DNA of 64,000 nucleotides from Clostridia bacterium (GTDB taxonomy: Bacteria; Bacillota; Clostridia; Christensenellales; Borkfalkiaceae), in NCBI GenBank assembly GCA_017465145.1, contig JAFTWU010000017.1, positions 183,313-247,312 of the forward strand. Reading direction: 5' to 3'. The first letter of the stretch is position 1. Each line of letters begins with the position of its first letter. The notes beneath the pieces are model-generated. The model made no database searches. It saw only the letters and a list, made by a program, of their open reading frames with translations, and was not told where the DNA came from. This document shows, piece after piece, positions 1 to 64,000 of this stretch. The position numbers and the translations under genes are program-made.

Positions 1-1062
1 ATAGTTTTCAACGCCGATTAAGGTTATAACCTTATCAAAAGGACCTTCACGATATAATTGAACTTGAGAGTGTTGGTCGGTTACGCCAAGTGCTTTAACG
101 GGGGTTTGACCAACGAACACTTCATTACCTTCGTTATCAACGGCTTTACCAAGACTTTCGCCCCATAATTGACAATACCAGTCTGCAATATATTTTAAGC
201 TATCTGCATAAGGCATCATAACTGAAATATTCTTGCCTTTATTCATTGCTAAATATTCAATAAGCGCGCTGATAAGTGCGGGGTTTTTGGTGTAATCTTT
301 ATTTTTGCAAAGTTTGTCCATATAGGCCGCGCCAAGCAACAATTCTTTAATATCAATACCAACCACTGCCGCGGGTAGTAAACCAACGGGACAAAGTTCA
401 GAAAATCTTCCGCCAACGCCATCGGGAATATAGAAAGTTTTTAAGCCTTCTTCTTTTGCAATTTTAATAAGGTTACCCTTATTTTCAGAAGTAGTTGCAA
501 TCATATGGTCTTTCGCCTTATCGCCAAATCTCTTCTTTAAGATATCCATAATGATAAGGTATTGAGCCATAGTTTCACTTGTTGCGCCACTCTTTGTTAC
601 GACGTTAAAAATAGTTTTATCTAAATCTAAAACGTCAAGTAATGCGTTCATTCTTTCGGGGTCTACGTTATCTTCAACGTAAAGTTTAGGTGCTTTACGC
701 TTAGATTTAGGCAATTCGTTATGTCTTAAGTGACAAAGTGCTTGGAAAACAGCTATAGGACCAAGCGCAGAACCACCGATACCTAAAACGACGAAATTAT
801 CGCATTTTTTCTTAATATCTTTTGCGGTTGTAATGATATCTGCAACGATTTCCTTTTGGTTATAAGGAAGTTCCGTCCACCCCATCATGCCCGTGCCACG
901 ATTTTCTTTAACGTATTTTAAAGCGGAAAGAGCAAGCTTTTTGTTTGCAGAAAATTCTTCCGCACTAAAACCTTGCTCTGCGCCGATATATTCAGCCATA
1001 ACGTTGTTATAGTCTAGTTTAATTTGCATACTTTTTTGCCATTGTGAATTTTTCTTTGCCAT
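1..1062 (-). CDS. pgi: Glucose-6-phosphate isomerase, C-terminus beyond window edge
   Basis: The reading frame stays open from an ATG at 1062 to the window edge, giving 354 codons. The translation contains the phosphoglucose isomerase signatures VVLGIGGSALGP and VTKSGATSET, followed by GVGGRFSELCPVGLLP. The enzyme interconverts glucose-6-phosphate and fructose-6-phosphate in cytoplasmic glycolysis and gluconeogenesis. The start is supported by a GGAG ribosome-binding site about 9 bases upstream. The full family length is about 440-550 residues, so the C-terminal part lies outside the window. It is a single gene with its own promoter, separated from valS by a terminator. Confidence 0.96.
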   Translation of the reverse strand, partial: MAKKNSQWQKSMQIKLDYNNVMAEYIGAEQGFSAEEFSANKKLALSALKYVKENRGTGMMGWTELPYNQKEIVADIITTAKDIKKKCDNFVVLGIGGSALGPIAVFQALCHLRHNELPKSKRKAPKLYVEDNVDPERMNALLDVLDLDKTIFNVVTKSGATSETMAQYLIIMDILKKRFGDKAKDHMIATTSENKGNLIKIAKEEGLKTFYIPDGVGGRFSELCPVGLLPAAVVGIDIKELLLGAAYMDKLCKNKDYTKNPALISALIEYLAMNKGKNISVMMPYADSLKYIADWYCQLWGESLGKAVDNEGNEVFVGQTPVKALGVTDQHSQVQLYREGPFDKVITLIGVENY

Positions 1063-1117
1063 TTTTAACGTCTCCATGTTGCATAAAATTTAGTGTTTAT
1101 ATAATTTCACTACTATT

Positions 1118-1146
1118 AATATAATATATTATATTAAAGTTGTCAA
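1118..1146 (-). promoter_or_regulatory. Sigma-A promoter for pgi
   Basis: On the minus strand, -35 TTGACA (1146-1141), a 17-base spacer and -10 TATATT (1123-1118) lie about 55 bases upstream of the pgi ATG and after the valS terminator. Confidence 0.7.
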
Positions 1147-1248
1147 TAAGGGTTTTGCCATATTTTGTTAAAATTTATCTATTAACCACAAAATATATGG
1201 CTTAATTTATAAATTAATAAATTTTTTTCGGAAAAATTATATTTAAGA

Positions 1249-1300
1249 GCAAAAAACAAAAATAAAAGGGGTTGACAAAAAAGTCATCCCCCTTTATTTT
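1249..1300 (-). terminator. Rho-independent terminator of valS
   Basis: A hairpin built on GGGGTTGAC and GTCATCCCC with A/T-rich extensions overlaps the valS stop. On the minus strand it is followed by a T-rich run. Confidence 0.75.
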
Positions 1301-3929
1301 ATTCGCCCTTTAAATCATCAATTTGTTTTTTAAGTTTGTCGCGCATATCAACGTACTTATCTCGTTTTGCTCTTTCGGCGTCAACCAACGCTTTAGGCGC
1401 TTTTTCCAAGAATCCGTTGTTAGAAAGTTTACCGCTTGCGCGTGCAATTTCATTTTCAACAGTTCTTAACTCATCACTTAAACGCTTAAGTTCCTTATCA
1501 AAATCAACAAGGTCGCCAAGTGGAATAAATAATTCAGCACCGTCGATAACCTGTGCAACAACTTTTTCAGTTAATACAGATTTATCGTTTACAAAACCAA
1601 TTTCAGAAACACCTGCAAGTTTTTCAATGTAAACGCTACCGTTCTTAATAACCTTTTTATTTTCGGTTTTAACGTATAATGCAACGCGTTTAGAAGGTGC
1701 AGCACCCGTTTTAACCTTAATATTTCTTATATTTTTAATAATTTCTTTAACAGTTTCAATTTCCTTATCACTAGCAAAATAGTTAAGTTTTGCATTGTAT
1801 CTTGGGAATTCTGCAAGCATTAAAGGTCCGTTAGCGCCCGGCATATCCTTATAAATCTTTTCAGTTACGAAAGGAACGAAAGGATGTATAAGTTTTAATA
1901 TTTCGCCTAAAACGTATACTAACACGCTAATTGTGTTATCGCGCTTAACGTCGTCTTCACCATATAAAACGGGTTTAGTTAATTCGATATACCAATCACA
2001 GAAATCATTCCAAACGAAATCGTAAAGGTTAGCAAGCGCAACGCCCATTTCATATTTTTCCATGTTAAGCGTTACTTCTTTAACCGTTTTATTAAGTCTA
2101 GTGATTATCCACTTATCAGCAGAATTTAACTTGCAATCTTTAATAGAAGAAATCTTTTTGCCGTCAGCGTTTAATAGAACGAACCTTGAAGCGTTCCAAA
2201 GTTTATTCATAAAGTTACGCGCGCCTTCGATTTTTTCATCAGAGAAACGCATATCACTACCAGCGGCAACACCGTTTATTAACGAAAAACGCAAGGTGTC
2301 TGCACCGTATTTATCAATAATTACCGTTGGGTCAATGCCGTTGCCAAGAGATTTACTCATCTTTCTGCCTTGGCTATCACGAACTAAACCGTGAATTAAA
2401 ACGTCCTTAAACGGAATACGTTTCATGTGTTCTAGGCCAGAGAAAATCATTCTTGCAACCCAGAAGAAAATAATATCGTAACCGGTAACTAAAACGTCGG
2501 TAGGATAGAAATATTCTAAATCTTCGGTATTATCAGGGTAACCTAGCGTAGAGAAAGGCCATAATGCTGAAGAAAACCAAGTATCTAAAACGTCTTCGTC
2601 TTGCTTAACGTTATGACTACCACACTTAGCGCAAACCTTAACGTCTTCTTTGCTGATAATCATTTCGCCACAGTCTTGGCAGTAGTATGCGGGAATCCTA
2701 TGCCCCCACCAAAGTTGACGTGAAATACACCAATCTTTAACGTTTTCCATCCAATTGAAATAAATTTTAGAAAAACGGTCGGGAACAAACTTAACGCTCT
2801 TTTTACGAACAACGTCAATAGCGGGTTTTGCAAGTGGTTCCATCTTAACGAACCATTGTTTTGAAACGATAGGTTCTACGGTGTGGTTACATCTATAACA
2901 ATGACCTACTGCGTGATGCAAAGGTTCAATTTTAACAAGAGCACCAATTTCTTTTAATTCTTCTACGATAGCAGAACGGCATTCAAGCGCGTCCATACCT
3001 TGATATTTACCCGCGAATTCGTTCATAGTACCGTCGTCATTTAAAACGCGAACACGTTCTAAATTATGGCGCATACCAACTTCAAAGTCGTTGGGGTCGT
3101 GTGCGGGAGTAATTTTAACTGCGCCCGTACCGAATTCAAGTTCTACGTAATCGTCGTATACAACGGGAATTTCTTTATTAACGATAGGAAGAATAAGCGT
3201 TTTACCCTTTAAGTGAGCGTAACGGCTATCTTTTGGGTTAAAAGCAACGGCTGTGTCGCCAAACATAGTTTCTGGACGTGAAGTTGCAACTGTAACGTAT
3301 TCATCGCTATCTTTAACTTGATATTTTATATACCAAAGGTTGCTATCTTCTTCAACGTATTCAACTTCTGCATCAGATAAAGCGGTTTTACAGTCAGGAC
3401 ACCAATTAATAATTCTATCGCCCCTGTAAATCAAACCTTTTTCGTATAAATTAACGAAAACTTCTTTTACTGCGCGAGAACATCTTTCGTCCATAGTAAA
3501 CGCCAAACGTGACCAATCACAAGAAGAGCCAAGCGTTTTTAATTGTTCAATAATTCTTCCGCCGTACTTTTCTTTCCAAGCCCATGCCCTTTCCAAAAAG
3601 CCTTCACGACCAACGTCTTTTTTCGTTAAGCCTTCTTTTGCCATTTGTTCAACGATTTTAACTTCGGTAGCAATTGAAGCGTGGTCAGTACCAGGCAACC
3701 ACAAAGCGCTATAGCGTTGCATACGTTTATACCTGATTAAAGTGTCTTGAAGAGTTTCATCAAGCGCGTGCCCCATGTGTAATTGACCCGTTATATTGGG
3801 CGGGGGTATAACGATGGTAAAGGGTAACTTATTTGCGTCAACCTTTGCCTTAAAATAACCTTTACTTTCCCATTCTTCGTAAATTTCTTTTTCAAATTCC
3901 GAAGGATTATAGGTTTTTGCCATTTCCAT
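1299..3929 (-). CDS. valS: Valyl-tRNA synthetase
   Basis: This 876-residue class I aminoacyl-tRNA synthetase charges tRNA-Val. The HIGH-type motif reads HMGH at residues 51-54 and KMSKS lies near residue 523. The editing domain ([13 protein letters not shown]) and a C-terminal coiled-coil arm typical of ValRS are present. The length matches the family (about 880). A GGAG ribosome-binding site sits before the ATG at 3929. The leader is short, with no T-box, unlike many clostridial valS genes. It is monocistronic, with its own promoter and terminator. Confidence 0.98.
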
Positions 3930-3959
3930 AATGGTTTCTCCTTTTTACAATACCCGTTT

Positions 3960-3988
3960 ATTATACATAATAAAAAGAATAAAGTCAA
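3960..3988 (-). promoter_or_regulatory. Sigma-A promoter for valS
   Basis: -35 TTGACT (3988-3983), 17-base spacer and -10 TATAAT (3965-3960) on the minus strand, ending about 30 bases before the valS ATG. This leaves only about 20 bases of leader. Confidence 0.8.
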
Positions 3989-4084
3989 TCGGAATAAGTT
4001 GCAAAAACACATTATCTTTAACAAAATGCGCTTATACTTTCATAAAATAAACTATAAATTTAGCAATTTTAAGCGAGGAATATT

Positions 4085-5071
4085 ATGAAAAAAATTTTTA
4101 CCATATTTTTAGCCCTTTGTTTTTTGATTTTTCCCCTATCAGCTTGTAAAAATGACGGATTAAAAGAAATAGAACTTAACGAAGTTACACACTCCGTCTT
4201 TTACGCTCCATTATATCTTGCTATTGAAAAGGGATATTTTGAAGAAGAAGGCTTAAAAATTAATTTAACTAACGGTGGTGGAGCAAACAACTCTATGGCT
4301 GCCGTTTTATCTGGCACAGCACAAATTGGTTTAATGGGACCTGAAACGGTTATCTACGTTTACAACCAAGGCAAGAGAGATTGCCCTAAAGTTTTTGGAC
4401 AATTAACACAAAAAGACGGTGCGTTTTTAGTTTCAAGAAATGATGAGCCGAATTTTCAATGGACCGATTTGCGCGGTAAAGAAATTTTAGCCGGTAGACG
4501 CGGGGGCGTTCCTGCTATGACTTTTGAATATATCCTTAATCAATTAGGTATGCAAGACGGCGTTGATTGTACCCTTAATTATGACGTACAATTTAACCTT
4601 ATGACTAGCGCGTTTATTCAAGGAACTGCTGATTATTGCACGGTTTTTGAACCTACCGCATCTGAATATGAAAAGAACGGAACTTGGCATATTGTTGCAA
4701 GTGTTGGCGCTCAAGGTGGCGAAATCCCCTATACTTCTTTTATCGCACTTGATAGTTATATAAATGATAACCCCGATATTATTCGTTCATTTATGCGCGC
4801 ACTTAAAAAGGCACATGAATTTTTAGCAACGAAATCTAGTCGTGAAGTTGCCGAATCAATAGTTAGACAATTCCCATCAACCACTATAGAATCAATTGAA
4901 ACGTCAATAAATAGCTATAAATCTATCGACGCGTGGAAAACTAATTTACAACCCACCGAAAGCAGTTTCAATAGACTTCAAGACATTATGCAAAACGCCG
5001 GCGAATTACCAAGTCGTGTAAATTTTGCCGATATAACTAATTACTCTATCGCAAGGGAAATATTTGGATAA
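4085..5071 (+). CDS. ABC transporter substrate-binding lipoprotein, NitT/TauT (NMT1/SsuA-like) family
   Basis: This 328-residue lipoprotein has a signal peptide ending in the lipobox LSAC (Cys21). The mature part has the NMT1/THI5-like start, with FYAPLYLAIEKGYFEEEGL followed by the GGGANNSMAAVLSGTAQIGL segment. The family binds small ligands such as taurine, alkylsulfonates, nitrate or thiamine-pyrimidine precursors, and delivers them to the permease. The ATPase and permease genes follow directly, forming a complete importer. GAGGA before the ATG serves as the ribosome-binding site. No TPP riboswitch or other ligand clue was seen in the 155-base upstream gap, so the substrate is undetermined. 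Confidence 0.88.
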   Translation: MKKIFTIFLALCFLIFPLSACKNDGLKEIELNEVTHSVFYAPLYLAIEKGYFEEEGLKINLTNGGGANNSMAAVLSGTAQIGLMGPETVIYVYNQGKRDCPKVFGQLTQKDGAFLVSRNDEPNFQWTDLRGKEILAGRRGGVPAMTFEYILNQLGMQDGVDCTLNYDVQFNLMTSAFIQGTADYCTVFEPTASEYEKNGTWHIVASVGAQGGEIPYTSFIALDSYINDNPDIIRSFMRALKKAHEFLATKSSREVAESIVRQFPSTTIESIETSINSYKSIDAWKTNLQPTESSFNRLQDIMQNAGELPSRVNFADITNYSIAREIFG

Positions 5072-5094
5072 AGAAAGTTATGGTGGAATAACTT

Positions 5095-5847
5095 ATGAAA
5101 AAAATTCTACAAATTGAAAACGTTGCGCTAACTTATCAAACGTTAACTGATGAAATAACCGCGATAAATGACTTAAGTTTTGATTGTAACGACGGTGAGT
5201 TTTTATCAATTATAGGTCCGTCAGGTTGCGGAAAAACCACTATTTTATCTCTGATCGCGGGACTTATAAAACATACTAGTGGCAAAATTTTAATTGATGA
5301 AAAACCTATAAATATTAAAAATAACGATATGGGATATATGTTGCAAAAAGACCAATTATTTCCATGGCGCACTATTGAAAAAAACGTATATCTACCACTT
5401 GAAATAAAAAGAAAATTAAGTGATGAAAATAAAAACTACGCTTTATCTTTGCTTGAAAAATACGGCTTAAAAGACTTTGTCAAAAAATATCCGTCACAGT
5501 TATCAGGGGGTATGAGACAACGGGTTGCTTTAATTAGAACGCTTGTGTCTAACCCTAAAATTTTACTTCTTGACGAGCCTTTTTCCGCCCTAGATTATCA
5601 AACGCGACTTGCCGTTTGCGACGACGTGTATAAGATTATAAAAGCCGAGAGAAAAACTGCCGTTTTGGTTACTCACGATATATCGGAAGCACTCTCTATG
5701 TCAGACATAATCATTGTCCTTTCCGATAGACCTGCAAAGGTAAAATCTATTCATCACCCAAACTTAAACGGCGATACGCCCTTAAGAAAAAGAGAAAGCG
5801 AAAACTTCGGTTTTTGGTTTGAAAAAATTTGGAAAGAACTAAACTAA
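5095..5847 (+). CDS. ABC transporter ATPase, NitT/TauT family
   Basis: This 250-residue ABC ATPase powers the importer encoded on either side. It shows Walker A GPSGCGKTT near residue 41, Q-loop MLQKDQLFPW, signature LSGGMRQR, Walker B ILLLDEPFSAL and the H-loop VTHD. It resembles SsuB/TauB/ThiZ. It lies 23 bases after the binding-protein gene and ends just before the permease start, so the three genes should be one transcript. Confidence 0.94.
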   Translation: MKKILQIENVALTYQTLTDEITAINDLSFDCNDGEFLSIIGPSGCGKTTILSLIAGLIKHTSGKILIDEKPINIKNNDMGYMLQKDQLFPWRTIEKNVYLPLEIKRKLSDENKNYALSLLEKYGLKDFVKKYPSQLSGGMRQRVALIRTLVSNPKILLLDEPFSALDYQTRLAVCDDVYKIIKAERKTAVLVTHDISEALSMSDIIIVLSDRPAKVKSIHHPNLNGDTPLRKRESENFGFWFEKIWKELN

Positions 5848-5858
5848 AAGGTAATAAA

Positions 5859-6668
5859 ATGAAAAAACAAAAGACGTTTTCAACCCACCATGCCCTATTT
5901 GTAAAAAAAGTTAGAAATGAAAATATATTAGTTTGGTTTTTAAGATTTTTTATACTTATAGCCCTGCTAGGTTTTTGGGAATTATTTGCATACGTTGGAC
6001 TTATAGATTCATTTATTACAAGTTCACCGTCTATAATTGTTAAAACTATTATTAATTTATTTGCAAACGATAATTTGCTTTATCACGTTGGAATAACGCT
6101 ATACGAAACAATTTTAGGATTTTTAATAGCATCCGCTTTGGGCTATATTATCGCTCTGATTCTTTGGTGGTCAGAGCGACTTAGAAGAATTTTAGAACCG
6201 TATATAGTAGTACTAAATAGTTTACCCAAAATCGCCCTAGGTCCACTTATTATAATTTGGTTTGGTAGTGGCAGTAAGGCAATAATTTTTATGGCAATTT
6301 TAATTGGTATAATAGTTGCAATAATTACTATGCTTAACGGTTTTTTAGAAGCAGATGATGGAAAAATTCTACTTCTTAAATCAATGGGCGCAAATAAGTT
6401 TCAAATATTAATTAAACTTATTATCCCCGGTAGCACCGCAACCTTAATAAGCATGTTAAAAATTAACGTTGGTATGGCGTGGATTGGCTCTATTATGGGC
6501 GAATATCTTGTGTCGCGTGCAGGATTAGGATATTTAATCGTATACGGTGGGCAGGTTTTTAAGTTAGATTTAGTAATGGCATCTACAGTTGTGCTCTGCA
6601 TCTTGGCAACACTTATGTATGCCGTGGTTGCAATGCTTGAAAAAACAATAATTAAATATAAAAACTAA
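5859..6668 (+). CDS. ABC transporter permease, NitT/TauT family
   Basis: This is a membrane permease of about 269 residues with six or so hydrophobic segments. It carries the EAA-type cytoplasmic loop typical of binding-protein-dependent systems (SMGANKFQILIKLIIPGS). It resembles SsuC/TauC/ThiX. I chose the ATG at 5859, 11 bases after the ATPase stop and preceded by AAAGG. A longer reading from a TTG at 5829 would overlap the ATPase gene and has no better ribosome-binding site. A hairpin terminator follows the stop immediately. Confidence 0.92.
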   Translation: MKKQKTFSTHHALFVKKVRNENILVWFLRFFILIALLGFWELFAYVGLIDSFITSSPSIIVKTIINLFANDNLLYHVGITLYETILGFLIASALGYIIALILWWSERLRRILEPYIVVLNSLPKIALGPLIIIWFGSGSKAIIFMAILIGIIVAIITMLNGFLEADDGKILLLKSMGANKFQILIKLIIPGSTATLISMLKINVGMAWIGSIMGEYLVSRAGLGYLIVYGGQVFKLDLVMASTVVLCILATLMYAVVAMLEKTIIKYKN

Positions 6669-6699
6669 GAAAAAACCTGCAAAAATGCAGGTTTTTTCT
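6668..6699. terminator. Bidirectional terminator between the transporter operon and spoIVA
   Basis: Perfect inverted repeat AAAAAACCTGCA / TGCAGGTTTTTT with a four-base loop. It has A runs on one side and T runs on the other, so it can terminate both convergent units. Confidence 0.9.
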
Positions 6700-6711
6700 A
6701 TTTAATACATA

Positions 6712-8190
6712 TTAAAGTAAAATACAAATTACTCCACCACGGTTTTCATTAACGATACGCGTTAAGGTTTTCTTCATTTTACCTTGCGCTTCTTTTGGCA
6801 TATTATTTAGTTTACCCAAAAGTCCTTCGTTAACTAAATCGTGCAAAGATTTTCCAAGCATATTAGTTTCCCAAATTCCTGAAGGATTATCTTCAAATTT
6901 AGTCATAATAAAGTTAATTAAATCTTCCCCTTGTTTTTCCGTGCCAACTATTGGTGAAACTTCAGTTGAAACGTCTACTTTAACGATATGTAAACTTGGT
7001 GCAGACGCTTTTAATTTTACGCCGTATCTCCCACCTTGTTTTACCAAAACGGGTTCTTCTAAATTCATTTCTTCAACCGTAGGCATAACAATCCCATAGC
7101 CATCTGTTTCCGCTTGCTTTAATGCGTCTTTAATTTTAGTATATTCGCGCTTTTCATTAGAAAAACTTTTAATAAAACGCATCAAATCGCAATCATCTTT
7201 AACTTCCTCACCACATTCGTTTGATAAAACCTTATAAAACAGCCCGTCTTTTGCTGTCAATTTAAATTCCGGCATACCGTTCCCAAGCTTAAGTTCGCAA
7301 ATTTCTGGGCAATTAAAATCTTCACTATCGCAAAAAATATTTTGCATAGCAGAAAAATCGCGCATTTTATTCATAGAGAGTGACGCAGTTTTAACCGCAC
7401 TAATCACCTCTTCAATAATTTTACTATCTTGCGGTAAGGCTTGCATCCAAGTTGGCAAGTTAACGTTAAAGCCATACATAGGAAATTCTAGCAAGATTTT
7501 TTCCATTATTGCGCTTATATCATCAGCGGAGATTTTAGAAACGTCATAGCATACAGTTGAAACGCCGTGTTTTCTTTCTAATTCATCACAAAGCTTAAGA
7601 GTTTTTGCATCGTTTGGCGTTTTGCTATTTAATAGAATAATAAAAGGCTTATTTTTCTTTTTTAAGTCTTTTATAACCCTTTCTTCTGCCGTTTGATAAG
7701 CTAATCGGTCAAGTTCGGTAAAACTGCCGTCGGTTGTAACGACTATACCAATCGTTGAATATTCGTCAATTACCTTTTTCGTGCCAATTTCCGCTGCTTT
7801 TTCAAAGGGAATTTCTTTATTGCTCCACGGTGTTTTAACAAGCCTAGGATTTCCTTCTTCTTCGTGCCCTAAAGCACCGTCTACTAAGTAACCCACACAG
7901 TCCACGAGCCTTACGTTTGCCGTTGCTTTATTCTTAAACTGAACCTTAACACTATTTGCAGGGATAAACTTTGGCTGAGTTGTCATAATTTGCTTACCAT
8001 CTGCCGACTGTGGCATTTCATCGGTTGCAATTTGCTTTTGAAGTTTATCACTTATATTTGGTATAACGAAATTATTCATAAATTGCGTTATAAAAGTAGA
8101 TTTACCCGTCCTAACCGGCCCAACGACACCAACGTAAATATCTCCGTTAGTTCGCATGGCTATATCGTTATAGGTATCGTATTTTTCCAT
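6712..8190 (-). CDS. spoIVA: Stage IV sporulation protein A
   Basis: This 492-residue ATPase polymerises on the outer forespore membrane and anchors the spore coat basement layer and cortex assembly. The Walker A motif GPVRTGKST is at residues 24-32, and the family's DCVGY and VVTTDGSFT segments follow. The length matches the B. subtilis protein. The C-terminus ends in GGVICILL, the hydrophobic tail used in membrane association. GGGAGG precedes the ATG. It sits after plsY but has its own sigma-E-like promoter, which fits mother-cell expression. Its presence marks the organism as an endospore former. Confidence 0.98.
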   Translation of the reverse strand: MEKYDTYNDIAMRTNGDIYVGVVGPVRTGKSTFITQFMNNFVIPNISDKLQKQIATDEMPQSADGKQIMTTQPKFIPANSVKVQFKNKATANVRLVDCVGYLVDGALGHEEEGNPRLVKTPWSNKEIPFEKAAEIGTKKVIDEYSTIGIVVTTDGSFTELDRLAYQTAEERVIKDLKKKNKPFIILLNSKTPNDAKTLKLCDELERKHGVSTVCYDVSKISADDISAIMEKILLEFPMYGFNVNLPTWMQALPQDSKIIEEVISAVKTASLSMNKMRDFSAMQNIFCDSEDFNCPEICELKLGNGMPEFKLTAKDGLFYKVLSNECGEEVKDDCDLMRFIKSFSNEKREYTKIKDALKQAETDGYGIVMPTVEEMNLEEPVLVKQGGRYGVKLKASAPSLHIVKVDVSTEVSPIVGTEKQGEDLINFIMTKFEDNPSGIWETNMLGKSLHDLVNEGLLGKLNNMPKEAQGKMKKTLTRIVNENRGGVICILL

Positions 8191-8221
8191 TTAAAAAACC
8201 TCCCACATACTATTCAAAAAT

Positions 8222-8250
8222 AATATATGAAAGGTTTTTTGTGATTATGT
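8222..8250 (-). promoter_or_regulatory. Putative sigma-E promoter for spoIVA
   Basis: Minus strand ACATAAT (8250-8244), 14 bases, CATATATT (8229-8222). The -10 matches the B. subtilis sigma-E consensus CATACAHT at 7 of 8 positions and the 14-base spacing is canonical. It lies between the plsY stop and the spoIVA ribosome-binding site. Confidence 0.65.
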
Positions 8251-8263
8251 AAAAATATAAAAA

Positions 8264-9031
8264 TTAATCGATTTTATCTTGATTACTAGCATTTTTTTGC
8301 TTTTCTTGTAGTTTTTTAGCCTTCATTTTAACGACCATTTCTTTAATAGATGTGGGGTGTTCTTCGCCCGCAAGCATACGCTTAATGTTTTTTCTATGAG
8401 CAAACCAAGTCGCTAAACATATAGAAAAGATAAGCATGCTAGTTAAAATGAAAAATACAGTACATAAAGTATTAACGTTTGCGCCGTAATTAACGTAAAG
8501 CCTTATACTTCCACTAATTGCAGGTGGCGTTATAGCAATAAATGAACCCATCGCACCAAATTCAGTAAAGTAAATAAATAAAGCGGCGGCAACGAGAGCC
8601 ATAATAGCAACGGCAACCCAACCCCAACCGTTGACAGCTTCGATAGTCAAAAACACACCGATTGAAGTTGCAATACCTTTACCACCCTTGAATTTCATAA
8701 ATACAGGATAAATATGTCCAATAACTACGGCAAAACCACAAAGATATAGTGCAAAATCTTTTAGATAAAAGCCAGAATCGTAAATTAATTTATCCTTAAA
8801 AACAAAATACGCAACTAAAGTGGGTATAACGCCCTTTAAAATATCCAAAAAGAAGGTTAGCAAGCCCGCTTTTAAGCCAAGGTTACGGCTCATGTTAAGT
8901 GTACCTGGGTTTCCGCTACCCATAGAACGAATATCAACTTTTTTAATTTTTGAAATAATTATTGCCCAATTTACGTTTCCTAAAAGATAACTTAAAATGG
9001 CAAAAACACCAATTAAAATCCAATCAATCAT
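8264..9031 (-). CDS. plsY: Glycerol-3-phosphate acyltransferase PlsY
   Basis: This integral membrane enzyme transfers an acyl group from acyl-phosphate to glycerol-3-phosphate, the first step of phospholipid synthesis. Several hydrophobic segments are visible, together with the PlsY signatures GSGNPGTLNMSRNLG and FKGGKGIATSIG. At 255 residues it is longer than the usual 200. The extra length is a charged, Lys-rich C-terminal tail (KAKKLQEKQK) of unknown role. Its start overlaps the der stop by 8 bases, indicating translational coupling. Confidence 0.95.
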   Translation of the reverse strand: MIDWILIGVFAILSYLLGNVNWAIIISKIKKVDIRSMGSGNPGTLNMSRNLGLKAGLLTFFLDILKGVIPTLVAYFVFKDKLIYDSGFYLKDFALYLCGFAVVIGHIYPVFMKFKGGKGIATSIGVFLTIEAVNGWGWVAVAIMALVAAALFIYFTEFGAMGSFIAITPPAISGSIRLYVNYGANVNTLCTVFFILTSMLIFSICLATWFAHRKNIKRMLAGEEHPTSIKEMVVKMKAKKLQEKQKNASNQDKID

Positions 9032-10340
9032 TATCGTTCCTTTCTCTTACGACAATTTTTATAGGCGTACCCGAAAAATCATAGGCTTTACGCAAACAAT
9101 TTTCCAAATATCTTCTGTAAGAAAAATGCATTAAGCCTGCTTCGTTAACAAATAAAACAAACATGGGCGGAGTTTCTTCCGCTTGCGTAACGTACATAAT
9201 TTTTAATCTTTTACCGTTAACTGTTGGCGGTTCACTTGCTCTAACACAGTCTAAAATTAAATCGTTAAGTTGACCGGTTGAAACACGACGTTTAGAATTT
9301 TCAAGCGCCTTTTTGGCAAGTGTTAAAATTTTATCGGTACGTTGACCTGTTTTTGCCGAAACGTAAACGGGAATAAAATAATCCATAAATTTAAGGTCTT
9401 CTGAAAGTCTAGTATTAAATTTATTTATGGTATTAGTGTCCTTTTCAATTAAATCCCACTTGTTCATTACAACGATAGAAGGCTTACCTTGTTCGTGAAT
9501 ATAACCGCAAATTTTAACGTCTTGTTCAGTTACACCTTCACTTGCATCTATCATCATAACGCAAACGTCCGCACGGCGAATAGCACCTAACGCACGTAAA
9601 ACACTATAATATTCTAGGTCTTCGTTAACGCTTTTTTTCTTTCTTATACCTGCGGTATCGATTATTGTATATTTTTGACCGTCAAATACAAACATTGTGT
9701 CGATTGCATCTCGTGTAGTACCCGCTATGTCAGACACAATCGTGCGGTCAAACCCTAGTAATTTATTACATAAACTAGACTTGCCAGCGTTTGGCTTACC
9801 AACAACGGCAATTTTAATAGAATCGTCAACAACGTCTTCTTTAACTTGGTCAATACATTTAACGACTTCGTCCAAAAGGTCGCCGACACCTAGCCCGTGT
9901 TCTGCGGAAATAGGATATGGTTCACCCATACCTAAATTATAAAATTCAAATAATTTATCAGGTGAATAATTTTCAAGTTTATTAACGGCAAGCAAAACGG
10001 GTTTGCCTGATTTTCTAAGTTTAGCGGCAACGTCTTCATCAGCAGCGTTTAAACCGCTTTTAGCATCGGTAAATAAAATGATAACGTCTGCAGTTTCAAT
10101 AGCAATTTCCGCTTGTTTTTGAATATGACGCCACATTTGATCGGTACTTTTAAGTTCTAACCCGCCCGTATCGACAAGGGTAAACTGCTGTCCGCACCAT
10201 TCTGCGTCAGCATAAAGCCTATCCCTTGTAACACCAGGGAAATCGTCTACTATAGATAATTTTTTGCCGACAACCTTGTTGAAAAAAGTAGATTTTCCAA
10301 CGTTTGGTCTGCCGACGATAGCAACTAGTGGTTTAGCCAT
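9024..10340 (-). CDS. der: Ribosome-associated GTPase Der (EngA)
   Basis: This 438-residue protein has tandem GTPase domains, needed for 50S ribosomal subunit assembly. The first P-loop GRPNVGKST is at residues 10-18 and the second GKPNAGKSS near 181. Both NKxD motifs are visible (NKLE, degenerate, in domain 1 and NKWD in domain 2), followed by the C-terminal KH-like domain. The length is normal. It sits in the lspA-rluD-der-plsY transcription unit. Confidence 0.98.
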   Translation of the reverse strand: MAKPLVAIVGRPNVGKSTFFNKVVGKKLSIVDDFPGVTRDRLYADAEWCGQQFTLVDTGGLELKSTDQMWRHIQKQAEIAIETADVIILFTDAKSGLNAADEDVAAKLRKSGKPVLLAVNKLENYSPDKLFEFYNLGMGEPYPISAEHGLGVGDLLDEVVKCIDQVKEDVVDDSIKIAVVGKPNAGKSSLCNKLLGFDRTIVSDIAGTTRDAIDTMFVFDGQKYTIIDTAGIRKKKSVNEDLEYYSVLRALGAIRRADVCVMMIDASEGVTEQDVKICGYIHEQGKPSIVVMNKWDLIEKDTNTINKFNTRLSEDLKFMDYFIPVYVSAKTGQRTDKILTLAKKALENSKRRVSTGQLNDLILDCVRASEPPTVNGKRLKIMYVTQAEETPPMFVLFVNEAGLMHFSYRRYLENCLRKAYDFSGTPIKIVVRERNDND

Positions 10341-10358
10341 AATAATTAGTCCAATTTT

Positions 10359-11261
10359 TTATTTCTTTAATTTTTGTATTATTTGTGAAAAATAATCAGG
10401 TAATTCACAAGAAAAAATCATTTCTTTATTAGTTGAAGGGTGTATAAATCCAAGTGATTTTGCGTGAAGAAGTTGACCTTCTAACTTAAATTTTTGGTTC
10501 TTAAATCCGTATTCCTTATCACCAACAACGGGATGACCGATGTGTTTAGCGTGCACCCTTATTTGATGAGTTCTGCCCGTTCTAAGAGAAAATTCACACA
10601 AGGTATAGCCTTGGTATCTTTCTAAAACCTTAAAATCGGTTATCGCTTCCCTACCGAACTTGGTTACGCTCATTTTTGTGCGGTCGTTAACGTTTCTGCC
10701 AATAAAAGTTTTAATAGTGCCGTTATCTTCTTTAACAACCCCTTCTAAAAGCGCAACGTAAATTCTGCGACAAGTTTTATCTTCTAACTGCTTCGCTAAA
10801 GACAAATGCGCCTTATCGTTTTTTGCAACGACAAGTAGCCCCGAAGTGTTTTTATCTATTCTATGAACGATACCCGGTCTTATAACGCCGTTAATACTTG
10901 ATAAATTATCAATATGGTATAAAAGCGCGTTAACTAATGTATCTTCACCCGTTCCGTTCCCTGCGTGAACGGTTAAACCTTGCGGTTTATTGATAACTAC
11001 AACGTCGTCATCTTGATATACGATATCAAGCGGAATATCTTTAGGGGTAGCCGTTAAATTAACTGCATCTGGAACGTTAACGACAAGTTCACCGCTCTCT
11101 CCCACTACTTTGTTACATTTTACGGGCTTATCGTTATAAATAACCAAGCCTTCATCACAAAGTTTTTTAATATAAGAGCGCGTATATTCCGTTTTATCCG
11201 CCAAAATAACGTCTACTCGTGCTTTAAGCGTATTAGTTAAATCAATCTTTAGGGTTTTCAT
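10359..11261 (-). CDS. rluD: RluD-family 23S rRNA pseudouridine synthase
   Basis: The protein has about 300 residues, with an S4-like RNA-binding domain at the N-terminus (ARVDVIL...YTRSYIKKLCDEGLV). A RluA/RluD catalytic domain follows, with the motif GIVHRIDKNTSGLLVVAK carrying the catalytic Asp of HRID. It isomerises uridines in 23S rRNA. I place the start at the ATG at 11261, giving MKTLKIDL and the normal domain start. It overlaps the lspA 3' end by 20 bases. Upstream in-frame codons belong to lspA sequence. Confidence 0.93.
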   Translation of the reverse strand: MKTLKIDLTNTLKARVDVILADKTEYTRSYIKKLCDEGLVIYNDKPVKCNKVVGESGELVVNVPDAVNLTATPKDIPLDIVYQDDDVVVINKPQGLTVHAGNGTGEDTLVNALLYHIDNLSSINGVIRPGIVHRIDKNTSGLLVVAKNDKAHLSLAKQLEDKTCRRIYVALLEGVVKEDNGTIKTFIGRNVNDRTKMSVTKFGREAITDFKVLERYQGYTLCEFSLRTGRTHQIRVHAKHIGHPVVGDKEYGFKNQKFKLEGQLLHAKSLGFIHPSTNKEMIFSCELPDYFSQIIQKLKK

Positions 11262-11793
11262 TTTTCTTCTTAAAAATAGCGTTTTCATCGAAAAAGAAAA
11301 CGTGGACAATAAACATAATAATACCAACGGTTAAAAAGGTGTCGGCAATATTAAATACGGGAAAATGCCAATTACCAAAGATAAAGCCAATAAAATCACG
11401 CACGTAATCGAAGGCTAGTCTATCGTAAAAGTTGCCTATAGTTCCGCCAACGATAAAAGCCATTGCAATAGGCATCCATCTGTAGCCCTTTTTTATAAAA
11501 AGAACGAACAAAGAGATGAAACCAGCTAGTGCAAGACACGTTAAAATCTTAAAAAACAACTGTCCCCAACTTACACCGCCTAAAAAACTAAACGCTGCAC
11601 CCGTGTTAACAGTATACGTTAAATAAAAGAAATCTTTAATAATTACTTGGTGATAATTATTTGCGTTTTCCGCGTTAAGTCTTTCAAAATAACTTTTAGT
11701 AATTAAGTCTAGTGCAATTATTGCGCCACAAATAAGAATGGAAATAACGCAAAATATTATTCTTCTTCTGTTAAGAGCCCCAACTCTTTGCAT
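11242..11793 (-). CDS. lspA: Lipoprotein signal peptidase (signal peptidase II)
   Basis: This 183-residue membrane aspartyl protease removes signal peptides from diacylglyceryl-modified lipoproteins. Four hydrophobic segments are present. The two catalytic Asp regions read GTIGNFYDRL and VFNIADTFLTVG. The start at 11793 has a strong GGAGG four bases upstream, so the 37-base overlap with the preceding coiled-coil gene looks genuine. It works after Lgt, encoded at 62799-63653, on the lipoproteins in this window. Confidence 0.96.
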   Translation of the reverse strand: MQRVGALNRRRIIFCVISILICGAIIALDLITKSYFERLNAENANNYHQVIIKDFFYLTYTVNTGAAFSFLGGVSWGQLFFKILTCLALAGFISLFVLFIKKGYRWMPIAMAFIVGGTIGNFYDRLAFDYVRDFIGFIFGNWHFPVFNIADTFLTVGIIMFIVHVFFFDENAIFKKKNENPKD

Positions 11794-12347
11794 AAATCCT
11801 CCAATTCCAATTTGCCGGGATTAAGAACTTCGTCTAAATTAAACCCGTTATCGCTTGTTGCTGCAATATAATCTTGAATTTTTTCTTTAGGATTAAAGGC
11901 GTTGTCCTTTTGAGTTTTGTCGAAAAAGATTTTTTCGGCAGTTGCAAAAGCTTTTTTAACGTCCTTTTTCTCTAAAGCATCTTCTAATTTTTCTTTTAAT
12001 TTTATAGCGTCTTGAACGGCTGGATATAAAGGATATTTTTCCTTTAGCGTTTCAAAATACGCCGTCCAGCGCAAAGTAAACGCTTTTAAGCGCTCTAACG
12101 TAAGCGCGTATTGTATCGTCGCCTTTTCTTCAGTCTTTTTAGCGGTATTTTCCGCACGTTTTAAGGCGCTAACCGTTAACTCATCTTTATTCTTTAATAA
12201 CAAAATTTCGTTTTTTAAACGGTCGTTTTCCGCCTTAAGTTCATTAATAAGCGTGTTTTTTGAATTCAATTTACTTTCGTATTCGGCAGTACGTTCTTCA
12301 AGCAAAAGATTAACTTCCGCTTGTTTGTACTTCTTTTTGTCAAGCAT
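11757..12347 (-). CDS. Conserved coiled-coil protein, function unknown
   Basis: This is a 196-residue cytoplasmic protein without membrane segments. Residues of about 10-80 form a long charged coiled coil (Glu/Lys-rich heptads). A helical middle follows, then a C-terminal motif FNLDEVLNPGKLELEDLCKE that looks like a conserved docking segment. GGAGG precedes the ATG. It lies 16 bases after pncB and overlaps lspA, so it belongs to the pncB-lspA-der unit. The coiled coil might suggest a DivIVA/GpsB-like scaffold, but I see no N-terminal DivIVA signature and do not assign a function. Confidence 0.75.
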   Translation of the reverse strand: MLDKKKYKQAEVNLLLEERTAEYESKLNSKNTLINELKAENDRLKNEILLLKNKDELTVSALKRAENTAKKTEEKATIQYALTLERLKAFTLRWTAYFETLKEKYPLYPAVQDAIKLKEKLEDALEKKDVKKAFATAEKIFFDKTQKDNAFNPKEKIQDYIAATSDNGFNLDEVLNPGKLELEDLCKELGLLTEEE

Positions 12348-12363
12348 TGCGCTTACCTCCGTT

Positions 12364-13815
12364 TTACGATTTTTGAATTCCCCTTATTTTATCTAGCATA
12401 TCGTGTTTAAGTTCGTATAGACCGTCTGATAGGTCCACCTTATAGATATGGGGTTTATCTATACGTTTATATTCATCCCAGAAACTTTCAATTTCCTTTT
12501 CAGCATACGCCTTAATTTCCATAAGGGTAGGCATTTTGTAAACTAATTTACCCTCTTTTACAACTTGAACGTGCAAAGGACGTAACGTGTAGTCGGTAAA
12601 AGTAATTTTTTTCCATCTTTCCGTGGGGTGACGAAGAACCAATGGCTTAGTGGTATCAATAGGCTTTTCATCACGAAGGAAAATAAAGTCCGCTTCTGCC
12701 TTACCTGTAGCGTTATCGTATACACGATAGATATTTTTAAAACCGGGGTTGGTAATTTTTGCGGTGTTTTCAGAAACTTTTATCTTAGGAACAACCTTAC
12801 CGTCGTCGTCTAATATACCAGCAAGTTTATACACACCGCCAAGAGCGGGCATATCCGCACTAGTAATAAGTCTTGTGCCAACGCCCCAAGAATTAATGCA
12901 AGCACCTTGGTTTTTAAGTGAATTGATTGAATATTCATCTAAATCACCAGATGCACAAATGATAGTATCCGTATGACCTGCCGCATCAAGCATTTTACGT
13001 GCTTTTTTAGATAGATAAGCAAGGTCGCCAGAGTCTAACCTTATACCCTTGCCTTTATAACCTTTTTCTTTAAGATAATCAAAGACCTTGATAGCGTTTG
13101 GAACGCCTTGATTTAAGGTGTCGTAAGTATCGACAAGAAGTAGCGCGTTTTCGGGGTACACGTCGGCGTATGCCTTAAATGCGGTGTATTCATCCTTAAA
13201 ATTCATAACCCAACTGTGTGCGTGAGTACCAGCAACGGGTATATTAAACATTTTACCTGCTAAAACGTTAGAAGTAGAATTACAACCACCAATTACTGCT
13301 GCCCTTGCGCCGTAAATACCTGCATCTGGGGCTTGAGCACGGCGAAGACCGAATTCCATAATAACGTCTTCCTTAGCAACGTATCTAATTTTCGCAGCCT
13401 TACTTGCAATAAGGGTTTGGAAATTAATTATATTAAGAAGTGCAGTTTCAATAAGTTGAGCCTGCATAATGGGTGCTTTAACCGTTAAAATAGGTTCACT
13501 TGGGAACACGACCGTGCCTTCTGGTACCGCGTAAATTTCGCCCGTGAACTTAAAATCTCTTAAATATTCAATAAATTCATCGCAAAAAATATTTAAGCTC
13601 TTAAAATATGCAATGTCATCATCGTCAAAATGAAGATTTAACACGTAATCGATTGCCTGTTCTAGTCCGCAAGCAAGCGAATAAGTAATCATATCGTTTT
13701 GGCGGAAAAACAAATCAAAAATAGCAATTTCTTCTTTTCTGCCTTGCTTTAGATAGCCGTTCATCATTGTAAGTTGATAAAGGTCGGTAAGCAAAGTTAA
13801 GTTGCGTTTGTCCAT
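12364..13815 (-). CDS. pncB: Nicotinate phosphoribosyltransferase
   Basis: This enzyme has about 483 residues and converts nicotinate and PRPP to nicotinate mononucleotide in NAD salvage. The N-terminus LLTDLYQLTMMNGYL, the central FGLRRAQAPD (active-site His replaced here by Gln-containing context) and RLDSGDLAYL are family hallmarks. The preferred start is the ATG at 13815, with AAGGAAG upstream. An upstream ATG at 13860 lies too close to the promoter and lacks a ribosome-binding site. It is the first gene of a long minus-strand unit. Confidence 0.95.
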   Translation of the reverse strand: MDKRNLTLLTDLYQLTMMNGYLKQGRKEEIAIFDLFFRQNDMITYSLACGLEQAIDYVLNLHFDDDDIAYFKSLNIFCDEFIEYLRDFKFTGEIYAVPEGTVVFPSEPILTVKAPIMQAQLIETALLNIINFQTLIASKAAKIRYVAKEDVIMEFGLRRAQAPDAGIYGARAAVIGGCNSTSNVLAGKMFNIPVAGTHAHSWVMNFKDEYTAFKAYADVYPENALLLVDTYDTLNQGVPNAIKVFDYLKEKGYKGKGIRLDSGDLAYLSKKARKMLDAAGHTDTIICASGDLDEYSINSLKNQGACINSWGVGTRLITSADMPALGGVYKLAGILDDDGKVVPKIKVSENTAKITNPGFKNIYRVYDNATGKAEADFIFLRDEKPIDTTKPLVLRHPTERWKKITFTDYTLRPLHVQVVKEGKLVYKMPTLMEIKAYAEKEIESFWDEYKRIDKPHIYKVDLSDGLYELKHDMLDKIRGIQKS

Positions 13816-13868
13816 AACGATTTCTTCCTTTTTATAATTTAATGGCGACACAATCCCCATTTTGATTT

Positions 13869-13897
13869 AGTATACCACACAAAAAAACATTTGTAAA
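13869..13897 (-). promoter_or_regulatory. Sigma-A promoter for the pncB operon
   Basis: -35 TTTACA (13897-13892), 17-base spacer, -10 TATACT (13874-13869). The position rules out the longer pncB start at 13860. Confidence 0.75.
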
Positions 13898-13946
13898 CTT
13901 TATAAATTAAACTTAATTTGCAATTATTTACTATTTTATATTAATA

Positions 13947-13975
13947 TTGACACAATCAAGCCTTGGTGGTATAAT
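13947..13975 (+). promoter_or_regulatory. Sigma-A promoter for the nucleosidase gene
   Basis: Perfect consensus TTGACA (13947-13952), 17-base spacer, TATAAT (13970-13975), divergent from the pncB promoter. Confidence 0.88.
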
Positions 13976-14004
13976 AATTTTATAAATTATTAAAGGTAAA
14001 TTTT

Positions 14005-14661
14005 ATGATTGGTTTAGTTGTTGCACTAAGTTCTGAAGCAAAATCTGTTATCGACAATATGAAAATTGAAAAAGAATACGATTTGTGCGGTAAAAAAGTT
14101 GTTGAAGGCGAATTTAATGACGAAAATGTAGTTCTTATTATTTCAAGCATCGGCAAAGTTAACTCTGCCTTGTCTACCCAATATTTAATTGATAAATATT
14201 TCCCTAAATGCATAATTAATTTTGGCACTTGCGGTGGTTTAAATAATAGCGTTGAAAGATTAAACTATTATCTAGCGGATAAATGTGCACAATACGATTT
14301 TGATTTAAGCCAATTAGATAACGTTCCCGTTGGCTTTATACAAGACTATAATCTTGTGTTCTTCCCCGCAAATTTACCTAAAAATACCACTTTCAAAGTA
14401 ACAACGCTTGCTAGTAGCGACCGTTTTACCTGTAAAGATGAAGACGTTAAACTAGTAAACGATATGGGTGCATCTATTTGCGATATGGAAGGCGGGGCTA
14501 TTGCACAAGTTTGCCTAACTAACGGCGTTCCCCTATACGTTCTTAAAGGAATAACCGATGTTAGCGGTAGTAGTACTGCCCCAGAACAGTTTTATATTAA
14601 TCTAAAAACCGTTTGCGACGGATTTTCCAACCAACTTGCAAAACTTATTGCAGAAATTTAA
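14005..14661 (+). CDS. MTA/SAH nucleosidase-like protein (PNP/MTAN fold)
   Basis: This 218-residue cytoplasmic protein of the nucleoside phosphorylase fold has the MTAN motif set: ALSSEA near the N-terminus, IGKVNSA, NFGTCGG, the substrate-binding CDMEGGAIAQ near residue 158 and the catalytic Asp context KGITDVSG near 190. MTANs cleave methylthioadenosine and S-adenosylhomocysteine to adenine and a thioribose. The sequence is divergent, so futalosine or another nucleoside substrate is possible. It is expressed from its own strong promoter and followed by a lipoprotein gene. Confidence 0.82.
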   Translation: MIGLVVALSSEAKSVIDNMKIEKEYDLCGKKVVEGEFNDENVVLIISSIGKVNSALSTQYLIDKYFPKCIINFGTCGGLNNSVERLNYYLADKCAQYDFDLSQLDNVPVGFIQDYNLVFFPANLPKNTTFKVTTLASSDRFTCKDEDVKLVNDMGASICDMEGGAIAQVCLTNGVPLYVLKGITDVSGSSTAPEQFYINLKTVCDGFSNQLAKLIAEI

Positions 14662-14732
14662 CTTTATTAACAATTAAATTCACTAAAAATTAAAGGCTAG
14701 TTATTATAAATTTTTTAACGAAGGTAAACGTT

Positions 14733-15824
14733 ATGAAAAGTAAAATATTAATTTTATTAGCAACTTTAATGGCACTTACTAGTGTTAGCACTCTCTTTGG
14801 TTGTTTTTCATCGCCAACAGACCCGCAAATACCAGATTATAACGCGGATATCGAAATAGTTTTGCCTGAAAACATTGATAGCGAACACTTTATCGTTGAA
14901 GAAGATACCACTTATTACACTTCCCCCGGTTTTAGTTTAATGATGGAAGTTAACGGGTTGTTTAGAGAAATGGATTATTTTTCACTTGACGGCAATAAAC
15001 GTGTTTACGACAACTTGTATCTATACAAAAAAGACTATTTTTTTATGATAACCGACGATTATAAAGATATTTATGCGTCACTTGGCGACACTAATGATTT
15101 GCAATACGGCGAAGAAGAAAAAGAATCTGGCTACGACATACAAATTAACGTTAAAAAATCTGGTATTTATAAACTTATTTTTGATACGGACACCCTTAAA
15201 TTTGATATGGTTTACAAGGATGAAATTACCACCCCTGTTTACTATACAATGCCAAATTGCACTATCTTGGGGGGTGAAAGTTTAACTTGGACGGATTTAC
15301 AAGTTAACCCAAATAATCCTGATGAGTTTTACATAGAAAACTATTATATCCCCGTAAATACATCTATTGCATTTTTGCCAAATAGCCACGTAAGTTTTTA
15401 CAAGGTTACACTAGACGAAACTTGCAACGATAAATTAGGCTATTGGAATTACCCAAGCGTTATTGTTAACGTTGGCGGAAATTATAACGTTTACGTTAAT
15501 AAAAAGACCTACGTTGTACGCTTAGAATTATTAAACCCTGAAACGGCAGATTATACTTGCACCTATTACGCTAATAAAGATTTACAACCGCTAACGGCTT
15601 ACGACCAGTCTATGCCCTATTTATTCACGTATAGAATGGTAGTTGATAAAGTTTATACGTCAATCCCTGAATTTTACACCACAAGGGCAGCAAAGTATAA
15701 ATTAACGCCAAAATCATCACCATATCTACTTGTTGATAGCGATATATTTAAGACAACTGGCATTTTTGATATAAAAATAGACCTATTAAATTTTGAAGTT
15801 AGCGTAGAAAAGTTACCTGAATAA
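14733..15824 (+). CDS. Predicted surface lipoprotein, function unknown
   Basis: This 363-residue protein has a signal peptide and the lipobox LFGC (Cys24), so it should be anchored outside the membrane. The mature part is rich in Tyr, Asp and Asn, with repeated beta-like stretches such as SGIYKLIFDTDTLKFDMVY and GNYNVYVNKKTYVVRLELL. This suggests tandem immunoglobulin-like or starch-binding-like (SusE/F-type) sandwich modules, which is an inference. AACGAAGG lies upstream of the ATG. It lies 71 bases after the nucleosidase gene and ends at a bidirectional terminator. Confidence 0.75.
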   Translation: MKSKILILLATLMALTSVSTLFGCFSSPTDPQIPDYNADIEIVLPENIDSEHFIVEEDTTYYTSPGFSLMMEVNGLFREMDYFSLDGNKRVYDNLYLYKKDYFFMITDDYKDIYASLGDTNDLQYGEEEKESGYDIQINVKKSGIYKLIFDTDTLKFDMVYKDEITTPVYYTMPNCTILGGESLTWTDLQVNPNNPDEFYIENYYIPVNTSIAFLPNSHVSFYKVTLDETCNDKLGYWNYPSVIVNVGGNYNVYVNKKTYVVRLELLNPETADYTCTYYANKDLQPLTAYDQSMPYLFTYRMVVDKVYTSIPEFYTTRAAKYKLTPKSSPYLLVDSDIFKTTGIFDIKIDLLNFEVSVEKLPE

Positions 15825-15844
15825 TCAAATAAATTGATAAAATT

Positions 15845-15876
15845 AAAAGGATAGCATTTGATTTGCTATCCTTTTT
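15845..15876. terminator. Bidirectional terminator
   Basis: AAAAGGATAGCA / TGCTATCCTTTT hairpin with a seven-base loop and T-run. It is shared by the lipoprotein gene on plus and the flavoprotein gene on minus. Confidence 0.85.
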
Positions 15877-15897
15877 GTTTTTATTAAATTTTCTAAA

Positions 15898-16515
15898 TTA
15901 CTTAATAAAGTTGGTGCGAATTTGATTTTCTTTAACGGGGGCTTTAATTCCCGCTTGTTCGCCCGCTTTTATACACTTAATAAGGTAAGCCATATTGTTA
16001 CCTAAAAGGCGCATAGTTTGCATACCTTCGCCGTCTTGTTCGGCTTGTTCGCCATTAGAGCCAAAACACATATTCCAATATTGAGAAGTTACTATCGGCA
16101 TACCCTTTAACGCAAAGTATTTGTTGATAATATCAATAGTGGAAGTAGTACCTGCACGCCTTGCAACAGCAACCGCAGCGGCGGGTTTATTTTCAAAACC
16201 GCTACCCGCATAAAATAGTCTATCTAAAAGACACTTTAGCGTGCCGTTTAAAGACGCATAGTACACGGGAGAGCCAACGATAAGCCCATCGCCTTGTTGA
16301 ACTTTTAATATCAAATCGTTTACGATATCGTCTTTTATACATTTGCCAAGCTTACGGCAAGCGGAACAGCCAACGCAACCCGCAATAACCTTATCGCCTA
16401 TTTGAACGATTTCCGTTTCAATACCGTTTTTATTTAGTTCGCCCGCAACTTCGCTTAAAGCACGATAGGTTGTGCCCTTAGCGTGAGGACTGCCGTTTAT
16501 CATTAAAACTTTCAT
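15898..16515 (-). CDS. Flavodoxin-like NAD(P)H-dependent FMN reductase / iron-sulfur flavoprotein
   Basis: The protein has about 205 residues and a flavodoxin fold. The N-terminal FMN phosphate loop reads MINGSPHAKGTTY. A compact Cys cluster, CVGCSACRKLGKC near residue 55, is the pattern of archaeal/clostridial iron-sulfur flavoproteins. GSPVYYASLNGTLK binds the flavin. The ATG at 16515 gives the usual KVLMINGSP start. An upstream ATG (16536) adds seven residues without a ribosome-binding site. It is likely an electron-transfer or quinone/azo reductase. It lies downstream of a phosphoesterase gene. Confidence 0.88.
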   Translation of the reverse strand: MKVLMINGSPHAKGTTYRALSEVAGELNKNGIETEIVQIGDKVIAGCVGCSACRKLGKCIKDDIVNDLILKVQQGDGLIVGSPVYYASLNGTLKCLLDRLFYAGSGFENKPAAAVAVARRAGTTSTIDIINKYFALKGMPIVTSQYWNMCFGSNGEQAEQDGEGMQTMRLLGNNMAYLIKCIKAGEQAGIKAPVKENQIRTNFIK

Positions 16516-16553
16516 AAAAAACCTGCTTTTGAACAATAAATTACTTAAAACAA

Positions 16554-17663
16554 TTATTTTTTAATGGGATAGGTAAATTCGCCGTTAACCTCGTGTTTTG
16601 TGTTGGTAAATCTTACGATATAGTTATCTTTATTAATAGTTATAGCCGTGCCGTGCATATCAGAATAATCTGCTGCAGAACCAACGATTATAGGATAACT
16701 ATGTTTATGATATGCAACGCTGTCTTCGGGGTTGATAATAAAAGCTTTATGTAAGTGTCCTGTAATCATAAAATCAAGGTTTAAACGTTCTAATTCTACG
16801 TTCCACTTAGCGTAAAGTTCGCGTTCAATGTCAAATATACTGCCAGGCTTTGGGTGTGGATAAAGTGGGCAAACGTGAGAAATTACAAACTTAATCTTAT
16901 CATCGTCAAGGGTTGCTTTCTTTAAGAATTCCGTTTCAATACGCCTAAATTTTTCAAAAATATTTGTGCCGTTATAAACTAATTCACCGTTATAACCACT
17001 GCCGTATTCTTGGTGGTTGTCTGGCTTATCTTCGCCACAGTCAAGTGCTAAACCACTTAATACGCCAAGGTTAAATTTGAAATAGGTTTTAGAGTTGTTA
17101 GAAGGGAAATATTTGCAGAAATCTTCTGCTAATTTACCGCGCGTATCGTGGTTGCCACGAACGAAAATTACGGGAACTTCGCCCTTAGCGATGTCGCCAA
17201 CGTATTTAGCAACTTCAAAATAGTTTTGGTCGGTTTCAACTTCACCAATATCGCCGTTAACAAGCAAAACGTCTAAATCATCGCCAAAGAAGGTTGAACA
17301 TTTAACGCCGTCTGCAAAAGCATAGTGAACGTCTGCCGTATGATACATATTAATACCTTCGGTTTTTTCTAAAGGCTTAAATTTATAGGTAACTTGTTCT
17401 AAATCGCCCATTTCGGAAAAATATGCCTTGCGGTCGATGGTCTTGCGATAGTTTACGGTGTATTCTTTAGCGTTATTTAACGCACTTTGCGGAAAACGAA
17501 TTTTTGCATAAGGTTTTTCGCTTGATAATACGCCAGAATTTTCTTCGTAATAATCTTCGCCACCAACGGTTAACCACATTATACCGTTTTCTTTAGCATA
17601 AACTAAAACTTCGAAATCATCTTCAATAACGAATACTGAAGGGTTGCATTTTAAGAAACTCAT
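16554..17663 (-). CDS. Calcineurin-like metallophosphoesterase
   Basis: This 369-residue protein has an N-terminal beta-rich domain (about 1-100), then a metallophosphoesterase core. The metal-binding motifs are HTADVHY, VNGDIGE, VRGNHDTRG, SHVCPLYP and ITGHLHKA. The N-terminal extension resembles the purple-acid-phosphatase-type fibronectin domain. The substrate is unknown. AGGGGAG lies before the ATG. It is followed 38 bases later by the flavoprotein gene. Confidence 0.9.
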   Translation of the reverse strand: MSFLKCNPSVFVIEDDFEVLVYAKENGIMWLTVGGEDYYEENSGVLSSEKPYAKIRFPQSALNNAKEYTVNYRKTIDRKAYFSEMGDLEQVTYKFKPLEKTEGINMYHTADVHYAFADGVKCSTFFGDDLDVLLVNGDIGEVETDQNYFEVAKYVGDIAKGEVPVIFVRGNHDTRGKLAEDFCKYFPSNNSKTYFKFNLGVLSGLALDCGEDKPDNHQEYGSGYNGELVYNGTNIFEKFRRIETEFLKKATLDDDKIKFVISHVCPLYPHPKPGSIFDIERELYAKWNVELERLNLDFMITGHLHKAFIINPEDSVAYHKHSYPIIVGSAADYSDMHGTAITINKDNYIVRFTNTKHEVNGEFTYPIKK

Positions 17664-17714
17664 ATTAAACTCCCCTATAAAAAATTAAAAGGTGTACGAT
17701 GCCGTACACCTTTA

Positions 17715-17790
17715 TGGAGCTGCTAACCGGATTCGAACCGGTGACCTCGTCCTTACCAAGGACGTGCTCTACCTGCTGAGCCATAGCAGC
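17715..17790 (-). tRNA. tRNA-Thr (anticodon GGT)
   Basis: 76 bases on the minus strand. The acceptor stem GCTGCTA/TAGCAGC, the T-arm with GGTTCGAATCC and the loop containing GGT are visible, and the CCA end is encoded. Confidence 0.97.
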
Positions 17791-17827
17791 GAATATATTA
17801 ATACGGCGTACCGCAAAATACTTGTAT

Positions 17828-17856
17828 ATTATATAAGATAACGTGCCTTTTGTCAA
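17828..17856 (-). promoter_or_regulatory. Sigma-A promoter for tRNA-Thr
   Basis: TTGACA (17856-17851), 17-base spacer, TATAAT (17833-17828), a perfect consensus 38 bases before the tRNA. Confidence 0.88.
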
Positions 17857-17968
17857 CCCAAAAAAGCAAGTAATTTCAAAAAATCTACAAATTTTTTTCA
17901 AGTTAATTTTTATATAATCAAAAACTCAAATAAACCTTGTTAATTGTATATGTTTTTATCGTTAATTT

Positions 17969-18000
17969 AAAAAGCAAGTGGGAATTTCCACTTGCTTATT
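17969..18000 (-). terminator. Terminator closing RHS cassette C
   Basis: AAGCAAGTGG / CCACTTGCTT hairpin, the same stem found at 18468-18500, 19226-19262 and 20717-20755. Confidence 0.8.
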
Positions 18001-18223
18001 ATTTAAGATAATTCTGCTGATGTCTTCGTATAATTAATTGCATTATTCTAACAGAAGCAATACCACACACAACAAAATGAATATATACAAATAATAATGA
18101 TAAAATAATATGTAGTGTCGCGCCAATAGATAATTGCGGGGAAATAATAAAATAGAATAAATATAGTAAACCGAAACCTATAATATTAGGTATAAGCCAA
18201 ATCAACATATGGAAAAAACACAT
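17999..18223 (-). CDS. Small hydrophobic membrane protein (cassette C)
   Basis: 74 residues with two predicted membrane helices (about 5-30 and 35-62) and a basic C-terminus IRRHQQNYLK. AGGAAGG precedes the ATG at suitable spacing. It overlaps the end of the preceding small membrane ORF by 22 bases. It is the last gene of the third RHS-remnant cassette, the position held by immunity genes in cassettes A and B, so an immunity role is a positional inference only. No family was recognised. Confidence 0.55.
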   Translation of the reverse strand: MCFFHMLIWLIPNIIGFGLLYLFYFIISPQLSIGATLHIILSLLFVYIHFVVCGIASVRIMQLIIRRHQQNYLK

Positions 18224-18357
18224 ATAGCCCTTCCTGTTTCCTTAAAAATCCTTATCCACGAAAGAAGCAATGTAACAAGATAACCGACAACGGGAACTAT
18301 TGATACGTAATAAAGTATTTTATAATATTTATTGGTCATAACATTCTTTTTTACCAT
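18202..18357 (-). CDS. Small membrane ORF following RHS core scrap (cassette C)
   Basis: A 51-codon ORF with one strong hydrophobic segment (VSIVPVVGYLVTLLLSW). The first ATG, at 18357, sits exactly where sequence identity with the other RHS scraps ends. An internal ATG at 18339 gives a 45-residue protein. Neither has a convincing ribosome-binding site. It could be a small membrane toxin or immunity peptide, or a decayed gene. Coding is uncertain. Confidence 0.4.
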   Translation of the reverse strand: MVKKNVMTNKYYKILYYVSIVPVVGYLVTLLLSWIRIFKETGRAICVFSIC

Positions 18358-18500
18358 GCGTAAAGGTTTAAGCCGTTTATAACATCTGGGTTAATATATT
18401 CTATGCCGTCAATTCTTTATTTAAGTTTAACATAGTTTTATTGAATTTTCAATACTTATTCAAAAAAAGCAAGTGGGGTTTTACCCACTTGCTTTTTTTA
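18358..18500 (-). repeat. RHS-core scrap repeat, copy C, with terminator
   Basis: Near-identical to the repeats at 19099-19262 and 20590-20755. Reading on minus: the terminator hairpin (18500-18468), an AT-rich spacer, then codons for the RHS-core end up to GLNLYA, where it diverges and runs into a stop (TGG TAA). It is the most truncated of the three scraps. Confidence 0.85.
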
Positions 18501-18544
18501 CAAATTGTTTGTGTATTATATAGACATATATTTTTTAATAAAAC

Positions 18545-18985
18545 TTATGTTTCTACAACAAAATGACTGTCTAAATCTCCTCTCACGAAAATTCTAAAGA
18601 TTTCATTATCTTCTTCTAACGTGTTGGCTAGAATATCAATTTTATAGTTATCGTCCAAATAAATTCTTAAATCTTTTCCGCAAAAGTCAATTTTCACAAT
18701 CGTTTTATTAACAAAATCTTTTTCAAACATCTCTAGCTGTTCGTCAAATAAAGAGTTTCCAGCTTTATCCCATTTAAACCTTCTTTTCTTAAAATTTTTT
18801 CTAGGGATATACATATCATATGAAGAGATTAAGATATCATCTTCCTTACAGACCCTAAAAAGAGCTGTTTGAATATGTACACTAATTACATTTTCATAAT
18901 TAGTTTGAAAATCTAAAGAAATTAAATCACATACACGATAGATATCGACTAATTTTGACCCTACTAATTTATCAAACAATTCCAA
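18545..18985 (-). CDS. Putative immunity protein (cassette B)
   Basis: A 146-residue soluble protein starting at a TTG with GGGGGA about 10 bases upstream. Alternating beta-like stretches (VISVHIQTALFRV and DLRIYLDDNYKIDIL) suggest a small alpha/beta fold. No family was recognised with confidence. It follows the RHS-core scrap and an aborted toxin tail, and is closed by the shared terminator. This is the layout of an immunity gene whose toxin partner has been lost. Its strongest support is the intact reading frame beside a broken neighbour. Confidence 0.65.
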   Translation of the reverse strand: MELFDKLVGSKLVDIYRVCDLISLDFQTNYENVISVHIQTALFRVCKEDDILISSYDMYIPRKNFKKRRFKWDKAGNSLFDEQLEMFEKDFVNKTIVKIDFCGKDLRIYLDDNYKIDILANTLEEDNEIFRIFVRGDLDSHFVVET

Positions 18986-19041
18986 TTTTACATTCCCCCT
19001 ATTTTTTTCCGAGTAGTCTTTCCAAAAAGTCTAACAATTCT

Positions 19042-19203
19042 CTAAAACCAAAATTTCTTCCAAAATCCGTGCCAGTCATTGCCATAGCAATCTGTCCTCA
19101 TTACAGGGTTGTTATTGCAATAAGCGTAAAGGTTTAAGCCGTTTATAACATCTGGGTTAATATATTCTATGCCGTCAATTCTTAATTTAAGTTTAACATA
19201 GTT
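19042..19203 (-). pseudogene. RHS-repeat protein C-terminal remnant, aborted toxin tail (cassette B)
   Basis: The open frame begins after a TAA near 19206 without an ATG. It encodes the RHS-core end (RIDGIEYINPDVINGLNLYA, then YCNNNPV), then MRTDCYG in place of the usual DPxG boundary. Only about ten further residues (WHGFWKKFWF) precede a TAG at 19044-19042. A full RHS protein would need more than a thousand codons upstream, so this is a displaced 3' fragment with no remaining toxin domain. Confidence 0.75.
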
Positions 19204-19262
19204 TTATAGAATTTTCAATACGTATTTAAAAAAAGCAAGTGGTATTTACCCACTTGCTTTTG
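19099..19262 (-). repeat. RHS-core scrap repeat, copy B, with terminator
   Basis: About 164 bases nearly identical to 20590-20755. It contains the AAGCAAGTGG-type terminator (19262-19226), a spacer and 34 codons of RHS-core end. A conserved TTGAAA - 17 bases - TAAACT (19218-19190) could be a weak promoter carried by each copy. Confidence 0.88.
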
Positions 19263-19270
19263 TAATAAAG

Positions 19271-20095
19271 TTAACAAGCATATTCTACCATAGTTAATGA
19301 ATGATAAAAACCTAGAGCCTTAAATTTGAAACTTTCTCTTTCAAAATCAAATTCAAAGACCAAATGCTCCGACTCATTTAACCAGACATTTAGCGAACAC
19401 GTTATAAATATCCTACCCTCAAGAATGTCAACCCTCCTCAAGTTAAAACCAAACCTGTTTAAGGAATTTGCATAAATTGTTGTTTGTAGACTCTCTTTGG
19501 TAATAAACTTTGTTTGTTGCGTCTGCGTATCTGTAATTTCTATATTCTTTGATGTCTTTTTATTGGATGTTGACATTATATTTGCGATATATCTATCGTT
19601 ATAAGTTGGCATAAAATCAGATATCTTACAATTCGCGCCAAGACCTTCCGTCACATAATCTCCAGTCGTTAAATTATAAGAATCAACCTTGTTTTCTTCA
19701 CCTTGTTGATAACTCAAATATACTATATCGCCATTTACTTTTGAGTCAATTAACACTGGTAAGTTGCCTTTTTTAAATAATAATCTTAATTCCTCGCCTT
19801 GCAAACCACACTCATAAACACAAAACGAGTCGCCTGCCGTTACAAAAATTATTTTATTATCTTTAATTGAACAAACATGTCTAGGATAGCCTTCTTCAAT
19901 AATTTGTTCTAAACTTAACTCATTGTTGCCATAACATATTTTATCGTATGGAAAAAAAAGTGCAAAATCATTCTCAGATTGATATTGGCTAAACTCGCTT
20001 CGAATTTCTTCTCTGTTAGTTTCCCATTTCGAACAAGCTGTTAATTGCGAAAAAACTATAAAGATACTAACCAGAAATACAAGAACTTTTTTCAT
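19271..20095 (-). CDS. Lipoprotein, putative immunity protein (cassette A)
   Basis: A 274-residue protein with a signal peptide and the lipobox LTAC (Cys21). The mature part has WD/beta-propeller-like blades (for example NKIIFVTAGDSFCVYECG and NGDIVYLSYQQGEENKVDSY). Its ATG overlaps the stop of the upstream RHS tail ORF by four bases (ATGA), so the two are translationally coupled as toxin-immunity pairs are. A surface-anchored immunity protein would suit a toxin acting at or outside the membrane. This is inference from context; no family was recognised. Confidence 0.7.
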   Translation of the reverse strand: MKKVLVFLVSIFIVFSQLTACSKWETNREEIRSEFSQYQSENDFALFFPYDKICYGNNELSLEQIIEEGYPRHVCSIKDNKIIFVTAGDSFCVYECGLQGEELRLLFKKGNLPVLIDSKVNGDIVYLSYQQGEENKVDSYNLTTGDYVTEGLGANCKISDFMPTYNDRYIANIMSTSNKKTSKNIEITDTQTQQTKFITKESLQTTIYANSLNRFGFNLRRVDILEGRIFITCSLNVWLNESEHLVFEFDFERESFKFKALGFYHSLTMVEYAC

Positions 20096-20592
20096 AATAC
20101 GTCCTTTAAAAAAACAATATAATCAAATAGCGCAATGTAACGAAAAACTCTCTTATAGGCAAAACGCATTCCAGCAGATAGTAAACCTTCTATACTATTA
20201 TCAAACATATTATGGCTAAACCCGTCGTGAAAAATAGTCGCACCAATGTCTACACTTTTTGCAGCTTCACCTGCACCAAACAAGCATGCAACATTGTGTG
20301 CTTCCCATTCTATGTATGCTCCAAGAGTAGAACCTTTAATGACGTCCTTAGTTTCTTTTTTTATGTGATTTAAATAAAACGCATAAGCGTATTTACCCCA
20401 CGGAGTTTTAACATTGTGTGAGTCTTTAATGTGCACATTACCTTCGCTAACGACAACCCTATCCGAAGATGTTTCAATTGCTTTAATCTCTTCTATATCT
20501 TGTTTTGTTTTTTCTACAAACACTTTTCCCATCGCAAATAAGGCTGCACCAATAATTACTTCAAAAAAACTCCCATTCGGGTCAACGTTCAT
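20092..20592 (-). CDS. Orphan RHS C-terminal (toxin-tail) fragment (cassette A)
   Basis: 166 codons from ATG. The same frame is open for 34 further codons upstream (to about 20694), encoding the RHS-core end GLNLYAYCNNNPV before the boundary motif MNVDPNG. After that come a hydrophobic helix (FFEVIIGAALFAMGKVFV) and an unrecognised domain containing GKYAYAFYLNHI, GSTLGAYIEW and GATIFHDGFSH. There is no ribosome-binding site at the ATG and no RHS repeats upstream. It is therefore a displaced C-terminus of a polymorphic toxin, perhaps expressed only after recombination into a full-length RHS gene. The toxic activity is unknown. Confidence 0.7.
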   Translation of the reverse strand: MNVDPNGSFFEVIIGAALFAMGKVFVEKTKQDIEEIKAIETSSDRVVVSEGNVHIKDSHNVKTPWGKYAYAFYLNHIKKETKDVIKGSTLGAYIEWEAHNVACLFGAGEAAKSVDIGATIFHDGFSHNMFDNSIEGLLSAGMRFAYKRVFRYIALFDYIVFLKDVL

Positions 20593-20755
20593 TACAGGGT
20601 TGTTATTGCAATAAGCGTAAAGGTTTAAGCCGTTTATAACATCTGGGTTAATATATTCTATGCCGTCAATTCTTATTTTTAGTTTAACATAGTTTTATGG
20701 AATATTCAATACGTATTTAAAAAAAACAAGTGGACAAAATCCACTTGCTTTTTAT
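20590..20755 (-). repeat. RHS-core scrap repeat, copy A, with gyrA-distal terminator
   Basis: First of three near-identical units. The terminator hairpin (20755-20717, CAAGTGGA/TCCACTTG) lies 14 bases after the gyrA stop and serves gyrA. The spacer and RHS-core codons follow up to the toxin-tail ATG. Confidence 0.88.
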
Positions 20756-20768
20756 GTTTAATTAAGTT

Positions 20769-23327
20769 TTATTCTTGCGTGGTAGCGGTTTCGGTTGATT
20801 CAACAACAGTTTCAGCGTTTGCGCCATCTGATAACCCTGCAAGTTCTGCCTCGCCATCTTCACCACTCTTGGGGGCTATTGCTATGTTAGAAACCAAAGA
20901 ATCGTTAATTCTCATAATTCTTACGCCCTGAGTATCACGGCCGATAGAACTGATATCGGTTGAAGGAACTCTTATAATAGTGCCGTCTACGGTGATAATC
21001 ATAATATCGTCGTTGGCAGAAACAAGTTTCATATTTACAAGATTACCCGTTTTAGCGTTGAAAATGCCCGCTTTAACGCCCTTACCTGCACGGTTTTGCA
21101 ATCTATATTCATCTATCGGTGAACGCTTGCCATAACCCTTTTCAGTCATAGTGATAACTTCGTAACCTTCTTTGATTACTGACATATCAACTACGCGGTC
21201 GTTTTCGTTAAGATTCATACTCTTAACACCTTGAGTATCACGTCCCATAACACGAACGTCTTTTTCGCTAAATCTTATACACTTACCTTCGTAAGATGCC
21301 ATTATAACTTCATCTTCGCCGTTGGTAATGCCAACTGAAACAAGTTTATCGCCTTCGACAATGCTAATAGCAATTTTGCCGACCTTTCTAATCTTTTCAA
21401 ATTCTGAAAGGGCGGTCTTTTTGATAAGACCCTTTTCGGTTGCCATAATAATATAGCCTTCTTGTTCTTTGTTAACGGGTATCATTGCGCAAACTTTTTC
21501 GCCTTCGCTAAGTTGCAATATATTAACTATTGCCCTACCGCGTGCCGTTCTTTGTGCAACGGGAACTTGATAACCCCTTAAGCCGTATACCCTACCTTTA
21601 TCGGTAAAGAACAAGATATCGTCGTGCGTTGATGCAATAAACATATTGTCAACGAAGTCTTCTTCTTTAGGTTTATGAGCCATAACGCCAACACCACCGC
21701 GACGTTGAGCACGATATTCGGCAACGGGAACGCGTTTAACGTAACCAAAGTGGGTTAAGCTGATAACAACGTCTTCAACGGGAATCATATCTTCGTCGTC
21801 GATATCACCGTAATCGTAAGAAAGTTCGGTATTTCTGGGTGAAGGATATTTGGTCTTAATATCTTCCATATCCTTTCTTATAATTGCTTTTACCCTGCTT
21901 TCATTTGCCAAAATATCTTTTAAGTCGGCAATAATTCTATCAAGTTCAATAAGTTCTTCGTTAAGTTTATGAACTTCCATACTAGTTAAGCGTTGCAATC
22001 TCATTTCCAAAATTGCGTTTGCTTGTTTTTCGGTAAGTTCAAACGCGTCAACTAGTGATTGAACAGCCGTGTTTTTATCGGCAGATTTTTTAATTATTTC
22101 AATAACCTTATCAATATTTGCAAGTGCAATAACAAGACCTTTTACGATATGTTCGCGTTCTTCAGTTTTTGCTAAGTCGTATTTAGTGCGCCTTACGATA
22201 ACTGATTCTTGGTGAGCGATATAGTGGGTTAAAATTTCTTTTAAGCCCAAAACCTTAGGTTCGCCGTCAACAAGCGCTAAAAGGGTTATACCGTCTTTAA
22301 CTTGTAAGTTGGTGTGCTTAAACAAAGTATTTAAGACAACTTGAGCGTTTGCATCTTTCTTAAGGTCGATAACAAGGCGCATACCGTGTCTATCAGATTC
22401 GTCACGGATATCGGAAATACCTTCAATACGCTTATCTTTAACCATATCGGCAATAGATTTTACAAGCATTGCCTTGTTAACTTGGTAAGGGAGTTCTGAA
22501 ACGGCTATACGTTGTCTTGTGCCGTTAGCAAATTCTTCAATTTCAGTTTTAGCACGAAGAACGAAACCACCTTTACCCGTTTGATATGCTTGTTTAATAC
22601 CCGCTCTGCCCATCAAAACGCCACCTGTTGGATAGTCGGGCGCGGGGATATATTCCATAAGTTCTTCTATGGTAATATCGGGGTTGTCCATAAGTGCAAT
22701 ACAACCGTTTAAGCATTCTGCTAGGTTATGTGGCGGAATATTAGTTGCCATACCAACCGCAATACCGTCTGAACCGTTAACCAAAATGTTAGGAATTCTT
22801 GATGGCAAAACAACCGGTTGCATTTCGGTATCGTCAAAGTTAGGATAAAAATCCACCGTATCTTTGTCGATTTCAAGTAGCATTTCATTAGCAAGTTTAG
22901 AAAGTCTTGCTTCGGTATACCTATAAGCTGCAGCGGGGTCGCCGTCGACTGAACCGAAGTTACCGTGACCTTCAACAAGCGGGAAATTTATAGAGAAAGG
23001 TTGCGCTAAACGAACCAAAGCGTCGTAAACGGAACTGTCGCCGTGGGGGTGATATTTACCTAAAACTTCACCGACGATTTTTGCGCATTTTTTGAATGCT
23101 TTATCGTGGGTTAAGCCCATATCGTGCATAGCGTATAAAATACGGCGATGAACGGGTTTCATACCGTCGCGAACGTCTGGTATTGCACGCGATACGTTTA
23201 CCGCCATTGCGTATGCGATAAACGATTTTTTAACTTCGTTATTAACTTCTACGTTAATAAGTTTGGTTTTATCTAAAGTTTGTTTAAATTCAGCGGATAA
23301 TGCCGCACTTAAATCTTTTTTAGCCAT
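20769..23327 (-). CDS. gyrA: DNA gyrase subunit A
   Basis: 852 residues. It carries the winged-helix breakage-reunion domain with the catalytic Tyr in [13 protein letters not shown] near residue 125, and [16 protein letters not shown] with the wild-type Ser. The C-terminal beta-pinwheel contains the GyrA-box-like QRRGGVGV, which supports gyrase rather than topoisomerase IV. It introduces negative supercoils together with GyrB. It lies 13 bases after gyrB in one operon. Confidence 0.98.
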
Positions 23328-23340
23328 TTTTAATCCCCCA

Positions 23341-25269
<1,929 letters not shown>

Positions 25270-25288
25270 TTAAGATTTTTATATGATA

Positions 25289-25317
25289 ATTATATCATAT
25301 AAAGGGTATATTTTCAA
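25289..25317 (-). promoter_or_regulatory. Sigma-A promoter for gyrBA
   Basis: TTGAAA (25317-25312), 17-base spacer, TATAAT (25294-25289), about 40 bases before the gyrB ATG. Confidence 0.82.
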
Positions 25318-25468
25318 GTATTTTTTTAATTTATTTTTGTGCATAACAGCTAACTTTCAAAATAAATAAAATTTGGCATTTTTTTGGTATAAAATATTGC
25401 AAAATACAACATAAAAATTATAAAAAAATTCATACTATTATTAAAATATAAATTTAGGGATAATCGTT

Positions 25469-25609
25469 ATGGAAAAATGCAAAAATTGTAATAAAGAATT
25501 GCCTAGTGAAATAGTGTTAAAATGTAAAAATTGCGGTGCAAAAATATGCCCAAATTGCGCTGAAATGAGCATAAAAATTTGCCCATATTGCTATAATAAT
25601 TTAGATTAA
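25469..25609 (+). CDS. 46-residue double zinc-ribbon protein
   Basis: This small gene on the plus strand encodes eight cysteines as four CxxC knuckles (C4/C7, C19/C22, C27/C30, C38/C41): CKNC, CKNCG, CPNC and CPYC. This is a typical pair of treble-clef or zinc-ribbon sites. AGGGA lies eight bases before the ATG, and a bidirectional terminator follows the stop by about 35 bases. It stands alone between gyrB and the M50 protease gene, transcribed opposite to both. It might bind nucleic acid or protein; no function can be assigned. Confidence 0.8.
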   Translation: MEKCKNCNKELPSEIVLKCKNCGAKICPNCAEMSIKICPYCYNNLD

Positions 25610-25642
25610 AACGGTCTATTTATACTAAAATTTTACTCTAAG

Positions 25643-25680
25643 AAATAAAAAACACCCGCTAAAAACGGGTGTTTTATTTT
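25643..25680. terminator. Bidirectional terminator
   Basis: AAAACACCCG / CGGGTGTTTT hairpin with A and T runs, between the zinc-ribbon gene and the convergent M50 protease gene. Confidence 0.88.
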
Positions 25681-25697
25681 AAATAATTTTATAATTT

Positions 25698-26831
25698 TTA
25701 ATTGTTTTCATCAGGCATATCTTCTATTTCGTTTTCTGCCTTTTCCTTAATTTTATCTAAAAGTCGACGTTCAAAAACACCGTAACCCGATAATTGACAC
25801 CTATTTGCTTCGCGTTTGCCTTTCTTGTAAAAGATATCAAGAGCATCTTTTTCGCCTTTTATAAACAAAATATAAGCCAATTTTGCCCTAATTTCCGCAG
25901 ACGCGTTGTGTGAATTTAAATATTTTTCAAGTTCATACATAAGGTCGTCTGCCATAGTTTCGTTATAGTCGTAGGTGCAAGCAGCGTATAAGGCTTCAGT
26001 TTTTATGCCGTTAAAATATTCTTTAGGAATATACTCTTCTAGCGACATAAGTCTATCTATGGTTTTTTTAGCGTTTTCAAAGTCGCCCTTATCCAAGTAA
26101 TAATATAAACGCACGTTAAGTAATAGCGCAAAATTTATATCGTCTTCGGGTAGTTGCGGAAGGTCAAAATATAATGATTCACTAACTTCTTTAGGGGTTT
26201 TGCCATTAAAAAGTTCGTTATGAATTTTCATAATACCAAGGGTAACTTTTGCAACGTCGTCATTTCGCTTTAAGCCAAGCATAACCGCACCGTCGTTTCT
26301 AACGCCAGAATCGTTTGCGGGTAAAATATTACCTAACACACAGTAAACACCAATAGGCAAAAGCATTGTGGTTAAACAGTAAACGACTAGATTTTCCCTA
26401 ACGAAAATCAATGCCACAATACCGCCGATAACGGCAAGAGACGTTAAAATAGTTCCACCAGCCGTCATAAGATATAGTCTTTTTGATAGATTTTCATCGC
26501 TGTTCGGTAGCATTTCAGTATACCCTGCTTGATTTAACGGCAAAGTAAAACTAAACTGAAATTTACCGCGAACTTTTGTCCACTTGAAGAACCAAATAGC
26601 AATACCCATAAGGGTAAAACCGTTAGCCTTGCCGAATAAAACGTGGCCAAGTTCGTGCAGAACACTACAAATAAAGCCGGAAATTACCGCGCCTGCAACA
26701 AGATATAGCGCAACGACAATAAACTTATCTATAATGAAAAATTTGTCGGCAAGAAAAGCCACCAACACCACTAAACCCATTGTAACTAAAAGGGTTATTG
26801 CACCGTTTATAAAACTAGTTCTTTTACTCAT
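25698..26831 (-). CDS. M50-family membrane metalloprotease with helical C-terminal domain
   Basis: 377 residues. Residues 1-190 are polytopic, with the zinc-site HELGH (59-63) in a membrane helix and the second-metal motif region NILPANDSGVRNDG near 168-182. Residues 200-370 form a soluble helical, TPR-like domain. Site-2-type proteases cleave membrane-embedded substrates. In spore formers SpoIVFB is one example, but this protein has the TPR-like tail in place of CBS domains and differs from SpoIVFB. It overlaps the ppx stop by four bases, at the end of the yabP-yabQ-divIC-ppx unit, so a division or sporulation substrate is plausible. Confidence 0.82.
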   Translation of the reverse strand: MSKRTSFINGAITLLVTMGLVVLVAFLADKFFIIDKFIVVALYLVAGAVISGFICSVLHELGHVLFGKANGFTLMGIAIWFFKWTKVRGKFQFSFTLPLNQAGYTEMLPNSDENLSKRLYLMTAGGTILTSLAVIGGIVALIFVRENLVVYCLTTMLLPIGVYCVLGNILPANDSGVRNDGAVMLGLKRNDDVAKVTLGIMKIHNELFNGKTPKEVSESLYFDLPQLPEDDINFALLLNVRLYYYLDKGDFENAKKTIDRLMSLEEYIPKEYFNGIKTEALYAACTYDYNETMADDLMYELEKYLNSHNASAEIRAKLAYILFIKGEKDALDIFYKKGKREANRCQLSGYGVFERRLLDKIKEKAENEIEDMPDENN

Positions 26832-27697
26832 AAATTCTCCGTATATAAAGCAAGATAGCCTTCTAAATTATCACTTTCGCTAACGATAATTTCACATAAA
26901 TTTAGCATTACCGCAATAGCGTGTAAAATAGCACACCCACAAGCGATAATCTTGCCCCTGCCTTTTTGGATTTCCTTTATATTTTCCCTTTGCTCTTCAG
27001 TCATAGCAAAAAGTTTATTTCTTAAATTATATAGCCTTTCCGTTTTAAGAAGGCTTAAATGCACGACATTTCTATCGTAAGGATAAACACAGTTATCTAT
27101 CGCAGAAAGGCTTGTCGCCGTGCCCCCTATTGATAATGCGGAAAGATTATTATCAAAAGGTATATCGCCAAATTCGTTTAGTTTATCATTAAGCACGATT
27201 TCCGCTTTAGAAAGGTCATTTTGCACGGTATCGTAAAGTGAAACGGCACCAACGTAAATGCTTTTTGAATAAACGATTTCACCGCTTTTTACAACGGTAA
27301 TTTCCGTACTTGCGCCACCAACGTCAATAACAACGCCGTCTTTATTGCCAAGCGCACCTTTAACGCCTAAAAAGGCTTCTTTTTCGCCAGAAACAACGTC
27401 AACTTCTAAACCACACGACTCTTTAACTTTATCAGTAAAAACACGTGAATTTACAGCCCGTCTTACCGCAGCGGTTGCAAACACCATAACCTTGTCCGCA
27501 CCGTCTTTAACGGCTTTTTTTGCAAAAAAAGAAACGGCTTCAGCCGACCTATCGACTGCTTCCGTTTGCAATATAGCCTGACTGCCCATACCTTCGGCAA
27601 GCCGTGTCGTTATAACTTCTTTATAAAAAACTTCCGTGCCGTTTGATAACATTAATCTAACGGAATTAGAACCAACGTCAATTACACCGTATTTCAT
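26828..27697 (-). CDS. Ppx/GppA-type phosphatase
   Basis: About 289 residues of the ASKHA fold. It has an N-terminal DVGSNSVRLML, the phosphate loop DVGGASTEITV near residue 125 and GGTATSLSAID near 195. Family members hydrolyse polyphosphate or pppGpp. It is shorter than full-length GppA/Ppx (about 500) and lacks the C-terminal HD domain, as is common for clostridial versions next to divIC. The ATG at 27697 follows the divIC stop at once. A TTG at 27706 is the alternative. Neither has its own ribosome-binding site, suggesting translational coupling. Confidence 0.88.
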   Translation of the reverse strand: MKYGVIDVGSNSVRLMLSNGTEVFYKEVITTRLAEGMGSQAILQTEAVDRSAEAVSFFAKKAVKDGADKVMVFATAAVRRAVNSRVFTDKVKESCGLEVDVVSGEKEAFLGVKGALGNKDGVVIDVGGASTEITVVKSGEIVYSKSIYVGAVSLYDTVQNDLSKAEIVLNDKLNEFGDIPFDNNLSALSIGGTATSLSAIDNCVYPYDRNVVHLSLLKTERLYNLRNKLFAMTEEQRENIKEIQKGRGKIIACGCAILHAIAVMLNLCEIIVSESDNLEGYLALYTENL

Positions 27698-27698
27698 A

Positions 27699-27971
27699 TT
27701 AATCAATTAAAATATCGTCAAGCCCCCTATAACCAAGTTCACGCGCGCGGTTTTCAATCCAATCTAGTTCATAGCGGTATTGATTTTCCTTACGTTCTTC
27801 TTCAGTTAGTTGATTATAATAAGCAATACGGTTTTCGAGTTCGGCAATTTGGTTACGCTTTACTTTTATAGATATTAATTGATACACTAGTACCGACACC
27901 AATATCACCATAAGCATTACCGCGCCTACGGTTACCGCTGATATTACCTTTTTTAACTTTGATTCGGTCAT
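27699..27971 (-). CDS. divIC: Septum formation initiator family protein (DivIC/FtsB-like)
   Basis: 90 residues with a short cytoplasmic N-terminus, one membrane helix (about 9-33) and a coiled coil ending in the family motif YRYELDWIENRARELGY. DivIC pairs with FtsL and DivIB at the division septum. AAAGG lies eight bases before the ATG. The order yabP-yabQ-divIC is the same as in B. subtilis. The first 119 bases overlap the yabQ 3' end in another frame, which is unusual. Confidence 0.88.
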   Translation of the reverse strand: MTESKLKKVISAVTVGAVMLMVILVSVLVYQLISIKVKRNQIAELENRIAYYNQLTEEERKENQYRYELDWIENRARELGYRGLDDILID

Positions 27972-28350
27972 GTTTAACCTTTACCTTTGTAAATTTTGCC
28001 CTTAAAGTAAATACTTTTACTTTAATTTTTTCTTCAAGTATATTATAAGGCTTTTTTAGTAATTTTGCAAGTAGTATATGTAAACTTTTTGTATATGCTA
28101 TTACACCAATAAAAACCCCTATCGGCATATAAAACCTAAAACTAGGAAAGTTAAATTTAAAACTTAAATGAATATACGTTATGGTGGTTAAAATAAAGGC
28201 TAAAAAATCAGTTATAATACCAAAAAATTTTAACTTTTTATTTCTTAAAACGTATTTGAACGCAAAAGAAAACGAAAAGAAAATTCCGCAAATCGCGCCT
28301 ATCGAAAAACACGCCAAAAATATATAAAACTGGTCTAAATTGCTAAGCAT
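27853..28350 (-). CDS. yabQ: Spore cortex biosynthesis protein YabQ
   Basis: 165 residues with four hydrophobic segments in the first 115 residues, beginning QFYIFLACFSIGAICGIFF, characteristic of YabQ, which is needed for spore cortex formation. The C-terminal 50 residues are strongly basic (KVKVKHDRIKVKKG). Their last 39 codons overlap divIC. It lies eight bases after yabP. The ribosome-binding site is weak, fitting coupled translation. Confidence 0.86.
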   Translation of the reverse strand: MLSNLDQFYIFLACFSIGAICGIFFSFSFAFKYVLRNKKLKFFGIITDFLAFILTTITYIHLSFKFNFPSFRFYMPIGVFIGVIAYTKSLHILLAKLLKKPYNILEEKIKVKVFTLRAKFTKVKVKHDRIKVKKGNISGNRRRGNAYGDIGVGTSVSINIYKSKA

Positions 28351-28358
28351 TTTCTATT

Positions 28359-28622
28359 TTACTTAAAAATCCTTTTAATTAACGGTGCTTTTTTGGAAGA
28401 ATATTTAATTTCGTTAAAAACCCCGTCGGCAGATAAATTACCAGAGTTTTTATTGTAAGCCGTAATTTTAATATTTTCGCCGTTTACAATTACTTTATTG
28501 CCCGCAACGGTAAGCTTTAAGCATTGTTCCGTAAACCCGTCTACCCCTTGAACACCCGTCATCGTTAGCTTATTTCTACTTTCAAGCGACAACTTATCGT
28601 TATCTAAAACGTTATTTTGCAT
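28359..28622 (-). CDS. yabP: Sporulation protein YabP
   Basis: About 87 residues. The conserved YabP core is visible: NKLTMTGVQGVDGF, followed by a beta-rich LKLTVAGNKVIVNGENIKI. The ATG at 28622 has AAGGGG at good spacing. A longer reading from 28700 would run through the neighbouring terminator and is rejected. YabP acts with YabQ in spore coat/cortex formation, and its B. subtilis homologue is sigma-E controlled. No clear sigma-E promoter was found here. Confidence 0.88.
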   Translation of the reverse strand: MQNNVLDNDKLSLESRNKLTMTGVQGVDGFTEQCLKLTVAGNKVIVNGENIKITAYNKNSGNLSADGVFNEIKYSSKKAPLIKRIFK

Positions 28623-28684
28623 AATTATCCCCTTATCTTTTATAGATAAATTATGCCCTATAAACTTAAAATAAAACCTTGCAA

Positions 28685-28714
28685 TAAAAAAAGACGGCAA
28701 AAACCGTCTTTTTT
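28685..28714 (-). terminator. Terminator of the PTS IIC-like gene
   Basis: AAAAAAGACGG / CCGTCTTTTTT hairpin 30 bases after the permease stop, insulating it from yabP. Confidence 0.85.
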
Positions 28715-28745
28715 ATGTTTTTTATAGTAAAATTCTAAAATTTAA

Positions 28746-29954
28746 TTAATCGGGAAGTTTAAGGTCGCCAAATTTTAACCAACCTTTCTTTCTCATAATT
28801 TCACTAAACAAAATATTCAAGCCTGCGGGCAAGATAAACATAAGTAAAATTATGCCGATAATTCCAAGCGCGGTATGGTCTGTATATGCAAATAGGTCGA
28901 AAACACCAACTAATCCACTAGTGCCCATACCACCACCAGATGCACCGCATTTAAGTTTAAACACGCAGGTTGCAAGCGGTCCGCAAACAGCAGAAGAAAT
29001 AATCATAGGTAGCATTGTTATAGGCTTTTTCATAATGTTAGGAATTTGCAACATACTTGTTCCAAGACCTTGAGCAATTAAACCGCCAACGCCGTTTTCT
29101 CTGAAACTAGCAACGGCAAAACCAACCATATGGCAAGCGCAACCTACCGTTGCAGCCCCGCCTGCTAAAAGCATAGCGTCGTAAAGTTCAAAAGAAATAG
29201 TGCCTTGTGTATACCCCGTAATAATGGGCGACGCAACTGCAACCCAAATAGCCGCAGAAGACGTTGGCATTGTTAAAACTATACCCATAATTACAGCAAC
29301 TATTATCCCCATAAAGAAAGGCGTAGCTTTAGTTGCAAGCGCAATAAGTAAACCAAGTTGGTCAACAAGCCAAATGAAAGGTGCGGCAAGGAACATTCCT
29401 AAGAAAGACAAAATTAGCGCGCCCATAGGAACTAAAATTATATCAAGCTTAGTTTTACCTTCGTATAATCCAACGATTTCAATAACGAACATTGTAACGA
29501 CGTAGGCACCGATAGGATTACCAGGCGTACCAAAAGAAATTGAAGTAAACTGACTAACTACTTTTGGGAAAAGGTCGCCCGCAAAAGAACCGAAAAGAAG
29601 TTTATCAGCAAACGCGCCAACCATACCCGCAACGGCGGCTGAAAAAATTAATAGTTTTTTCTTGCCTAAAGCGTGTGCAATACCAACGCCAATGCCCGCA
29701 CCCATAAGGGTTTTTGCAATGTTAGCAATATATAAAAGGGTGTTGCCAATAAAGTTGCCTTCAGCAATAAGATTCTTTGCGGAATCAAATTTATCAACGC
29801 CAATCCACCCCGCAATCATTGCCAAAATCGTGCCGGCAATTAAGGTTACGAAGAGCCCTTGCGCCATACCTGAAAACGCAGTTATAAAATAGCGTTTAGG
29901 TAACGTTTTAAAGTAGTTTTTTGCTTGTTCTTTAAGGGGTAGTTTTTCTTCCAT
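28746..29954 (-). CDS. PTS EIIC-like membrane permease (PTS_EIIC_2 type)
   Basis: 402 residues, about ten hydrophobic segments. The N-terminus (FKTLPKRYFITAFSGMAQGLF) and the Gly-rich CGASGGGMGTSGLVG near residue 345 match the stand-alone EIIC-like family without EIIA or EIIB domains nearby. The transported compound is unknown, and no PTS partner is encoded in the window. GGGAGG lies before the ATG, 17 bases after a phosphoesterase gene with which it should be cotranscribed. Confidence 0.82.
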   Translation of the reverse strand: MEEKLPLKEQAKNYFKTLPKRYFITAFSGMAQGLFVTLIAGTILAMIAGWIGVDKFDSAKNLIAEGNFIGNTLLYIANIAKTLMGAGIGVGIAHALGKKKLLIFSAAVAGMVGAFADKLLFGSFAGDLFPKVVSQFTSISFGTPGNPIGAYVVTMFVIEIVGLYEGKTKLDIILVPMGALILSFLGMFLAAPFIWLVDQLGLLIALATKATPFFMGIIVAVIMGIVLTMPTSSAAIWVAVASPIITGYTQGTISFELYDAMLLAGGAATVGCACHMVGFAVASFRENGVGGLIAQGLGTSMLQIPNIMKKPITMLPMIISSAVCGPLATCVFKLKCGASGGGMGTSGLVGVFDLFAYTDHTALGIIGIILLMFILPAGLNILFSEIMRKKGWLKFGDLKLPD

Positions 29955-29971
29955 AATTTCCTCCCAAAAAT

Positions 29972-30670
29972 TTACAATAAAATTTCAGTAAGTTTATTAT
30001 CTACTTGGTCGCAAGACGTCAAGTAATATTTTATATTATTTTTTTCAACAAGTTTATCAGCGCGCACGCTTTTACCGTGCAAATGCCCATAGATAACGCT
30101 ATCCACACCATACTCTTCAAAAATATCGGTAAAAAGGGAATTTTCGCGCTTAACGTTAAAAGGTGGGTAATGTATCAAGGCAACGAGTTTATCCCCTTCT
30201 TCAAGCATTTTTTGCGCTGATTTAAGTGAAAGTTTAAGCCTTTCAGTTTCGCGCAAGTAAATTTTCATATCTTGCTCTTTAAAATCGGGTGCACCGGGAA
30301 CTGACCAACACCTTGAACCACATATTACAACGTTGCCGAATTTTATGCTATCGTTTTGAAGGGCGTAAAAGTTTTCGGGTAGCATATCTCTAACCTTAGT
30401 TATACCGCTCCACCAATAATCGTGATTGCCCTTTATAAACACTTTTTTGCCCGGCAAATCTGCAAGAGTATAAATATCATTTTTCGCGTCGTCAAGACTC
30501 ATAGCCCAGCTGATATCGCCACCGATAAGGACAACGTCCTCGGCGGTGACTTTAGATAGCCAATCTTCACGAATTTTTTCCATATACCCTACCCAATTTC
30601 CACCGAAAATATCCATAGGTTTTTCGTTAGAAACTGATAAATGCAGGTCACTTATTGCATAAAACTTCAT
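29972..30670 (-). CDS. Metallophosphoesterase
   Basis: About 232 residues with the calcineurin-type metal ligands in order: ISDLHLS, IGGDISWAM, IKGNHDYWW, LIHYPPF and YGHLHGKS. It belongs to the small clostridial phosphoesterase group containing the GNHDYWW motif; the substrate is unknown. I chose the ATG at 30670. There is no ribosome-binding site, and the promoter -10 ends only six bases upstream, so the transcript may be leaderless. A TTG two codons upstream lies too close to the -10 to be used. Confidence 0.88.
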   Translation of the reverse strand: MKFYAISDLHLSVSNEKPMDIFGGNWVGYMEKIREDWLSKVTAEDVVLIGGDISWAMSLDDAKNDIYTLADLPGKKVFIKGNHDYWWSGITKVRDMLPENFYALQNDSIKFGNVVICGSRCWSVPGAPDFKEQDMKIYLRETERLKLSLKSAQKMLEEGDKLVALIHYPPFNVKRENSLFTDIFEEYGVDSVIYGHLHGKSVRADKLVEKNNIKYYLTSCDQVDNKLTEILL

Positions 30671-30676
30671 AATCAA

Positions 30677-30705
30677 ATTTTAGCACAATAAAAATGCAAA
30701 TGCAA
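30677..30705 (-). promoter_or_regulatory. Sigma-A promoter giving a near-leaderless mRNA
   Basis: TTGCAT (30705-30700), 17-base spacer, TAAAAT (30682-30677). The predicted +1 falls on or next to the phosphoesterase ATG. Confidence 0.6.
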
Positions 30706-30735
30706 CTAATATAAAAAGCCATTTAAATTTTTTAA

Positions 30736-30772
30736 AATAAAAAAAGCGCAATTATATGCGCTTTATTTTATT
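30736..30772 (-). terminator. Terminator of the Cys-containing protein gene
   Basis: AAAGCGCA / TGCGCTTT hairpin flanked by A/T runs, eight bases after the stop at 30781. Confidence 0.8.
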
Positions 30773-30780
30773 GTTTTTCT

Positions 30781-31413
30781 TTATTCCGGATACATAGGCA
30801 ATTCAAAGAACCCTGCACATACTTCTTGAGTATATTCTTGGCAAGGTGGAATTGCTGCATAGCCGTATGCGGGAATTAAAAGCTCAACTTCCATAACGAT
30901 TTTAAGAATTACCGAAACGCAAGCATCAATGGTAAATTGATTTTCGCCCGTATACGTGCCTTGTGTTGAAATAAGCGACACTACGGCCTCTACCGTATAA
31001 GGCATAATTGATGCTGACGGAATATTAAGAATAACGTCCTTTGGTATTGTAACGGTAGCAGTTGCAGCGCCTTCTACCCCGTTTGCATCGGTATAAGCAA
31101 CGGAAACGGGTATAATAATATCCGTTTTAACACGCGCACAGTTTGGTCGCTCTGTCAACGGTTCTATAAGCAAGTTACTTATCGTCCCTTGTGAAACCGT
31201 ACTCTTCGCGCTAACGAAAGTCAACGGATATGTAGGATTATCCGGGGTTAAATTAGTTATGTTCAATACGATTCCTGTAAGTTGACTTTGTTGCATACAC
31301 GCATCAAAAACCTTTTTTGCTTGAAGGCAAACTTTTTCACAAAGACCGTTAATCGGATTTCCACTTATTTGCCCGGGGCATCTGTCGGACTGAAAATTAT
31401 TGAAAAACGACAT
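30781..31413 (-). CDS. Conserved Cys-containing protein, probable spore-associated protein
   Basis: 210 residues with no signal peptide. The N-terminus carries a Cys-rich segment (RCPGQISGNPINGLCEKVC, then VFDAC). The middle is beta-rich, with a repeat-like domain, and the C-terminus holds IPPCQEYTQEVCAGFF. GGAGG lies before the ATG. Upstream is a sigma-E-like promoter resembling that of spoIVA, which suggests mother-cell expression and a coat or exosporium role. That role is an inference; I do not recognise a named family. Confidence 0.7.
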   Translation of the reverse strand: MSFFNNFQSDRCPGQISGNPINGLCEKVCLQAKKVFDACMQQSQLTGIVLNITNLTPDNPTYPLTFVSAKSTVSQGTISNLLIEPLTERPNCARVKTDIIIPVSVAYTDANGVEGAATATVTIPKDVILNIPSASIMPYTVEAVVSLISTQGTYTGENQFTIDACVSVILKIVMEVELLIPAYGYAAIPPCQEYTQEVCAGFFELPMYPE

Positions 31414-31443
31414 TTTATCCTCCTTTTAATGAGTTTCTATTTC

Positions 31444-31471
31444 AATATATGCCAAAGCCCCTGTTTTATGC
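31444..31471 (-). promoter_or_regulatory. Putative sigma-E promoter
   Basis: GCATAAA (31471-31465), 13-base spacer, CATATATT (31451-31444). The -10 is identical to the putative spoIVA sigma-E -10. The spacing is one base shorter than ideal. Confidence 0.45.
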
Positions 31472-31474
31472 TAC

Positions 31475-31503
31475 AAAAAAAGCGACGGAAATCCGTCGCT
31501 CTT
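31475..31503 (-). terminator. Terminator of the T-box/oxidoreductase operon
   Basis: AGCGACGG / CCGTCGCT hairpin followed on minus by seven T residues, about 50 bases after the gamma-subunit stop. Confidence 0.88.
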
Positions 31504-31554
31504 AATGATTTTAGATATAATAATGAATTTGCTAAACTTCAATGGTTAACTAAA

Positions 31555-32088
31555 TTAATAGTTATACCCAAGTTCAATAGCCTTAATATTCTTTTCTAAA
31601 AGTTCTGCCTTTTTAGCAGGCACCATTTGAGCCAAACTATTTTTAATTTGGTCAAGAGTTAAAACGTTGGTAACCTTTATTGCCTTGCCTAAAATAATCA
31701 TGTTAGCAAGACCGTCTAAGGCGTTATCACTTGCGAGTTTAGTTGCGGGAATTCCCACGCAAGTTACGTCATCTCTAGTAGCGTTCGTTGAAATTAGAGA
31801 ACTATCAAAAATGATATAACCGCCCTTTTCAGTTTCAGTAAGATATTTTTCGTATGAAGGCAAGTTCATAGCAATTAATAGATCGGGTTTTTCAACGATT
31901 GGAGAGCCGATAGGCATATCACTTATGGTAACGCTACAGTTAGCCGTACCACCACGCATTTCTGGACCGTAAGAAGGCAACCAGCTTACTTCTTTACCAA
32001 CTTTTAAGCCGGTATAAGCGATTGCTTTACCCGTGAATAATACACCTTGTCCACCGAAACCTGCAATAAGTATTTTAGTAGTACTCAT
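31555..32088 (-). CDS. 2-oxoacid:ferredoxin oxidoreductase, gamma subunit
   Basis: About 177 residues. The Rossmann-like GFGGQGVLFTGKAIAYTG near the N-terminus and PSYGPEMRGGTANCSV are diagnostic of the gamma domain of the oxoacid:ferredoxin oxidoreductase family. The ATG at 32088 has GGAGG upstream and lies one base after the beta-subunit stop. A longer frame from 32124 lies inside the beta gene. It is the last gene of the operon. Confidence 0.94.
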   Translation of the reverse strand: MSTTKILIAGFGGQGVLFTGKAIAYTGLKVGKEVSWLPSYGPEMRGGTANCSVTISDMPIGSPIVEKPDLLIAMNLPSYEKYLTETEKGGYIIFDSSLISTNATRDDVTCVGIPATKLASDNALDGLANMIILGKAIKVTNVLTLDQIKNSLAQMVPAKKAELLEKNIKAIELGYNY

Positions 32089-32089
32089 A

Positions 32090-32836
32090 TTACTTTTCCT
32101 CCTTATACTTATCCTTATAAACACCTAAAGGATAATAGGTTTCCATATTTTCATCAAGCCATTTCAATGCGTCCTTAGGATTCAAGCCCCAGTTAGTAGG
32201 ACAAGTTGATAAAACTTCTACCAAAGAAAAACCTTTGCCTTCGATTTGGTTTTGGAAAGCCTTTTTAATTGCTTGTTTAGCCTTTTTAATGTTTTTAACG
32301 TTGTTAACGGCAACCCTTTCGAGATAGGTAGCACCATCAACTTGAGATAACATTTCGCAAACTTTTACGGGATAACCAACTACAGTTACGTCACGACCGT
32401 AAGGTGAAGTTTGAGTAACTTGTTTGGGAAGGGTTGTAGGTGCCATTTGACCGCCCGTCATACCGTAAATAGCGTTATTTACGAAAATTACGGTAATATT
32501 TTCACCTCTTGCAGCAGAGTGCACTGTTTCTGCAGTACCGATAGCAGCAAGGTCACCGTCCCCTTGATAAGTAAAAACAACGTTATCGGGGTTAGCACGC
32601 TTTGCACCCGTAGCAACTGCGGGGGCTCTACCGTGAGCGGCTTGAATCATATCACAGTTAAAGTAATTATAGGAAAATACTGAACAACCAACTGAGGCAA
32701 TACCAATCGTTTTACCCGTAACGCCAAGTTCTTCAAGCGCTTCGGCAACCAAACGGTGAATTATACCGTGGGTACAACCTGGGCAATAGTGAAGTTGATT
32801 GTCAGTAAGACCTTTAGTCTTTTCAAAAACTACCAT
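32090..32836 (-). CDS. 2-oxoacid:ferredoxin oxidoreductase, beta (TPP-binding) subunit
   Basis: 248 residues with the thiamine-diphosphate domain: CPGCTHGIIHRL near the N-terminus, GRAPAVATGAKRANPD, GDGDLAAIGTAETVHSAARG and the Mg/TPP motif NNAIYGMTGGQ. It catalyses CoA-dependent oxidative decarboxylation of 2-oxoacids, reversible with reduced ferredoxin. It overlaps the alpha gene by seven bases. Confidence 0.95.
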   Translation of the reverse strand: MVVFEKTKGLTDNQLHYCPGCTHGIIHRLVAEALEELGVTGKTIGIASVGCSVFSYNYFNCDMIQAAHGRAPAVATGAKRANPDNVVFTYQGDGDLAAIGTAETVHSAARGENITVIFVNNAIYGMTGGQMAPTTLPKQVTQTSPYGRDVTVVGYPVKVCEMLSQVDGATYLERVAVNNVKNIKKAKQAIKKAFQNQIEGKGFSLVEVLSTCPTNWGLNPKDALKWLDENMETYYPLGVYKDKYKEEK

Positions 32837-33900
32837 TCTTTTGCCCCTCCTTTTTCGATTTCTTCAAGTTTATTAACAATTTCGTCAGGTGTCATTAAAA
32901 CGCCACCCGTTCTGCCGTAGAAGTATACGGGTTTAGAACAGTTAATTGCAAGTTTAACGTCGTCAACCATTTGTCCCATGTTAAGTTCAACTGACAAGAA
33001 AGACTTAACGTTTTGCGCTGCTTTTTTAAGCGCATCCTTGGGGAACGGCCATAAAGTAATAGGTCTAAGCATACCAACCTTTATACCGCGTTTTCTTGCT
33101 TCCATAATAGCGTTTTTAGAAATACGTGCGGCGATACCGAAAGCAACGATACAAATTTCCGCATCTTCCATCATAAATTCTTCGTACATAACCTCGTCGC
33201 GTTCAACGATTTTATAACGTTCGTATCTATTGATGTTCCATTCTTCAAGCTGAGCAGGACTTAACGACAAAGAGTTTACAACGTTTCTACCTTCGTGGGT
33301 AGCAGTACCCGTGGTAGCCCAAGGCTTATCGTAAGATTTTACTTCGCCAAGTTCTAAACTTACGGGTTCCATCATTTGCCCCATAGTACCGTCTGCCAAA
33401 ATCATAGTTTGCATTCTATATTTATCGGCAAGGTCGAAACCCTTAAAGGTTAAATCAACCATTTCTTGAATAGATGCGGGTGCTAAAACGATAAGTTTAT
33501 AGTCGCCGTGTCCACCGCCTTTAAGCGCTTGGAAATAGTCTGATTGTGAAGGTTGAATACCGCCAAGACCTGGACCACCGCGTTGTACGTTTACGATAAG
33601 CGCGGGTAGTTCGCAGCCTGCAAGATAAGATATACCTTCACTCTTTAAAGATATCCCTGGGCTTGAGCTACTTGTCATAACCCTTTTACCGCAAGCGGAA
33701 ACACCGATAACCATATTGATAGCGGCAATTTCAGATTCAGCTTGCAAGAACGTACCGCCGATTTTTGGCATACGCTTTGCCATATACGCTGCAACTTCCG
33801 TTTGGGGAGTAATGGGATAGCCGAAATAGTATTTACAACCAGCCATAATAGCGGCTTCTGCTAATGCTTCATTACCTTTCATTAACACTTTTTCTGCCAT
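32830..33900 (-). CDS. 2-oxoacid:ferredoxin oxidoreductase, alpha subunit (VorB-like)
   Basis: 356 residues. GNEALAEAAIMAGCKYYFGY and PITPQTEVAAYM open the pyrimidine-binding domain. TSSSSPGISLKSEGISYLAG and RGGPGLGG are typical of the 3-methyl-2-oxobutanoate/2-oxoglutarate group. The substrate cannot be fixed from sequence, but the neighbouring ilvE and Leu T-box favour branched-chain 2-oxoacids. It lies seven bases after the ferredoxin gene. Confidence 0.92.
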   Translation of the reverse strand: MAEKVLMKGNEALAEAAIMAGCKYYFGYPITPQTEVAAYMAKRMPKIGGTFLQAESEIAAINMVIGVSACGKRVMTSSSSPGISLKSEGISYLAGCELPALIVNVQRGGPGLGGIQPSQSDYFQALKGGGHGDYKLIVLAPASIQEMVDLTFKGFDLADKYRMQTMILADGTMGQMMEPVSLELGEVKSYDKPWATTGTATHEGRNVVNSLSLSPAQLEEWNINRYERYKIVERDEVMYEEFMMEDAEICIVAFGIAARISKNAIMEARKRGIKVGMLRPITLWPFPKDALKKAAQNVKSFLSVELNMGQMVDDVKLAINCSKPVYFYGRTGGVLMTPDEIVNKLEEIEKGGAKEW

Positions 33901-33907
33901 AATTCAC

Positions 33908-34114
33908 CTACCTTTCCACCGTGATAACAGTATCGGGACACATTGTTGCGCAGAACGCACAACCTATGCACTTGTCCATATCGGTACATACTGCAGGGTG
34001 GTAACCTTTTGCATTGATTCTTTCTTTAGCTAGAGCGATAATTTGCTTTGGGCAAACGGTTTCACATAGTCCGCAGCCTTTGCAACGCTCTTCATCAAAA
34101 GTAACTTTTGCCAT
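33908..34114 (-). CDS. 2-oxoacid:ferredoxin oxidoreductase, delta (2x[4Fe-4S] ferredoxin) subunit
   Basis: 68 residues with two complete [4Fe-4S] motifs, CKGCGLCETVCPK and CIGCAFCATMCPD. It conducts electrons between the TPP site and ferredoxin. It heads the delta-alpha-beta-gamma gene set, the usual VOR/KOR order. Confidence 0.95.
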   Translation of the reverse strand: MAKVTFDEERCKGCGLCETVCPKQIIALAKERINAKGYHPAVCTDMDKCIGCAFCATMCPDTVITVER

Positions 34115-34129
34115 AGTTTCTCCTTTTTT

Positions 34130-34798
34130 CTATAACCAATCGCCGTATTTAATAGGGTCAATTGGTAAAATATTACTAATTTTTGCAAGATTTCCTTTTA
34201 TAAGGTCCCGTCTTACAGCGGTAAATACAACGGGTAGTCCCGTAATTTTTGAAATTTCATTGGTAAACTCTAAACCCGAAAGTATGGTTTCTTCAGTAGT
34301 TTCGTTGCCAAGATTAGCGTTATTGACTATACCCGTGAAAGCAATTTTAGAAGTTTGTTCAATTTCTTGCTTTATGTCTAAAACACCTTGGATATCACGC
34401 GTTTCAGGGCGGAATTTATTTACCACTAAAAGTGCTTGATAATCGTTTTCTTCCTTTATTTTATCAGCAAATCTACCAAGAGCAAGCGCACCCCTATCGT
34501 CGCCACCTATATCGGCAACGGCATATCTTGAAAGGTCGCTTATCATCTTGTAGGACGCAGCGTTCATTGCGGGAATATCAACGTTAGTTTCCGCAAAGGG
34601 TGATACTATAAGTTCTACCCCGCCCGCATTAAGCGTTTTTTCCGCGTCAACCGTGCGAAAATAAGGATTAACGATATCAAGGTCGTAAATACTTACCTTT
34701 TTATTAAGTTTTGCAAGGGCAAGTGCGTAGTTTACGGCAATAAAAGTTTTACCGCTACCGTAATGCCCCATAAAAATAGTTATTCGTTTATCAAACAT
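34130..34798 (-). CDS. ParA/MinD-like P-loop ATPase in the oxidoreductase operon
   Basis: 222 residues. Walker A MGHYGSGKTFIAVNYA is near residues 10-25, the deviant switch segment reads YDLDIVNPYFRT, and ADIGGDDRGALALGRF is the Walker B region. Similar ATPases often accompany clostridial oxidoreductase or Fe-S operons. A role in cofactor insertion is possible but not shown. It overlaps the ilvE stop by one base. Confidence 0.82.
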   Translation of the reverse strand: MFDKRITIFMGHYGSGKTFIAVNYALALAKLNKKVSIYDLDIVNPYFRTVDAEKTLNAGGVELIVSPFAETNVDIPAMNAASYKMISDLSRYAVADIGGDDRGALALGRFADKIKEENDYQALLVVNKFRPETRDIQGVLDIKQEIEQTSKIAFTGIVNNANLGNETTEETILSGLEFTNEISKITGLPVVFTAVRRDLIKGNLAKISNILPIDPIKYGDWL

Positions 34799-35865
34799 TA
34801 GGCTTTTACTTTATAAGTCCAACCGCGCTTATCTTCAGCAGTGCCCCATTGAATACCGGTTAGTTCATCGTATAATTTTTGGGTAAGTTCGCCTATTTGG
34901 TTGTTACAAACGGTATAATCTTTGCCTTTATAGAAAAGGTGACCGATGGGAGAAATTACCGCAGCGGTACCCGTGCCCCACGCTTCTTCTAAAGTGCCGT
35001 TTTCACAAGCGGAAATAAGGTCGTCAACGGAAATAAGTTTTTCACTAACCTTATAACCCCAATCTTTAAGAATTTCAAGTGCTGATTTTCTAGTAATACC
35101 GGGAAGAACTGAGCCCGTAAGCATAGGCGTAACGATTTCGCCGTTAATTTTAAACATAACGTTCATAGCGCCAACTTCTTCAATATACTTTCTTTCAACA
35201 CCGTCAAGCCATAGAACTTGTGAATAGCCTTTTTCACTTGCGCGTTGACCTGCCCTTAAAGATGCTGCGTAGTTACCACCGCACTTAGCGTAACCCGTGC
35301 CACCGCGAACGGCTCTTACGTCTTCACTTTCGATACAAATTTTAACGGGATTAAGACCTTCAGCATAGTAACTGCCAACGGGCGATAAAATTATAACGAA
35401 AGTAGAATTTTTAACGGTATGAACACCTAAAGATTCGTCGTTACCAAACATAAATGGACGAATATAAAGTGAAGTACCGGGCAAATTGGGAATCCAATCT
35501 TTTTCTAAAGTGATAAGTTCGGTTAAAGCCTTTAAGGTAAATTCTTCCGGCAATGCGGGAAGACAAAGTCTTTCAGCAGAACTATTCATTCTTTTAATAT
35601 TTTCCATAGGACGGAACATTGCAAAGCCGTCTTCAGTTTTATAAGCCTTTAAGCCTTCAAAAATTTCCGCGCCGTAATGTAAAACGGTTGATGCGGGGTG
35701 GATGGGAATATAATCGAAAGGAACGATTCTTGCATTATGCCAACCTTCTTCACTATTAAATTCCATCATAAACATATGGTCGGTAAAATATTTACCAAAA
35801 CCAAGTTTAGAAAAGTCGGGTTTTTCTTTTAGGATTTTTGCTTTTTCAATTTTTATTTCTTGCAT
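34798..35865 (-). CDS. ilvE: Branched-chain amino acid aminotransferase
   Basis: 355 residues, fold-type IV PLP enzyme of the longer BCAT group. The PLP lysine lies in GYAKCGGNYAAS near residue 195, and SQVLWLDG and EVGAMNVMF follow. It interconverts Val, Leu and Ile with their 2-oxoacids. In this operon it links the oxoacid:ferredoxin oxidoreductase to amino-acid synthesis or breakdown. Confidence 0.96.
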   Translation of the reverse strand: MQEIKIEKAKILKEKPDFSKLGFGKYFTDHMFMMEFNSEEGWHNARIVPFDYIPIHPASTVLHYGAEIFEGLKAYKTEDGFAMFRPMENIKRMNSSAERLCLPALPEEFTLKALTELITLEKDWIPNLPGTSLYIRPFMFGNDESLGVHTVKNSTFVIILSPVGSYYAEGLNPVKICIESEDVRAVRGGTGYAKCGGNYAASLRAGQRASEKGYSQVLWLDGVERKYIEEVGAMNVMFKINGEIVTPMLTGSVLPGITRKSALEILKDWGYKVSEKLISVDDLISACENGTLEEAWGTGTAAVISPIGHLFYKGKDYTVCNNQIGELTQKLYDELTGIQWGTAEDKRGWTYKVKA

Positions 35866-35882
35866 AATAAACTCCGTAAAAT

Positions 35883-38336
35883 TTATTTGTTAATATTTAA
35901 CGTTTCAATAGATTCTTCACGCATTTTATACTTAAGAATCTTGCCTGCAGCATTCATTGGGAATTCCTTAACGAAAATAAAGTATCTTGGAACTTTATGC
36001 TTTGCCATATGGGCGTTACCATATTCGCGCATTTCGTTTTCATCTGCCGTTTCGCCTTTCTTAAGAATTATCCAAGCGCACGCTTCTTCGCCGTATCTTT
36101 GGTCAGGCACGCCAACCACTTGAACGTCGCGGACTTTAGCGTTAGTCAAATAGAATTCTTCAATTTCTCTAGGATACAAGTTTTCGCCACCACGAATAAT
36201 CATATCCTTTAACCTACCCGTTACCTTATAGTAACCGTCGGGTGTGCGACAACAAATATCACCACTATGTAACCAACCTTCAGCATCAATCGTTTGTTCG
36301 GTTGCTTTTGGCATTTTGTAATAGCCTTTCATAATGTTGTAACCGCGTGCAACGAATTCACCGTTTTGACCGTCGGGAAGTTCTTCACCCGTTTCGGGGT
36401 CGATAATTTTACATTCAACACCAGGGAAAGCGCTACCAACAGTTTCTACACGGTGGTCAATATCTTCGTTAACTTCGCCCATAGTACAACCGGGAGATGC
36501 TTCCGTTTGACCGTAAACGCTTAAAATTTCTTTCATATTCATTTCAGCGGCGGCACGGCGCATCAAATCGGGCGGACAGTTTGCACCTGCCATAATACCC
36601 GTGCGCATATGTGAAAAATCAGTTTTTGCAAAATCTGCGTGTGCAAACATTGCGATAAACATAGTGGGAACGCCGTTAAAACAAGTGATTTTTTCATCGT
36701 TAATACAAGCAAGTGAAGATTTTGGAGAAAAATACGGCATAGGACAAATAGTTCCGCCGTGAGTCATCAAGTTGGTCATTGATAGAACCATTCCAAAACA
36801 ATGGAACATAGGAACTTGAATCATCATTCTATCCGCGGTAGAAATATCCATTCTATCGCCTATAATCTTACCGTTATTAACGATATTTCTGTGAGTAAGC
36901 ATTACGCCCTTGGGGAATCCCGTAGTACCAGAAGTGTATTGCATATTGCAAACGTCGTCTGCTTTAACAAGTGATGCCCTACGACGAACTTCTTCGTTGG
37001 GAACTAGACTAGAACGCTTAACGAAATCGTTCCATTCTAAGCAACCGTCCATATCAAAACCAACGGTTATAACGTTGCGAAGAAAAGGTAACTTTTTAGA
37101 ATAAAGCGGACTGCCTGCTTTAGTGTTTTTAAGTTCGGGGCAAAGTTCTTCAATAATTTCTTTATAATTTGAATCTTTACAACTGTCAATCATAACCAAA
37201 GTATGAGTGTCAGATTGTCTTAAAAGATACTCTGCTTCGTGAATTTTATAAGCGGTGTTAACGGTAACTAAAACTGCACCTATTTTAACGGTTGCCCAAA
37301 AGGTTAAAAACCATTGTGGAACGTTCGTTGCCCAAATTGCAACGTGGTGCCCCGCCTCAACGCCTAAAGAAATAAGCGCAGCGGCAACCCTGTCAACGTC
37401 TTCTCTAAACTGAGAATAGGTTCTAGTATAATCAAGGGTAGTATACTTGAAGGCGTATTGGTCTGGGTATCTAGTTGCCATTTCATCTAAAACTTCTGAA
37501 AAAGTAAGATCTAAAACGTCGTATTTTTTCCAAGGATGAGTACCCGTTTTAGAACGATTATAATAAATTTCATTATCAGCGGGTTTTTCGTCTTTAGATG
37601 AAGTAAAACTCTTAAAATGGGTAAGCAAAATATCGGGGTTTTTAATTTCGCCTGAATCCATTACCGATACGTATCCATCGTAATTTAACGAACGTAAAGC
37701 GTTAACGAAGTCTTTAACGGGCAATTCGCCATCGCCAAGTAAAACGTTTTCGCCATTATATTTATCACCTATTTTAACGTTGCCGATATAGGCGCCAAGC
37801 GTTTGAATAGTTTTATCGGCAGATTCGCCAGCCGTAAAGAAAGTTTCGCGAATATTCCAACATACCTTTAATACCGCGCTACCAAAAACGTTGATAACGT
37901 CTAATACTTTGTCAGTTTTTGCCAAATCACCACAAGTTTCAATTAAAATGGAAACGCCGTAAGATTGTGCAACGTTAATTGCAGGTGCCAACACCTTTTT
38001 AAGCTCTTCAATTTCGGGTAATTTATCAAATTTAATGACAACGCCGTTTGCACGTGCAAGTGCAGCGTATTCAACGTCTTTTATAAGTGCTTCCGTATCG
38101 GTATTTTTAGTAATAATTTGGGGGAATTCGATAACGGAAACGGCTATATTTCTATTTAACAATTTTCTTTTTGCATCAACGTTATTAGATGAGCGGAAAA
38201 TACTGTCGGTATGGGCGGACTTTTCTTCTTTAGCGTTAGAAATTTCTATGCCGTCAAACCCATAAAAGCGGGCAGTATTGCACAAATCGATAAAACTTGA
38301 TGCATTTACAAATTTATCGGAAAAGGAAATTTTCAT
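35883..38336 (-). CDS. Fusion of degenerate xylose-isomerase-like TIM barrel and acyl-CoA synthetase
   Basis: 817 residues. Residues 1 to about 250 form a sugar-phosphate-isomerase-type TIM barrel. Positions that usually bind metal are altered: CWNIRETF where DxxH is common, NVKIGDK where HxKD is common, and VSVMDSG where Glu is usual. Residues of about 265-817 are a complete ANL-family ligase with P-loop YTSGTTGFPKGV (near 465), YGQTEAS, GWLHSGD, RGGENLYPREIE and the catalytic Lys in GKILK. The ligase should make an acyl-CoA via acyl-AMP; context suggests short branched acids. The two domains are in one continuous frame with no internal ribosome-binding site noticed. Confidence 0.85.
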   Translation of the reverse strand: MKISFSDKFVNASSFIDLCNTARFYGFDGIEISNAKEEKSAHTDSIFRSSNNVDAKRKLLNRNIAVSVIEFPQIITKNTDTEALIKDVEYAALARANGVVIKFDKLPEIEELKKVLAPAINVAQSYGVSILIETCGDLAKTDKVLDVINVFGSAVLKVCWNIRETFFTAGESADKTIQTLGAYIGNVKIGDKYNGENVLLGDGELPVKDFVNALRSLNYDGYVSVMDSGEIKNPDILLTHFKSFTSSKDEKPADNEIYYNRSKTGTHPWKKYDVLDLTFSEVLDEMATRYPDQYAFKYTTLDYTRTYSQFREDVDRVAAALISLGVEAGHHVAIWATNVPQWFLTFWATVKIGAVLVTVNTAYKIHEAEYLLRQSDTHTLVMIDSCKDSNYKEIIEELCPELKNTKAGSPLYSKKLPFLRNVITVGFDMDGCLEWNDFVKRSSLVPNEEVRRRASLVKADDVCNMQYTSGTTGFPKGVMLTHRNIVNNGKIIGDRMDISTADRMMIQVPMFHCFGMVLSMTNLMTHGGTICPMPYFSPKSSLACINDEKITCFNGVPTMFIAMFAHADFAKTDFSHMRTGIMAGANCPPDLMRRAAAEMNMKEILSVYGQTEASPGCTMGEVNEDIDHRVETVGSAFPGVECKIIDPETGEELPDGQNGEFVARGYNIMKGYYKMPKATEQTIDAEGWLHSGDICCRTPDGYYKVTGRLKDMIIRGGENLYPREIEEFYLTNAKVRDVQVVGVPDQRYGEEACAWIILKKGETADENEMREYGNAHMAKHKVPRYFIFVKEFPMNAAGKILKYKMREESIETLNINK

Positions 38337-38338
38337 TT

Positions 38339-39724
38339 TTATTTACCTTCGTACACAATTTTGTTAAGAGCGTTAATATACGCGCGGATACAAGCGCCGA
38401 TAATATCGGTTGAAACACCGTTACCGGGATAAAGTTTGCCGTCTGCACGTAAACGGATAATAGACGAACCAACTGCGCCCCTGCCCTTTGTTACTGCTTG
38501 AACTTGGAATTCATCAAGTTCATAGTGATGCCCTATAATTTGTTCGATAGCGTGGAAAGCCGCGTCGATAGGACCGTCGCCCGTAGAAACGCCGGTAAAT
38601 TTTTCACCGTCTTTTTCTAAAGTAACGTTTGCGGTTGCGGGAATAATGTTACCGCTGTTAACCACGTAGTTAACCAAATGATAGGTTGAAGGTACTTGCA
38701 TAGCCGTAGTTGCAATAACGGCTTCAAGTTCTTTAATGTCAATGCTTTCTTTCTTAACGGTTAACCTTTTAACTTCGTCGTAAACCTTGCCAAAATCGTC
38801 GTCAGAAAGGTCGTAGCCCAACTTTTTAGTAATTGCTACGATATCTTTTAGAGTTGCATCTGCTTTAATAGAACCACTTGCGGAAATAGTCTTTACACCG
38901 TCTTCCGTTTCAGGTGCGTTTGCAGATAAAATTGCAACGATATCGTTAGAAATGGTATTTGCCTTTGTGGAATCAATACCGCATTCAACGTTTAGAGCAA
39001 ACTTTTTCGTTTGAATTAATTTTGAAAGTGCAGAAATAGAAACGCCGTTAGAAATTGAAGACGTTTTAACACCGTCAGCGCCCGCCTTAATTGCTTCAAG
39101 CACGTTAGAAACCGCCATACCTAAAGCGTTAGATGATTGAACGAATACTTTAATATCGCAAACGGATTTAATCTTTTTAACGATATTAGCGTAATCTTCG
39201 GGCAACGCTTCGCCCGCATCGTCAGAAATAGTAATAGAGCATGCACCTGCTTCATACGCAGATTTAGCACAAGCTTCAATAAAGCATTCTTCTGCTCTGA
39301 AAGAATCTTTTGCAACGAACTCTACACATTTACAATACTTTTTTGCCATTGAAACTAGTTCAACGATTTTATTAAGCATTGCGGGTGCTTTTAAATGGAA
39401 GAAATATTCCATTTGTGCCGTTGAAACGGGCATTACCACTTGTAAACCGAATTTTTCTGCACCGCTAACGCAATTAATTGCTTTTTGTAAACTTTCCGCT
39501 GAATCTCCAACGGGAATTTTAACCTTTGCATTTTTGATAGATGACGCGATAGTACGATAGATTACTTCGTCTTCTTTAGCGTTAGATAGCGCGGGCAATT
39601 CGATAGCGTTAACTAGTGATAAATCTAGTTTTTCTGCAACCGATAGTCTTTCCCTAAAAGTAACGGAAAGGTCTTGCGCGTAAACGTCATTTAACGTTGT
39701 GTCTGATACGATAATCTTTTTCAT
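38339..39724 (-). CDS. LeuA-like protein with altered catalytic site (2-isopropylmalate synthase family)
   Basis: 461 residues with the two-part IPMS layout: a DRE-TIM barrel at about 1-290 and a LeuA allosteric domain at about 345-455 (FTGVSTGDGPIDAAFHAIEQ). The usual DTTLRDGEQ reads DTTLNDVYA (residues 8-16), losing the catalytic Arg. The zinc-binding HxH of VHCHNDLG reads VQSSNALG (near 195-201). It is therefore unlikely to be a normal isopropylmalate synthase, but the leucine-sensing domain is well preserved. AAGGAG lies before the ATG. It is the first gene of an operon headed by tandem T-boxes. Confidence 0.82.
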   Translation of the reverse strand: MKKIIVSDTTLNDVYAQDLSVTFRERLSVAEKLDLSLVNAIELPALSNAKEDEVIYRTIASSIKNAKVKIPVGDSAESLQKAINCVSGAEKFGLQVVMPVSTAQMEYFFHLKAPAMLNKIVELVSMAKKYCKCVEFVAKDSFRAEECFIEACAKSAYEAGACSITISDDAGEALPEDYANIVKKIKSVCDIKVFVQSSNALGMAVSNVLEAIKAGADGVKTSSISNGVSISALSKLIQTKKFALNVECGIDSTKANTISNDIVAILSANAPETEDGVKTISASGSIKADATLKDIVAITKKLGYDLSDDDFGKVYDEVKRLTVKKESIDIKELEAVIATTAMQVPSTYHLVNYVVNSGNIIPATANVTLEKDGEKFTGVSTGDGPIDAAFHAIEQIIGHHYELDEFQVQAVTKGRGAVGSSIIRLRADGKLYPGNGVSTDIIGACIRAYINALNKIVYEGK

Positions 39725-39750
39725 ACCTACATCTCCTTAAAATAGCTACT

Positions 39751-39983
39751 AAATAAAAAATCCCCGACAAAACTGTCAGGGACGATTTTTAACCGTGGTA
39801 CCACCCAGATTATTGCAAAAATGCAATCACTCTTTAAGCAATTTACGATGCTAACCGTAAACGACTAGTAAACGAATACCTTCTTTGTGCCAAATAACGT
39901 AAAAAGTTGTTTTAGCAAAAACCAAAAACTTAATCTGTTTATACGCCAAATGCCCAGTTTTGTACATATAGTAACTATTATAT
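39751..39983 (-). promoter_or_regulatory. T-box leader 1, stem I not recognisable
   Basis: The antiterminator motif GGGTGGTACCACGG (39806-39793) is preceded by a stem III-like hairpin (ATTGCA/TGCAAT). A terminator follows (39782-39751, CCCTGACA/TGTCGGGG with T-run), 27 bases before the LeuA-like ATG. The upstream 150 bases lack the AGAGAG and GGTTGGTG elements of a standard stem I, so the specifier codon cannot be read. Confidence 0.8.
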
Positions 39984-39989
39984 AATTAC

Positions 39990-40018
39990 ATTATATATAC
40001 ACCATAAAATAAAGTCAA
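39990..40018 (-). promoter_or_regulatory. Sigma-A promoter between the two T-boxes
   Basis: TTGACT (40018-40013), 17-base spacer, TATAAT (39995-39990). It would start an RNA containing only T-box 1. Confidence 0.75.
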
Positions 40019-40064
40019 GCAAATAAGGGTGTGTATGGGGTGTTTTAACGCCTTTTTGCTTATT

Positions 40065-40333
40065 AAAAACAAAAAAGCCCCGACGAATTCGTCAGGACGA
40101 TAAATATACCGTGGTACCACCCGATTTGTTGCTAAAGTTAGCAACCACTTATTTGCTTTTAACGGGACAAACCGTAAACAGTTACTAAGCCACCTAAAGT
40201 TAATATTAAAGGTAAAATTGTTCGCCGTTTCCGCTCCGGAATGAGTAACGAAATATCCGCTTATTGACTTGCACCAACCGTCAACTCTCTGAAAGCATCA
40301 AAACCGTCTGTTTCCATCAACGCGTTTTATTTT
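40065..40333 (-). promoter_or_regulatory. T-box leader 2, probable leucine (CUC) specifier
   Basis: Complete T-box: AGAGAG bulge and GGTTGGTG apical loop in stem I, specifier region TTACTCATTCC where CTC is followed by A and a TTCC that can pair with the GGAA of the 5' arm, stem III (GTTGCTAA/TTAGCAAC), T-box GGGTGGTACCACGG (40122-40109), and terminator TCCTGACG/CGTCGGGG plus T-run (40099-40065). The leucine reading is by eye. Confidence 0.85.
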
Positions 40334-40339
40334 TTCTTA

Positions 40340-40369
40340 ATTATAGTTCAGTAAAAATTAAATTGTCAA
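40340..40369 (-). promoter_or_regulatory. Sigma-A promoter of the tandem T-box operon
   Basis: TTGACA (40369-40364), 18-base spacer, TATAAT (40345-40340). It lies directly downstream of the amidohydrolase gene. Confidence 0.78.
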
Positions 40370-40387
40370 GTAAATGACAAGGTTTTT

Positions 40388-41179
40388 TTAAATTTTTAAC
40401 AATTTTTTTATATTGCCAAATAGTATCATTTCCCTTTCTTTTTCAGTTAGGGGAATTTGATTAAAACGCGCCAATTCTTCTTCAGCGTCCCACATAGGAA
40501 AGTCAGTGGCAAAAAAGAATTTATCGGCGCCAAGCATATCGATAATTTCCCTTGCCCTTTCGCTTGATATAAAAGGAAGAGAAGAACAAGTATCAAAATA
40601 TACGTTGTTTAATCCTTTATACATATACGCATCATCCCAACAACGATACCCGCCAAAATGTGCGGAAATAAAGGTAACGTTAGGGTATTTTTTTGCCATT
40701 GCGACTAAACGCGCGGGCTTAGAATATTCGTATCTATCGTCGCCAACGTGCAACAAAATAGGCAACCTATCCCCTATAATTTTATAAAACTTTTGAACGT
40801 TTTCCCCGTCGATATAAAACTTTTGAAAATCGGGGTGAAGTTTAACACCCTTAAAGCCGTTTTCTATAGCCCAAGAAACTTCTTCTTCAATTTCTTCTTC
40901 AGTTAAATCTTCGTGAAGAGTCATAAATCCTATAAATTCTTTATGAGTATCAAAAGCATTTTTTATAAATTGATTAATAGAGCGTACTTGGTGCGCGGTT
41001 GTTGCAACTGAGTGCACTAAATATCCGGTTACACCCGCCCTTTTTCCATCTGCTAAAAGGCTTTCAACCGTGCCAGCGTCTTTAGACATATCTAGATTAT
41101 AGAATTCACCTATAACGTGAGTTGCCTTTTGAGCAATTTTATCGGGATAAATATGTGCGTGAGCGTTGATGATTTCCAT
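40388..41179 (-). CDS. Amidohydrolase-family TIM-barrel hydrolase
   Basis: 263 residues of the metal-dependent hydrolase superfamily (amidohydrolase-2-like). It has the N-terminal metal site NAHAHIYP, FKGVKLHPDF with the barrel Lys/His, LLHVGD, SAHFGG and the catalytic Asp in FATDFPMWD. The family includes decarboxylases and lactone hydrolases; the substrate is unknown. It lies upstream of the T-box operon with its own transcript and is not controlled by the T-boxes. Confidence 0.86.
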   Translation of the reverse strand: MEIINAHAHIYPDKIAQKATHVIGEFYNLDMSKDAGTVESLLADGKRAGVTGYLVHSVATTAHQVRSINQFIKNAFDTHKEFIGFMTLHEDLTEEEIEEEVSWAIENGFKGVKLHPDFQKFYIDGENVQKFYKIIGDRLPILLHVGDDRYEYSKPARLVAMAKKYPNVTFISAHFGGYRCWDDAYMYKGLNNVYFDTCSSLPFISSERAREIIDMLGADKFFFATDFPMWDAEEELARFNQIPLTEKEREMILFGNIKKLLKI

Positions 41180-41280
41180 AAGCGTTTCCTTTGTTAATTC
41201 CAGTAAGAGTTTAGCACAAATTATTTATAAAAATCAACTAAATAAAAAAGGCAAAATCACATTTTTAGTAACTTTACCTT

Positions 41281-41727
41281 TTAATCTTCTTTAACATATC
41301 TTTTTAAATAGGATAAATCTAATTTCCACTCGCTAATTTTATTTCGCCTTATATGTTCTTCGTTGGCTTTCCCAAGCGCGCGAATATAGTCTGCATAAGT
41401 GCATTTATTGACCTTTATAAAGTGATTTTCCGCACGGATTATATCCCCTTTAAGTTGAGTTCTGCCTATGTGTATAACGCTATGACAATCGTGGCAAATT
41501 GATATTATATCTTCTAGTTTTTGCGTTGCCGTTTCTTCGTTATAAGACCAACGTTCATGCGCTTCTAAACGCTTTGCTTGGCGACCGCAAATCATACACT
41601 TTCCGCCTGAGCGTTCCTTTGCTTCCGCCCGAAGAAAATCCCATTGTTTTTTTGATAAAATGGTGCGGAGATTAGAATACCAACACCCGTCTGGCACAAG
41701 TTCAAAGTTTAATTTATATTTTTCCAT
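41281..41727 (-). CDS. HNH-type nuclease-fold protein
   Basis: 148 residues. CMICGR near residue 45 and ICHDCHSVIHIGR near 77-89 form the two zinc knuckles. The intervening LEAHERWSYNEE supplies the first HNH His. The overall pattern is a small HNH endonuclease. It lies nine bases after the SbcC-like gene in the same orientation, so it may share that operon and act in DNA processing. Confidence 0.8.
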   Translation of the reverse strand: MEKYKLNFELVPDGCWYSNLRTILSKKQWDFLRAEAKERSGGKCMICGRQAKRLEAHERWSYNEETATQKLEDIISICHDCHSVIHIGRTQLKGDIIRAENHFIKVNKCTYADYIRALGKANEEHIRRNKISEWKLDLSYLKRYVKED

Positions 41728-41735
41728 TTATTCCA

Positions 41736-43724
41736 TTAAACCGTCCTTGAAGTGTGGCATACCAAATATAAAATTTGGTATTCTTTAGATAATTTTTCAA
41801 TAACCGCAAGCGCCGATTTAAGATTTTTATCGTCTAAATTATTAAACGGGTCGTCTAAAATTATAAAGGGTTTTTCTTTGGTAAATAAAACGTCGATAAG
41901 AGAAAATCTTTTGCAAAGTTCAAAGATGTTTTTATACCCTTCACTATAGAATTCAGGCGAAGTTGAAAGTCCGTTTTCTTCTAGCGAAACATTTAAATCA
42001 ACGTCAATATTCCCCTTACGTTTTCCATCGGTAAGCGTTGATAAATACCTGTCAAAACTCTCTTGTAACGGCATACGATATTTACGCTTAAGATTATCAT
42101 CGGCAAGGGTTAAATAGTTGATTGTTAAATTAAAAATTCTATACCTTTCTTCAAGAGCAGAAAGTTTTTCATTTCTTAAATCGCGTTCTTCTGTTAATTC
42201 GGTATATCTACCGACCATATTTTCATAGCGTTCTATTTGTGTGCGCAAAGCAGCAAGTTCATCGGCCTTTTGCCTATAAATAGCGTTAATTTTATTAAGT
42301 TCTTGGCGAAGGTCGGTTGTGCTTATAAAATTAACGTCTTCTACCTTTAAGTCTGGGTCTTCTTTAAGCTTAATAATCTCAGCGTGAAGAAGGTCAACTT
42401 CGGCGGAAATTTGCCCCTTTTCTTGTAGAGCGCGTTTAATTTTTTCTAGTGCCAAATAATAGTTATCAACGGGAACGGAAAACTTAACGAAAAATTCGTT
42501 AATAACCCCGTTCAAATCGTTTATACGATTTTCAATTTGCGCAATTTTTTGTTGTTGAATAGATAACGTGTCGTCTTGTTTAGGCTGTTTTTTCGGTTTT
42601 ACTTTTAAAATAATTCCTGCAACCAAAAAAAACACACCTATGCCAAATGCAATGAAAGAAACTATAAGTTCAAAAGCGATAAATACGCAACCTACAGTAA
42701 GTAACGCAATAGATAAAATGAACAAAATTAGCGCATATGGAGTTTTAGACTTCTTATTATTTTGCGTAGAAACTGATAAGGCTTCTAAAGTAGATTTTAA
42801 GGCAATTTTTTCAACGTTTAACCTTTCAAGTTCAGTAATAGAATTTGATACGTTTGAAATTTGCTCGATATTTACTTCCGCTCCATTTAGTACCGCTTGA
42901 ACGTTATCAAGTTTAGTTTTTAATTGTTCCGCACGGAAAATTAAAGAATTAAAGTGTTGTTTTTTTGTTGCAACCGTTTCGGCGCGCGCAGAACTTTCAA
43001 TTTTAGAAGTAAGAACTGACACTTGCTTTGAAAAGCCGTCTACTTCAATCGTTAAATTCTTTTCTTTCTCCTTTAAGTTTTCTAAAATAGTTTCTGATTG
43101 TTCGATATCGCGCAAATTTCTTTCGCAATCGGCAATAGCCTGTTTTTCATCGGCAATATAGCCACGTCCACCCTTACCTTGATATTTGTTCGCATTTGTA
43201 TTCAAACGTGAAACAACCTGTTCAAAATTATTTTCTTCCGCGTTATCACTTACGGCGTTAAATTTTGCCGTTAAAGACGCGTTACTTGTAATTTCAAAAT
43301 CTTTTTGAGATAGATAGGTTGTTGATAAAAAACCGTCTTCGTCAATATCAAAAACTCTGCGCCCTAAATCAAACGTTTCTTTTTGAATTTTCCCCGTATC
43401 TAAATCAGTTAAAATAGCGGTGTCTTCCGATTCTTTAGAACCAAAGAAACGTTCTATCTTAAAACGCCGATTTGCATATTCAAAAATTACGTAACCGCCA
43501 AAAAGCCCCGTGCTGTTCCAAGGGCGATATTTTTTTCTTTCATTATCGGTTATTTTAGATTTTCCCTTACCACTAAGACCGTAAAACATTGCCTTGATAA
43601 AGGTTGCAAGGGTAGTTTTACCAAAGCCGTTTTCTTGATGGATACTATTTAGTCCATCAGTAAAATCATATTCAAAATTTTTAAGCGTTCCAAAGGAAGT
43701 AACGTAACATTTTATAAGTTTCAT
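41736..43724 (-). CDS. SbcC/Rad50-like SMC-type ATPase (YhaN-like)
   Basis: 662 residues. Walker A HQENGFGKTTLATFIKAMF is at about 32-50. Long coiled coils at about 180-290 and 390-540 flank a central hydrophobic hairpin (about 325-375, LILFILSIALLTVGCVF). The C-terminal signature/Walker B is YKNIFELCKRFSLIDVLF...PFIILDDPFNNLD. The membrane hairpin within the coiled coil is the YhaN arrangement rather than classic SbcC. It partners the exonuclease encoded four bases upstream in overlap. Confidence 0.88.
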   Translation of the reverse strand: MKLIKCYVTSFGTLKNFEYDFTDGLNSIHQENGFGKTTLATFIKAMFYGLSGKGKSKITDNERKKYRPWNSTGLFGGYVIFEYANRRFKIERFFGSKESEDTAILTDLDTGKIQKETFDLGRRVFDIDEDGFLSTTYLSQKDFEITSNASLTAKFNAVSDNAEENNFEQVVSRLNTNANKYQGKGGRGYIADEKQAIADCERNLRDIEQSETILENLKEKEKNLTIEVDGFSKQVSVLTSKIESSARAETVATKKQHFNSLIFRAEQLKTKLDNVQAVLNGAEVNIEQISNVSNSITELERLNVEKIALKSTLEALSVSTQNNKKSKTPYALILFILSIALLTVGCVFIAFELIVSFIAFGIGVFFLVAGIILKVKPKKQPKQDDTLSIQQQKIAQIENRINDLNGVINEFFVKFSVPVDNYYLALEKIKRALQEKGQISAEVDLLHAEIIKLKEDPDLKVEDVNFISTTDLRQELNKINAIYRQKADELAALRTQIERYENMVGRYTELTEERDLRNEKLSALEERYRIFNLTINYLTLADDNLKRKYRMPLQESFDRYLSTLTDGKRKGNIDVDLNVSLEENGLSTSPEFYSEGYKNIFELCKRFSLIDVLFTKEKPFIILDDPFNNLDDKNLKSALAVIEKLSKEYQILYLVCHTSRTV

Positions 43725-44806
43725 TCTTCAATCTCCCCTTTTAACGCGTTTAATCCCATTAAAATCACTTTATTTTTATCTTCTTGCGATAATTCGCTTG
43801 ACAATACCGCACGTACAAATTCTCCGCGAACTGATTTATCCGTTGCGAATTCTTCCAAAGAAATTTTTAGGTTAGTTTTATCAACGACTTTTGCAAAGAA
43901 TACAAGTTCGTTAAGGCGCTCTGCAAGTTCAACGGTATCTAAAATAAAATCTGCTTTCCTTTCGCCTGATAAAACGACTTTTAACTGATAATTTTTATTA
44001 TATTTTGCCTTAACGATAGATAAAATTTCTTCTCTAACGTCAAATCCGCTTTCAAAATTAGTAACGGAAAACTCTAATTCAAGGATATTTCTGCAAGCAA
44101 AAGGCTTAAATTTGTATGAAAGTTTATTGTTAACAGTATCAATAAGAACGAAACCTTTTTCGCCCGTTTCATCATAGCCACGACCTTCTGGACAACCACT
44201 ATAAGCGTAAAATCCGCGTTCATCAATTTTACCGTCCATAAAGAAATGGTAGTGACCTAGTGCCAAATAGTCAATGTGTTTATTTTTTAACCTTGGTAAA
44301 CTGATAACTTCTTTACCTTTTTCCAAAGCATAACCTGCTATTTGACCGTGCATACAACATATATTAATTTTATCTTTATCAAGTGATAGCGTATCGTAAA
44401 CTATACTTGTGTTAAGTGCACAAGAGTTAATACCCGTTATCGTAACGTTGTCATATTCAAAACACGTCCATTCATTGCCAAAAACCTTAAAGTTATTAGG
44501 TAGCGTTTCCTTACCGCCTTTTTTTATAAAAGCATCTTCATCGTGATTGCCTGAAAGGTATAAAAAATCAACGTTAGAATATCTTCTAATGCACGACAAA
44601 AGTTGCTTGTAAAGTTTGTCACTTACACGCGTGGTATCAAACATATCGCCTGCAATAATAATTGCTTTAACGCCGTTATTATTTGCAAATTCCGCGATAC
44701 GTTCAAAAGTATGAACGACTTCCGCTTTACGAACTTTGCTTAAATCGGTGGGAAGTCCGTTGATTTTTGAACCTAAATGCAGGTCGGCACAATGAATAAT
44801 TTTCAT
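43721..44806 (-). CDS. SbcD/Mre11-like DNA repair exonuclease (YhaO-like)
   Basis: 361 residues with the Mre11-type phosphoesterase motifs IHCADLHLGS, IIAGDMFD, LSGNHDEDAF, CCMHGQIAG and YLALGHYHFF. It degrades DNA ends in complex with the Rad50-like ATPase that follows. It overlaps that gene by four bases (ATGA). Confidence 0.93.
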   Translation of the reverse strand: MKIIHCADLHLGSKINGLPTDLSKVRKAEVVHTFERIAEFANNNGVKAIIIAGDMFDTTRVSDKLYKQLLSCIRRYSNVDFLYLSGNHDEDAFIKKGGKETLPNNFKVFGNEWTCFEYDNVTITGINSCALNTSIVYDTLSLDKDKINICCMHGQIAGYALEKGKEVISLPRLKNKHIDYLALGHYHFFMDGKIDERGFYAYSGCPEGRGYDETGEKGFVLIDTVNNKLSYKFKPFACRNILELEFSVTNFESGFDVREEILSIVKAKYNKNYQLKVVLSGERKADFILDTVELAERLNELVFFAKVVDKTNLKISLEEFATDKSVRGEFVRAVLSSELSQEDKNKVILMGLNALKGEIEE

Positions 44807-44835
44807 TAATTATTTCCTAATTTTTTCTACTTTTA

Positions 44836-44864
44836 ATTATAATATAATTAACCGAATAAGTAAA
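44836..44864 (-). promoter_or_regulatory. Sigma-A promoter for the SbcCD-like operon
   Basis: TTTACT (44864-44859), 17-base spacer, TATAAT (44841-44836), 30 bases before the ATG. Confidence 0.72.
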
Positions 44865-44927
44865 GGGTGCAGATAAAATTTATAAGAAAAAAATTAACAG
44901 ATTATTTTTTATTGAATATAAATTTGG

Positions 44928-44957
44928 TTGAAATTATAAATAAAAAAGTGTTATTAT
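44928..44957 (+). promoter_or_regulatory. Sigma-A promoter for azlCD
   Basis: TTGAAA (44928-44933), 18-base spacer, TATTAT (44952-44957), 29 bases before the azlC ATG. Confidence 0.6.
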
Positions 44958-44986
44958 ATTTTCATAAAGAATTTAAGGGGCAAAAG

Positions 44987-45763
44987 ATGACTAAACTAAG
45001 TTTTAAACACGGTTTAAAAGACGGCATACCCATTGCGCTTGGGTATTTTGCCGTTTCTTTTGCTTTTGGCGTTTCCGTTGCTGGAAAAGGAATTCCTTGG
45101 TATATTGCAACCTTTATGTCGGCAAGCAATTTAACTTCGGCAGGTCAATTTGCAGGGGCGGAAATAGTTGCTGTATTAGGTTCGGTTTTTGGAATTTTAT
45201 TAACGCAATTAATAATTAATTCTAGATACTTTTTAATGAGTTTAACCTTGTCTCAACGACTTGATAGCAAGGTAAAATTTTTAGATAAAATATTAATGTC
45301 GTTTGGTATTACCGATGAGATTTTTGCCGTTGCAGTTGCTAGGGGCAAACCTATTACAAGAAATTATTTTTTAGGCTTAATGCTTTTACCTTTCTTATCT
45401 TGGACGTGTGGAACGTGCCTTGGCGCCGTTGCTGGTTACATTTTACCGAAAATCGTGCTAAAGTCTTTAGAAATTGCACTTTACGCTATGTTTATAGCAA
45501 TAGTTATACCTGCGGGGCTTGGTGATAAAAAGATTTTCTTTGTGGTTGGTGTAAGCGTTACGATAAGTTGTGTAATTTATTATTCACCCATTGATAATCA
45601 AACCTTAACACACCTATCTTGCATAATTTGTGCGGTTATTGCATCAATACTTGGCGCTATTTTCTTCCCTATAAAAATTAATGAAGAAAAGCATATTGAA
45701 ACAAGTTCTTCTAGCGAAAGCACTTCCCTTTCTATAAAGGAAAAGGGGGTGGAAAATGAGTAG
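44987..45763 (+). CDS. azlC: AzlC-family branched-chain amino acid exporter, large subunit
   Basis: About 258 residues, polytopic, opening with GLKDGIPIALGYFAVSFAFG, which is the AzlC signature. With AzlD it exports branched-chain amino acids. The ATG at 44987 is chosen because AAGGGG lies just upstream and the promoter falls inside the longer reading from 44867. The acidic Ser-rich C-terminal tail is extra. It overlaps azlD by eight bases. Confidence 0.93.
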   Translation: MTKLSFKHGLKDGIPIALGYFAVSFAFGVSVAGKGIPWYIATFMSASNLTSAGQFAGAEIVAVLGSVFGILLTQLIINSRYFLMSLTLSQRLDSKVKFLDKILMSFGITDEIFAVAVARGKPITRNYFLGLMLLPFLSWTCGTCLGAVAGYILPKIVLKSLEIALYAMFIAIVIPAGLGDKKIFFVVGVSVTISCVIYYSPIDNQTLTHLSCIICAVIASILGAIFFPIKINEEKHIETSSSSESTSLSIKEKGVENE

Positions 45764-46082
45764 AGAATTACACATGTTTTTACTTGTTGTGGCAATGGCG
45801 GGAATTACCTATTTAATAAGGGTTATCCCTATGATTTTATTTAAAAAGAAAATAAAATCTAACTTTATAAACAGTCTTTTATATTACGTACCATACGCAG
45901 TTTTATCAGCAATGACCTTCCCTGCTATCTTATACTCTTCTGGTAACGTAATTTCCGCGTCGATAGGAACGGCTGTAGCAATGCTTTGCGCATTTTTTAA
46001 GCGTTCACTAGTCGTTACTGCGCTTATTGCCTGCGCAACGGTTTTGATTTGCGAAGTATTTATAACTTACGTTTTTATTTAG
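45756..46082 (+). CDS. azlD: AzlD-family small subunit of branched-chain amino acid exporter
   Basis: 108 residues, three to four membrane helices. GITYLIRVIPMILFKKKI and YYVPYAVLSAMTFPAIL are family features. It is coupled to azlC by overlap. With the Leu T-box operon it suggests active handling of branched-chain amino acids in this strain. Confidence 0.93.
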   Translation: MSRELHMFLLVVAMAGITYLIRVIPMILFKKKIKSNFINSLLYYVPYAVLSAMTFPAILYSSGNVISASIGTAVAMLCAFFKRSLVVTALIACATVLICEVFITYVFI

Positions 46083-46092
46083 TAAAATAAAT

Positions 46093-46126
46093 AAGAAAAA
46101 GGATGCAGAATTGCATCCTTTTTTAT
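46093..46126. terminator. Bidirectional terminator between azlD and trmB
   Basis: AAAAAGGATGCA / TGCATCCTTTTTT hairpin with a four-base loop. Confidence 0.88.
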
Positions 46127-46130
46127 TGTT

Positions 46131-46802
46131 TTACTTAGACACTTTAGCGTAAAGACAATAGATTGGCATATTTAACGCCCTAAACTTACTTTCGTATTCG
46201 GTAACTATATTTTCCGCGTTGCCATTTTCAATTAAGTTAGAAACGTCTTTTACGTCAAAATTAAATTTTTCAAACTGACCAAATGAATAGTCGTAAAAAT
46301 CTTTATCATCGGTTTTTTGAAACACGAAACCATCTTTTGTTAAAAAATCTTTATAATTTTGTATACAACGGTCGCAAGTAAGTCTTCTGCCTTCGCTACC
46401 TTTTTGCGGAAATGGTGGAGAAAAATTAAGAAAAATTTTTGAAATGCTGTTTTCCTTAATATATCTTGGCAAATACTCTGCCCCACTATTGATAAAAAAT
46501 AGATTTTTAAGGTTTTCACCTTTAGCGTGTTCAGCAGCCATTACGATAATATTTTCTAAAAGTTCAACAGCAAGAAAATTTTCGTTTGGATATTTCTTTG
46601 CAAGGTTAATTATAAATCCGCCCTTGCCACAACCTACTTCTAAATTTACAGGATTATCGTTGCCAAATAACTTAGAATAATCTAAATATTCCTTAAACTT
46701 AACCGCTTCTTTTACGTTTAAAATGCTTTTATCGGGAACGATTACGTAATCTTTTACACCACTTAAGCGTTCATCTAAATGTTTTTTTCTTCTTATTCTC
46801 AT
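46131..46802 (-). CDS. trmB: tRNA (guanine-46-N7)-methyltransferase
   Basis: 223 residues with a Rossmann methyltransferase fold. LEVGCGKGGFIINLAKKYP binds SAM. KIFLNFSPPFPQKG corresponds to the TrmB FSDPWPK region, here with SPPFPQ, a substitution at the usual Asp-Pro-Trp. YESKF in the C-terminal part is characteristic. It methylates G46 in the tRNA variable loop. It is monocistronic and ends at the shared terminator. Confidence 0.93.
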   Translation of the reverse strand: MRIRRKKHLDERLSGVKDYVIVPDKSILNVKEAVKFKEYLDYSKLFGNDNPVNLEVGCGKGGFIINLAKKYPNENFLAVELLENIIVMAAEHAKGENLKNLFFINSGAEYLPRYIKENSISKIFLNFSPPFPQKGSEGRRLTCDRCIQNYKDFLTKDGFVFQKTDDKDFYDYSFGQFEKFNFDVKDVSNLIENGNAENIVTEYESKFRALNMPIYCLYAKVSK

Positions 46803-46892
46803 ATAAAATGCCTTTATTTTCCTTAGGACTTTGATTGTTATATTTATTTTAGCATTTATTTTAAAAAGTGTCTAATAATTGCCTTAAATTTG

Positions 46893-46921
46893 TTGCAAAA
46901 ATAAAAAAGTTGTGATAGAAT
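46893..46921 (+). promoter_or_regulatory. Sigma-A promoter for tRNA-Pro
   Basis: TTGCAA (46893-46898), 17-base spacer, TAGAAT (46916-46921). Confidence 0.72.
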
Positions 46922-46977
46922 AAAATGCGCAATGAGGTTAGATTTTTAACTTTTATTGCAATAACTGAATAACACGT

Positions 46978-47053
46978 CGGGGTATGGCGCAGTTGGTAGC
47001 GCGCTTGTCTGGGGGGCAAGAGGCCGTGAGTTCAAGTCTCGCTACTCCGACCA
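46978..47053 (+). tRNA. tRNA-Pro (anticodon GGG)
   Basis: 76 bases. Acceptor CGGGGTA/TACTCCG, anticodon loop CTGGGGG giving GGG, T-loop TTCAAGT and an encoded CCA end. Confidence 0.96.
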
Positions 47054-47060
47054 AAACTAT

Positions 47061-47095
47061 GAGTGGATATCTGAAGATATCCACTCATTTTTTTT
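47061..47095 (+). terminator. Terminator of tRNA-Pro
   Basis: GAGTGGATATC / GATATCCACTC perfect hairpin with TGAA loop and a run of eight T residues. It also abuts the stop of the convergent gene at 47094. Confidence 0.92.
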
Positions 47096-47891
47096 AGTAA
47101 CAAATTACATCTTTTTCCACAATTGAAATTGTTTCCTTAGAAATATTTTCTATATTAAGAATATACGCCTGATTCAATCTAGGGTTATAAATACCTATTT
47201 TATTAACACAACTAAATTCTTCTCTATTTGAATGTTGCCCCAATATCCAATACATCAATAATTGAAGCGTATGTTCTTTGTTTGGCTTATTTTTAGAAAC
47301 CTTAAAATCCCATATACAATCTTCAGTAAGATAATCACCATCTCCTGTATTGACAATCTTTGAATACCCAGGTTCAAATGTTGGACCAACTTTTACAAGC
47401 GGACCATTGTTCTCCAAAAATGATATACTTCTATTAACCATAACTCTAATGTTATTTATAGTTGATTTATCTGGAAAAATATCGCTAGCTAATGGAGCAG
47501 TCAATGCCAAGATAGGGGTCGCTCTGCGCCATACATCATACGAACAAGCCTTACACGCAGCTATAATTGATTCGTCATCCAAACCTTTTACCTTTGATAA
47601 AAGACTATCAATAGAAACTCCTTTTAATTTATCATGTTTACGTTGATCTTCGCCCAACCACATAATTCTAAATTCATACCCTTGAAATGAAATACTAAAA
47701 GCACGTAAGACATCTTTAGTCAGCATAAATCTTGTTAAATAATCTACAACCAAACCAATAAGTTGTGGAGGAAGATTTTCTTCGTAAAGCTCTTTATCAT
47801 CATTAAAACTTTTCAAAGTAAATTGCTCAAGTTTTACATATCCTCCTCTTGGCTGACTAATTTCATGGATTCTTTTTGTTACACTACTCAT
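47094..47891 (-). CDS. PD-(D/E)XK (RecB-like) nuclease-fold protein, function unknown
   Basis: 265 residues. The C-terminal part carries the RecB-nuclease motif series GDGDYL (183-188), WDFKVSK (194-200) and QLLMYW (210-215), that is, D / DxK / QxxxY. The N-terminal 120 residues are of unknown fold. The AT-rich base composition and codon use look looser than in the neighbouring housekeeping genes, and no partner gene is nearby. It lies tail-to-tail with tRNA-Pro. It might be a defence or mobile-element remnant. GGAG lies before the ATG. Confidence 0.75.
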   Translation of the reverse strand: MSSVTKRIHEISQPRGGYVKLEQFTLKSFNDDKELYEENLPPQLIGLVVDYLTRFMLTKDVLRAFSISFQGYEFRIMWLGEDQRKHDKLKGVSIDSLLSKVKGLDDESIIAACKACSYDVWRRATPILALTAPLASDIFPDKSTINNIRVMVNRSISFLENNGPLVKVGPTFEPGYSKIVNTGDGDYLTEDCIWDFKVSKNKPNKEHTLQLLMYWILGQHSNREEFSCVNKIGIYNPRLNQAYILNIENISKETISIVEKDVICY

Positions 47892-48001
47892 AAAAAACTC
47901 CTTTTTTACATAAAATATAACGGAATCCTGTCAGTTTCTGTCATATTTAAGAAAAACTATTATTTTTTTGCATTAAAAACCAAAATAATATAATAAAATC
48001 A

Positions 48002-48034
48002 TAAAAGCATCCAAAAAATCGGATGCTTTATTTA
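48002..48034 (-). terminator. Terminator of the dcw cluster after ftsZ
   Basis: AAAGCATCC / GGATGCTTT hairpin followed by T residues on the minus strand, 18 bases after the ftsZ stop. Confidence 0.85.
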
Positions 48035-48051
48035 TATAAACTATTTAATCT

Positions 48052-49290
48052 CTATTTTTTGCCGCGAAGTCTTCTCATAAACGCGGGGATACCCTTGCCC
48101 TTTACTTCGGGTTCTTCAACGGGTGTGCTTTCAACCACGGGAGTAACGGGAACGTCAAACACTTCTGGTGCAACGCTTACTTGTTGAACAGCGGGTTGTT
48201 CAAAAGCTACGTTATTTGCTTGCATCTTTTTTTCTTCGTTTTCAATAGTACGAAGAAGTGGTGGCAAGGTAGAATCTTCTGCATCTTCAAAAGCCATTGA
48301 CATAGGTTTTTGAACGTTTGATTTAGCACCGACGCCTTGTGGCGCAAAACCTGTTGCTATAACGGTAATTTTAATTTCTTCCGCAAGAGTTTCGTCAATG
48401 GTTTCACCAAAGATAATATTTGCAGAAGGGTCAATAACCGTTTGAACTAAAGTAGCGGCTTCTCTTACTTCGTCAAGACCAAGGTCTCTACCACCCGTAA
48501 TATTAAGAATAAGTGCTTTTGCGCCTTCAATAGTAGTTTCAAGTAAAGGACTGCTGATTGCTTGTTTAACTGCTTCAACAACTCTGCCCTCGCCTTTTGC
48601 TCTACCGATACCCATATGTGCTAAGCCTTGGTTGCTCATAACCGTCTTAACGTCTGCAAAGTCAAGGTTGATAAGTGAAGGCGTTGCAATTAAATCAACG
48701 ATACCAACGATACCTTGTTTAAGCATATCGTCTGCAACCTTAAACGCATCTAACATACCGATATTTTTGGGTAAAAATTGTAAAAGTTTATCGTTAGGGA
48801 TAACAACCAAAGTGTCAACGTATTTTTTAAGGTTAGCAATACCTTGGTTAGCGTTATCGTTTCTAACTCTACCTTCAAAAGAGAATGGTTTGGTAACAAC
48901 CGCAATGGTTAAAATGCCCATATCTCTTGCAATACGTGCAATAACAGGTGCTGCACCCGTACCGGTGCCACCACCCATACCTGCTGCAATAAATAAAAGG
49001 TCGGTTCCTTGTAATGCGGCAGAAATTGCGTCTTTAGATTCTTCAGCAGCGGCTTCGCCCACGCTTGGGTTACTACCTGCGCCAAGACCTTTCGTTAAAA
49101 CGTCACCGATTTGCAAGTGATTATCCGTTTTAGAAAGCCTTAAAGCTTGTCTATCCGTATTTACAGCGATAAATTCAGCTGACGTAATGTTTGATTCTAT
49201 CATGCTGTTGATGGCATTACAACCGCCACCGCCTACACCCATTACTCTGATTACCGCCTGACCGGTAACGTAACTATCTTGACCGTACAT
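48052..49290 (-). CDS. ftsZ: Cell division protein FtsZ
   Basis: 412-residue tubulin-like GTPase that forms the division ring. The GTP-binding loop GMGGGTGTGAAP is near residues 103-114, with the T7 loop region NLDFADVKTVM. A variable linker of about 70 residues precedes the conserved C-terminal peptide IPAFMRRLRGKK, which binds FtsA and other partners. GGAGG lies before the ATG. It is the last gene of the dcw cluster. Confidence 0.99.
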   Translation of the reverse strand: MYGQDSYVTGQAVIRVMGVGGGGCNAINSMIESNITSAEFIAVNTDRQALRLSKTDNHLQIGDVLTKGLGAGSNPSVGEAAAEESKDAISAALQGTDLLFIAAGMGGGTGTGAAPVIARIARDMGILTIAVVTKPFSFEGRVRNDNANQGIANLKKYVDTLVVIPNDKLLQFLPKNIGMLDAFKVADDMLKQGIVGIVDLIATPSLINLDFADVKTVMSNQGLAHMGIGRAKGEGRVVEAVKQAISSPLLETTIEGAKALILNITGGRDLGLDEVREAATLVQTVIDPSANIIFGETIDETLAEEIKITVIATGFAPQGVGAKSNVQKPMSMAFEDAEDSTLPPLLRTIENEEKKMQANNVAFEQPAVQQVSVAPEVFDVPVTPVVESTPVEEPEVKGKGIPAFMRRLRGKK

Positions 49291-49362
49291 TATTTTTCCT
49301 CCAAAAATGTGTTAATTAAGAATTTTTTGCGCCTAAATTATATAAAGTTGCGCTTGTTTGTA

Positions 49363-50472
49363 TTACTGTTCTAACGCCAAATCTAATAAAGAAAGGGACG
49401 CTGAACGGATAGGTTCATCTAAAAGTGGAACGTTTGGTGCAATTACTTCTACAACACAACCAAGTCTATTTGAAATGTGTTCTTTAGCACCGCGAATATA
49501 ACTTATGCCACCGCCCGTTACCATTAGTGGAACGTAGTCGGGGATATTTATATTAGGACTTTCGGTAATTTCAGAAACAAAACCGCAAAGGGTATCTAAA
49601 CAATACCTTATCGTATCAATAAGTTCATCAATGCTATAGTAAGCGCTACCGTCTAGCGATATAACGTCCATAGCACCACGACCCGTTTTTCTGCTTAAGT
49701 TAACTTTGCGCTTTAGTTTTTCCGCTTCTTCAAAGTCAATATCGTATTTTTCAGCAAGAGATGCGGTAAAATAGCCACCGCCAAAGTCGAACGATTTTTC
49801 GTAAATCAACCCGTCGCCACGGATAACTGAAAAGCTTGTGGTAATATAGCCAACGTCTAAAATAACGGCAATTCTATCACGCATTTCAGGGTCAACTAAA
49901 TAAATCGCTTGAGCAAGAGAAGTTGAAACGAATTCTACGTTTTCTATGCCTGCTGATTTTAACACCGGCTTAACCGCTTGAATAAAATAGTTATCGCAAA
50001 GAACGAAAGATAAAATGCCTTTTAATATTTCACTTTCTTCGCCAACGGGGTTCATAAGTCTTCTTGCATCGTCAAGTTCGTAAACAACGGGCGAGCGATT
50101 AATAAGGGTATATTTTGCGCCCTGCATAACGAAAGATGCATCGTATAACTTGTCCAAATCTTCGTCGTCAATTTTCTTCTTTTTGGGGAAGGAAATTTGA
50201 CTGTTTTTCACAACGACGTTAGTAAACGCGGCGGGAACGCCAACGAATACTACGGGAACTTCGCCATGGAAAGATTTTTTAATACTGTCGGCAGCGGAAA
50301 AAAGGGCTTTTTTAAGGCTTTCAATACCAAGGAAAGCACCTTCTGCAAAACCATCGTATTCAAAATAAGAATTACTTTTGATAACGAAAGTGCGGTTAAT
50401 TCCCCTTTCACCCGTTAACGCCGTTACCCTAGATGAGCCAACGTCTATTACGGCAACTTGTTTCTTTTGCAT
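49363..50472 (-). CDS. ftsA: Cell division protein FtsA (short form)
   Basis: 369 residues of the actin-like FtsA fold: AVIDVGSSRVTALTG, a 1C-type domain near 85-160, VILDVGYITTSFSVIRG and MVTGGGISYIRGA. It tethers FtsZ to the membrane in other bacteria. It is about 50-70 residues shorter than typical FtsA and ends at LLDLALEQ without an obvious C-terminal amphipathic helix. AGGTG lies before the ATG. It lies between ftsQ and ftsZ. Confidence 0.92.
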   Translation of the reverse strand: MQKKQVAVIDVGSSRVTALTGERGINRTFVIKSNSYFEYDGFAEGAFLGIESLKKALFSAADSIKKSFHGEVPVVFVGVPAAFTNVVVKNSQISFPKKKKIDDEDLDKLYDASFVMQGAKYTLINRSPVVYELDDARRLMNPVGEESEILKGILSFVLCDNYFIQAVKPVLKSAGIENVEFVSTSLAQAIYLVDPEMRDRIAVILDVGYITTSFSVIRGDGLIYEKSFDFGGGYFTASLAEKYDIDFEEAEKLKRKVNLSRKTGRGAMDVISLDGSAYYSIDELIDTIRYCLDTLCGFVSEITESPNINIPDYVPLMVTGGGISYIRGAKEHISNRLGCVVEVIAPNVPLLDEPIRSASLSLLDLALEQ

Positions 50473-50482
50473 AAAATCACCT

Positions 50483-51259
50483 TTATTTTTTTGTTACGGC
50501 AACGTCTATAAGCCCAGAATCTTTCAAAATATAAACTTTTACGTTGCAGTCCGCTTTAACAAAATCACTTTGAGAGTCGTAAACGACTAGTGCGGTTTTT
50601 ATTTGAAGAACACCGCGGTCTATTGCGTTAATAACTTTAAGAGAGCCACCGGAATACATATCGAAATCCGCCCCTCTATCCATACGAGAACCCGTATTAA
50701 CGGTAACGCGACTTACCCTATCGTATAAATCGATAGACCTTGCCATTTCTAGCACGCAGTTAAACAATTTGTCGTCAACCGTTTTAAGATAGTTACCAAC
50801 CGTTGCGTTAACGATAGATTCTTCGCCGATATAACTGTGGAAATCAAGTTCGATAATATCGCGAGAAGACGCACCGTCAAAATCAATTAGAGCAACCTTA
50901 TTTAATATAAAACCCGATTCGTCTAAAAGATAAACGCTATCTCCGTGTTCTAAGTAAAAAACTTCTTTTCTTTCTTCTACTTTAATTTGCAACACGTTAG
51001 GATATTTCTTTTCAACTGAAGTTACCTTAAAATAGGGGTTATCTTCTACAACTGAATATACTTTATCCGTTTTGAAAAATAAAATGTTTTCGCCAACGTA
51101 GTTATCTAGTTTAGTTTGAATAGCGGAAGTATCTGTGTTATCCGCAACGGTATAAGATACGCTTACTTTATTGATGGAAAAAAGAAAGTAGCACGAAAAA
51201 AGCGCGCATATTAAAAATGCAACGACTATTAACGCAACAAACGCTTTCTTTGCCTTCAT
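50483..51259 (-). CDS. ftsQ: Cell division protein FtsQ/DivIB
   Basis: 258 residues with one N-terminal membrane helix (about 6-28) and a POTRA domain (FSINKVSVSYTVADN... LQIKVEERKEVFYLEHG). A beta domain ends near residue 240. It forms the septal complex with FtsL and DivIC, the latter encoded at 27699-27971. It lies between murA and ftsA. Confidence 0.9.
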   Translation of the reverse strand: MKAKKAFVALIVVAFLICALFSCYFLFSINKVSVSYTVADNTDTSAIQTKLDNYVGENILFFKTDKVYSVVEDNPYFKVTSVEKKYPNVLQIKVEERKEVFYLEHGDSVYLLDESGFILNKVALIDFDGASSRDIIELDFHSYIGEESIVNATVGNYLKTVDDKLFNCVLEMARSIDLYDRVSRVTVNTGSRMDRGADFDMYSGGSLKVINAIDRGVLQIKTALVVYDSQSDFVKADCNVKVYILKDSGLIDVAVTKK

Positions 51260-51286
51260 AAGTAATTTATCCTATCCTTAAAATTT

Positions 51287-52534
51287 TTATTTTCGTTTTA
51301 TATCTGCACCGAGTCCGCGCAACTTTTCATCCATTTTATAATAACCACGGTCAATATGAAAAACTTCGTTTACCGTGGTTTTACCACGAGCTGATAGCCC
51401 CGCCAAAACGAGTGCAGCACCACCGCGCAAATCACGAGCTTTAACACAAGCGCCGTGTAAATTTTTTACACCGTTAACGATTGCCGTGCGACCTTTAACC
51501 GTGATATCAGCACCCATCTTAATTAAATCTGCAACGTGGTTAAAACGCATTTCAAAAACGTTTTCAGAAATAACGGACGTACCGCTACAAATGGTTGCAA
51601 GTGCCATTGCAGGTGCTTGAAGGTCCGTTGGAAAAAATGGATACGGGCCCGTTTCAAAAGACATATTCTTTCTTGTGCCCGAACTTTTCACGTATATTAT
51701 ATCATCTTTTATACTTGTAATACAAGTATTATCGCAAATTTTATGTAGAATTAATGAAATATTTTCGGCATTTACCCCCCTAATTTCCACTTCTCCGCCA
51801 CACATAGCGGTTGCAAGCAAGTAAGTGCCCGCTTCTATTCTATCGGGTATGGGTTTATAGTAAGTTCCGTGCAGTTTTTTTACGCCGTTTATTACTATAT
51901 GTGAATTGTCCTTAAAGCGAATATTTGCACCCATTGTGTTTAGACAACATATAAGGTCAAACACTTCTGGCTCTTTCGCAGGATTATGTATTATCGTTTC
52001 ACCTAGCCCCGTTGCAGATGCTAAAATAACGTTTTCAGTTGCACCAACAGATGGAAAATCTAAATACACGTCTTTGCCGTAAATTCTTTCCGCCGTGCAA
52101 ATAATTTCATCGCCAAATTCAGTTACGGTTGCACCTAGAGTAGATAATGCGGAAAGGTGCATATCTATTGGTCTTATACCTATATCGCATCCGCCTGGGT
52201 AACATAATTTTGCCTTTTTTGCACGCGCGATAAGTGGACCAAGCAAAAAGACGGAAGACCTTAAAACACCCGTAAGTGATGACGGTGCCGAATAGCCGTT
52301 AAAACCGCTTGCGTTAACTATTAAATTTTCATTTTGAAATTTACATTTTACACCAAGATGTTCTAAAAGTTTAATCATATTTAGAACGTCGAAAATTCTT
52401 GGACAGTCTTTAATTACCACTTCTTCATCGGTTAAAACGGTAGCGGCAAGTATGGGCAAAACGGAATTTTTTGCACTTTCAATTTTAACAACACCGTTAA
52501 GCCGCCTGCCACCGCTAATTACGTATTTTTCCAT
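51287..52534 (-). CDS. murA: UDP-N-acetylglucosamine 1-carboxyvinyltransferase
   Basis: 415 residues, EPSP-synthase-like fold. The catalytic Cys116 is in YPGGCDIGIRPIDMHL, with KIESAKNSVLPILAA at the substrate site. It performs the first committed step of peptidoglycan precursor synthesis. The Cys indicates the fosfomycin-sensitive type. It occupies the place where murG-murC usually stand in dcw clusters. Confidence 0.97.
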   Translation of the reverse strand: MEKYVISGGRRLNGVVKIESAKNSVLPILAATVLTDEEVVIKDCPRIFDVLNMIKLLEHLGVKCKFQNENLIVNASGFNGYSAPSSLTGVLRSSVFLLGPLIARAKKAKLCYPGGCDIGIRPIDMHLSALSTLGATVTEFGDEIICTAERIYGKDVYLDFPSVGATENVILASATGLGETIIHNPAKEPEVFDLICCLNTMGANIRFKDNSHIVINGVKKLHGTYYKPIPDRIEAGTYLLATAMCGGEVEIRGVNAENISLILHKICDNTCITSIKDDIIYVKSSGTRKNMSFETGPYPFFPTDLQAPAMALATICSGTSVISENVFEMRFNHVADLIKMGADITVKGRTAIVNGVKNLHGACVKARDLRGGAALVLAGLSARGKTTVNEVFHIDRGYYKMDEKLRGLGADIKRK

Positions 52535-52587
52535 AGATATCCCCTTTTTAGAAAAGTCAAAGATATATTATTTTATGGAAAGATAGC

Positions 52588-53727
52588 CTAAAAGGTGTCC
52601 TTTGCTTGTTTACTTATATTAAAAAGCACCCCCATTTCCGCCATAAAAATAATAATTGAAGTATTCCCGCTAGACACTAGTGGTAACGGCAAGCCCGTGG
52701 GCGGAATGCTACCCGTAACTACAAGAACGTTAACTATCGCTTGTATACCGAATATCATACTTATCCCCACCGCTAAAACGTAGCCGAAAACGTTATTCGA
52801 TTTTGATGCTATTTTAAGTCCGCGGAAGATTATAAAACCAATTAGCGCAAAGAAAAATATCATACCGACAAAGCCTATTTCTTCGCCGATAACTGAAAGA
52901 ATAAAATCAGATTCGGCAAAGGGTAAAAAGGCGTATTTTTGGCGCGAATTAAATAGCCCTACACCAAACCAACCGCCCGAACCTAGCGCATATAACGATT
53001 GAATAAGTTGATATCCTTCGCCTTTAGGGTTAGACCACGGGTTAAGAAATGCCGCTAGGCGCGAAAGTCTATACGGTTCTGCAAAAATTAAGCCTACCGC
53101 CCCTATTAACGCGGGTACAATTATTAATAAAAAACTTTTAATTTTAAGTCCTGATGCAAATAGTATCGTAAGCATAAGCGCGGCTACACACACCGTTATT
53201 GACATATTCGGCTCTAAAATAATAAGCAAACACGTTACACCGCCATATAATAAAATAGGCAAAATTCCTAAAAAAGATTTGGGTTTTTCGGGGTTTTTAG
53301 AAACATAGGTTGCGCAAAACAAAATAAGTGCGAATTTTGCAATTTCTGATGGTTGAATAGTAAACGCGCCAAGCCCTAGCCACCGCTTTGCACCATACAT
53401 TTCTATCCCTAACCCTGGAACAAAAACTAGCCCTAATAACACAAGTGAAATTATTGCAAGCGGAATTGTTAATTTAATAAGTTTGTTATAGTCAAATATT
53501 GCAGCAGCTGTCATTGCCACGATACCGAGCATAATGCCGATTACTTGTTTTTTTACAAAGTAAAAAGCGTCGCCATAGGTTGCTAAGGCGGAATAATTGC
53601 TTGCCGAATATATAAAAACCGTTCCCACTATTGCGAGAACGGTTACCGCGATTACTAAAAAAATATCTCCCCTATTTTTACGCCCTTTACGTAACCGCTT
53701 ATCGAATAAATTTATTTTTTGTTTCAA
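52588..53727 (-). CDS. ftsW: SEDS-family septal glycosyltransferase FtsW
   Basis: 379 residues with ten membrane helices. SASNYSALATYGDAFYFVKKQ, FNPWSNPKGEGYQLIQSLYA (starting with L in this protein) and the C-terminal TGLPLPLVSSGNTSIIIFM are SEDS hallmarks. It polymerises lipid II together with the class B PBP encoded upstream. SpoVE is the close alternative, but the dcw position favours FtsW. It overlaps murD by four bases. Confidence 0.93.
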   Translation of the reverse strand: MKQKINLFDKRLRKGRKNRGDIFLVIAVTVLAIVGTVFIYSASNYSALATYGDAFYFVKKQVIGIMLGIVAMTAAAIFDYNKLIKLTIPLAIISLVLLGLVFVPGLGIEMYGAKRWLGLGAFTIQPSEIAKFALILFCATYVSKNPEKPKSFLGILPILLYGGVTCLLIILEPNMSITVCVAALMLTILFASGLKIKSFLLIIVPALIGAVGLIFAEPYRLSRLAAFLNPWSNPKGEGYQLIQSLYALGSGGWFGVGLFNSRQKYAFLPFAESDFILSVIGEEIGFVGMIFFFALIGFIIFRGLKIASKSNNVFGYVLAVGISMIFGIQAIVNVLVVTGSIPPTGLPLPLVSSGNTSIIIFMAEMGVLFNISKQAKDTF

Positions 53728-55067
53728 CTTAAACTCTCCACTATTTGTTTGAAGGTCTCTCCCCGCTGTTCAAAATCGCTAAAACTATCAAAACTAGCAC
53801 ACGCGGGACTAAGTAGCACGGTATCGTTGGGCTCGGCAATCATGTGCGCTATTTCAACGGCGTTCTTAAAAGACGGCGTTAGCGTAATTTCCGTTATACC
53901 TTGTCTTGACGCCGAATCAAGCATGTTATAGCGCGATGCACCTGTTAGAACCACGCTTTTTACCCTACTTAACCTTATTTTTTGGAATAGCGAATCGTAT
54001 TTTTCGCCTTTTTCACTACCGCCTAAAATTAAAATAGTCGGCGACTTCATTGAATCAATTGCGGTTATCGTTGACGCGGTGTTTGTCGCTTTAGAATCGT
54101 TTACGTACTTTACACCGTTTATTTCGGCAATAAATTCTAAACGATGTTTTACTCCCTTAAAATTTTGCAAGGCACTTTTAATAACTTCTGGTTTTACACC
54201 GTAAATAGAACAAACACCTATTGCAAAAAGAGAGTTATAAACGTTATGTATGCCACCGATAGATAGGTCTTGAACGTCAATAATCGCTTGATTTTTATAA
54301 TAAAGCGTATCGCCATTTAAATATGCTCCGTCTACCCTTTCTTTAACGGACACCCAAACGATTTTTGCACGCGTATCACTTGAAAAACCTTTAACTATTT
54401 CATCATCGTAATTTAAGATAGCAAATTCACTTTCCTTAAGATTTTTCAACAACCTCTTTTTCAAAAATATATAGTTTTCCATAGTGTAATGACGCTCTAG
54501 GTGGTCGGGTGCGATATTTAGCACACACGCAACGTGCGGACAAAACGCGTTTATGCTTTCTAGTTGAAAACTAGATACTTCCGTAACTAGAAAAGCATCT
54601 TTTTGCATTTTATCTAATTCCGTAGTTAGCGGGCACCCAACGTTACCGACTAGAAAACTATTTTTCCCATCTTCTTTTAAAATAGCGTCTATAAGTGATA
54701 CGGTGGTCGTTTTCCCGTTCGTTCCCGTAACGCCTATTATGGTGGGCGATAAATTAAGATAGCCGAACTCTAACTCTCCCACTATCCTTTTCCCAAGTTC
54801 TTTTGCCCTTACGGCAATTTTATAATTTATTGGTATTCCCGGACTTATCACTACAACGTCTATACTTGGCAAAATGCTCTCTACGGCGTCTATACTAACG
54901 AAAACTGCACCACGCGATACAAGTTCGTTTATGGAACTTGTAATTTTTTCCGTTTGCATTTCTTCGTATAAAAAACATTTGCCATAGTTTTTTAATATAT
55001 AGTCGGCTACTGCGTAACCACTTTTACTTACGCCAAGCACTAAAAAACTTTGAGTTTTAACGTTCAT
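53724..55067 (-). CDS. murD: UDP-N-acetylmuramoylalanine--D-glutamate ligase
   Basis: 447 residues. An N-terminal Rossmann domain opens with LGVSKSGYAVADYIL, and the ATP loop GVTGTNGKTTTVS is near residue 113. HRLEFIAEINGVKYVNDSKATN and LSPACASFDSFSDFEQRG at the C-terminus are MurD-specific. It adds D-Glu to UDP-MurNAc-Ala. Confidence 0.97.
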   Translation of the reverse strand: MNVKTQSFLVLGVSKSGYAVADYILKNYGKCFLYEEMQTEKITSSINELVSRGAVFVSIDAVESILPSIDVVVISPGIPINYKIAVRAKELGKRIVGELEFGYLNLSPTIIGVTGTNGKTTTVSLIDAILKEDGKNSFLVGNVGCPLTTELDKMQKDAFLVTEVSSFQLESINAFCPHVACVLNIAPDHLERHYTMENYIFLKKRLLKNLKESEFAILNYDDEIVKGFSSDTRAKIVWVSVKERVDGAYLNGDTLYYKNQAIIDVQDLSIGGIHNVYNSLFAIGVCSIYGVKPEVIKSALQNFKGVKHRLEFIAEINGVKYVNDSKATNTASTITAIDSMKSPTILILGGSEKGEKYDSLFQKIRLSRVKSVVLTGASRYNMLDSASRQGITEITLTPSFKNAVEIAHMIAEPNDTVLLSPACASFDSFSDFEQRGETFKQIVESLS

Positions 55068-55075
55068 TTTTCACC

Positions 55076-56062
55076 TCATACATAGAATATGATGGAAAGC
55101 ACCCCTAATATGCCCGTTACAAGTGAATATAGATAGGAAATTTTGCACTCCGAAAGACCTTTTAGTTGCAAATGATGGTGAAACGGTGTCATTAAAAATA
55201 CTCTTTTTTTCGTGCGTTTATAGTGCGCCACTTGGATTATTACCGATAAACTTGAAAAAACGAACGTAAAACCTATTATTGGAATATAAAACGCATTTAG
55301 AGAAAAGATACTTATTGCGCCGATAAACCCACCTAGCGCTAATGAACCACTATCCCCCATAAACACTTTGGCTTTTGATACGTTAAATATTAAGAAGGCT
55401 AAAATCCCACCTATCAACGCACAGCAAAGGGTGGTTAATCCACCGAATTCTTGTATAGGCAAGTAAAAATAGCCAAAAACTATAGTTTGAACGTAAATTA
55501 ATAGCGTAATTACCGTTAAGTATACGGCACTTGTACTCCCCGCTAAGCCGTCTAAACCATCGGTTAGATTGACGCTGTTTGTGGTTGCTATAAAAATAAG
55601 CGCAACAAAAATTATCGTAAACCAACCTAAATCAATAGTTTTCGTTGAAAATGGCAAGAAAAACACGGTTAGTCCGTTATAATATGCAAAAAAACCCGCT
55701 ACTAACGCTATAGAAGTTTGAAATAATATCTTTTGATATGCTTTTAGTCCTTCGTTTTTCTTAAATTTTATTTTAATAAAATCATCTAAAAAACCGACTA
55801 GCATAAAGACAAGCCCTATCGCTATTGAAACGGTTGATAATCTGCTTTTCAATCCGCCGAAAATTAAAAAAATTACACAAGACGATATAATAAAAAACAG
55901 TCCGCCCATAGTTGGCGTACCGCTTTTATCTTTATGAGTTTCAACGTATTTTAAAATTGGCTGTCCTATTTTTAATTTTTTTAGAAGTGGAATAGTTATT
56001 GCCCCACTAATTAACGATAATGAAAACGCTAATAGGGTTACAATTAGGCAAGTTTTAAGCAT
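55076..56062 (-). CDS. mraY: Phospho-N-acetylmuramoyl-pentapeptide-transferase
   Basis: 328 residues, about ten membrane helices. KSGTPTMGGLFFI, the catalytic FLDDFIKIK, NSVNLTDGLDGLAG, VFMGDSGSLALGG and MTPFHHHLQLKG are the full MraY motif set. It transfers phospho-MurNAc-pentapeptide to undecaprenyl phosphate, making lipid I. It overlaps murE by eight bases. Confidence 0.98.
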   Translation of the reverse strand: MLKTCLIVTLLAFSLSLISGAITIPLLKKLKIGQPILKYVETHKDKSGTPTMGGLFFIISSCVIFLIFGGLKSRLSTVSIAIGLVFMLVGFLDDFIKIKFKKNEGLKAYQKILFQTSIALVAGFFAYYNGLTVFFLPFSTKTIDLGWFTIIFVALIFIATTNSVNLTDGLDGLAGSTSAVYLTVITLLIYVQTIVFGYFYLPIQEFGGLTTLCCALIGGILAFLIFNVSKAKVFMGDSGSLALGGFIGAISIFSLNAFYIPIIGFTFVFSSLSVIIQVAHYKRTKKRVFLMTPFHHHLQLKGLSECKISYLYSLVTGILGVLSIIFYV

Positions 56063-57500
56063 TTTTATGCTCCAATATGTTTTTTAGCGTATCTTTATCA
56101 TTATAAAGTCGTTTTATACCCAAAGTTTCGGTATATCTTTCCGCCCCTTTACCCGCAAGCAAGATAATATCTCCCTTTTTTGCAAGGTTTACGGCGTATT
56201 TTATGGCTTCTTCACGCTCTTGAATAAGTATATAATTTGAACGTGCTTTAAGAACACCCTTTTCTATATCACACATTATATCAAATGGGTCTTCAAAACG
56301 CGGATTATCGCTTGTAACGATTGTAAAATCTGCGTATTTACCACTTATTTCGCCCATAATTTTACGCTTTTTCTTGTCGCGATTTCCACCACAACCGAAT
56401 AAACAAATTAACCTGTTTTTTGCGAGCGGTTTTAACACTTTAAGCACCTTTTCTAACCCGTCGGGCGTGTGGGCGTAGTCTATAATTACCGAATAGTCTT
56501 TATCGTATGCGGTTTCTAATCTCCCGGGTATACTATCAACTTGAAAAAGGGCGTTTTTAACCTTACCAACGGGCACGCCCGCTAAAGCGCACGCCGTTGC
56601 AGATGCTAAAGCGTTGCTAACGTTAAATTTACCAAGTAAATTAAGTTTTATATCGTAAATACAGTCGAAAAGGTTAATTATAAACTTCGTTCCCATTTTA
56701 TTTAGCATCACGTCTATAGCAAAAACGTCGGCGGGGTTGTCTATGCCGTAAGTAATTGCTTTAGGCACGATTTCTGAAATTTTTCTGCCCGTTTTGTCAT
56801 CAGCGTTGGTTACTACAAAATTAAAATTATTGTTTTTGAAAAACTCTAATTTTACTTCTTCATAGCTAGTCATATCCTTAAAAAAGTCTAAATGGTCTTG
56901 TGAAAAATTGGTAAATATAGCACCGAAAAACTTTATTCCGCACGTCTTTTTATAATAGATTGCGTGGGCAGATACTTCCATAACTACGTATTTAACACCC
57001 TTGTTAACCATATCGGCAAAAATTTTATGCAAATCTAAAGGGTCGGGCGTTGTAAGGGTTTGTTCTAGTTCTACCCCCTTATAATAAGTGCCTAAAGTAC
57101 CTATTAATCCACAATTTTGACCTGAAAAATTTAAAATATCATAGACCAATTTTGCCGTAGTGGTTTTTCCGTTAGTTCCAACTACACCTATAACGCGCAA
57201 TTTTTTTGACGGGAAATCGTAAAATGCGCTAGCAAGTAAACTTAACGCCACGCGACAATCTTTTACTATAATTTGGGGAATTGAAACATCAAGTTTTCTT
57301 TCGCAAATTATTGCCGATGCGCCGTAGCTTTGTGCTTGATTTGCGTAATCGTGCCCGTCTTTATCGCCACCTTTTAGGCAAATAAATAGACTATCTTTAG
57401 TAACGCAATTACTGTCAATTTTTATATCCTTTACGTTACAATCTATATTACCGAAAACGTCAATGATTTCAAGGCTTTTTATAAGATTTACTAGTTTCAT
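56055..57500 (-). CDS. murE: UDP-MurNAc-tripeptide synthetase (mDAP-adding type)
   Basis: 481 residues. The ATP loop GVVGTNGKTTTAKL is near residue 105 and DYAHTPDGLEKVL lies near 350. The substrate-selecting motif DNPR near 395 indicates meso-diaminopimelate rather than lysine. It adds the third residue of the stem peptide. murF, which usually follows, is absent; mraY comes next. Confidence 0.97.
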   Translation of the reverse strand: MKLVNLIKSLEIIDVFGNIDCNVKDIKIDSNCVTKDSLFICLKGGDKDGHDYANQAQSYGASAIICERKLDVSIPQIIVKDCRVALSLLASAFYDFPSKKLRVIGVVGTNGKTTTAKLVYDILNFSGQNCGLIGTLGTYYKGVELEQTLTTPDPLDLHKIFADMVNKGVKYVVMEVSAHAIYYKKTCGIKFFGAIFTNFSQDHLDFFKDMTSYEEVKLEFFKNNNFNFVVTNADDKTGRKISEIVPKAITYGIDNPADVFAIDVMLNKMGTKFIINLFDCIYDIKLNLLGKFNVSNALASATACALAGVPVGKVKNALFQVDSIPGRLETAYDKDYSVIIDYAHTPDGLEKVLKVLKPLAKNRLICLFGCGGNRDKKKRKIMGEISGKYADFTIVTSDNPRFEDPFDIMCDIEKGVLKARSNYILIQEREEAIKYAVNLAKKGDIILLAGKGAERYTETLGIKRLYNDKDTLKNILEHKNA

Positions 57501-57515
57501 AATTCCCCCGATAAA

Positions 57516-59294
57516 TTAAAGTTGAGCTGGTATATTTTTTAAGTTTATTATCCCTTCAAAAACGTTTTTAGCGTAAGGTGCGGCAACCGTACTACCGTAA
57601 TATTGTCCAACAGGTTCGTCTATAATAACAAGCGCCAAGTATTTTGGATTATTCGCAGGAAAATATCCCACGAAAGAAGATACGTATTTACCTTGCGCAA
57701 TCACTCCGTTATAGTACTTTTGTGCCGTTCCCGTTTTGCCCGCTACTCTATAACCTTCTATATACGCTTGCTTTCCAGAACCTTCTGCAACAACGCTTTC
57801 TAACATTTGATTAATTATAGAAGATGCCTTTTCACTTATTACCTTGTTTTTAAGCGTTGGCTCTATTTTTTCCGCAATTAAACCTTCTTCCGTGTAAATT
57901 TCACTAACTAAATATGGCGTAAAATAATTGCCACCGTTTATTGCAGATGACGTTGCAGCCGCAAGTTGAAGTGCCGTTACCGCGATAGTTTGACCAAAGG
58001 CTATACGCGCTAAATCTACGTTTTGCACCGCGCTTTGTGGCAACACCATACCTTGAGCTTCGCCACCAAAATCTACCCCCGTAACACTTCCGTAATTAAA
58101 CGCGCGGATATATTTATACATAGTTTCTTTGCCAAGCGACATTGCGATATCCACAAAAATAGGGTTACAGCTGTTATTTAACGCACCTGCTAAGGTTAAA
58201 TTAGCGTGTTTTCCGTTTTTATGGTCGCTCCAACACTTTACCCTTTGCCCGTCAATATATCTATAGCGTGCTGAAGAATATACGTGTTCTATAGAATATG
58301 CCCGAGGATTACCTTGTAGATACTCTTCAACGTTAGCGGCACTTGTCAACACCTTAAAGGTTGAGCCCGGTTCGTAAACGTCGCAAATAATATTATTTCT
58401 ACTTAAAGAATTTAATAAACTTAAATCGTCACGCGGAATATCGTTTAAGTTATAATCAGGTTTAATGCTTAAAGCACGAATTGCCCCTGTTTGCGGGTCT
58501 AAAACAATCATTTGTGCCGACTTTGCCTTGTGAATTTCATAGGCTTCTGCCATAGCCGTATCGCAAAGTTGTTGAATATCGTAATCAATGGTCAGTTTAA
58601 GATTAAACCCGTTAGTTGCAGGGATATAACTTGCTGAGCCGTTTTCAATTTCCTTACCAACGATATCCGTTTCGTATAAAATTTCACCGTTTTGTCCTGC
58701 AAGGTATTTATCGTAGTATAATTCCACCCCCGACTGACCTTTTCCATCAGTTGATGTAAAGCCCAAAACGGTAGATAACAACTGATTATACGGGTACACC
58801 CTAGAATTGTCACGCGAATAGTAAACACCGTCAAATCCGTGCTCTAAAAGGGCATCTATTTTGTCTTTTTCAACTTGTTTTTTAACGGTTACTTCGCTAG
58901 AAACAGTCTTCGTTAACCTATCGTAAACGTAGGTTTTATCCATCTCTAACGTTTTAGATAATACACTTGATAATGTTTCAAAATCTTTTACGGCACTTTT
59001 CCTTACGAACACCGTATAAGTATCTAAGTTGTCGGCAAGAACAACACCGTTAACGTCAACAATTTTTCCACGGTTTGCCACTACGGGTATTTCACGCGTC
59101 CATTGGTCTATCGCTTTTGTTTGCAAATCTTTACCCCAAATTACTTGAACGTAAAAAAGTCTGCCAAAAACAAACAAAAATAAAAAGGTTATTGCAAGAA
59201 CTATTGCAAATAACCTCTTTCGTAAAATTGTTATTGAGAATTCGTTTTTTATACCGCTTTTACCACCTGTTTTAGTATAATACAAGTTATTCAA
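57516..59294 (-). CDS. Class B penicillin-binding protein (FtsI/SpoVD-like)
   Basis: 592 residues. It has one N-terminal membrane helix (about 28-50), a pedestal domain (about 60-250) and a transpeptidase domain with STFK near 312, NSCN near 368 and KTGTAQK near 517. There are no PASTA domains, which favours FtsI/PBP2-type over SpoVD. The dcw position supports septal synthesis. The start is unclear: 59294 is TTG without a ribosome-binding site, and no ATG lies upstream of the membrane helix. The N-terminus therefore needs care. Confidence 0.9.
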   Translation of the reverse strand: MNNLYYTKTGGKSGIKNEFSITILRKRLFAIVLAITFLFLFVFGRLFYVQVIWGKDLQTKAIDQWTREIPVVANRGKIVDVNGVVLADNLDTYTVFVRKSAVKDFETLSSVLSKTLEMDKTYVYDRLTKTVSSEVTVKKQVEKDKIDALLEHGFDGVYYSRDNSRVYPYNQLLSTVLGFTSTDGKGQSGVELYYDKYLAGQNGEILYETDIVGKEIENGSASYIPATNGFNLKLTIDYDIQQLCDTAMAEAYEIHKAKSAQMIVLDPQTGAIRALSIKPDYNLNDIPRDDLSLLNSLSRNNIICDVYEPGSTFKVLTSAANVEEYLQGNPRAYSIEHVYSSARYRYIDGQRVKCWSDHKNGKHANLTLAGALNNSCNPIFVDIAMSLGKETMYKYIRAFNYGSVTGVDFGGEAQGMVLPQSAVQNVDLARIAFGQTIAVTALQLAAATSSAINGGNYFTPYLVSEIYTEEGLIAEKIEPTLKNKVISEKASSIINQMLESVVAEGSGKQAYIEGYRVAGKTGTAQKYYNGVIAQGKYVSSFVGYFPANNPKYLALVIIDEPVGQYYGSTVAAPYAKNVFEGIINLKNIPAQL

Positions 59295-59326
59295 GCGGGA
59301 ATATATTTATTACCTAATATTTTTTA

Positions 59327-59941
59327 TTATTTAATCATACCTAATTCGTTTTCAGCGATATCACCAATACGGTCAGGGTCAGCAAGCGCTTCGTTTTCTT
59401 GAACTAGTTGTTCGTAATTTGCGGTTGCATCGTTTAAGCGTGATTCAGCGTTTGCCTTGCTTGAGTTTAAGCCGTTCAAAACGCCGGTATTGATGATTAC
59501 GAGCGCCATAACTACCGTTAAAATTAAGGAATATAAAACGATAGCAAGTTTGCCCTTGCCCGTAACGTGCTTGGTTGCTACAACTTCGTCAGCGCGCATT
59601 TCGTTGTGAATTTCATCAGCACCGATACTGCCGAATTGCATGGTAGTAGAAGTAGGTCTAATGTCTTCGTCGCTTGATGCGTTAACCGTTTGAACGGGTG
59701 CAACAGCGGGAGCACTATCTAAAACTTGTTCAGAATATCTATCATAGCCTAGTAATTGATTAAGGCTTTCTCTCATTCTTTCTTCGGTATTGTCTTTTTG
59801 AATTTCTTCGGTTGGAACTGTCGTTAAATAATCGTCGTAATCAACCGAAACCGTTCTTTCAAGCAAATCAACACCTGCAGATGAACTGTTGCGTTCATAA
59901 GTTAAACTTCTGCTATCGTTTGAGCGTCTGGTAGTAACCAT
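59327..59941 (-). CDS. ftsL: FtsL-like septal protein with long N-terminal extension
   Basis: 204 residues. A long polar, low-complexity cytoplasmic region (about 1-128) precedes one membrane helix (about 130-152). A coiled coil with the C-terminal motif DRIGDIAENELGMIK follows, the FtsL-type ending. FtsL is usually about 100-120 residues. Between rsmH and the class B PBP is the standard ftsL position. Assignment rests on topology and synteny rather than strong identity. Confidence 0.75.
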   Translation of the reverse strand: MVTTRRSNDSRSLTYERNSSSAGVDLLERTVSVDYDDYLTTVPTEEIQKDNTEERMRESLNQLLGYDRYSEQVLDSAPAVAPVQTVNASSDEDIRPTSTTMQFGSIGADEIHNEMRADEVVATKHVTGKGKLAIVLYSLILTVVMALVIINTGVLNGLNSSKANAESRLNDATANYEQLVQENEALADPDRIGDIAENELGMIK

Positions 59942-59971
59942 ATATTCTCCTTATCATCAATAAACGTAATG

Positions 59972-60910
59972 TTATATTTTTTCCGCTACGCGGAGTTTTG
60001 CACTTTTTGACCTTGAATTAATTTCAAGTTCCTCTTCACTTGCCGTTATGGGATGCTTTGTGATAATTTCTATCTCTTTTTTCTTACCGCATACGCAAAT
60101 TGGTAAGCTTTTATCGCAAATACAGTCCGTTTCAAGCTCTTTGAAGGCTTTTTTTACTATCCTATCTTCTAGTGAATGAAAGGATATAATCGCAAGTCTT
60201 CCACCCTTTTTCAAGCCCCTTGCCATGCTTATTATCGTATCGTATAAGCCGTCAAGTTCGCCGTTAACTTCAATTCTTAACGCCTGAAAGGTTCTTTTTG
60301 CGGGGTGCCCGTCTTTTTTGAACTTTGCAGGAATACTTTTTTCAATTATTTCGTTAAGTTGACCGATTTTTTCTATTCTTACAGTTTTTCTCGTTTCACA
60401 AATCTTTTTTGCGATAGAGCCAGCAAAACGTTCTTCGCCGTATTCACTTAAAATTTGTTTTAACTGTAATTCGCTATATTCGTTAACTATTCTTTCAGCG
60501 GTTAGCGGGTTTGTGTTGTCCATACGCATGTCCAACTTTTCATCGTTAGACATATAAGAAAACCCTCTACTTCTGTCGTCAAGTTGAAAACTTGAAACGC
60601 CTAAGTCTAATAATATTCCGTCGAAACCTTCAATATTTAAATTTTCTTTAATTTCGGCAAAATTTTTGAAGTTACTTTTAACGATTGTAAATCTTCCGCT
60701 AAAATCTTTTAGCCTGTCCGTTGCTCTCTCTATAGCGTAATCGTCTAAATCGGTAGCAACTAATTTTCCGTTTGGTGAAGTTCTTTTTAATATTTCGCTA
60801 GAATGACCTGCTCCGCCAAGCGTACCGTCAAAATATATTCCACCTTGTTTTAACTGTAACCCGTCCATACATTCGTTTAGCATAACGGGTATGTGCTTAA
60901 ACTGTGGCAT
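59972..60910 (-). CDS. rsmH: 16S rRNA (cytosine-1402-N4)-methyltransferase
   Basis: 312 residues. HIPVMLNECMDGL, FDGTLGGAGHSSEIL at the SAM site, GILLDLGVSSFQLDD, RTFQALRIEVNGEL and ISFHSLEDRIVKKAF are RsmH signatures. It methylates C1402 in the ribosomal P-site. It directly follows mraZ. Confidence 0.98.
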   Translation of the reverse strand: MPQFKHIPVMLNECMDGLQLKQGGIYFDGTLGGAGHSSEILKRTSPNGKLVATDLDDYAIERATDRLKDFSGRFTIVKSNFKNFAEIKENLNIEGFDGILLDLGVSSFQLDDRSRGFSYMSNDEKLDMRMDNTNPLTAERIVNEYSELQLKQILSEYGEERFAGSIAKKICETRKTVRIEKIGQLNEIIEKSIPAKFKKDGHPAKRTFQALRIEVNGELDGLYDTIISMARGLKKGGRLAIISFHSLEDRIVKKAFKELETDCICDKSLPICVCGKKKEIEIITKHPITASEEELEINSRSKSAKLRVAEKI

Positions 60911-60912
60911 AA

Positions 60913-61335
60913 TTACTTGTTTATTGTGTAAAGGTCTGCTAAACTACTAAAATCAACGTCTGAAACGTAAGATTCCCAAGCTTCCTTGCCCCAAATTTCA
61001 ATACAATTGGGACCTTTGAAAACTAAAATGCTCTTATCAATTTTTGCAGCCTTTCTTAAATGTGCAGGGAGTAATATTCTGCCCTGATTATCTTCTTCTG
61101 CTTGCCAAGTGCTGTGTATAATGTAACGCGCTACTTGAAGTTTTGCATTGTCAAAGGGGTTTACGTTAGATAAAAAGGCGTTAACCTTTTCCATCTGCTC
61201 TTCGGTATACACGCAAAGACAACCGCCGGTGCCTATCGTGATGAAATAACTTTCGCCAAGTTCTTCACGTAGTTTTGCCGGAATGCGCATTCTGTTTTTA
61301 GCATCTAATTGATGAGAATAAGTCCTATCCGCCAT
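60913..61335 (-). CDS. mraZ: Transcriptional regulator MraZ
   Basis: About 140 residues with two AbrB-like SpoVT domains: SHQLDAKNRMRIPAKLRE (near 7-24) and NQGRILLPAHLRKAA (near 84). MraZ binds repeats in its own promoter and represses the dcw cluster. The ATG at 61335 gives the normal family start. The AGGGGG ribosome-binding site is 12 bases away, a long spacing. It is the first gene of the dcw cluster. Confidence 0.93.
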   Translation of the reverse strand: MADRTYSHQLDAKNRMRIPAKLREELGESYFITIGTGGCLCVYTEEQMEKVNAFLSNVNPFDNAKLQVARYIIHSTWQAEEDNQGRILLPAHLRKAAKIDKSILVFKGPNCIEIWGKEAWESYVSDVDFSSLADLYTINK

Positions 61336-61370
61336 CTGCGTATAATACCCCCTTTTTAAATTACATGGGT

Positions 61371-61399
61371 ATTGTAACACATATTTTGACCACCGTCAA
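61371..61399 (-). promoter_or_regulatory. Sigma-A promoter of the dcw cluster
   Basis: TTGACG (61399-61394), 17-base spacer, TACAAT (61376-61371), 36 bases before the mraZ ATG. Confidence 0.8.
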
Positions 61400-61406
61400 C
61401 CACTTT
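61380..61406 (-). promoter_or_regulatory. Putative MraZ operator (10-bp direct repeats)
   Basis: AAAGTGG (61406-61400), ACGGTGG (61396-61390) and weaker AAATATG (61386-61380), each ten bases apart on minus, overlapping the -35 and spacer. They resemble the spaced GTGG repeats bound by MraZ. Confidence 0.6.
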
Positions 61407-61446
61407 TTGCAATTTTTTTATATTTTTTTATAAATAAAAACCACTT

Positions 61447-62274
61447 TTACCCTAAAAAGCACTCTAAAAATACTTTTCGGTTGATTTTTGCCCCGCTACC
61501 AACGAACTCAATTCGTTTTAAATCGCTTAAATTAGGTATGTTTTTGGCTATTTTTTGGTCAAAAAGCCCTTTTTTTACCATTTTTACCGTATTATTAATT
61601 CCGCAAGACAACTTTGTGGGTAAAAAGTGGTCAAAAATAAATTTTTTTGCAAAATTATAGTGTGTGCACCCTAAAATCACCCGATAAAAGCGGTCAAATG
61701 GATATTCTTTACAAAAAATTTTTTGGCAAAACTCTTTATTAAATACATTATTAATATAGTCGAAACGTTTACGGTAGTTTATGGTGGTTAAATTAAAAAT
61801 TCCGTCTTCAATATCGCGCGCTAACTCTTTTAAGCCCGCCATAACTAAATTATTCTTTACGGCAAGCGTGCCTTCTTGCATATCTTCTGTTTTAGCCCCA
61901 AGGGATTTTGCTAGACCTTCAACCGTTTTTACCGTTGCCAATAAAAGAGTTGGCTTTCTTTCAATTATCGCGCTTTCAACGGGTGGAAAAACGGCGTATA
62001 CGGGTACGGATACTATTCCCTGCAATTTTGTTCTAACGCTAACCGACAAAGTGTTACAAGCAAGAACGTAAGCTTTTATTGAATAATCTTTTAAGTTTTC
62101 TATTATGCTAAAAGTTAACTCTTCTAGTTCGCGCGTAGTTTTATTGCCGTAAGGGGCGTTATGATTATCGCCATAATATAGAAAGTGTTCGTTAGGAAGT
62201 TCATTAACAAGTGCATTTAACACGTTTAACCCACCTATTCCGCTGTCGATTAAAGCAATTCTTGGATTGTTCAT
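61447..62274 (-). CDS. murI: Glutamate racemase
   Basis: 275 residues. The N-terminal IALIDSGIGGLNVL, the first catalytic Cys73 in LACNTLS and the second in LGCTHYNF near 200 form the racemase pair. It makes D-Glu for MurD. It stands just upstream of mraZ in the same direction, but the dcw promoter lies between. No strong ribosome-binding site is visible before the ATG. Confidence 0.95.
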   Translation of the reverse strand: MNNPRIALIDSGIGGLNVLNALVNELPNEHFLYYGDNHNAPYGNKTTRELEELTFSIIENLKDYSIKAYVLACNTLSVSVRTKLQGIVSVPVYAVFPPVESAIIERKPTLLLATVKTVEGLAKSLGAKTEDMQEGTLAVKNNLVMAGLKELARDIEDGIFNLTTINYRKRFDYINNVFNKEFCQKIFCKEYPFDRFYRVILGCTHYNFAKKFIFDHFLPTKLSCGINNTVKMVKKGLFDQKIAKNIPNLSDLKRIEFVGSGAKINRKVFLECFLG

Positions 62275-62347
62275 ACCAAATTTTATGAAAAAGATTTGAA
62301 AAAAAGAAAGAATTGCCGTAAAAAATTAAAATGTAGTAAAAATGTAG

Positions 62348-62376
62348 TTGCTTTTTGTATTTTTTTGTGATAAAAT
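62348..62376 (+). promoter_or_regulatory. Sigma-A promoter for rpsT
   Basis: TTGCTT (62348-62353), 17-base spacer, TAAAAT (62371-62376), about 45 bases before the rpsT ATG. Confidence 0.68.
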
Positions 62377-62419
62377 AATCACCGATATTGAAAAAAAGCA
62401 TTCAAGGAGAGCATTGAAC

Positions 62420-62692
62420 ATGCCTAACATTAAATCAGCAAAGAAAAGAGTTTTAGTTAACGACAAGAAGACCGAACAAAATAAAGCTATCCGTTCAGCA
62501 GTTAAAACCGCTATGAAAAAGGTTGACGCTTTAATTAAAGAAAACAAATTAGATGAAGCAAAAGTTGCACTTTCTGCTGCATTTGCTGCTATTGATAGCG
62601 CTGCATCTAAAAACATTATTCACGCTAACAACGCTGCAAACAAAAAGTCTAAACTCGCTAAGAAGGTAGACGCTGCTGCTAAAGCTGAATAA
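62420..62692 (+). CDS. rpsT: 30S ribosomal protein S20
   Basis: 90 residues. MPNIKSAKKRVLVNDKKTEQ is the standard S20 start. The rest is Ala/Lys-rich and helical, ending KSKLAKKVDAAAKAE. It binds 16S rRNA in the small subunit. The ATG at 62420 has AAGGAG upstream; earlier in-frame codons cover the promoter. It is monocistronic with its own terminator. Confidence 0.98.
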   Translation: MPNIKSAKKRVLVNDKKTEQNKAIRSAVKTAMKKVDALIKENKLDEAKVALSAAFAAIDSAASKNIIHANNAANKKSKLAKKVDAAAKAE

Positions 62693-62728
62693 TTTAAGCG
62701 TTAATTAAGTTATATTTTTTTGTAAATG

Positions 62729-62761
62729 AAAAGACTTCACTTTGATAGTGAAGTCTTTTTT
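62729..62761 (+). terminator. Terminator of rpsT (also faces lgt)
   Basis: AAAAGACTTCAC / GTGAAGTCTTTTTT hairpin with a seven-base loop. Confidence 0.9.
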
Positions 62762-62798
62762 GTGTTTTTATTGTATTTTTATTATTCCTTTCGCCCGT

Positions 62799-63653
62799 TT
62801 ATTCTTTAGGTTTTTTTGAAAATTTCAACTTAAACCAAGTTTCAATATTTTTCCAATATTTTATAACAAATATAAGTGCAACACCTAGTACTATAAATAA
62901 AATTGACTGCCATTGTGAAGGTTGCAAACCTAAAACGACTGCGCCACGAGCGTCAGCACGGAAGAATTCTATAAATATTCTCCAAACGCCGTAACATATT
63001 AAATAAAGTGGCATAATGTATTTATTGTTCTTTTTCAATAGTAAAATTGACAAAACGATAAAGGTTGCAAATAAAAATGCAGATTCGTATAAAGGAATTG
63101 CCGTAAAATAGCCGTGCCAAGTGGTTACGCCCGTGGTAACGTTATAGGTGCTACGCGGAATAGTGCCAAACGTATATTCCCAACCAACGAAAGTTCCGTG
63201 ACAACAACCTGCAAATGCGCAACCTATTCTACCAAAGCCGTGCGCTACTAGAATACATAAGGGTGCAACGTTTAATAATTTACTAAAATGTTCTATATGC
63301 AAATACTTTTCTTTACCCTTAAAATATAGCGCGCCAAAGCCAAAATATACCGCCAAAAAGCAAATTGCACCGCCTATTAAACCGCCCATAACGGTCAAAC
63401 CAGCATTATAAAAATCAAAAATACCCGTTTCTAGATATTCATAGAACGCTTGGTAAAGTTGTGCAAACAAAAAGCCCGTTGCAATACCAACGATAGCAGC
63501 AACGAAAGAAAAATCTTGCACCTTGTTTGGCATACCGATTTTTTTAGTATATAAAAAGAAAACTAAAAGGCATACTAAAATACCCACGCCTATGCATAGA
63601 CCGTAAGCAAAAACGCCTTTTCCAAAAATTGTAAATAAAGGGTCTGGATACAT
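62799..63653 (-). CDS. lgt: Prolipoprotein diacylglyceryl transferase
   Basis: 284 residues, seven membrane helices. YAGLTVMGGLIGGAICF-type GLT.GG motif and HGFGRIGCAFAGCCHG (the Lgt signature with the essential Arg) are visible. It attaches diacylglycerol to lipobox cysteines, acting before LspA (11242-11793). AGGAG lies before the ATG. Confidence 0.96.
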   Translation of the reverse strand: MYPDPLFTIFGKGVFAYGLCIGVGILVCLLVFFLYTKKIGMPNKVQDFSFVAAIVGIATGFLFAQLYQAFYEYLETGIFDFYNAGLTVMGGLIGGAICFLAVYFGFGALYFKGKEKYLHIEHFSKLLNVAPLCILVAHGFGRIGCAFAGCCHGTFVGWEYTFGTIPRSTYNVTTGVTTWHGYFTAIPLYESAFLFATFIVLSILLLKKNNKYIMPLYLICYGVWRIFIEFFRADARGAVVLGLQPSQWQSILFIVLGVALIFVIKYWKNIETWFKLKFSKKPKE

Positions 63654-63676
63654 ATCAATCTCCTATTAACTATTAA

Positions 63677-63705
63677 ATTATATAACGCGCGCGTAAAATT
63701 GTCAA
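63677..63705 (-). promoter_or_regulatory. Sigma-A promoter for lgt
   Basis: TTGACA (63705-63700), 17-base spacer, TATAAT (63682-63677), perfect consensus. Confidence 0.88.
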
Positions 63706-63733
63706 CGATAATGTTTTTTATGTTTGATTTTAT

Positions 63734-63762
63734 TTGCAATTAGATATTTAAAAGTGTATAAT
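63734..63762 (+). promoter_or_regulatory. Sigma-A promoter for tRNA-Ser
   Basis: TTGCAA (63734-63739), 17-base spacer, TATAAT (63757-63762). Confidence 0.8.
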
Positions 63763-63816
63763 AATTAAGTAATTTTTAGCAGATTTTTGCGAATATATTT
63801 TATCTATATATTGCTT

Positions 63817-63910
63817 GGAGACGTATCGAAGAGGTCATAACGAGAACGACTCGAAATCGTTTTGCCGATGATGAATCGGCACATGGGTTCGAATCCCATC
63901 GTCTCCGCCA
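63817..63910 (+). tRNA. tRNA-Ser (anticodon CGA)
   Basis: 94 bases with the long class II variable arm (GCCGATGATGAATCGGC). Acceptor GGAGACG/CGTCTCC, anticodon loop CTCGAAA giving CGA, encoded CCA. Confidence 0.96.
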
Positions 63911-63913
63911 ACG

Positions 63914-63942
63914 TGAAAAGGGCACCTTTTGGTGCCCTTTTT
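63914..63942 (+). terminator. Terminator of tRNA-Ser
   Basis: AAAAGGGCACC / GGTGCCCTTTTT hairpin with a TTTT loop. The last 58 bases of the window hold nothing I can identify. Confidence 0.9.
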
Positions 63943-64000
63943 GTGTTGTTGATGATGGTAAATGAGAACCCATCGGTTCGCCCGCCTTTGACATTGCCGA

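Follow-up and report, generated by a model that had tools for sequence, protein, structure and literature searches.

A probably decaying array of three orphan RHS toxin/immunity cassettes between gyrA and tRNA-Thr, possibly surviving as an immunity store

The window analysed here is a stretch of 64,000 nucleotides from a Clostridia bacterium, in which the interval between gyrA and tRNA-Thr is the site of three copies of a 164-nt repeat (18332-18495, 19098-19261 and 20589-20752). The copies are 93.3, 89.7 and 84.9% identical in pairwise comparison, and the pairs score 112-142, compared to at most 23 in 200 shuffles (copy 1 against copy 2). In each copy a terminator is followed by a short leader and by the final 20-28 codons of an RHS core; the terminator half closes the unit before it, while the scrap half opens the unit after it. 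The array is closed by one more terminator of this family, the fourth, and the exact terminator pattern occurs at five genomic sites, four of them within the array. A previous sequence-only reading had described the three repeat copies, the different and unrelated ORFs behind each of them and the absence of RHS repeats upstream of the array. The recomputed positions, identities and shuffle test bear out the first point, and the other two hold as well. The features are as follows, in the direction of transcription.

20724..20750, minus strand: terminator T1, adjoining gyrA, the 5' end of the cassette 1 repeat
20681..20709, minus strand: promoter-like site P1, weak, TTGAAT-17-TAAACT, 8/12
20590..20673, minus strand: RHS core-end scrap 1, RIDGIEYINPDVINGLNLYAYCNNNPVM; TIGR03696 positions 45-75, E 1e-6
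20092..20592, minus strand: CT1, open frame in the toxin position, 166 codons counted from the ATG in NNPV-M
19271..20095, minus strand: IMM1, 274-aa ORF whose start reads as lipoprotein-like; presumed immunity gene, from position only
19233..19259, minus strand: terminator T2
19190..19218, minus strand: promoter-like site P2, weak, TTGAAA-17-TAAACT, 9/12, TG before the -10
19099..19182, minus strand: RHS core-end scrap 2; TIGR03696 positions 44-75, E 3e-6
19042..19098, minus strand: CT2 stub, 18 codons past scrap 2, then a stop
18545..18985, minus strand: IMM2, intact 146-aa ORF of a putative immunity family, TTG start
18467..18494, minus strand: terminator T3
18424..18452, minus strand: promoter-like site P3, weak, TTGAAA-17-TAAACT, 9/12, TG before the -10
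18357..18416, minus strand: RHS core-end scrap 3, ending ...GLNLYA and fused directly to the ATG of the next ORF
17999..18357, minus strand: remains of a presumed IMM3, overlapping membrane-protein-like frames 18202-18357 and 17999-18223; role from position only
17972..17997, minus strand: terminator T4, the end of the array
17828-17856: promoter-like TTGACA-17-TATAAT of tRNA-Thr
17715..17790, minus strand: tRNA-Thr (GGT), downstream border of the array

Repeat copies 1 and 2 both translate to RIDGIEYINPDVINGLNLYAYCNNNPVM, and the translation of copy 3 ends at ...GLNLYA. In the profile search of the core scrap, scraps 1 and 2 match TIGR03696 (Rhs_assc_core) at its end only, with scores below the curated cut-off. 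What is present is thus the RHS core end up to the toxin junction, with the delivery part absent, as in orphan Rhs-CT modules. Full-length RHS genes with a nearly identical terminal peptide are found in same-genus relatives. One could argue from the sub-cut-off scores that the peptide is not RHS at all, and that the repeats are part of some fixed locus serving a different function. However, full-length RHS proteins of the same genus end in matching peptides, and the cassettes are not found at gyrA in any of the 29 relatives examined, such that we give this option practically no weight.

The comparison of the gyrA 3' end also shows that the site is empty in relatives. In 14 of the 29, tRNA-Thr lies 98-379 nt past gyrA, compared to 2,978 nt here, and the array is therefore an insertion. 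The sequence-only reading had named two outcomes that would speak against an RHS origin, a repeat without counterpart in relatives and cassettes that are invariant among them; the RHS part of the repeat is matched in relatives, and none of the neighbourhoods holds the window cassettes. Adjacency to tRNA was considered as a landing rule, but a scan of 25 relative loci showed tRNA genes in 6, which gives no clear rule.

It is important to point out that the organism's own assembly (ca 94% complete) yielded no RHS body, and that the scraps are the only RHS matches in this genome, whereas the same RHS-body query gave matches in 6/6 sister genomes with RHS signals. The array is accordingly not in the usual position downstream of a main rhs gene, a placement that is common for orphan modules but does not define them. 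Solitary orphans are also seen in G028 and G019, and these two genomes as well as G007 contain orphan cassettes of similar build. The full-length RHS gene with a 3' end matching the repeat, for which the earlier reading had suggested a search, was thus not found in this genome, and the proposal that the array is a reservoir feeding such a gene is not supported here, since no recipient for a swap was seen. Reservoirs of this kind are established elsewhere (PMC3967940, in the part of that report available to us), and the C-termini of the G007 main gene and of a G019 orphan are homologous (79% identical), which means that the same toxin family occurs in main and orphan positions. However, the copies here retain 60-84 nt of core, compared to 522 bp in the Salmonella case as given in that part of the report, and the toxins are destroyed in two of the three cassettes. 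A reservoir function is therefore quite unlikely, and because no main gene was found, swapping is an unlikely cause of retention in this genome.

We now turn to the individual units. In cassette 1, the toxin frame is followed by the presumed immunity gene, which from its position would be its partner, and the start of IMM1 overlaps the stop of CT1 (ATGA). CT1 has no match in plasmids, PHROGs or solved structures (up to E 1) and no confirmed relative among viral contigs. Three matches other than its own (E 2.5e-4 to 5e-3) are taken as chance, as each falls in a long ORF that looks by reading like an ordinary protein. For IMM1, the searches, including PHROGs, gave no credible relative, and no full-length RHS gene was seen with a member of its family behind it. 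Of two weak matches other than its own, the better one lies in a long ORF that looks unrelated; the second is L102. CT1 and IMM1 may possibly represent new families. The earlier suggestion of novel families thus stands as a possibility for CT1 and its lipoprotein-like partner.

In cassette 2 the toxin is reduced to the stub, and IMM2 is intact. One relative of IMM2, in G169 (E 4e-13), sits in a toxin-free string of ORFs behind an RHS scrap. Another, in G259, lies directly behind a main RHS toxin; the single-sequence comparison gives E 4e-5, and a profile built from four family members, with the G259 relative left out, recovers it at E 1e-15 among 3,010 frames. This relative was not returned in one tblastn run (E up to 1). 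By homology, IMM2 is assigned to an RHS-immunity family, present behind a full-length RHS gene as in orphan modules, and together with the same-genus RHS ends this supports the earlier identification of the units as orphan RHS C-terminal toxin/immunity modules. IMM2 has no match in Pfam, where its relatives give weak one-member matches only; the family has one match in PHROGs (E 0.026), and its single match in the PDB (E 0.21) is taken as chance. The analysis adds an immunity family that is not matched in Pfam, with relatives in main and toxin-free settings.

In cassette 3, CT3 is absent and the presumed IMM3 is a frame-shifted ORF. To the eye its remains resemble a membrane protein of G019 (113 aa), but this likeness found no support: no BLAST match was obtained up to E 1, and one of the two pieces, compared directly, gave E 41.

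The translation signals differ between the two gene classes. The Shine-Dalgarno dG is -6.4 for IMM1 and -9.3 for IMM2, while the toxin starts have an ATG with values of +0.9 and +0.9, i.e. no ribosome site, as in orphan modules, whose toxin fragments are devoid of translation start signals. Ribosome sites are thus found at two of the three immunity starts and at none of the toxin starts. The start of the presumed IMM3 ORF has none either (dG -1.7), and since this ORF is also frame-shifted, immunity is not always kept.

These data bear on the option that the locus is a toxin-antitoxin-like module, in which a low level of internal toxin is held by the immunity protein and serves locus retention or growth regulation. 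Such a behavior has been reported for rhs genes of Salmonella, both main and orphan, expressed from internal promoters (PMC7043789, in the part available to us). CT1 is open and overlaps IMM1, and an orphan toxin of G019 looks constrained, with a dN/dS of 0.089 vs 0.123 for the RHS body, at a toxin-pair dS of 1.57 that is near saturation. That this toxin looks as constrained as the RHS body argues against toxins as mere ballast. However, the CT1 start is without a ribosome site, and cassettes 2 and 3 cannot work in this way because their toxins are gone. We consider a toxin-antitoxin role very improbable.

The promoter-like sites in the window are no better than dinucleotide shuffles. The score of copy 1 is matched by 141/200 shuffles, and that of copy 2, where an unrelated site scores equally, is reached in 86/200; neither of the two window cassettes scored attains 10/12. 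The weakness of these promoters, the truncated or lost toxins 2 and 3, the frame-shifted presumed IMM3 and the failure to find a main gene would all agree with a pure graveyard, that is, inert debris of a lost RHS locus with no effective transcription and pending deletion. Against it, both IMM1 and IMM2 are whole and have a ribosome site, a relative of IMM2 is retained without toxin in a second, distant genome, and near-consensus promoters are present in orphan cassettes of three same-genus relatives. The graveyard suggested earlier thus describes the toxins better than it does the immunity genes, and as an account of the whole locus we hold it to be rather unlikely.

Our preferred interpretation, to which we assign a probability of about 0.58, is a decaying array of three orphan RHS toxin/immunity cassettes that entered the gyrA/tRNA-Thr interval in this lineage, in a genome where no full-length RHS gene was detected; the array possibly survives as an immunity store. 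Each cassette is bounded by a terminator and by a leader bearing a promoter-like site, and the cassettes may have multiplied by recombining at the terminator-scrap repeat that they share. The toxin parts would be untranslated, and IMM1 and IMM2 would still be made, protecting the cell from the RHS toxins of its neighbours. The present role, if any, would be that of stored immunity genes whose weapon is gone.

Beyond the window, promoters were scored order-wide in a fixed stretch of 400 nt upstream of the core-end motif, with a cut-off of 11/12. Matches of at least 11/12 occur in 19/48 orphans vs 5/31 mains, and in 2/47 toxin stretches, 2/91 upstream flanks and 70/890 background windows as controls; counted by genome, 20 of 30 orphan-bearing genomes are without a promoter of 11/12. 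This test replaced an initial junction-window test, in which the homology starts were noisy and at least 10/12 was found in 11/48, vs 2.5% in toxin windows and 4.7% upstream. The promoter-like site falls either in the stretch that codes for LDxxGxVVxYxYDAWG or close to the border of the scrap. When 13 core motifs were resampled with synonymous codons, selection of a core-encoded promoter beyond the protein sequence did not come out as a general result: p was 0.017-0.063 for five motifs (those of G137 and G272) and 0.14-1.0 for the remaining eight. Another option considered was that the promoter sets the 5' edge of long-core orphans. This is weakened by the orphans of G118, G099 and G127, which, among the orphans listed, start near the same motif with no consensus promoter there.

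The reports cited below as PMC7043789, PMC5361080 and PMC4287609 are those that we take to be Starsta et al. 2020, Kirchberger et al. 2017 and Jamet et al. 2015, respectively. All comparisons that follow refer to the portions of the sources available to us. In the orphan cdiA-CT/cdiI and rhs-CT/rhsI modules of Poole et al. 2011 (PMC3150448), toxin fragments are, as here, mostly without a translation start while the immunity gene has a ribosome site. Such modules likewise form arrays, and orphan immunity was shown to be made in E. coli EC93; orphan CdiI is made and protective, and the orphan toxin was undetected. In EC93 the orphans follow the main gene and are transcribed together with it, whereas no main gene was found here, every unit of the array carries a terminator and a leader of its own, and two of the three units have lost the toxin. 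In Salmonella main and orphan rhs, promoters in the conserved core end drive the toxin/immunity parts, as the promoter-like sites of the order would do, and in main and orphan alike the start site is 89 nt upstream of PxxxxDPxGL (PMC7043789). The order's promoter-like site differs in its placement, and the window toxin frames have no ribosome site. The orphan immunity arrays of the Vibrio cholerae T6SS are similar in being strings of immunity genes left by successive displacement, with the toxins lost (PMC5361080). They lie in T6SS clusters, however, while the window array is at gyrA with no detected RHS gene, and every unit in it still has its RHS scrap and its terminator. The mafB-CT system of Neisseria also has alternative C-terminal toxin cassettes in strings, some without an initiation codon, with at least one immunity gene after each; the toxin family is different from that in the window (PMC4287609).

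A wider proposal, which we put forward tentatively and with some doubt, is that the RHS cassette in this order is a self-sufficient unit, with a 5' sigma-70 promoter in core-motif codons or at the scrap border and a 3' terminator. Displaced pairs could then settle behind housekeeping genes, far from any RHS gene, shed the toxin and remain as immunity that is still expressed in weapon-less lineages, the window being a late stage. If true, the cassette-edge promoters of the relatives would explain the expression of solitary cassettes where they land. The locus presents interbacterial toxin cassettes after weapon loss, with toxins eroded in two of three units and one recognisable immunity gene whole, and it makes testable the old question of what orphan cassettes are retained for: toxin swapping, addiction or immunity. 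A strict promoter-plus-minimal-scrap DNA pattern, which leaves out the weak promoter and longer scraps of the window, returned two stretches in the genome collection, in G028 and G007, both of them known relatives.

The array, which lies between gyrA and tRNA-Thr and is read on the minus strand, is a set of orphan RHS toxin/immunity cassettes. The three repeat copies proposed in the sequence-only reading are present at the places expected, and the array is closed by a fourth terminator, which belongs to the family seen in the repeats:

20589-20752, minus strand, repeat copy 1
19098-19261, minus strand, repeat copy 2
18332-18495, minus strand, repeat copy 3
17972-17997, fourth terminator

Pairwise identities are 93.3% (copies 1 and 2), 89.7% (2 and 3) and 84.9% (1 and 3), with longest identical runs of 60-87 nt. 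On the minus strand, every copy is a terminator followed by a leader (about 50 nt) and then by the closing codons of an RHS core; copies 1 and 2 translate as RIDGIEYINPDVINGLNLYAYCNNNPVM, and the translation of copy 3 ends at GLNLYA. The genome has the exact terminator pattern at five sites: four are in the array, and one is behind an ordinary-looking gene on contig C13. The assignment of the coding scraps to the end of an RHS core was likewise borne out. They match the RHS-core model TIGR03696 at its end only (one scrap over model positions 45-75 with E 1e-6, another over 44-75 with E 3e-6, both under the curated cut-off).

In cassette 1, the toxin-position part CT1 has 166 codons, counted from the ATG of NNPV-M, and overlaps by ATGA the following IMM1, an ORF of 274 aa whose start is lipoprotein-like. 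For neither did Pfam or NCBIfam give a match above cut-off, and no credible relative of either was found among 297 genomes of the order. The toxin of cassette 2 is down to 18 codons, with an intact 146-aa ORF (IMM2) behind it. In cassette 3 it is gone, and the scrap is fused straight to the ATG of the following ORF, which is frame-shifted. IMM1 and IMM3 are presumed immunity genes, named by position alone.

Translation signals were measured as duplex energy (dG) with the anti-Shine-Dalgarno end. Both toxin ATGs in the window give +0.9, against -6.4 for IMM1, -9.3 for IMM2 and -1.7 for the cassette-3 ORF; five other genes of the window span -3.8 to -8.4, a sixth being excluded as mis-set, and the mean over array positions is -1.7. 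For five orphans of three relatives, the values are -1.5, -1.5, -1.5, -3.0 and -6.2 at toxin ATGs and -2.8, -5.9, -6.8, -6.8 and -7.1 at immunity starts. Because of this contrast, the immunity genes look translatable and the toxin fragments mostly not. In this respect the orphans resemble those of CDI systems, for which PMC3150448 describes a similar contrast, with translation signals on immunity genes and mostly none on toxin fragments.

The array had been suggested to be either a reservoir for swapping into a full-length gene or a graveyard. The former role is not open to it in this genome unless the assembly (1.51 Mb, 24 contigs, 94% complete) missed a main RHS gene. No RHS body was found: the only two TIGR03696 matches at E up to 10 are the array scraps, and an RHS body from a sister genome, used as query over 1,033 residues, gives no match up to E 10. 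The identical query matches 6/6 sister genomes that have TIGR03696 matches; in the genus, such matches (E up to 0.01) occur in 7/44 genomes, this one counted. The eroded toxins favor decay. The best reading is an array in decay that, if it still has a use, serves for immunity.

Main genes and orphans occur together in three relatives of the genus. In G007, an RHS frame of 1,554 aa carries ...IDSIEYIDPESINGLNLYAYCGNNPVMNVDPDG ahead of its C-terminus, and an orphan cassette comes next. G028 has an RHS gene of 1,651 aa behind rpsI and, about 6.4 kb away, a solitary orphan flanked by pckA- and glnA-like genes (names read from translations). In G019, the main gene is interrupted by a contig end, which overlaps the start of the contig (C15) bearing two tandem orphans, whose common repeat spans at least 300 nt (90%). 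Both copies (locus L029, 1183-1482 and 2617-2916) contain an extra ~170 nt with hairpin-like parts within the RHS scrap, and a third terminator with a -35-like remnant lies at 3838-3888. In a further, solitary orphan of G019 (locus L030 on C77, 6060-7170), the toxin frame is broken and a membrane-protein-like ORF of 171 aa is intact. It has nearly identical terminators on its flanks and sits behind a look-alike of the gene preceding the G007 main gene, as though it had stayed behind where an RHS locus once was.

The G007 main gene and a G019 orphan have homologous C-termini (79% identity). Between the two genomes, dN/dS is 0.244 for the immunity genes, 0.123 for the RHS bodies and 0.089 for the toxin C-termini, the last value being rough since dS, 1.57, is near saturation. 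On these values, the orphan toxin appears to have evolved under constraint through much of its history, perhaps at a time when it belonged to a main gene, which counts against simply regarding toxins as ballast in fresh cassettes.

Near the scrap start, TTGACA-17-TAAAAT, TATAAT or TATTAT is found in G007, G019 (three cassettes) and G028. We surveyed 92 core ends in the fetched loci, classed by frame length alone as 48 orphan-like and 31 main-like, with 13 in neither class left out. A promoter-like site with at least 11/12 matches, no more than 400 nt upstream of the core-end motif, was found for 19/48 orphans and 5/31 mains, compared to 2/47 toxin stretches, 2/91 upstream flanks and 70/890 background windows (Fisher, orphans vs background 7e-9, vs mains 0.04); dinucleotide shuffles predict 0.2 and 0.3 for orphans and mains, respectively. 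Orphans within one array are not independent, and by genome the count is 10/30. The site falls within the codons of an LDxxGxVVxYxYDAWG-like motif in G137 (3/3 hits), G272 (3/3) and G082 (3/4), and is intragenic at this motif in the G137 and G316 main genes. Codon resampling revealed no general selection for it in core codons. PMC7043789 reports internal promoters within the conserved region of Salmonella rhs. The promoter claim is weakest exactly at the window array, since the corresponding sites in its leaders score only 8, 9 and 9 of 12.

Orphan RHS cassettes as a kind are known and widespread, since many genomes of the order have core ends (TIGR03696, E up to 1e-3, in 69/297), with seven in G255. 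These lie within ~9 kb on C18, the first on a 1,838-codon frame, in a tandem array much longer than that of the window. The variant here is the solitary, terminator-bounded, toxin-eroded form; the open-access literature searched contained no report of solitary orphan units with own promoters in Clostridia.

The gyrA comparison returned 30 loci, one of them the window's own, leaving 29 relatives (14 further genus genomes lie outside the set). In 14/29, tRNA-Thr(GGT) comes next after gyrA in the same orientation, with a gap of 98-379 nt; it is on the opposite strand in 4/29 and is absent from the stretch compared in 11/29. The distance in the window is 2,978 nt, and tblastn (E up to 1e-3) found none of its cassette proteins at the 29 loci (downstream stretches up to ~1.5 kb, some much shorter). 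The array is therefore an insertion or growth at a gyrA-tRNA-Thr junction that is probably ancestral. A few genes past tRNA-Thr, an ORF of 363 aa (14733-15824) has a start resembling that of a lipoprotein.

IMM2 has matches in 11/297 genomes, its own included (E up to 0.01, per single genome). Family members by alignment, at 24-30% identity to IMM2, are found in G169, G259, G332 and G304. The G259 relative is the ORF immediately after the main RHS toxin. It was not among the matches of one tblastn search; BLASTP of the two proteins alone gives E 5e-8 (an E-value for this one comparison). In 3,010 frames from 133 loci, a profile built on IMM2 and the G169, G332 and G304 members, without G259, recovers it at E 1e-15; apart from the members used to build the profile, no further frame scores better than E 1. 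In G169, the relative stands in a toxin-free ORF string behind an RHS scrap, LNSRYYDHEVGRFI, which falls inside a weak TIGR03696 match. This cassette (locus L140 on C3, 560-2040, minus strand) comprises a promoter-like TTGACA-17-TATCTT (by eye), the scrap, a 135-aa ORF and the IMM2-family ORF; it is ~1 kb or less from tRNA-Thr(GGT), and the window array likewise borders tRNA-Thr. The IMM2-family ORF of G332 (locus L089) lies near a tRNA cluster.
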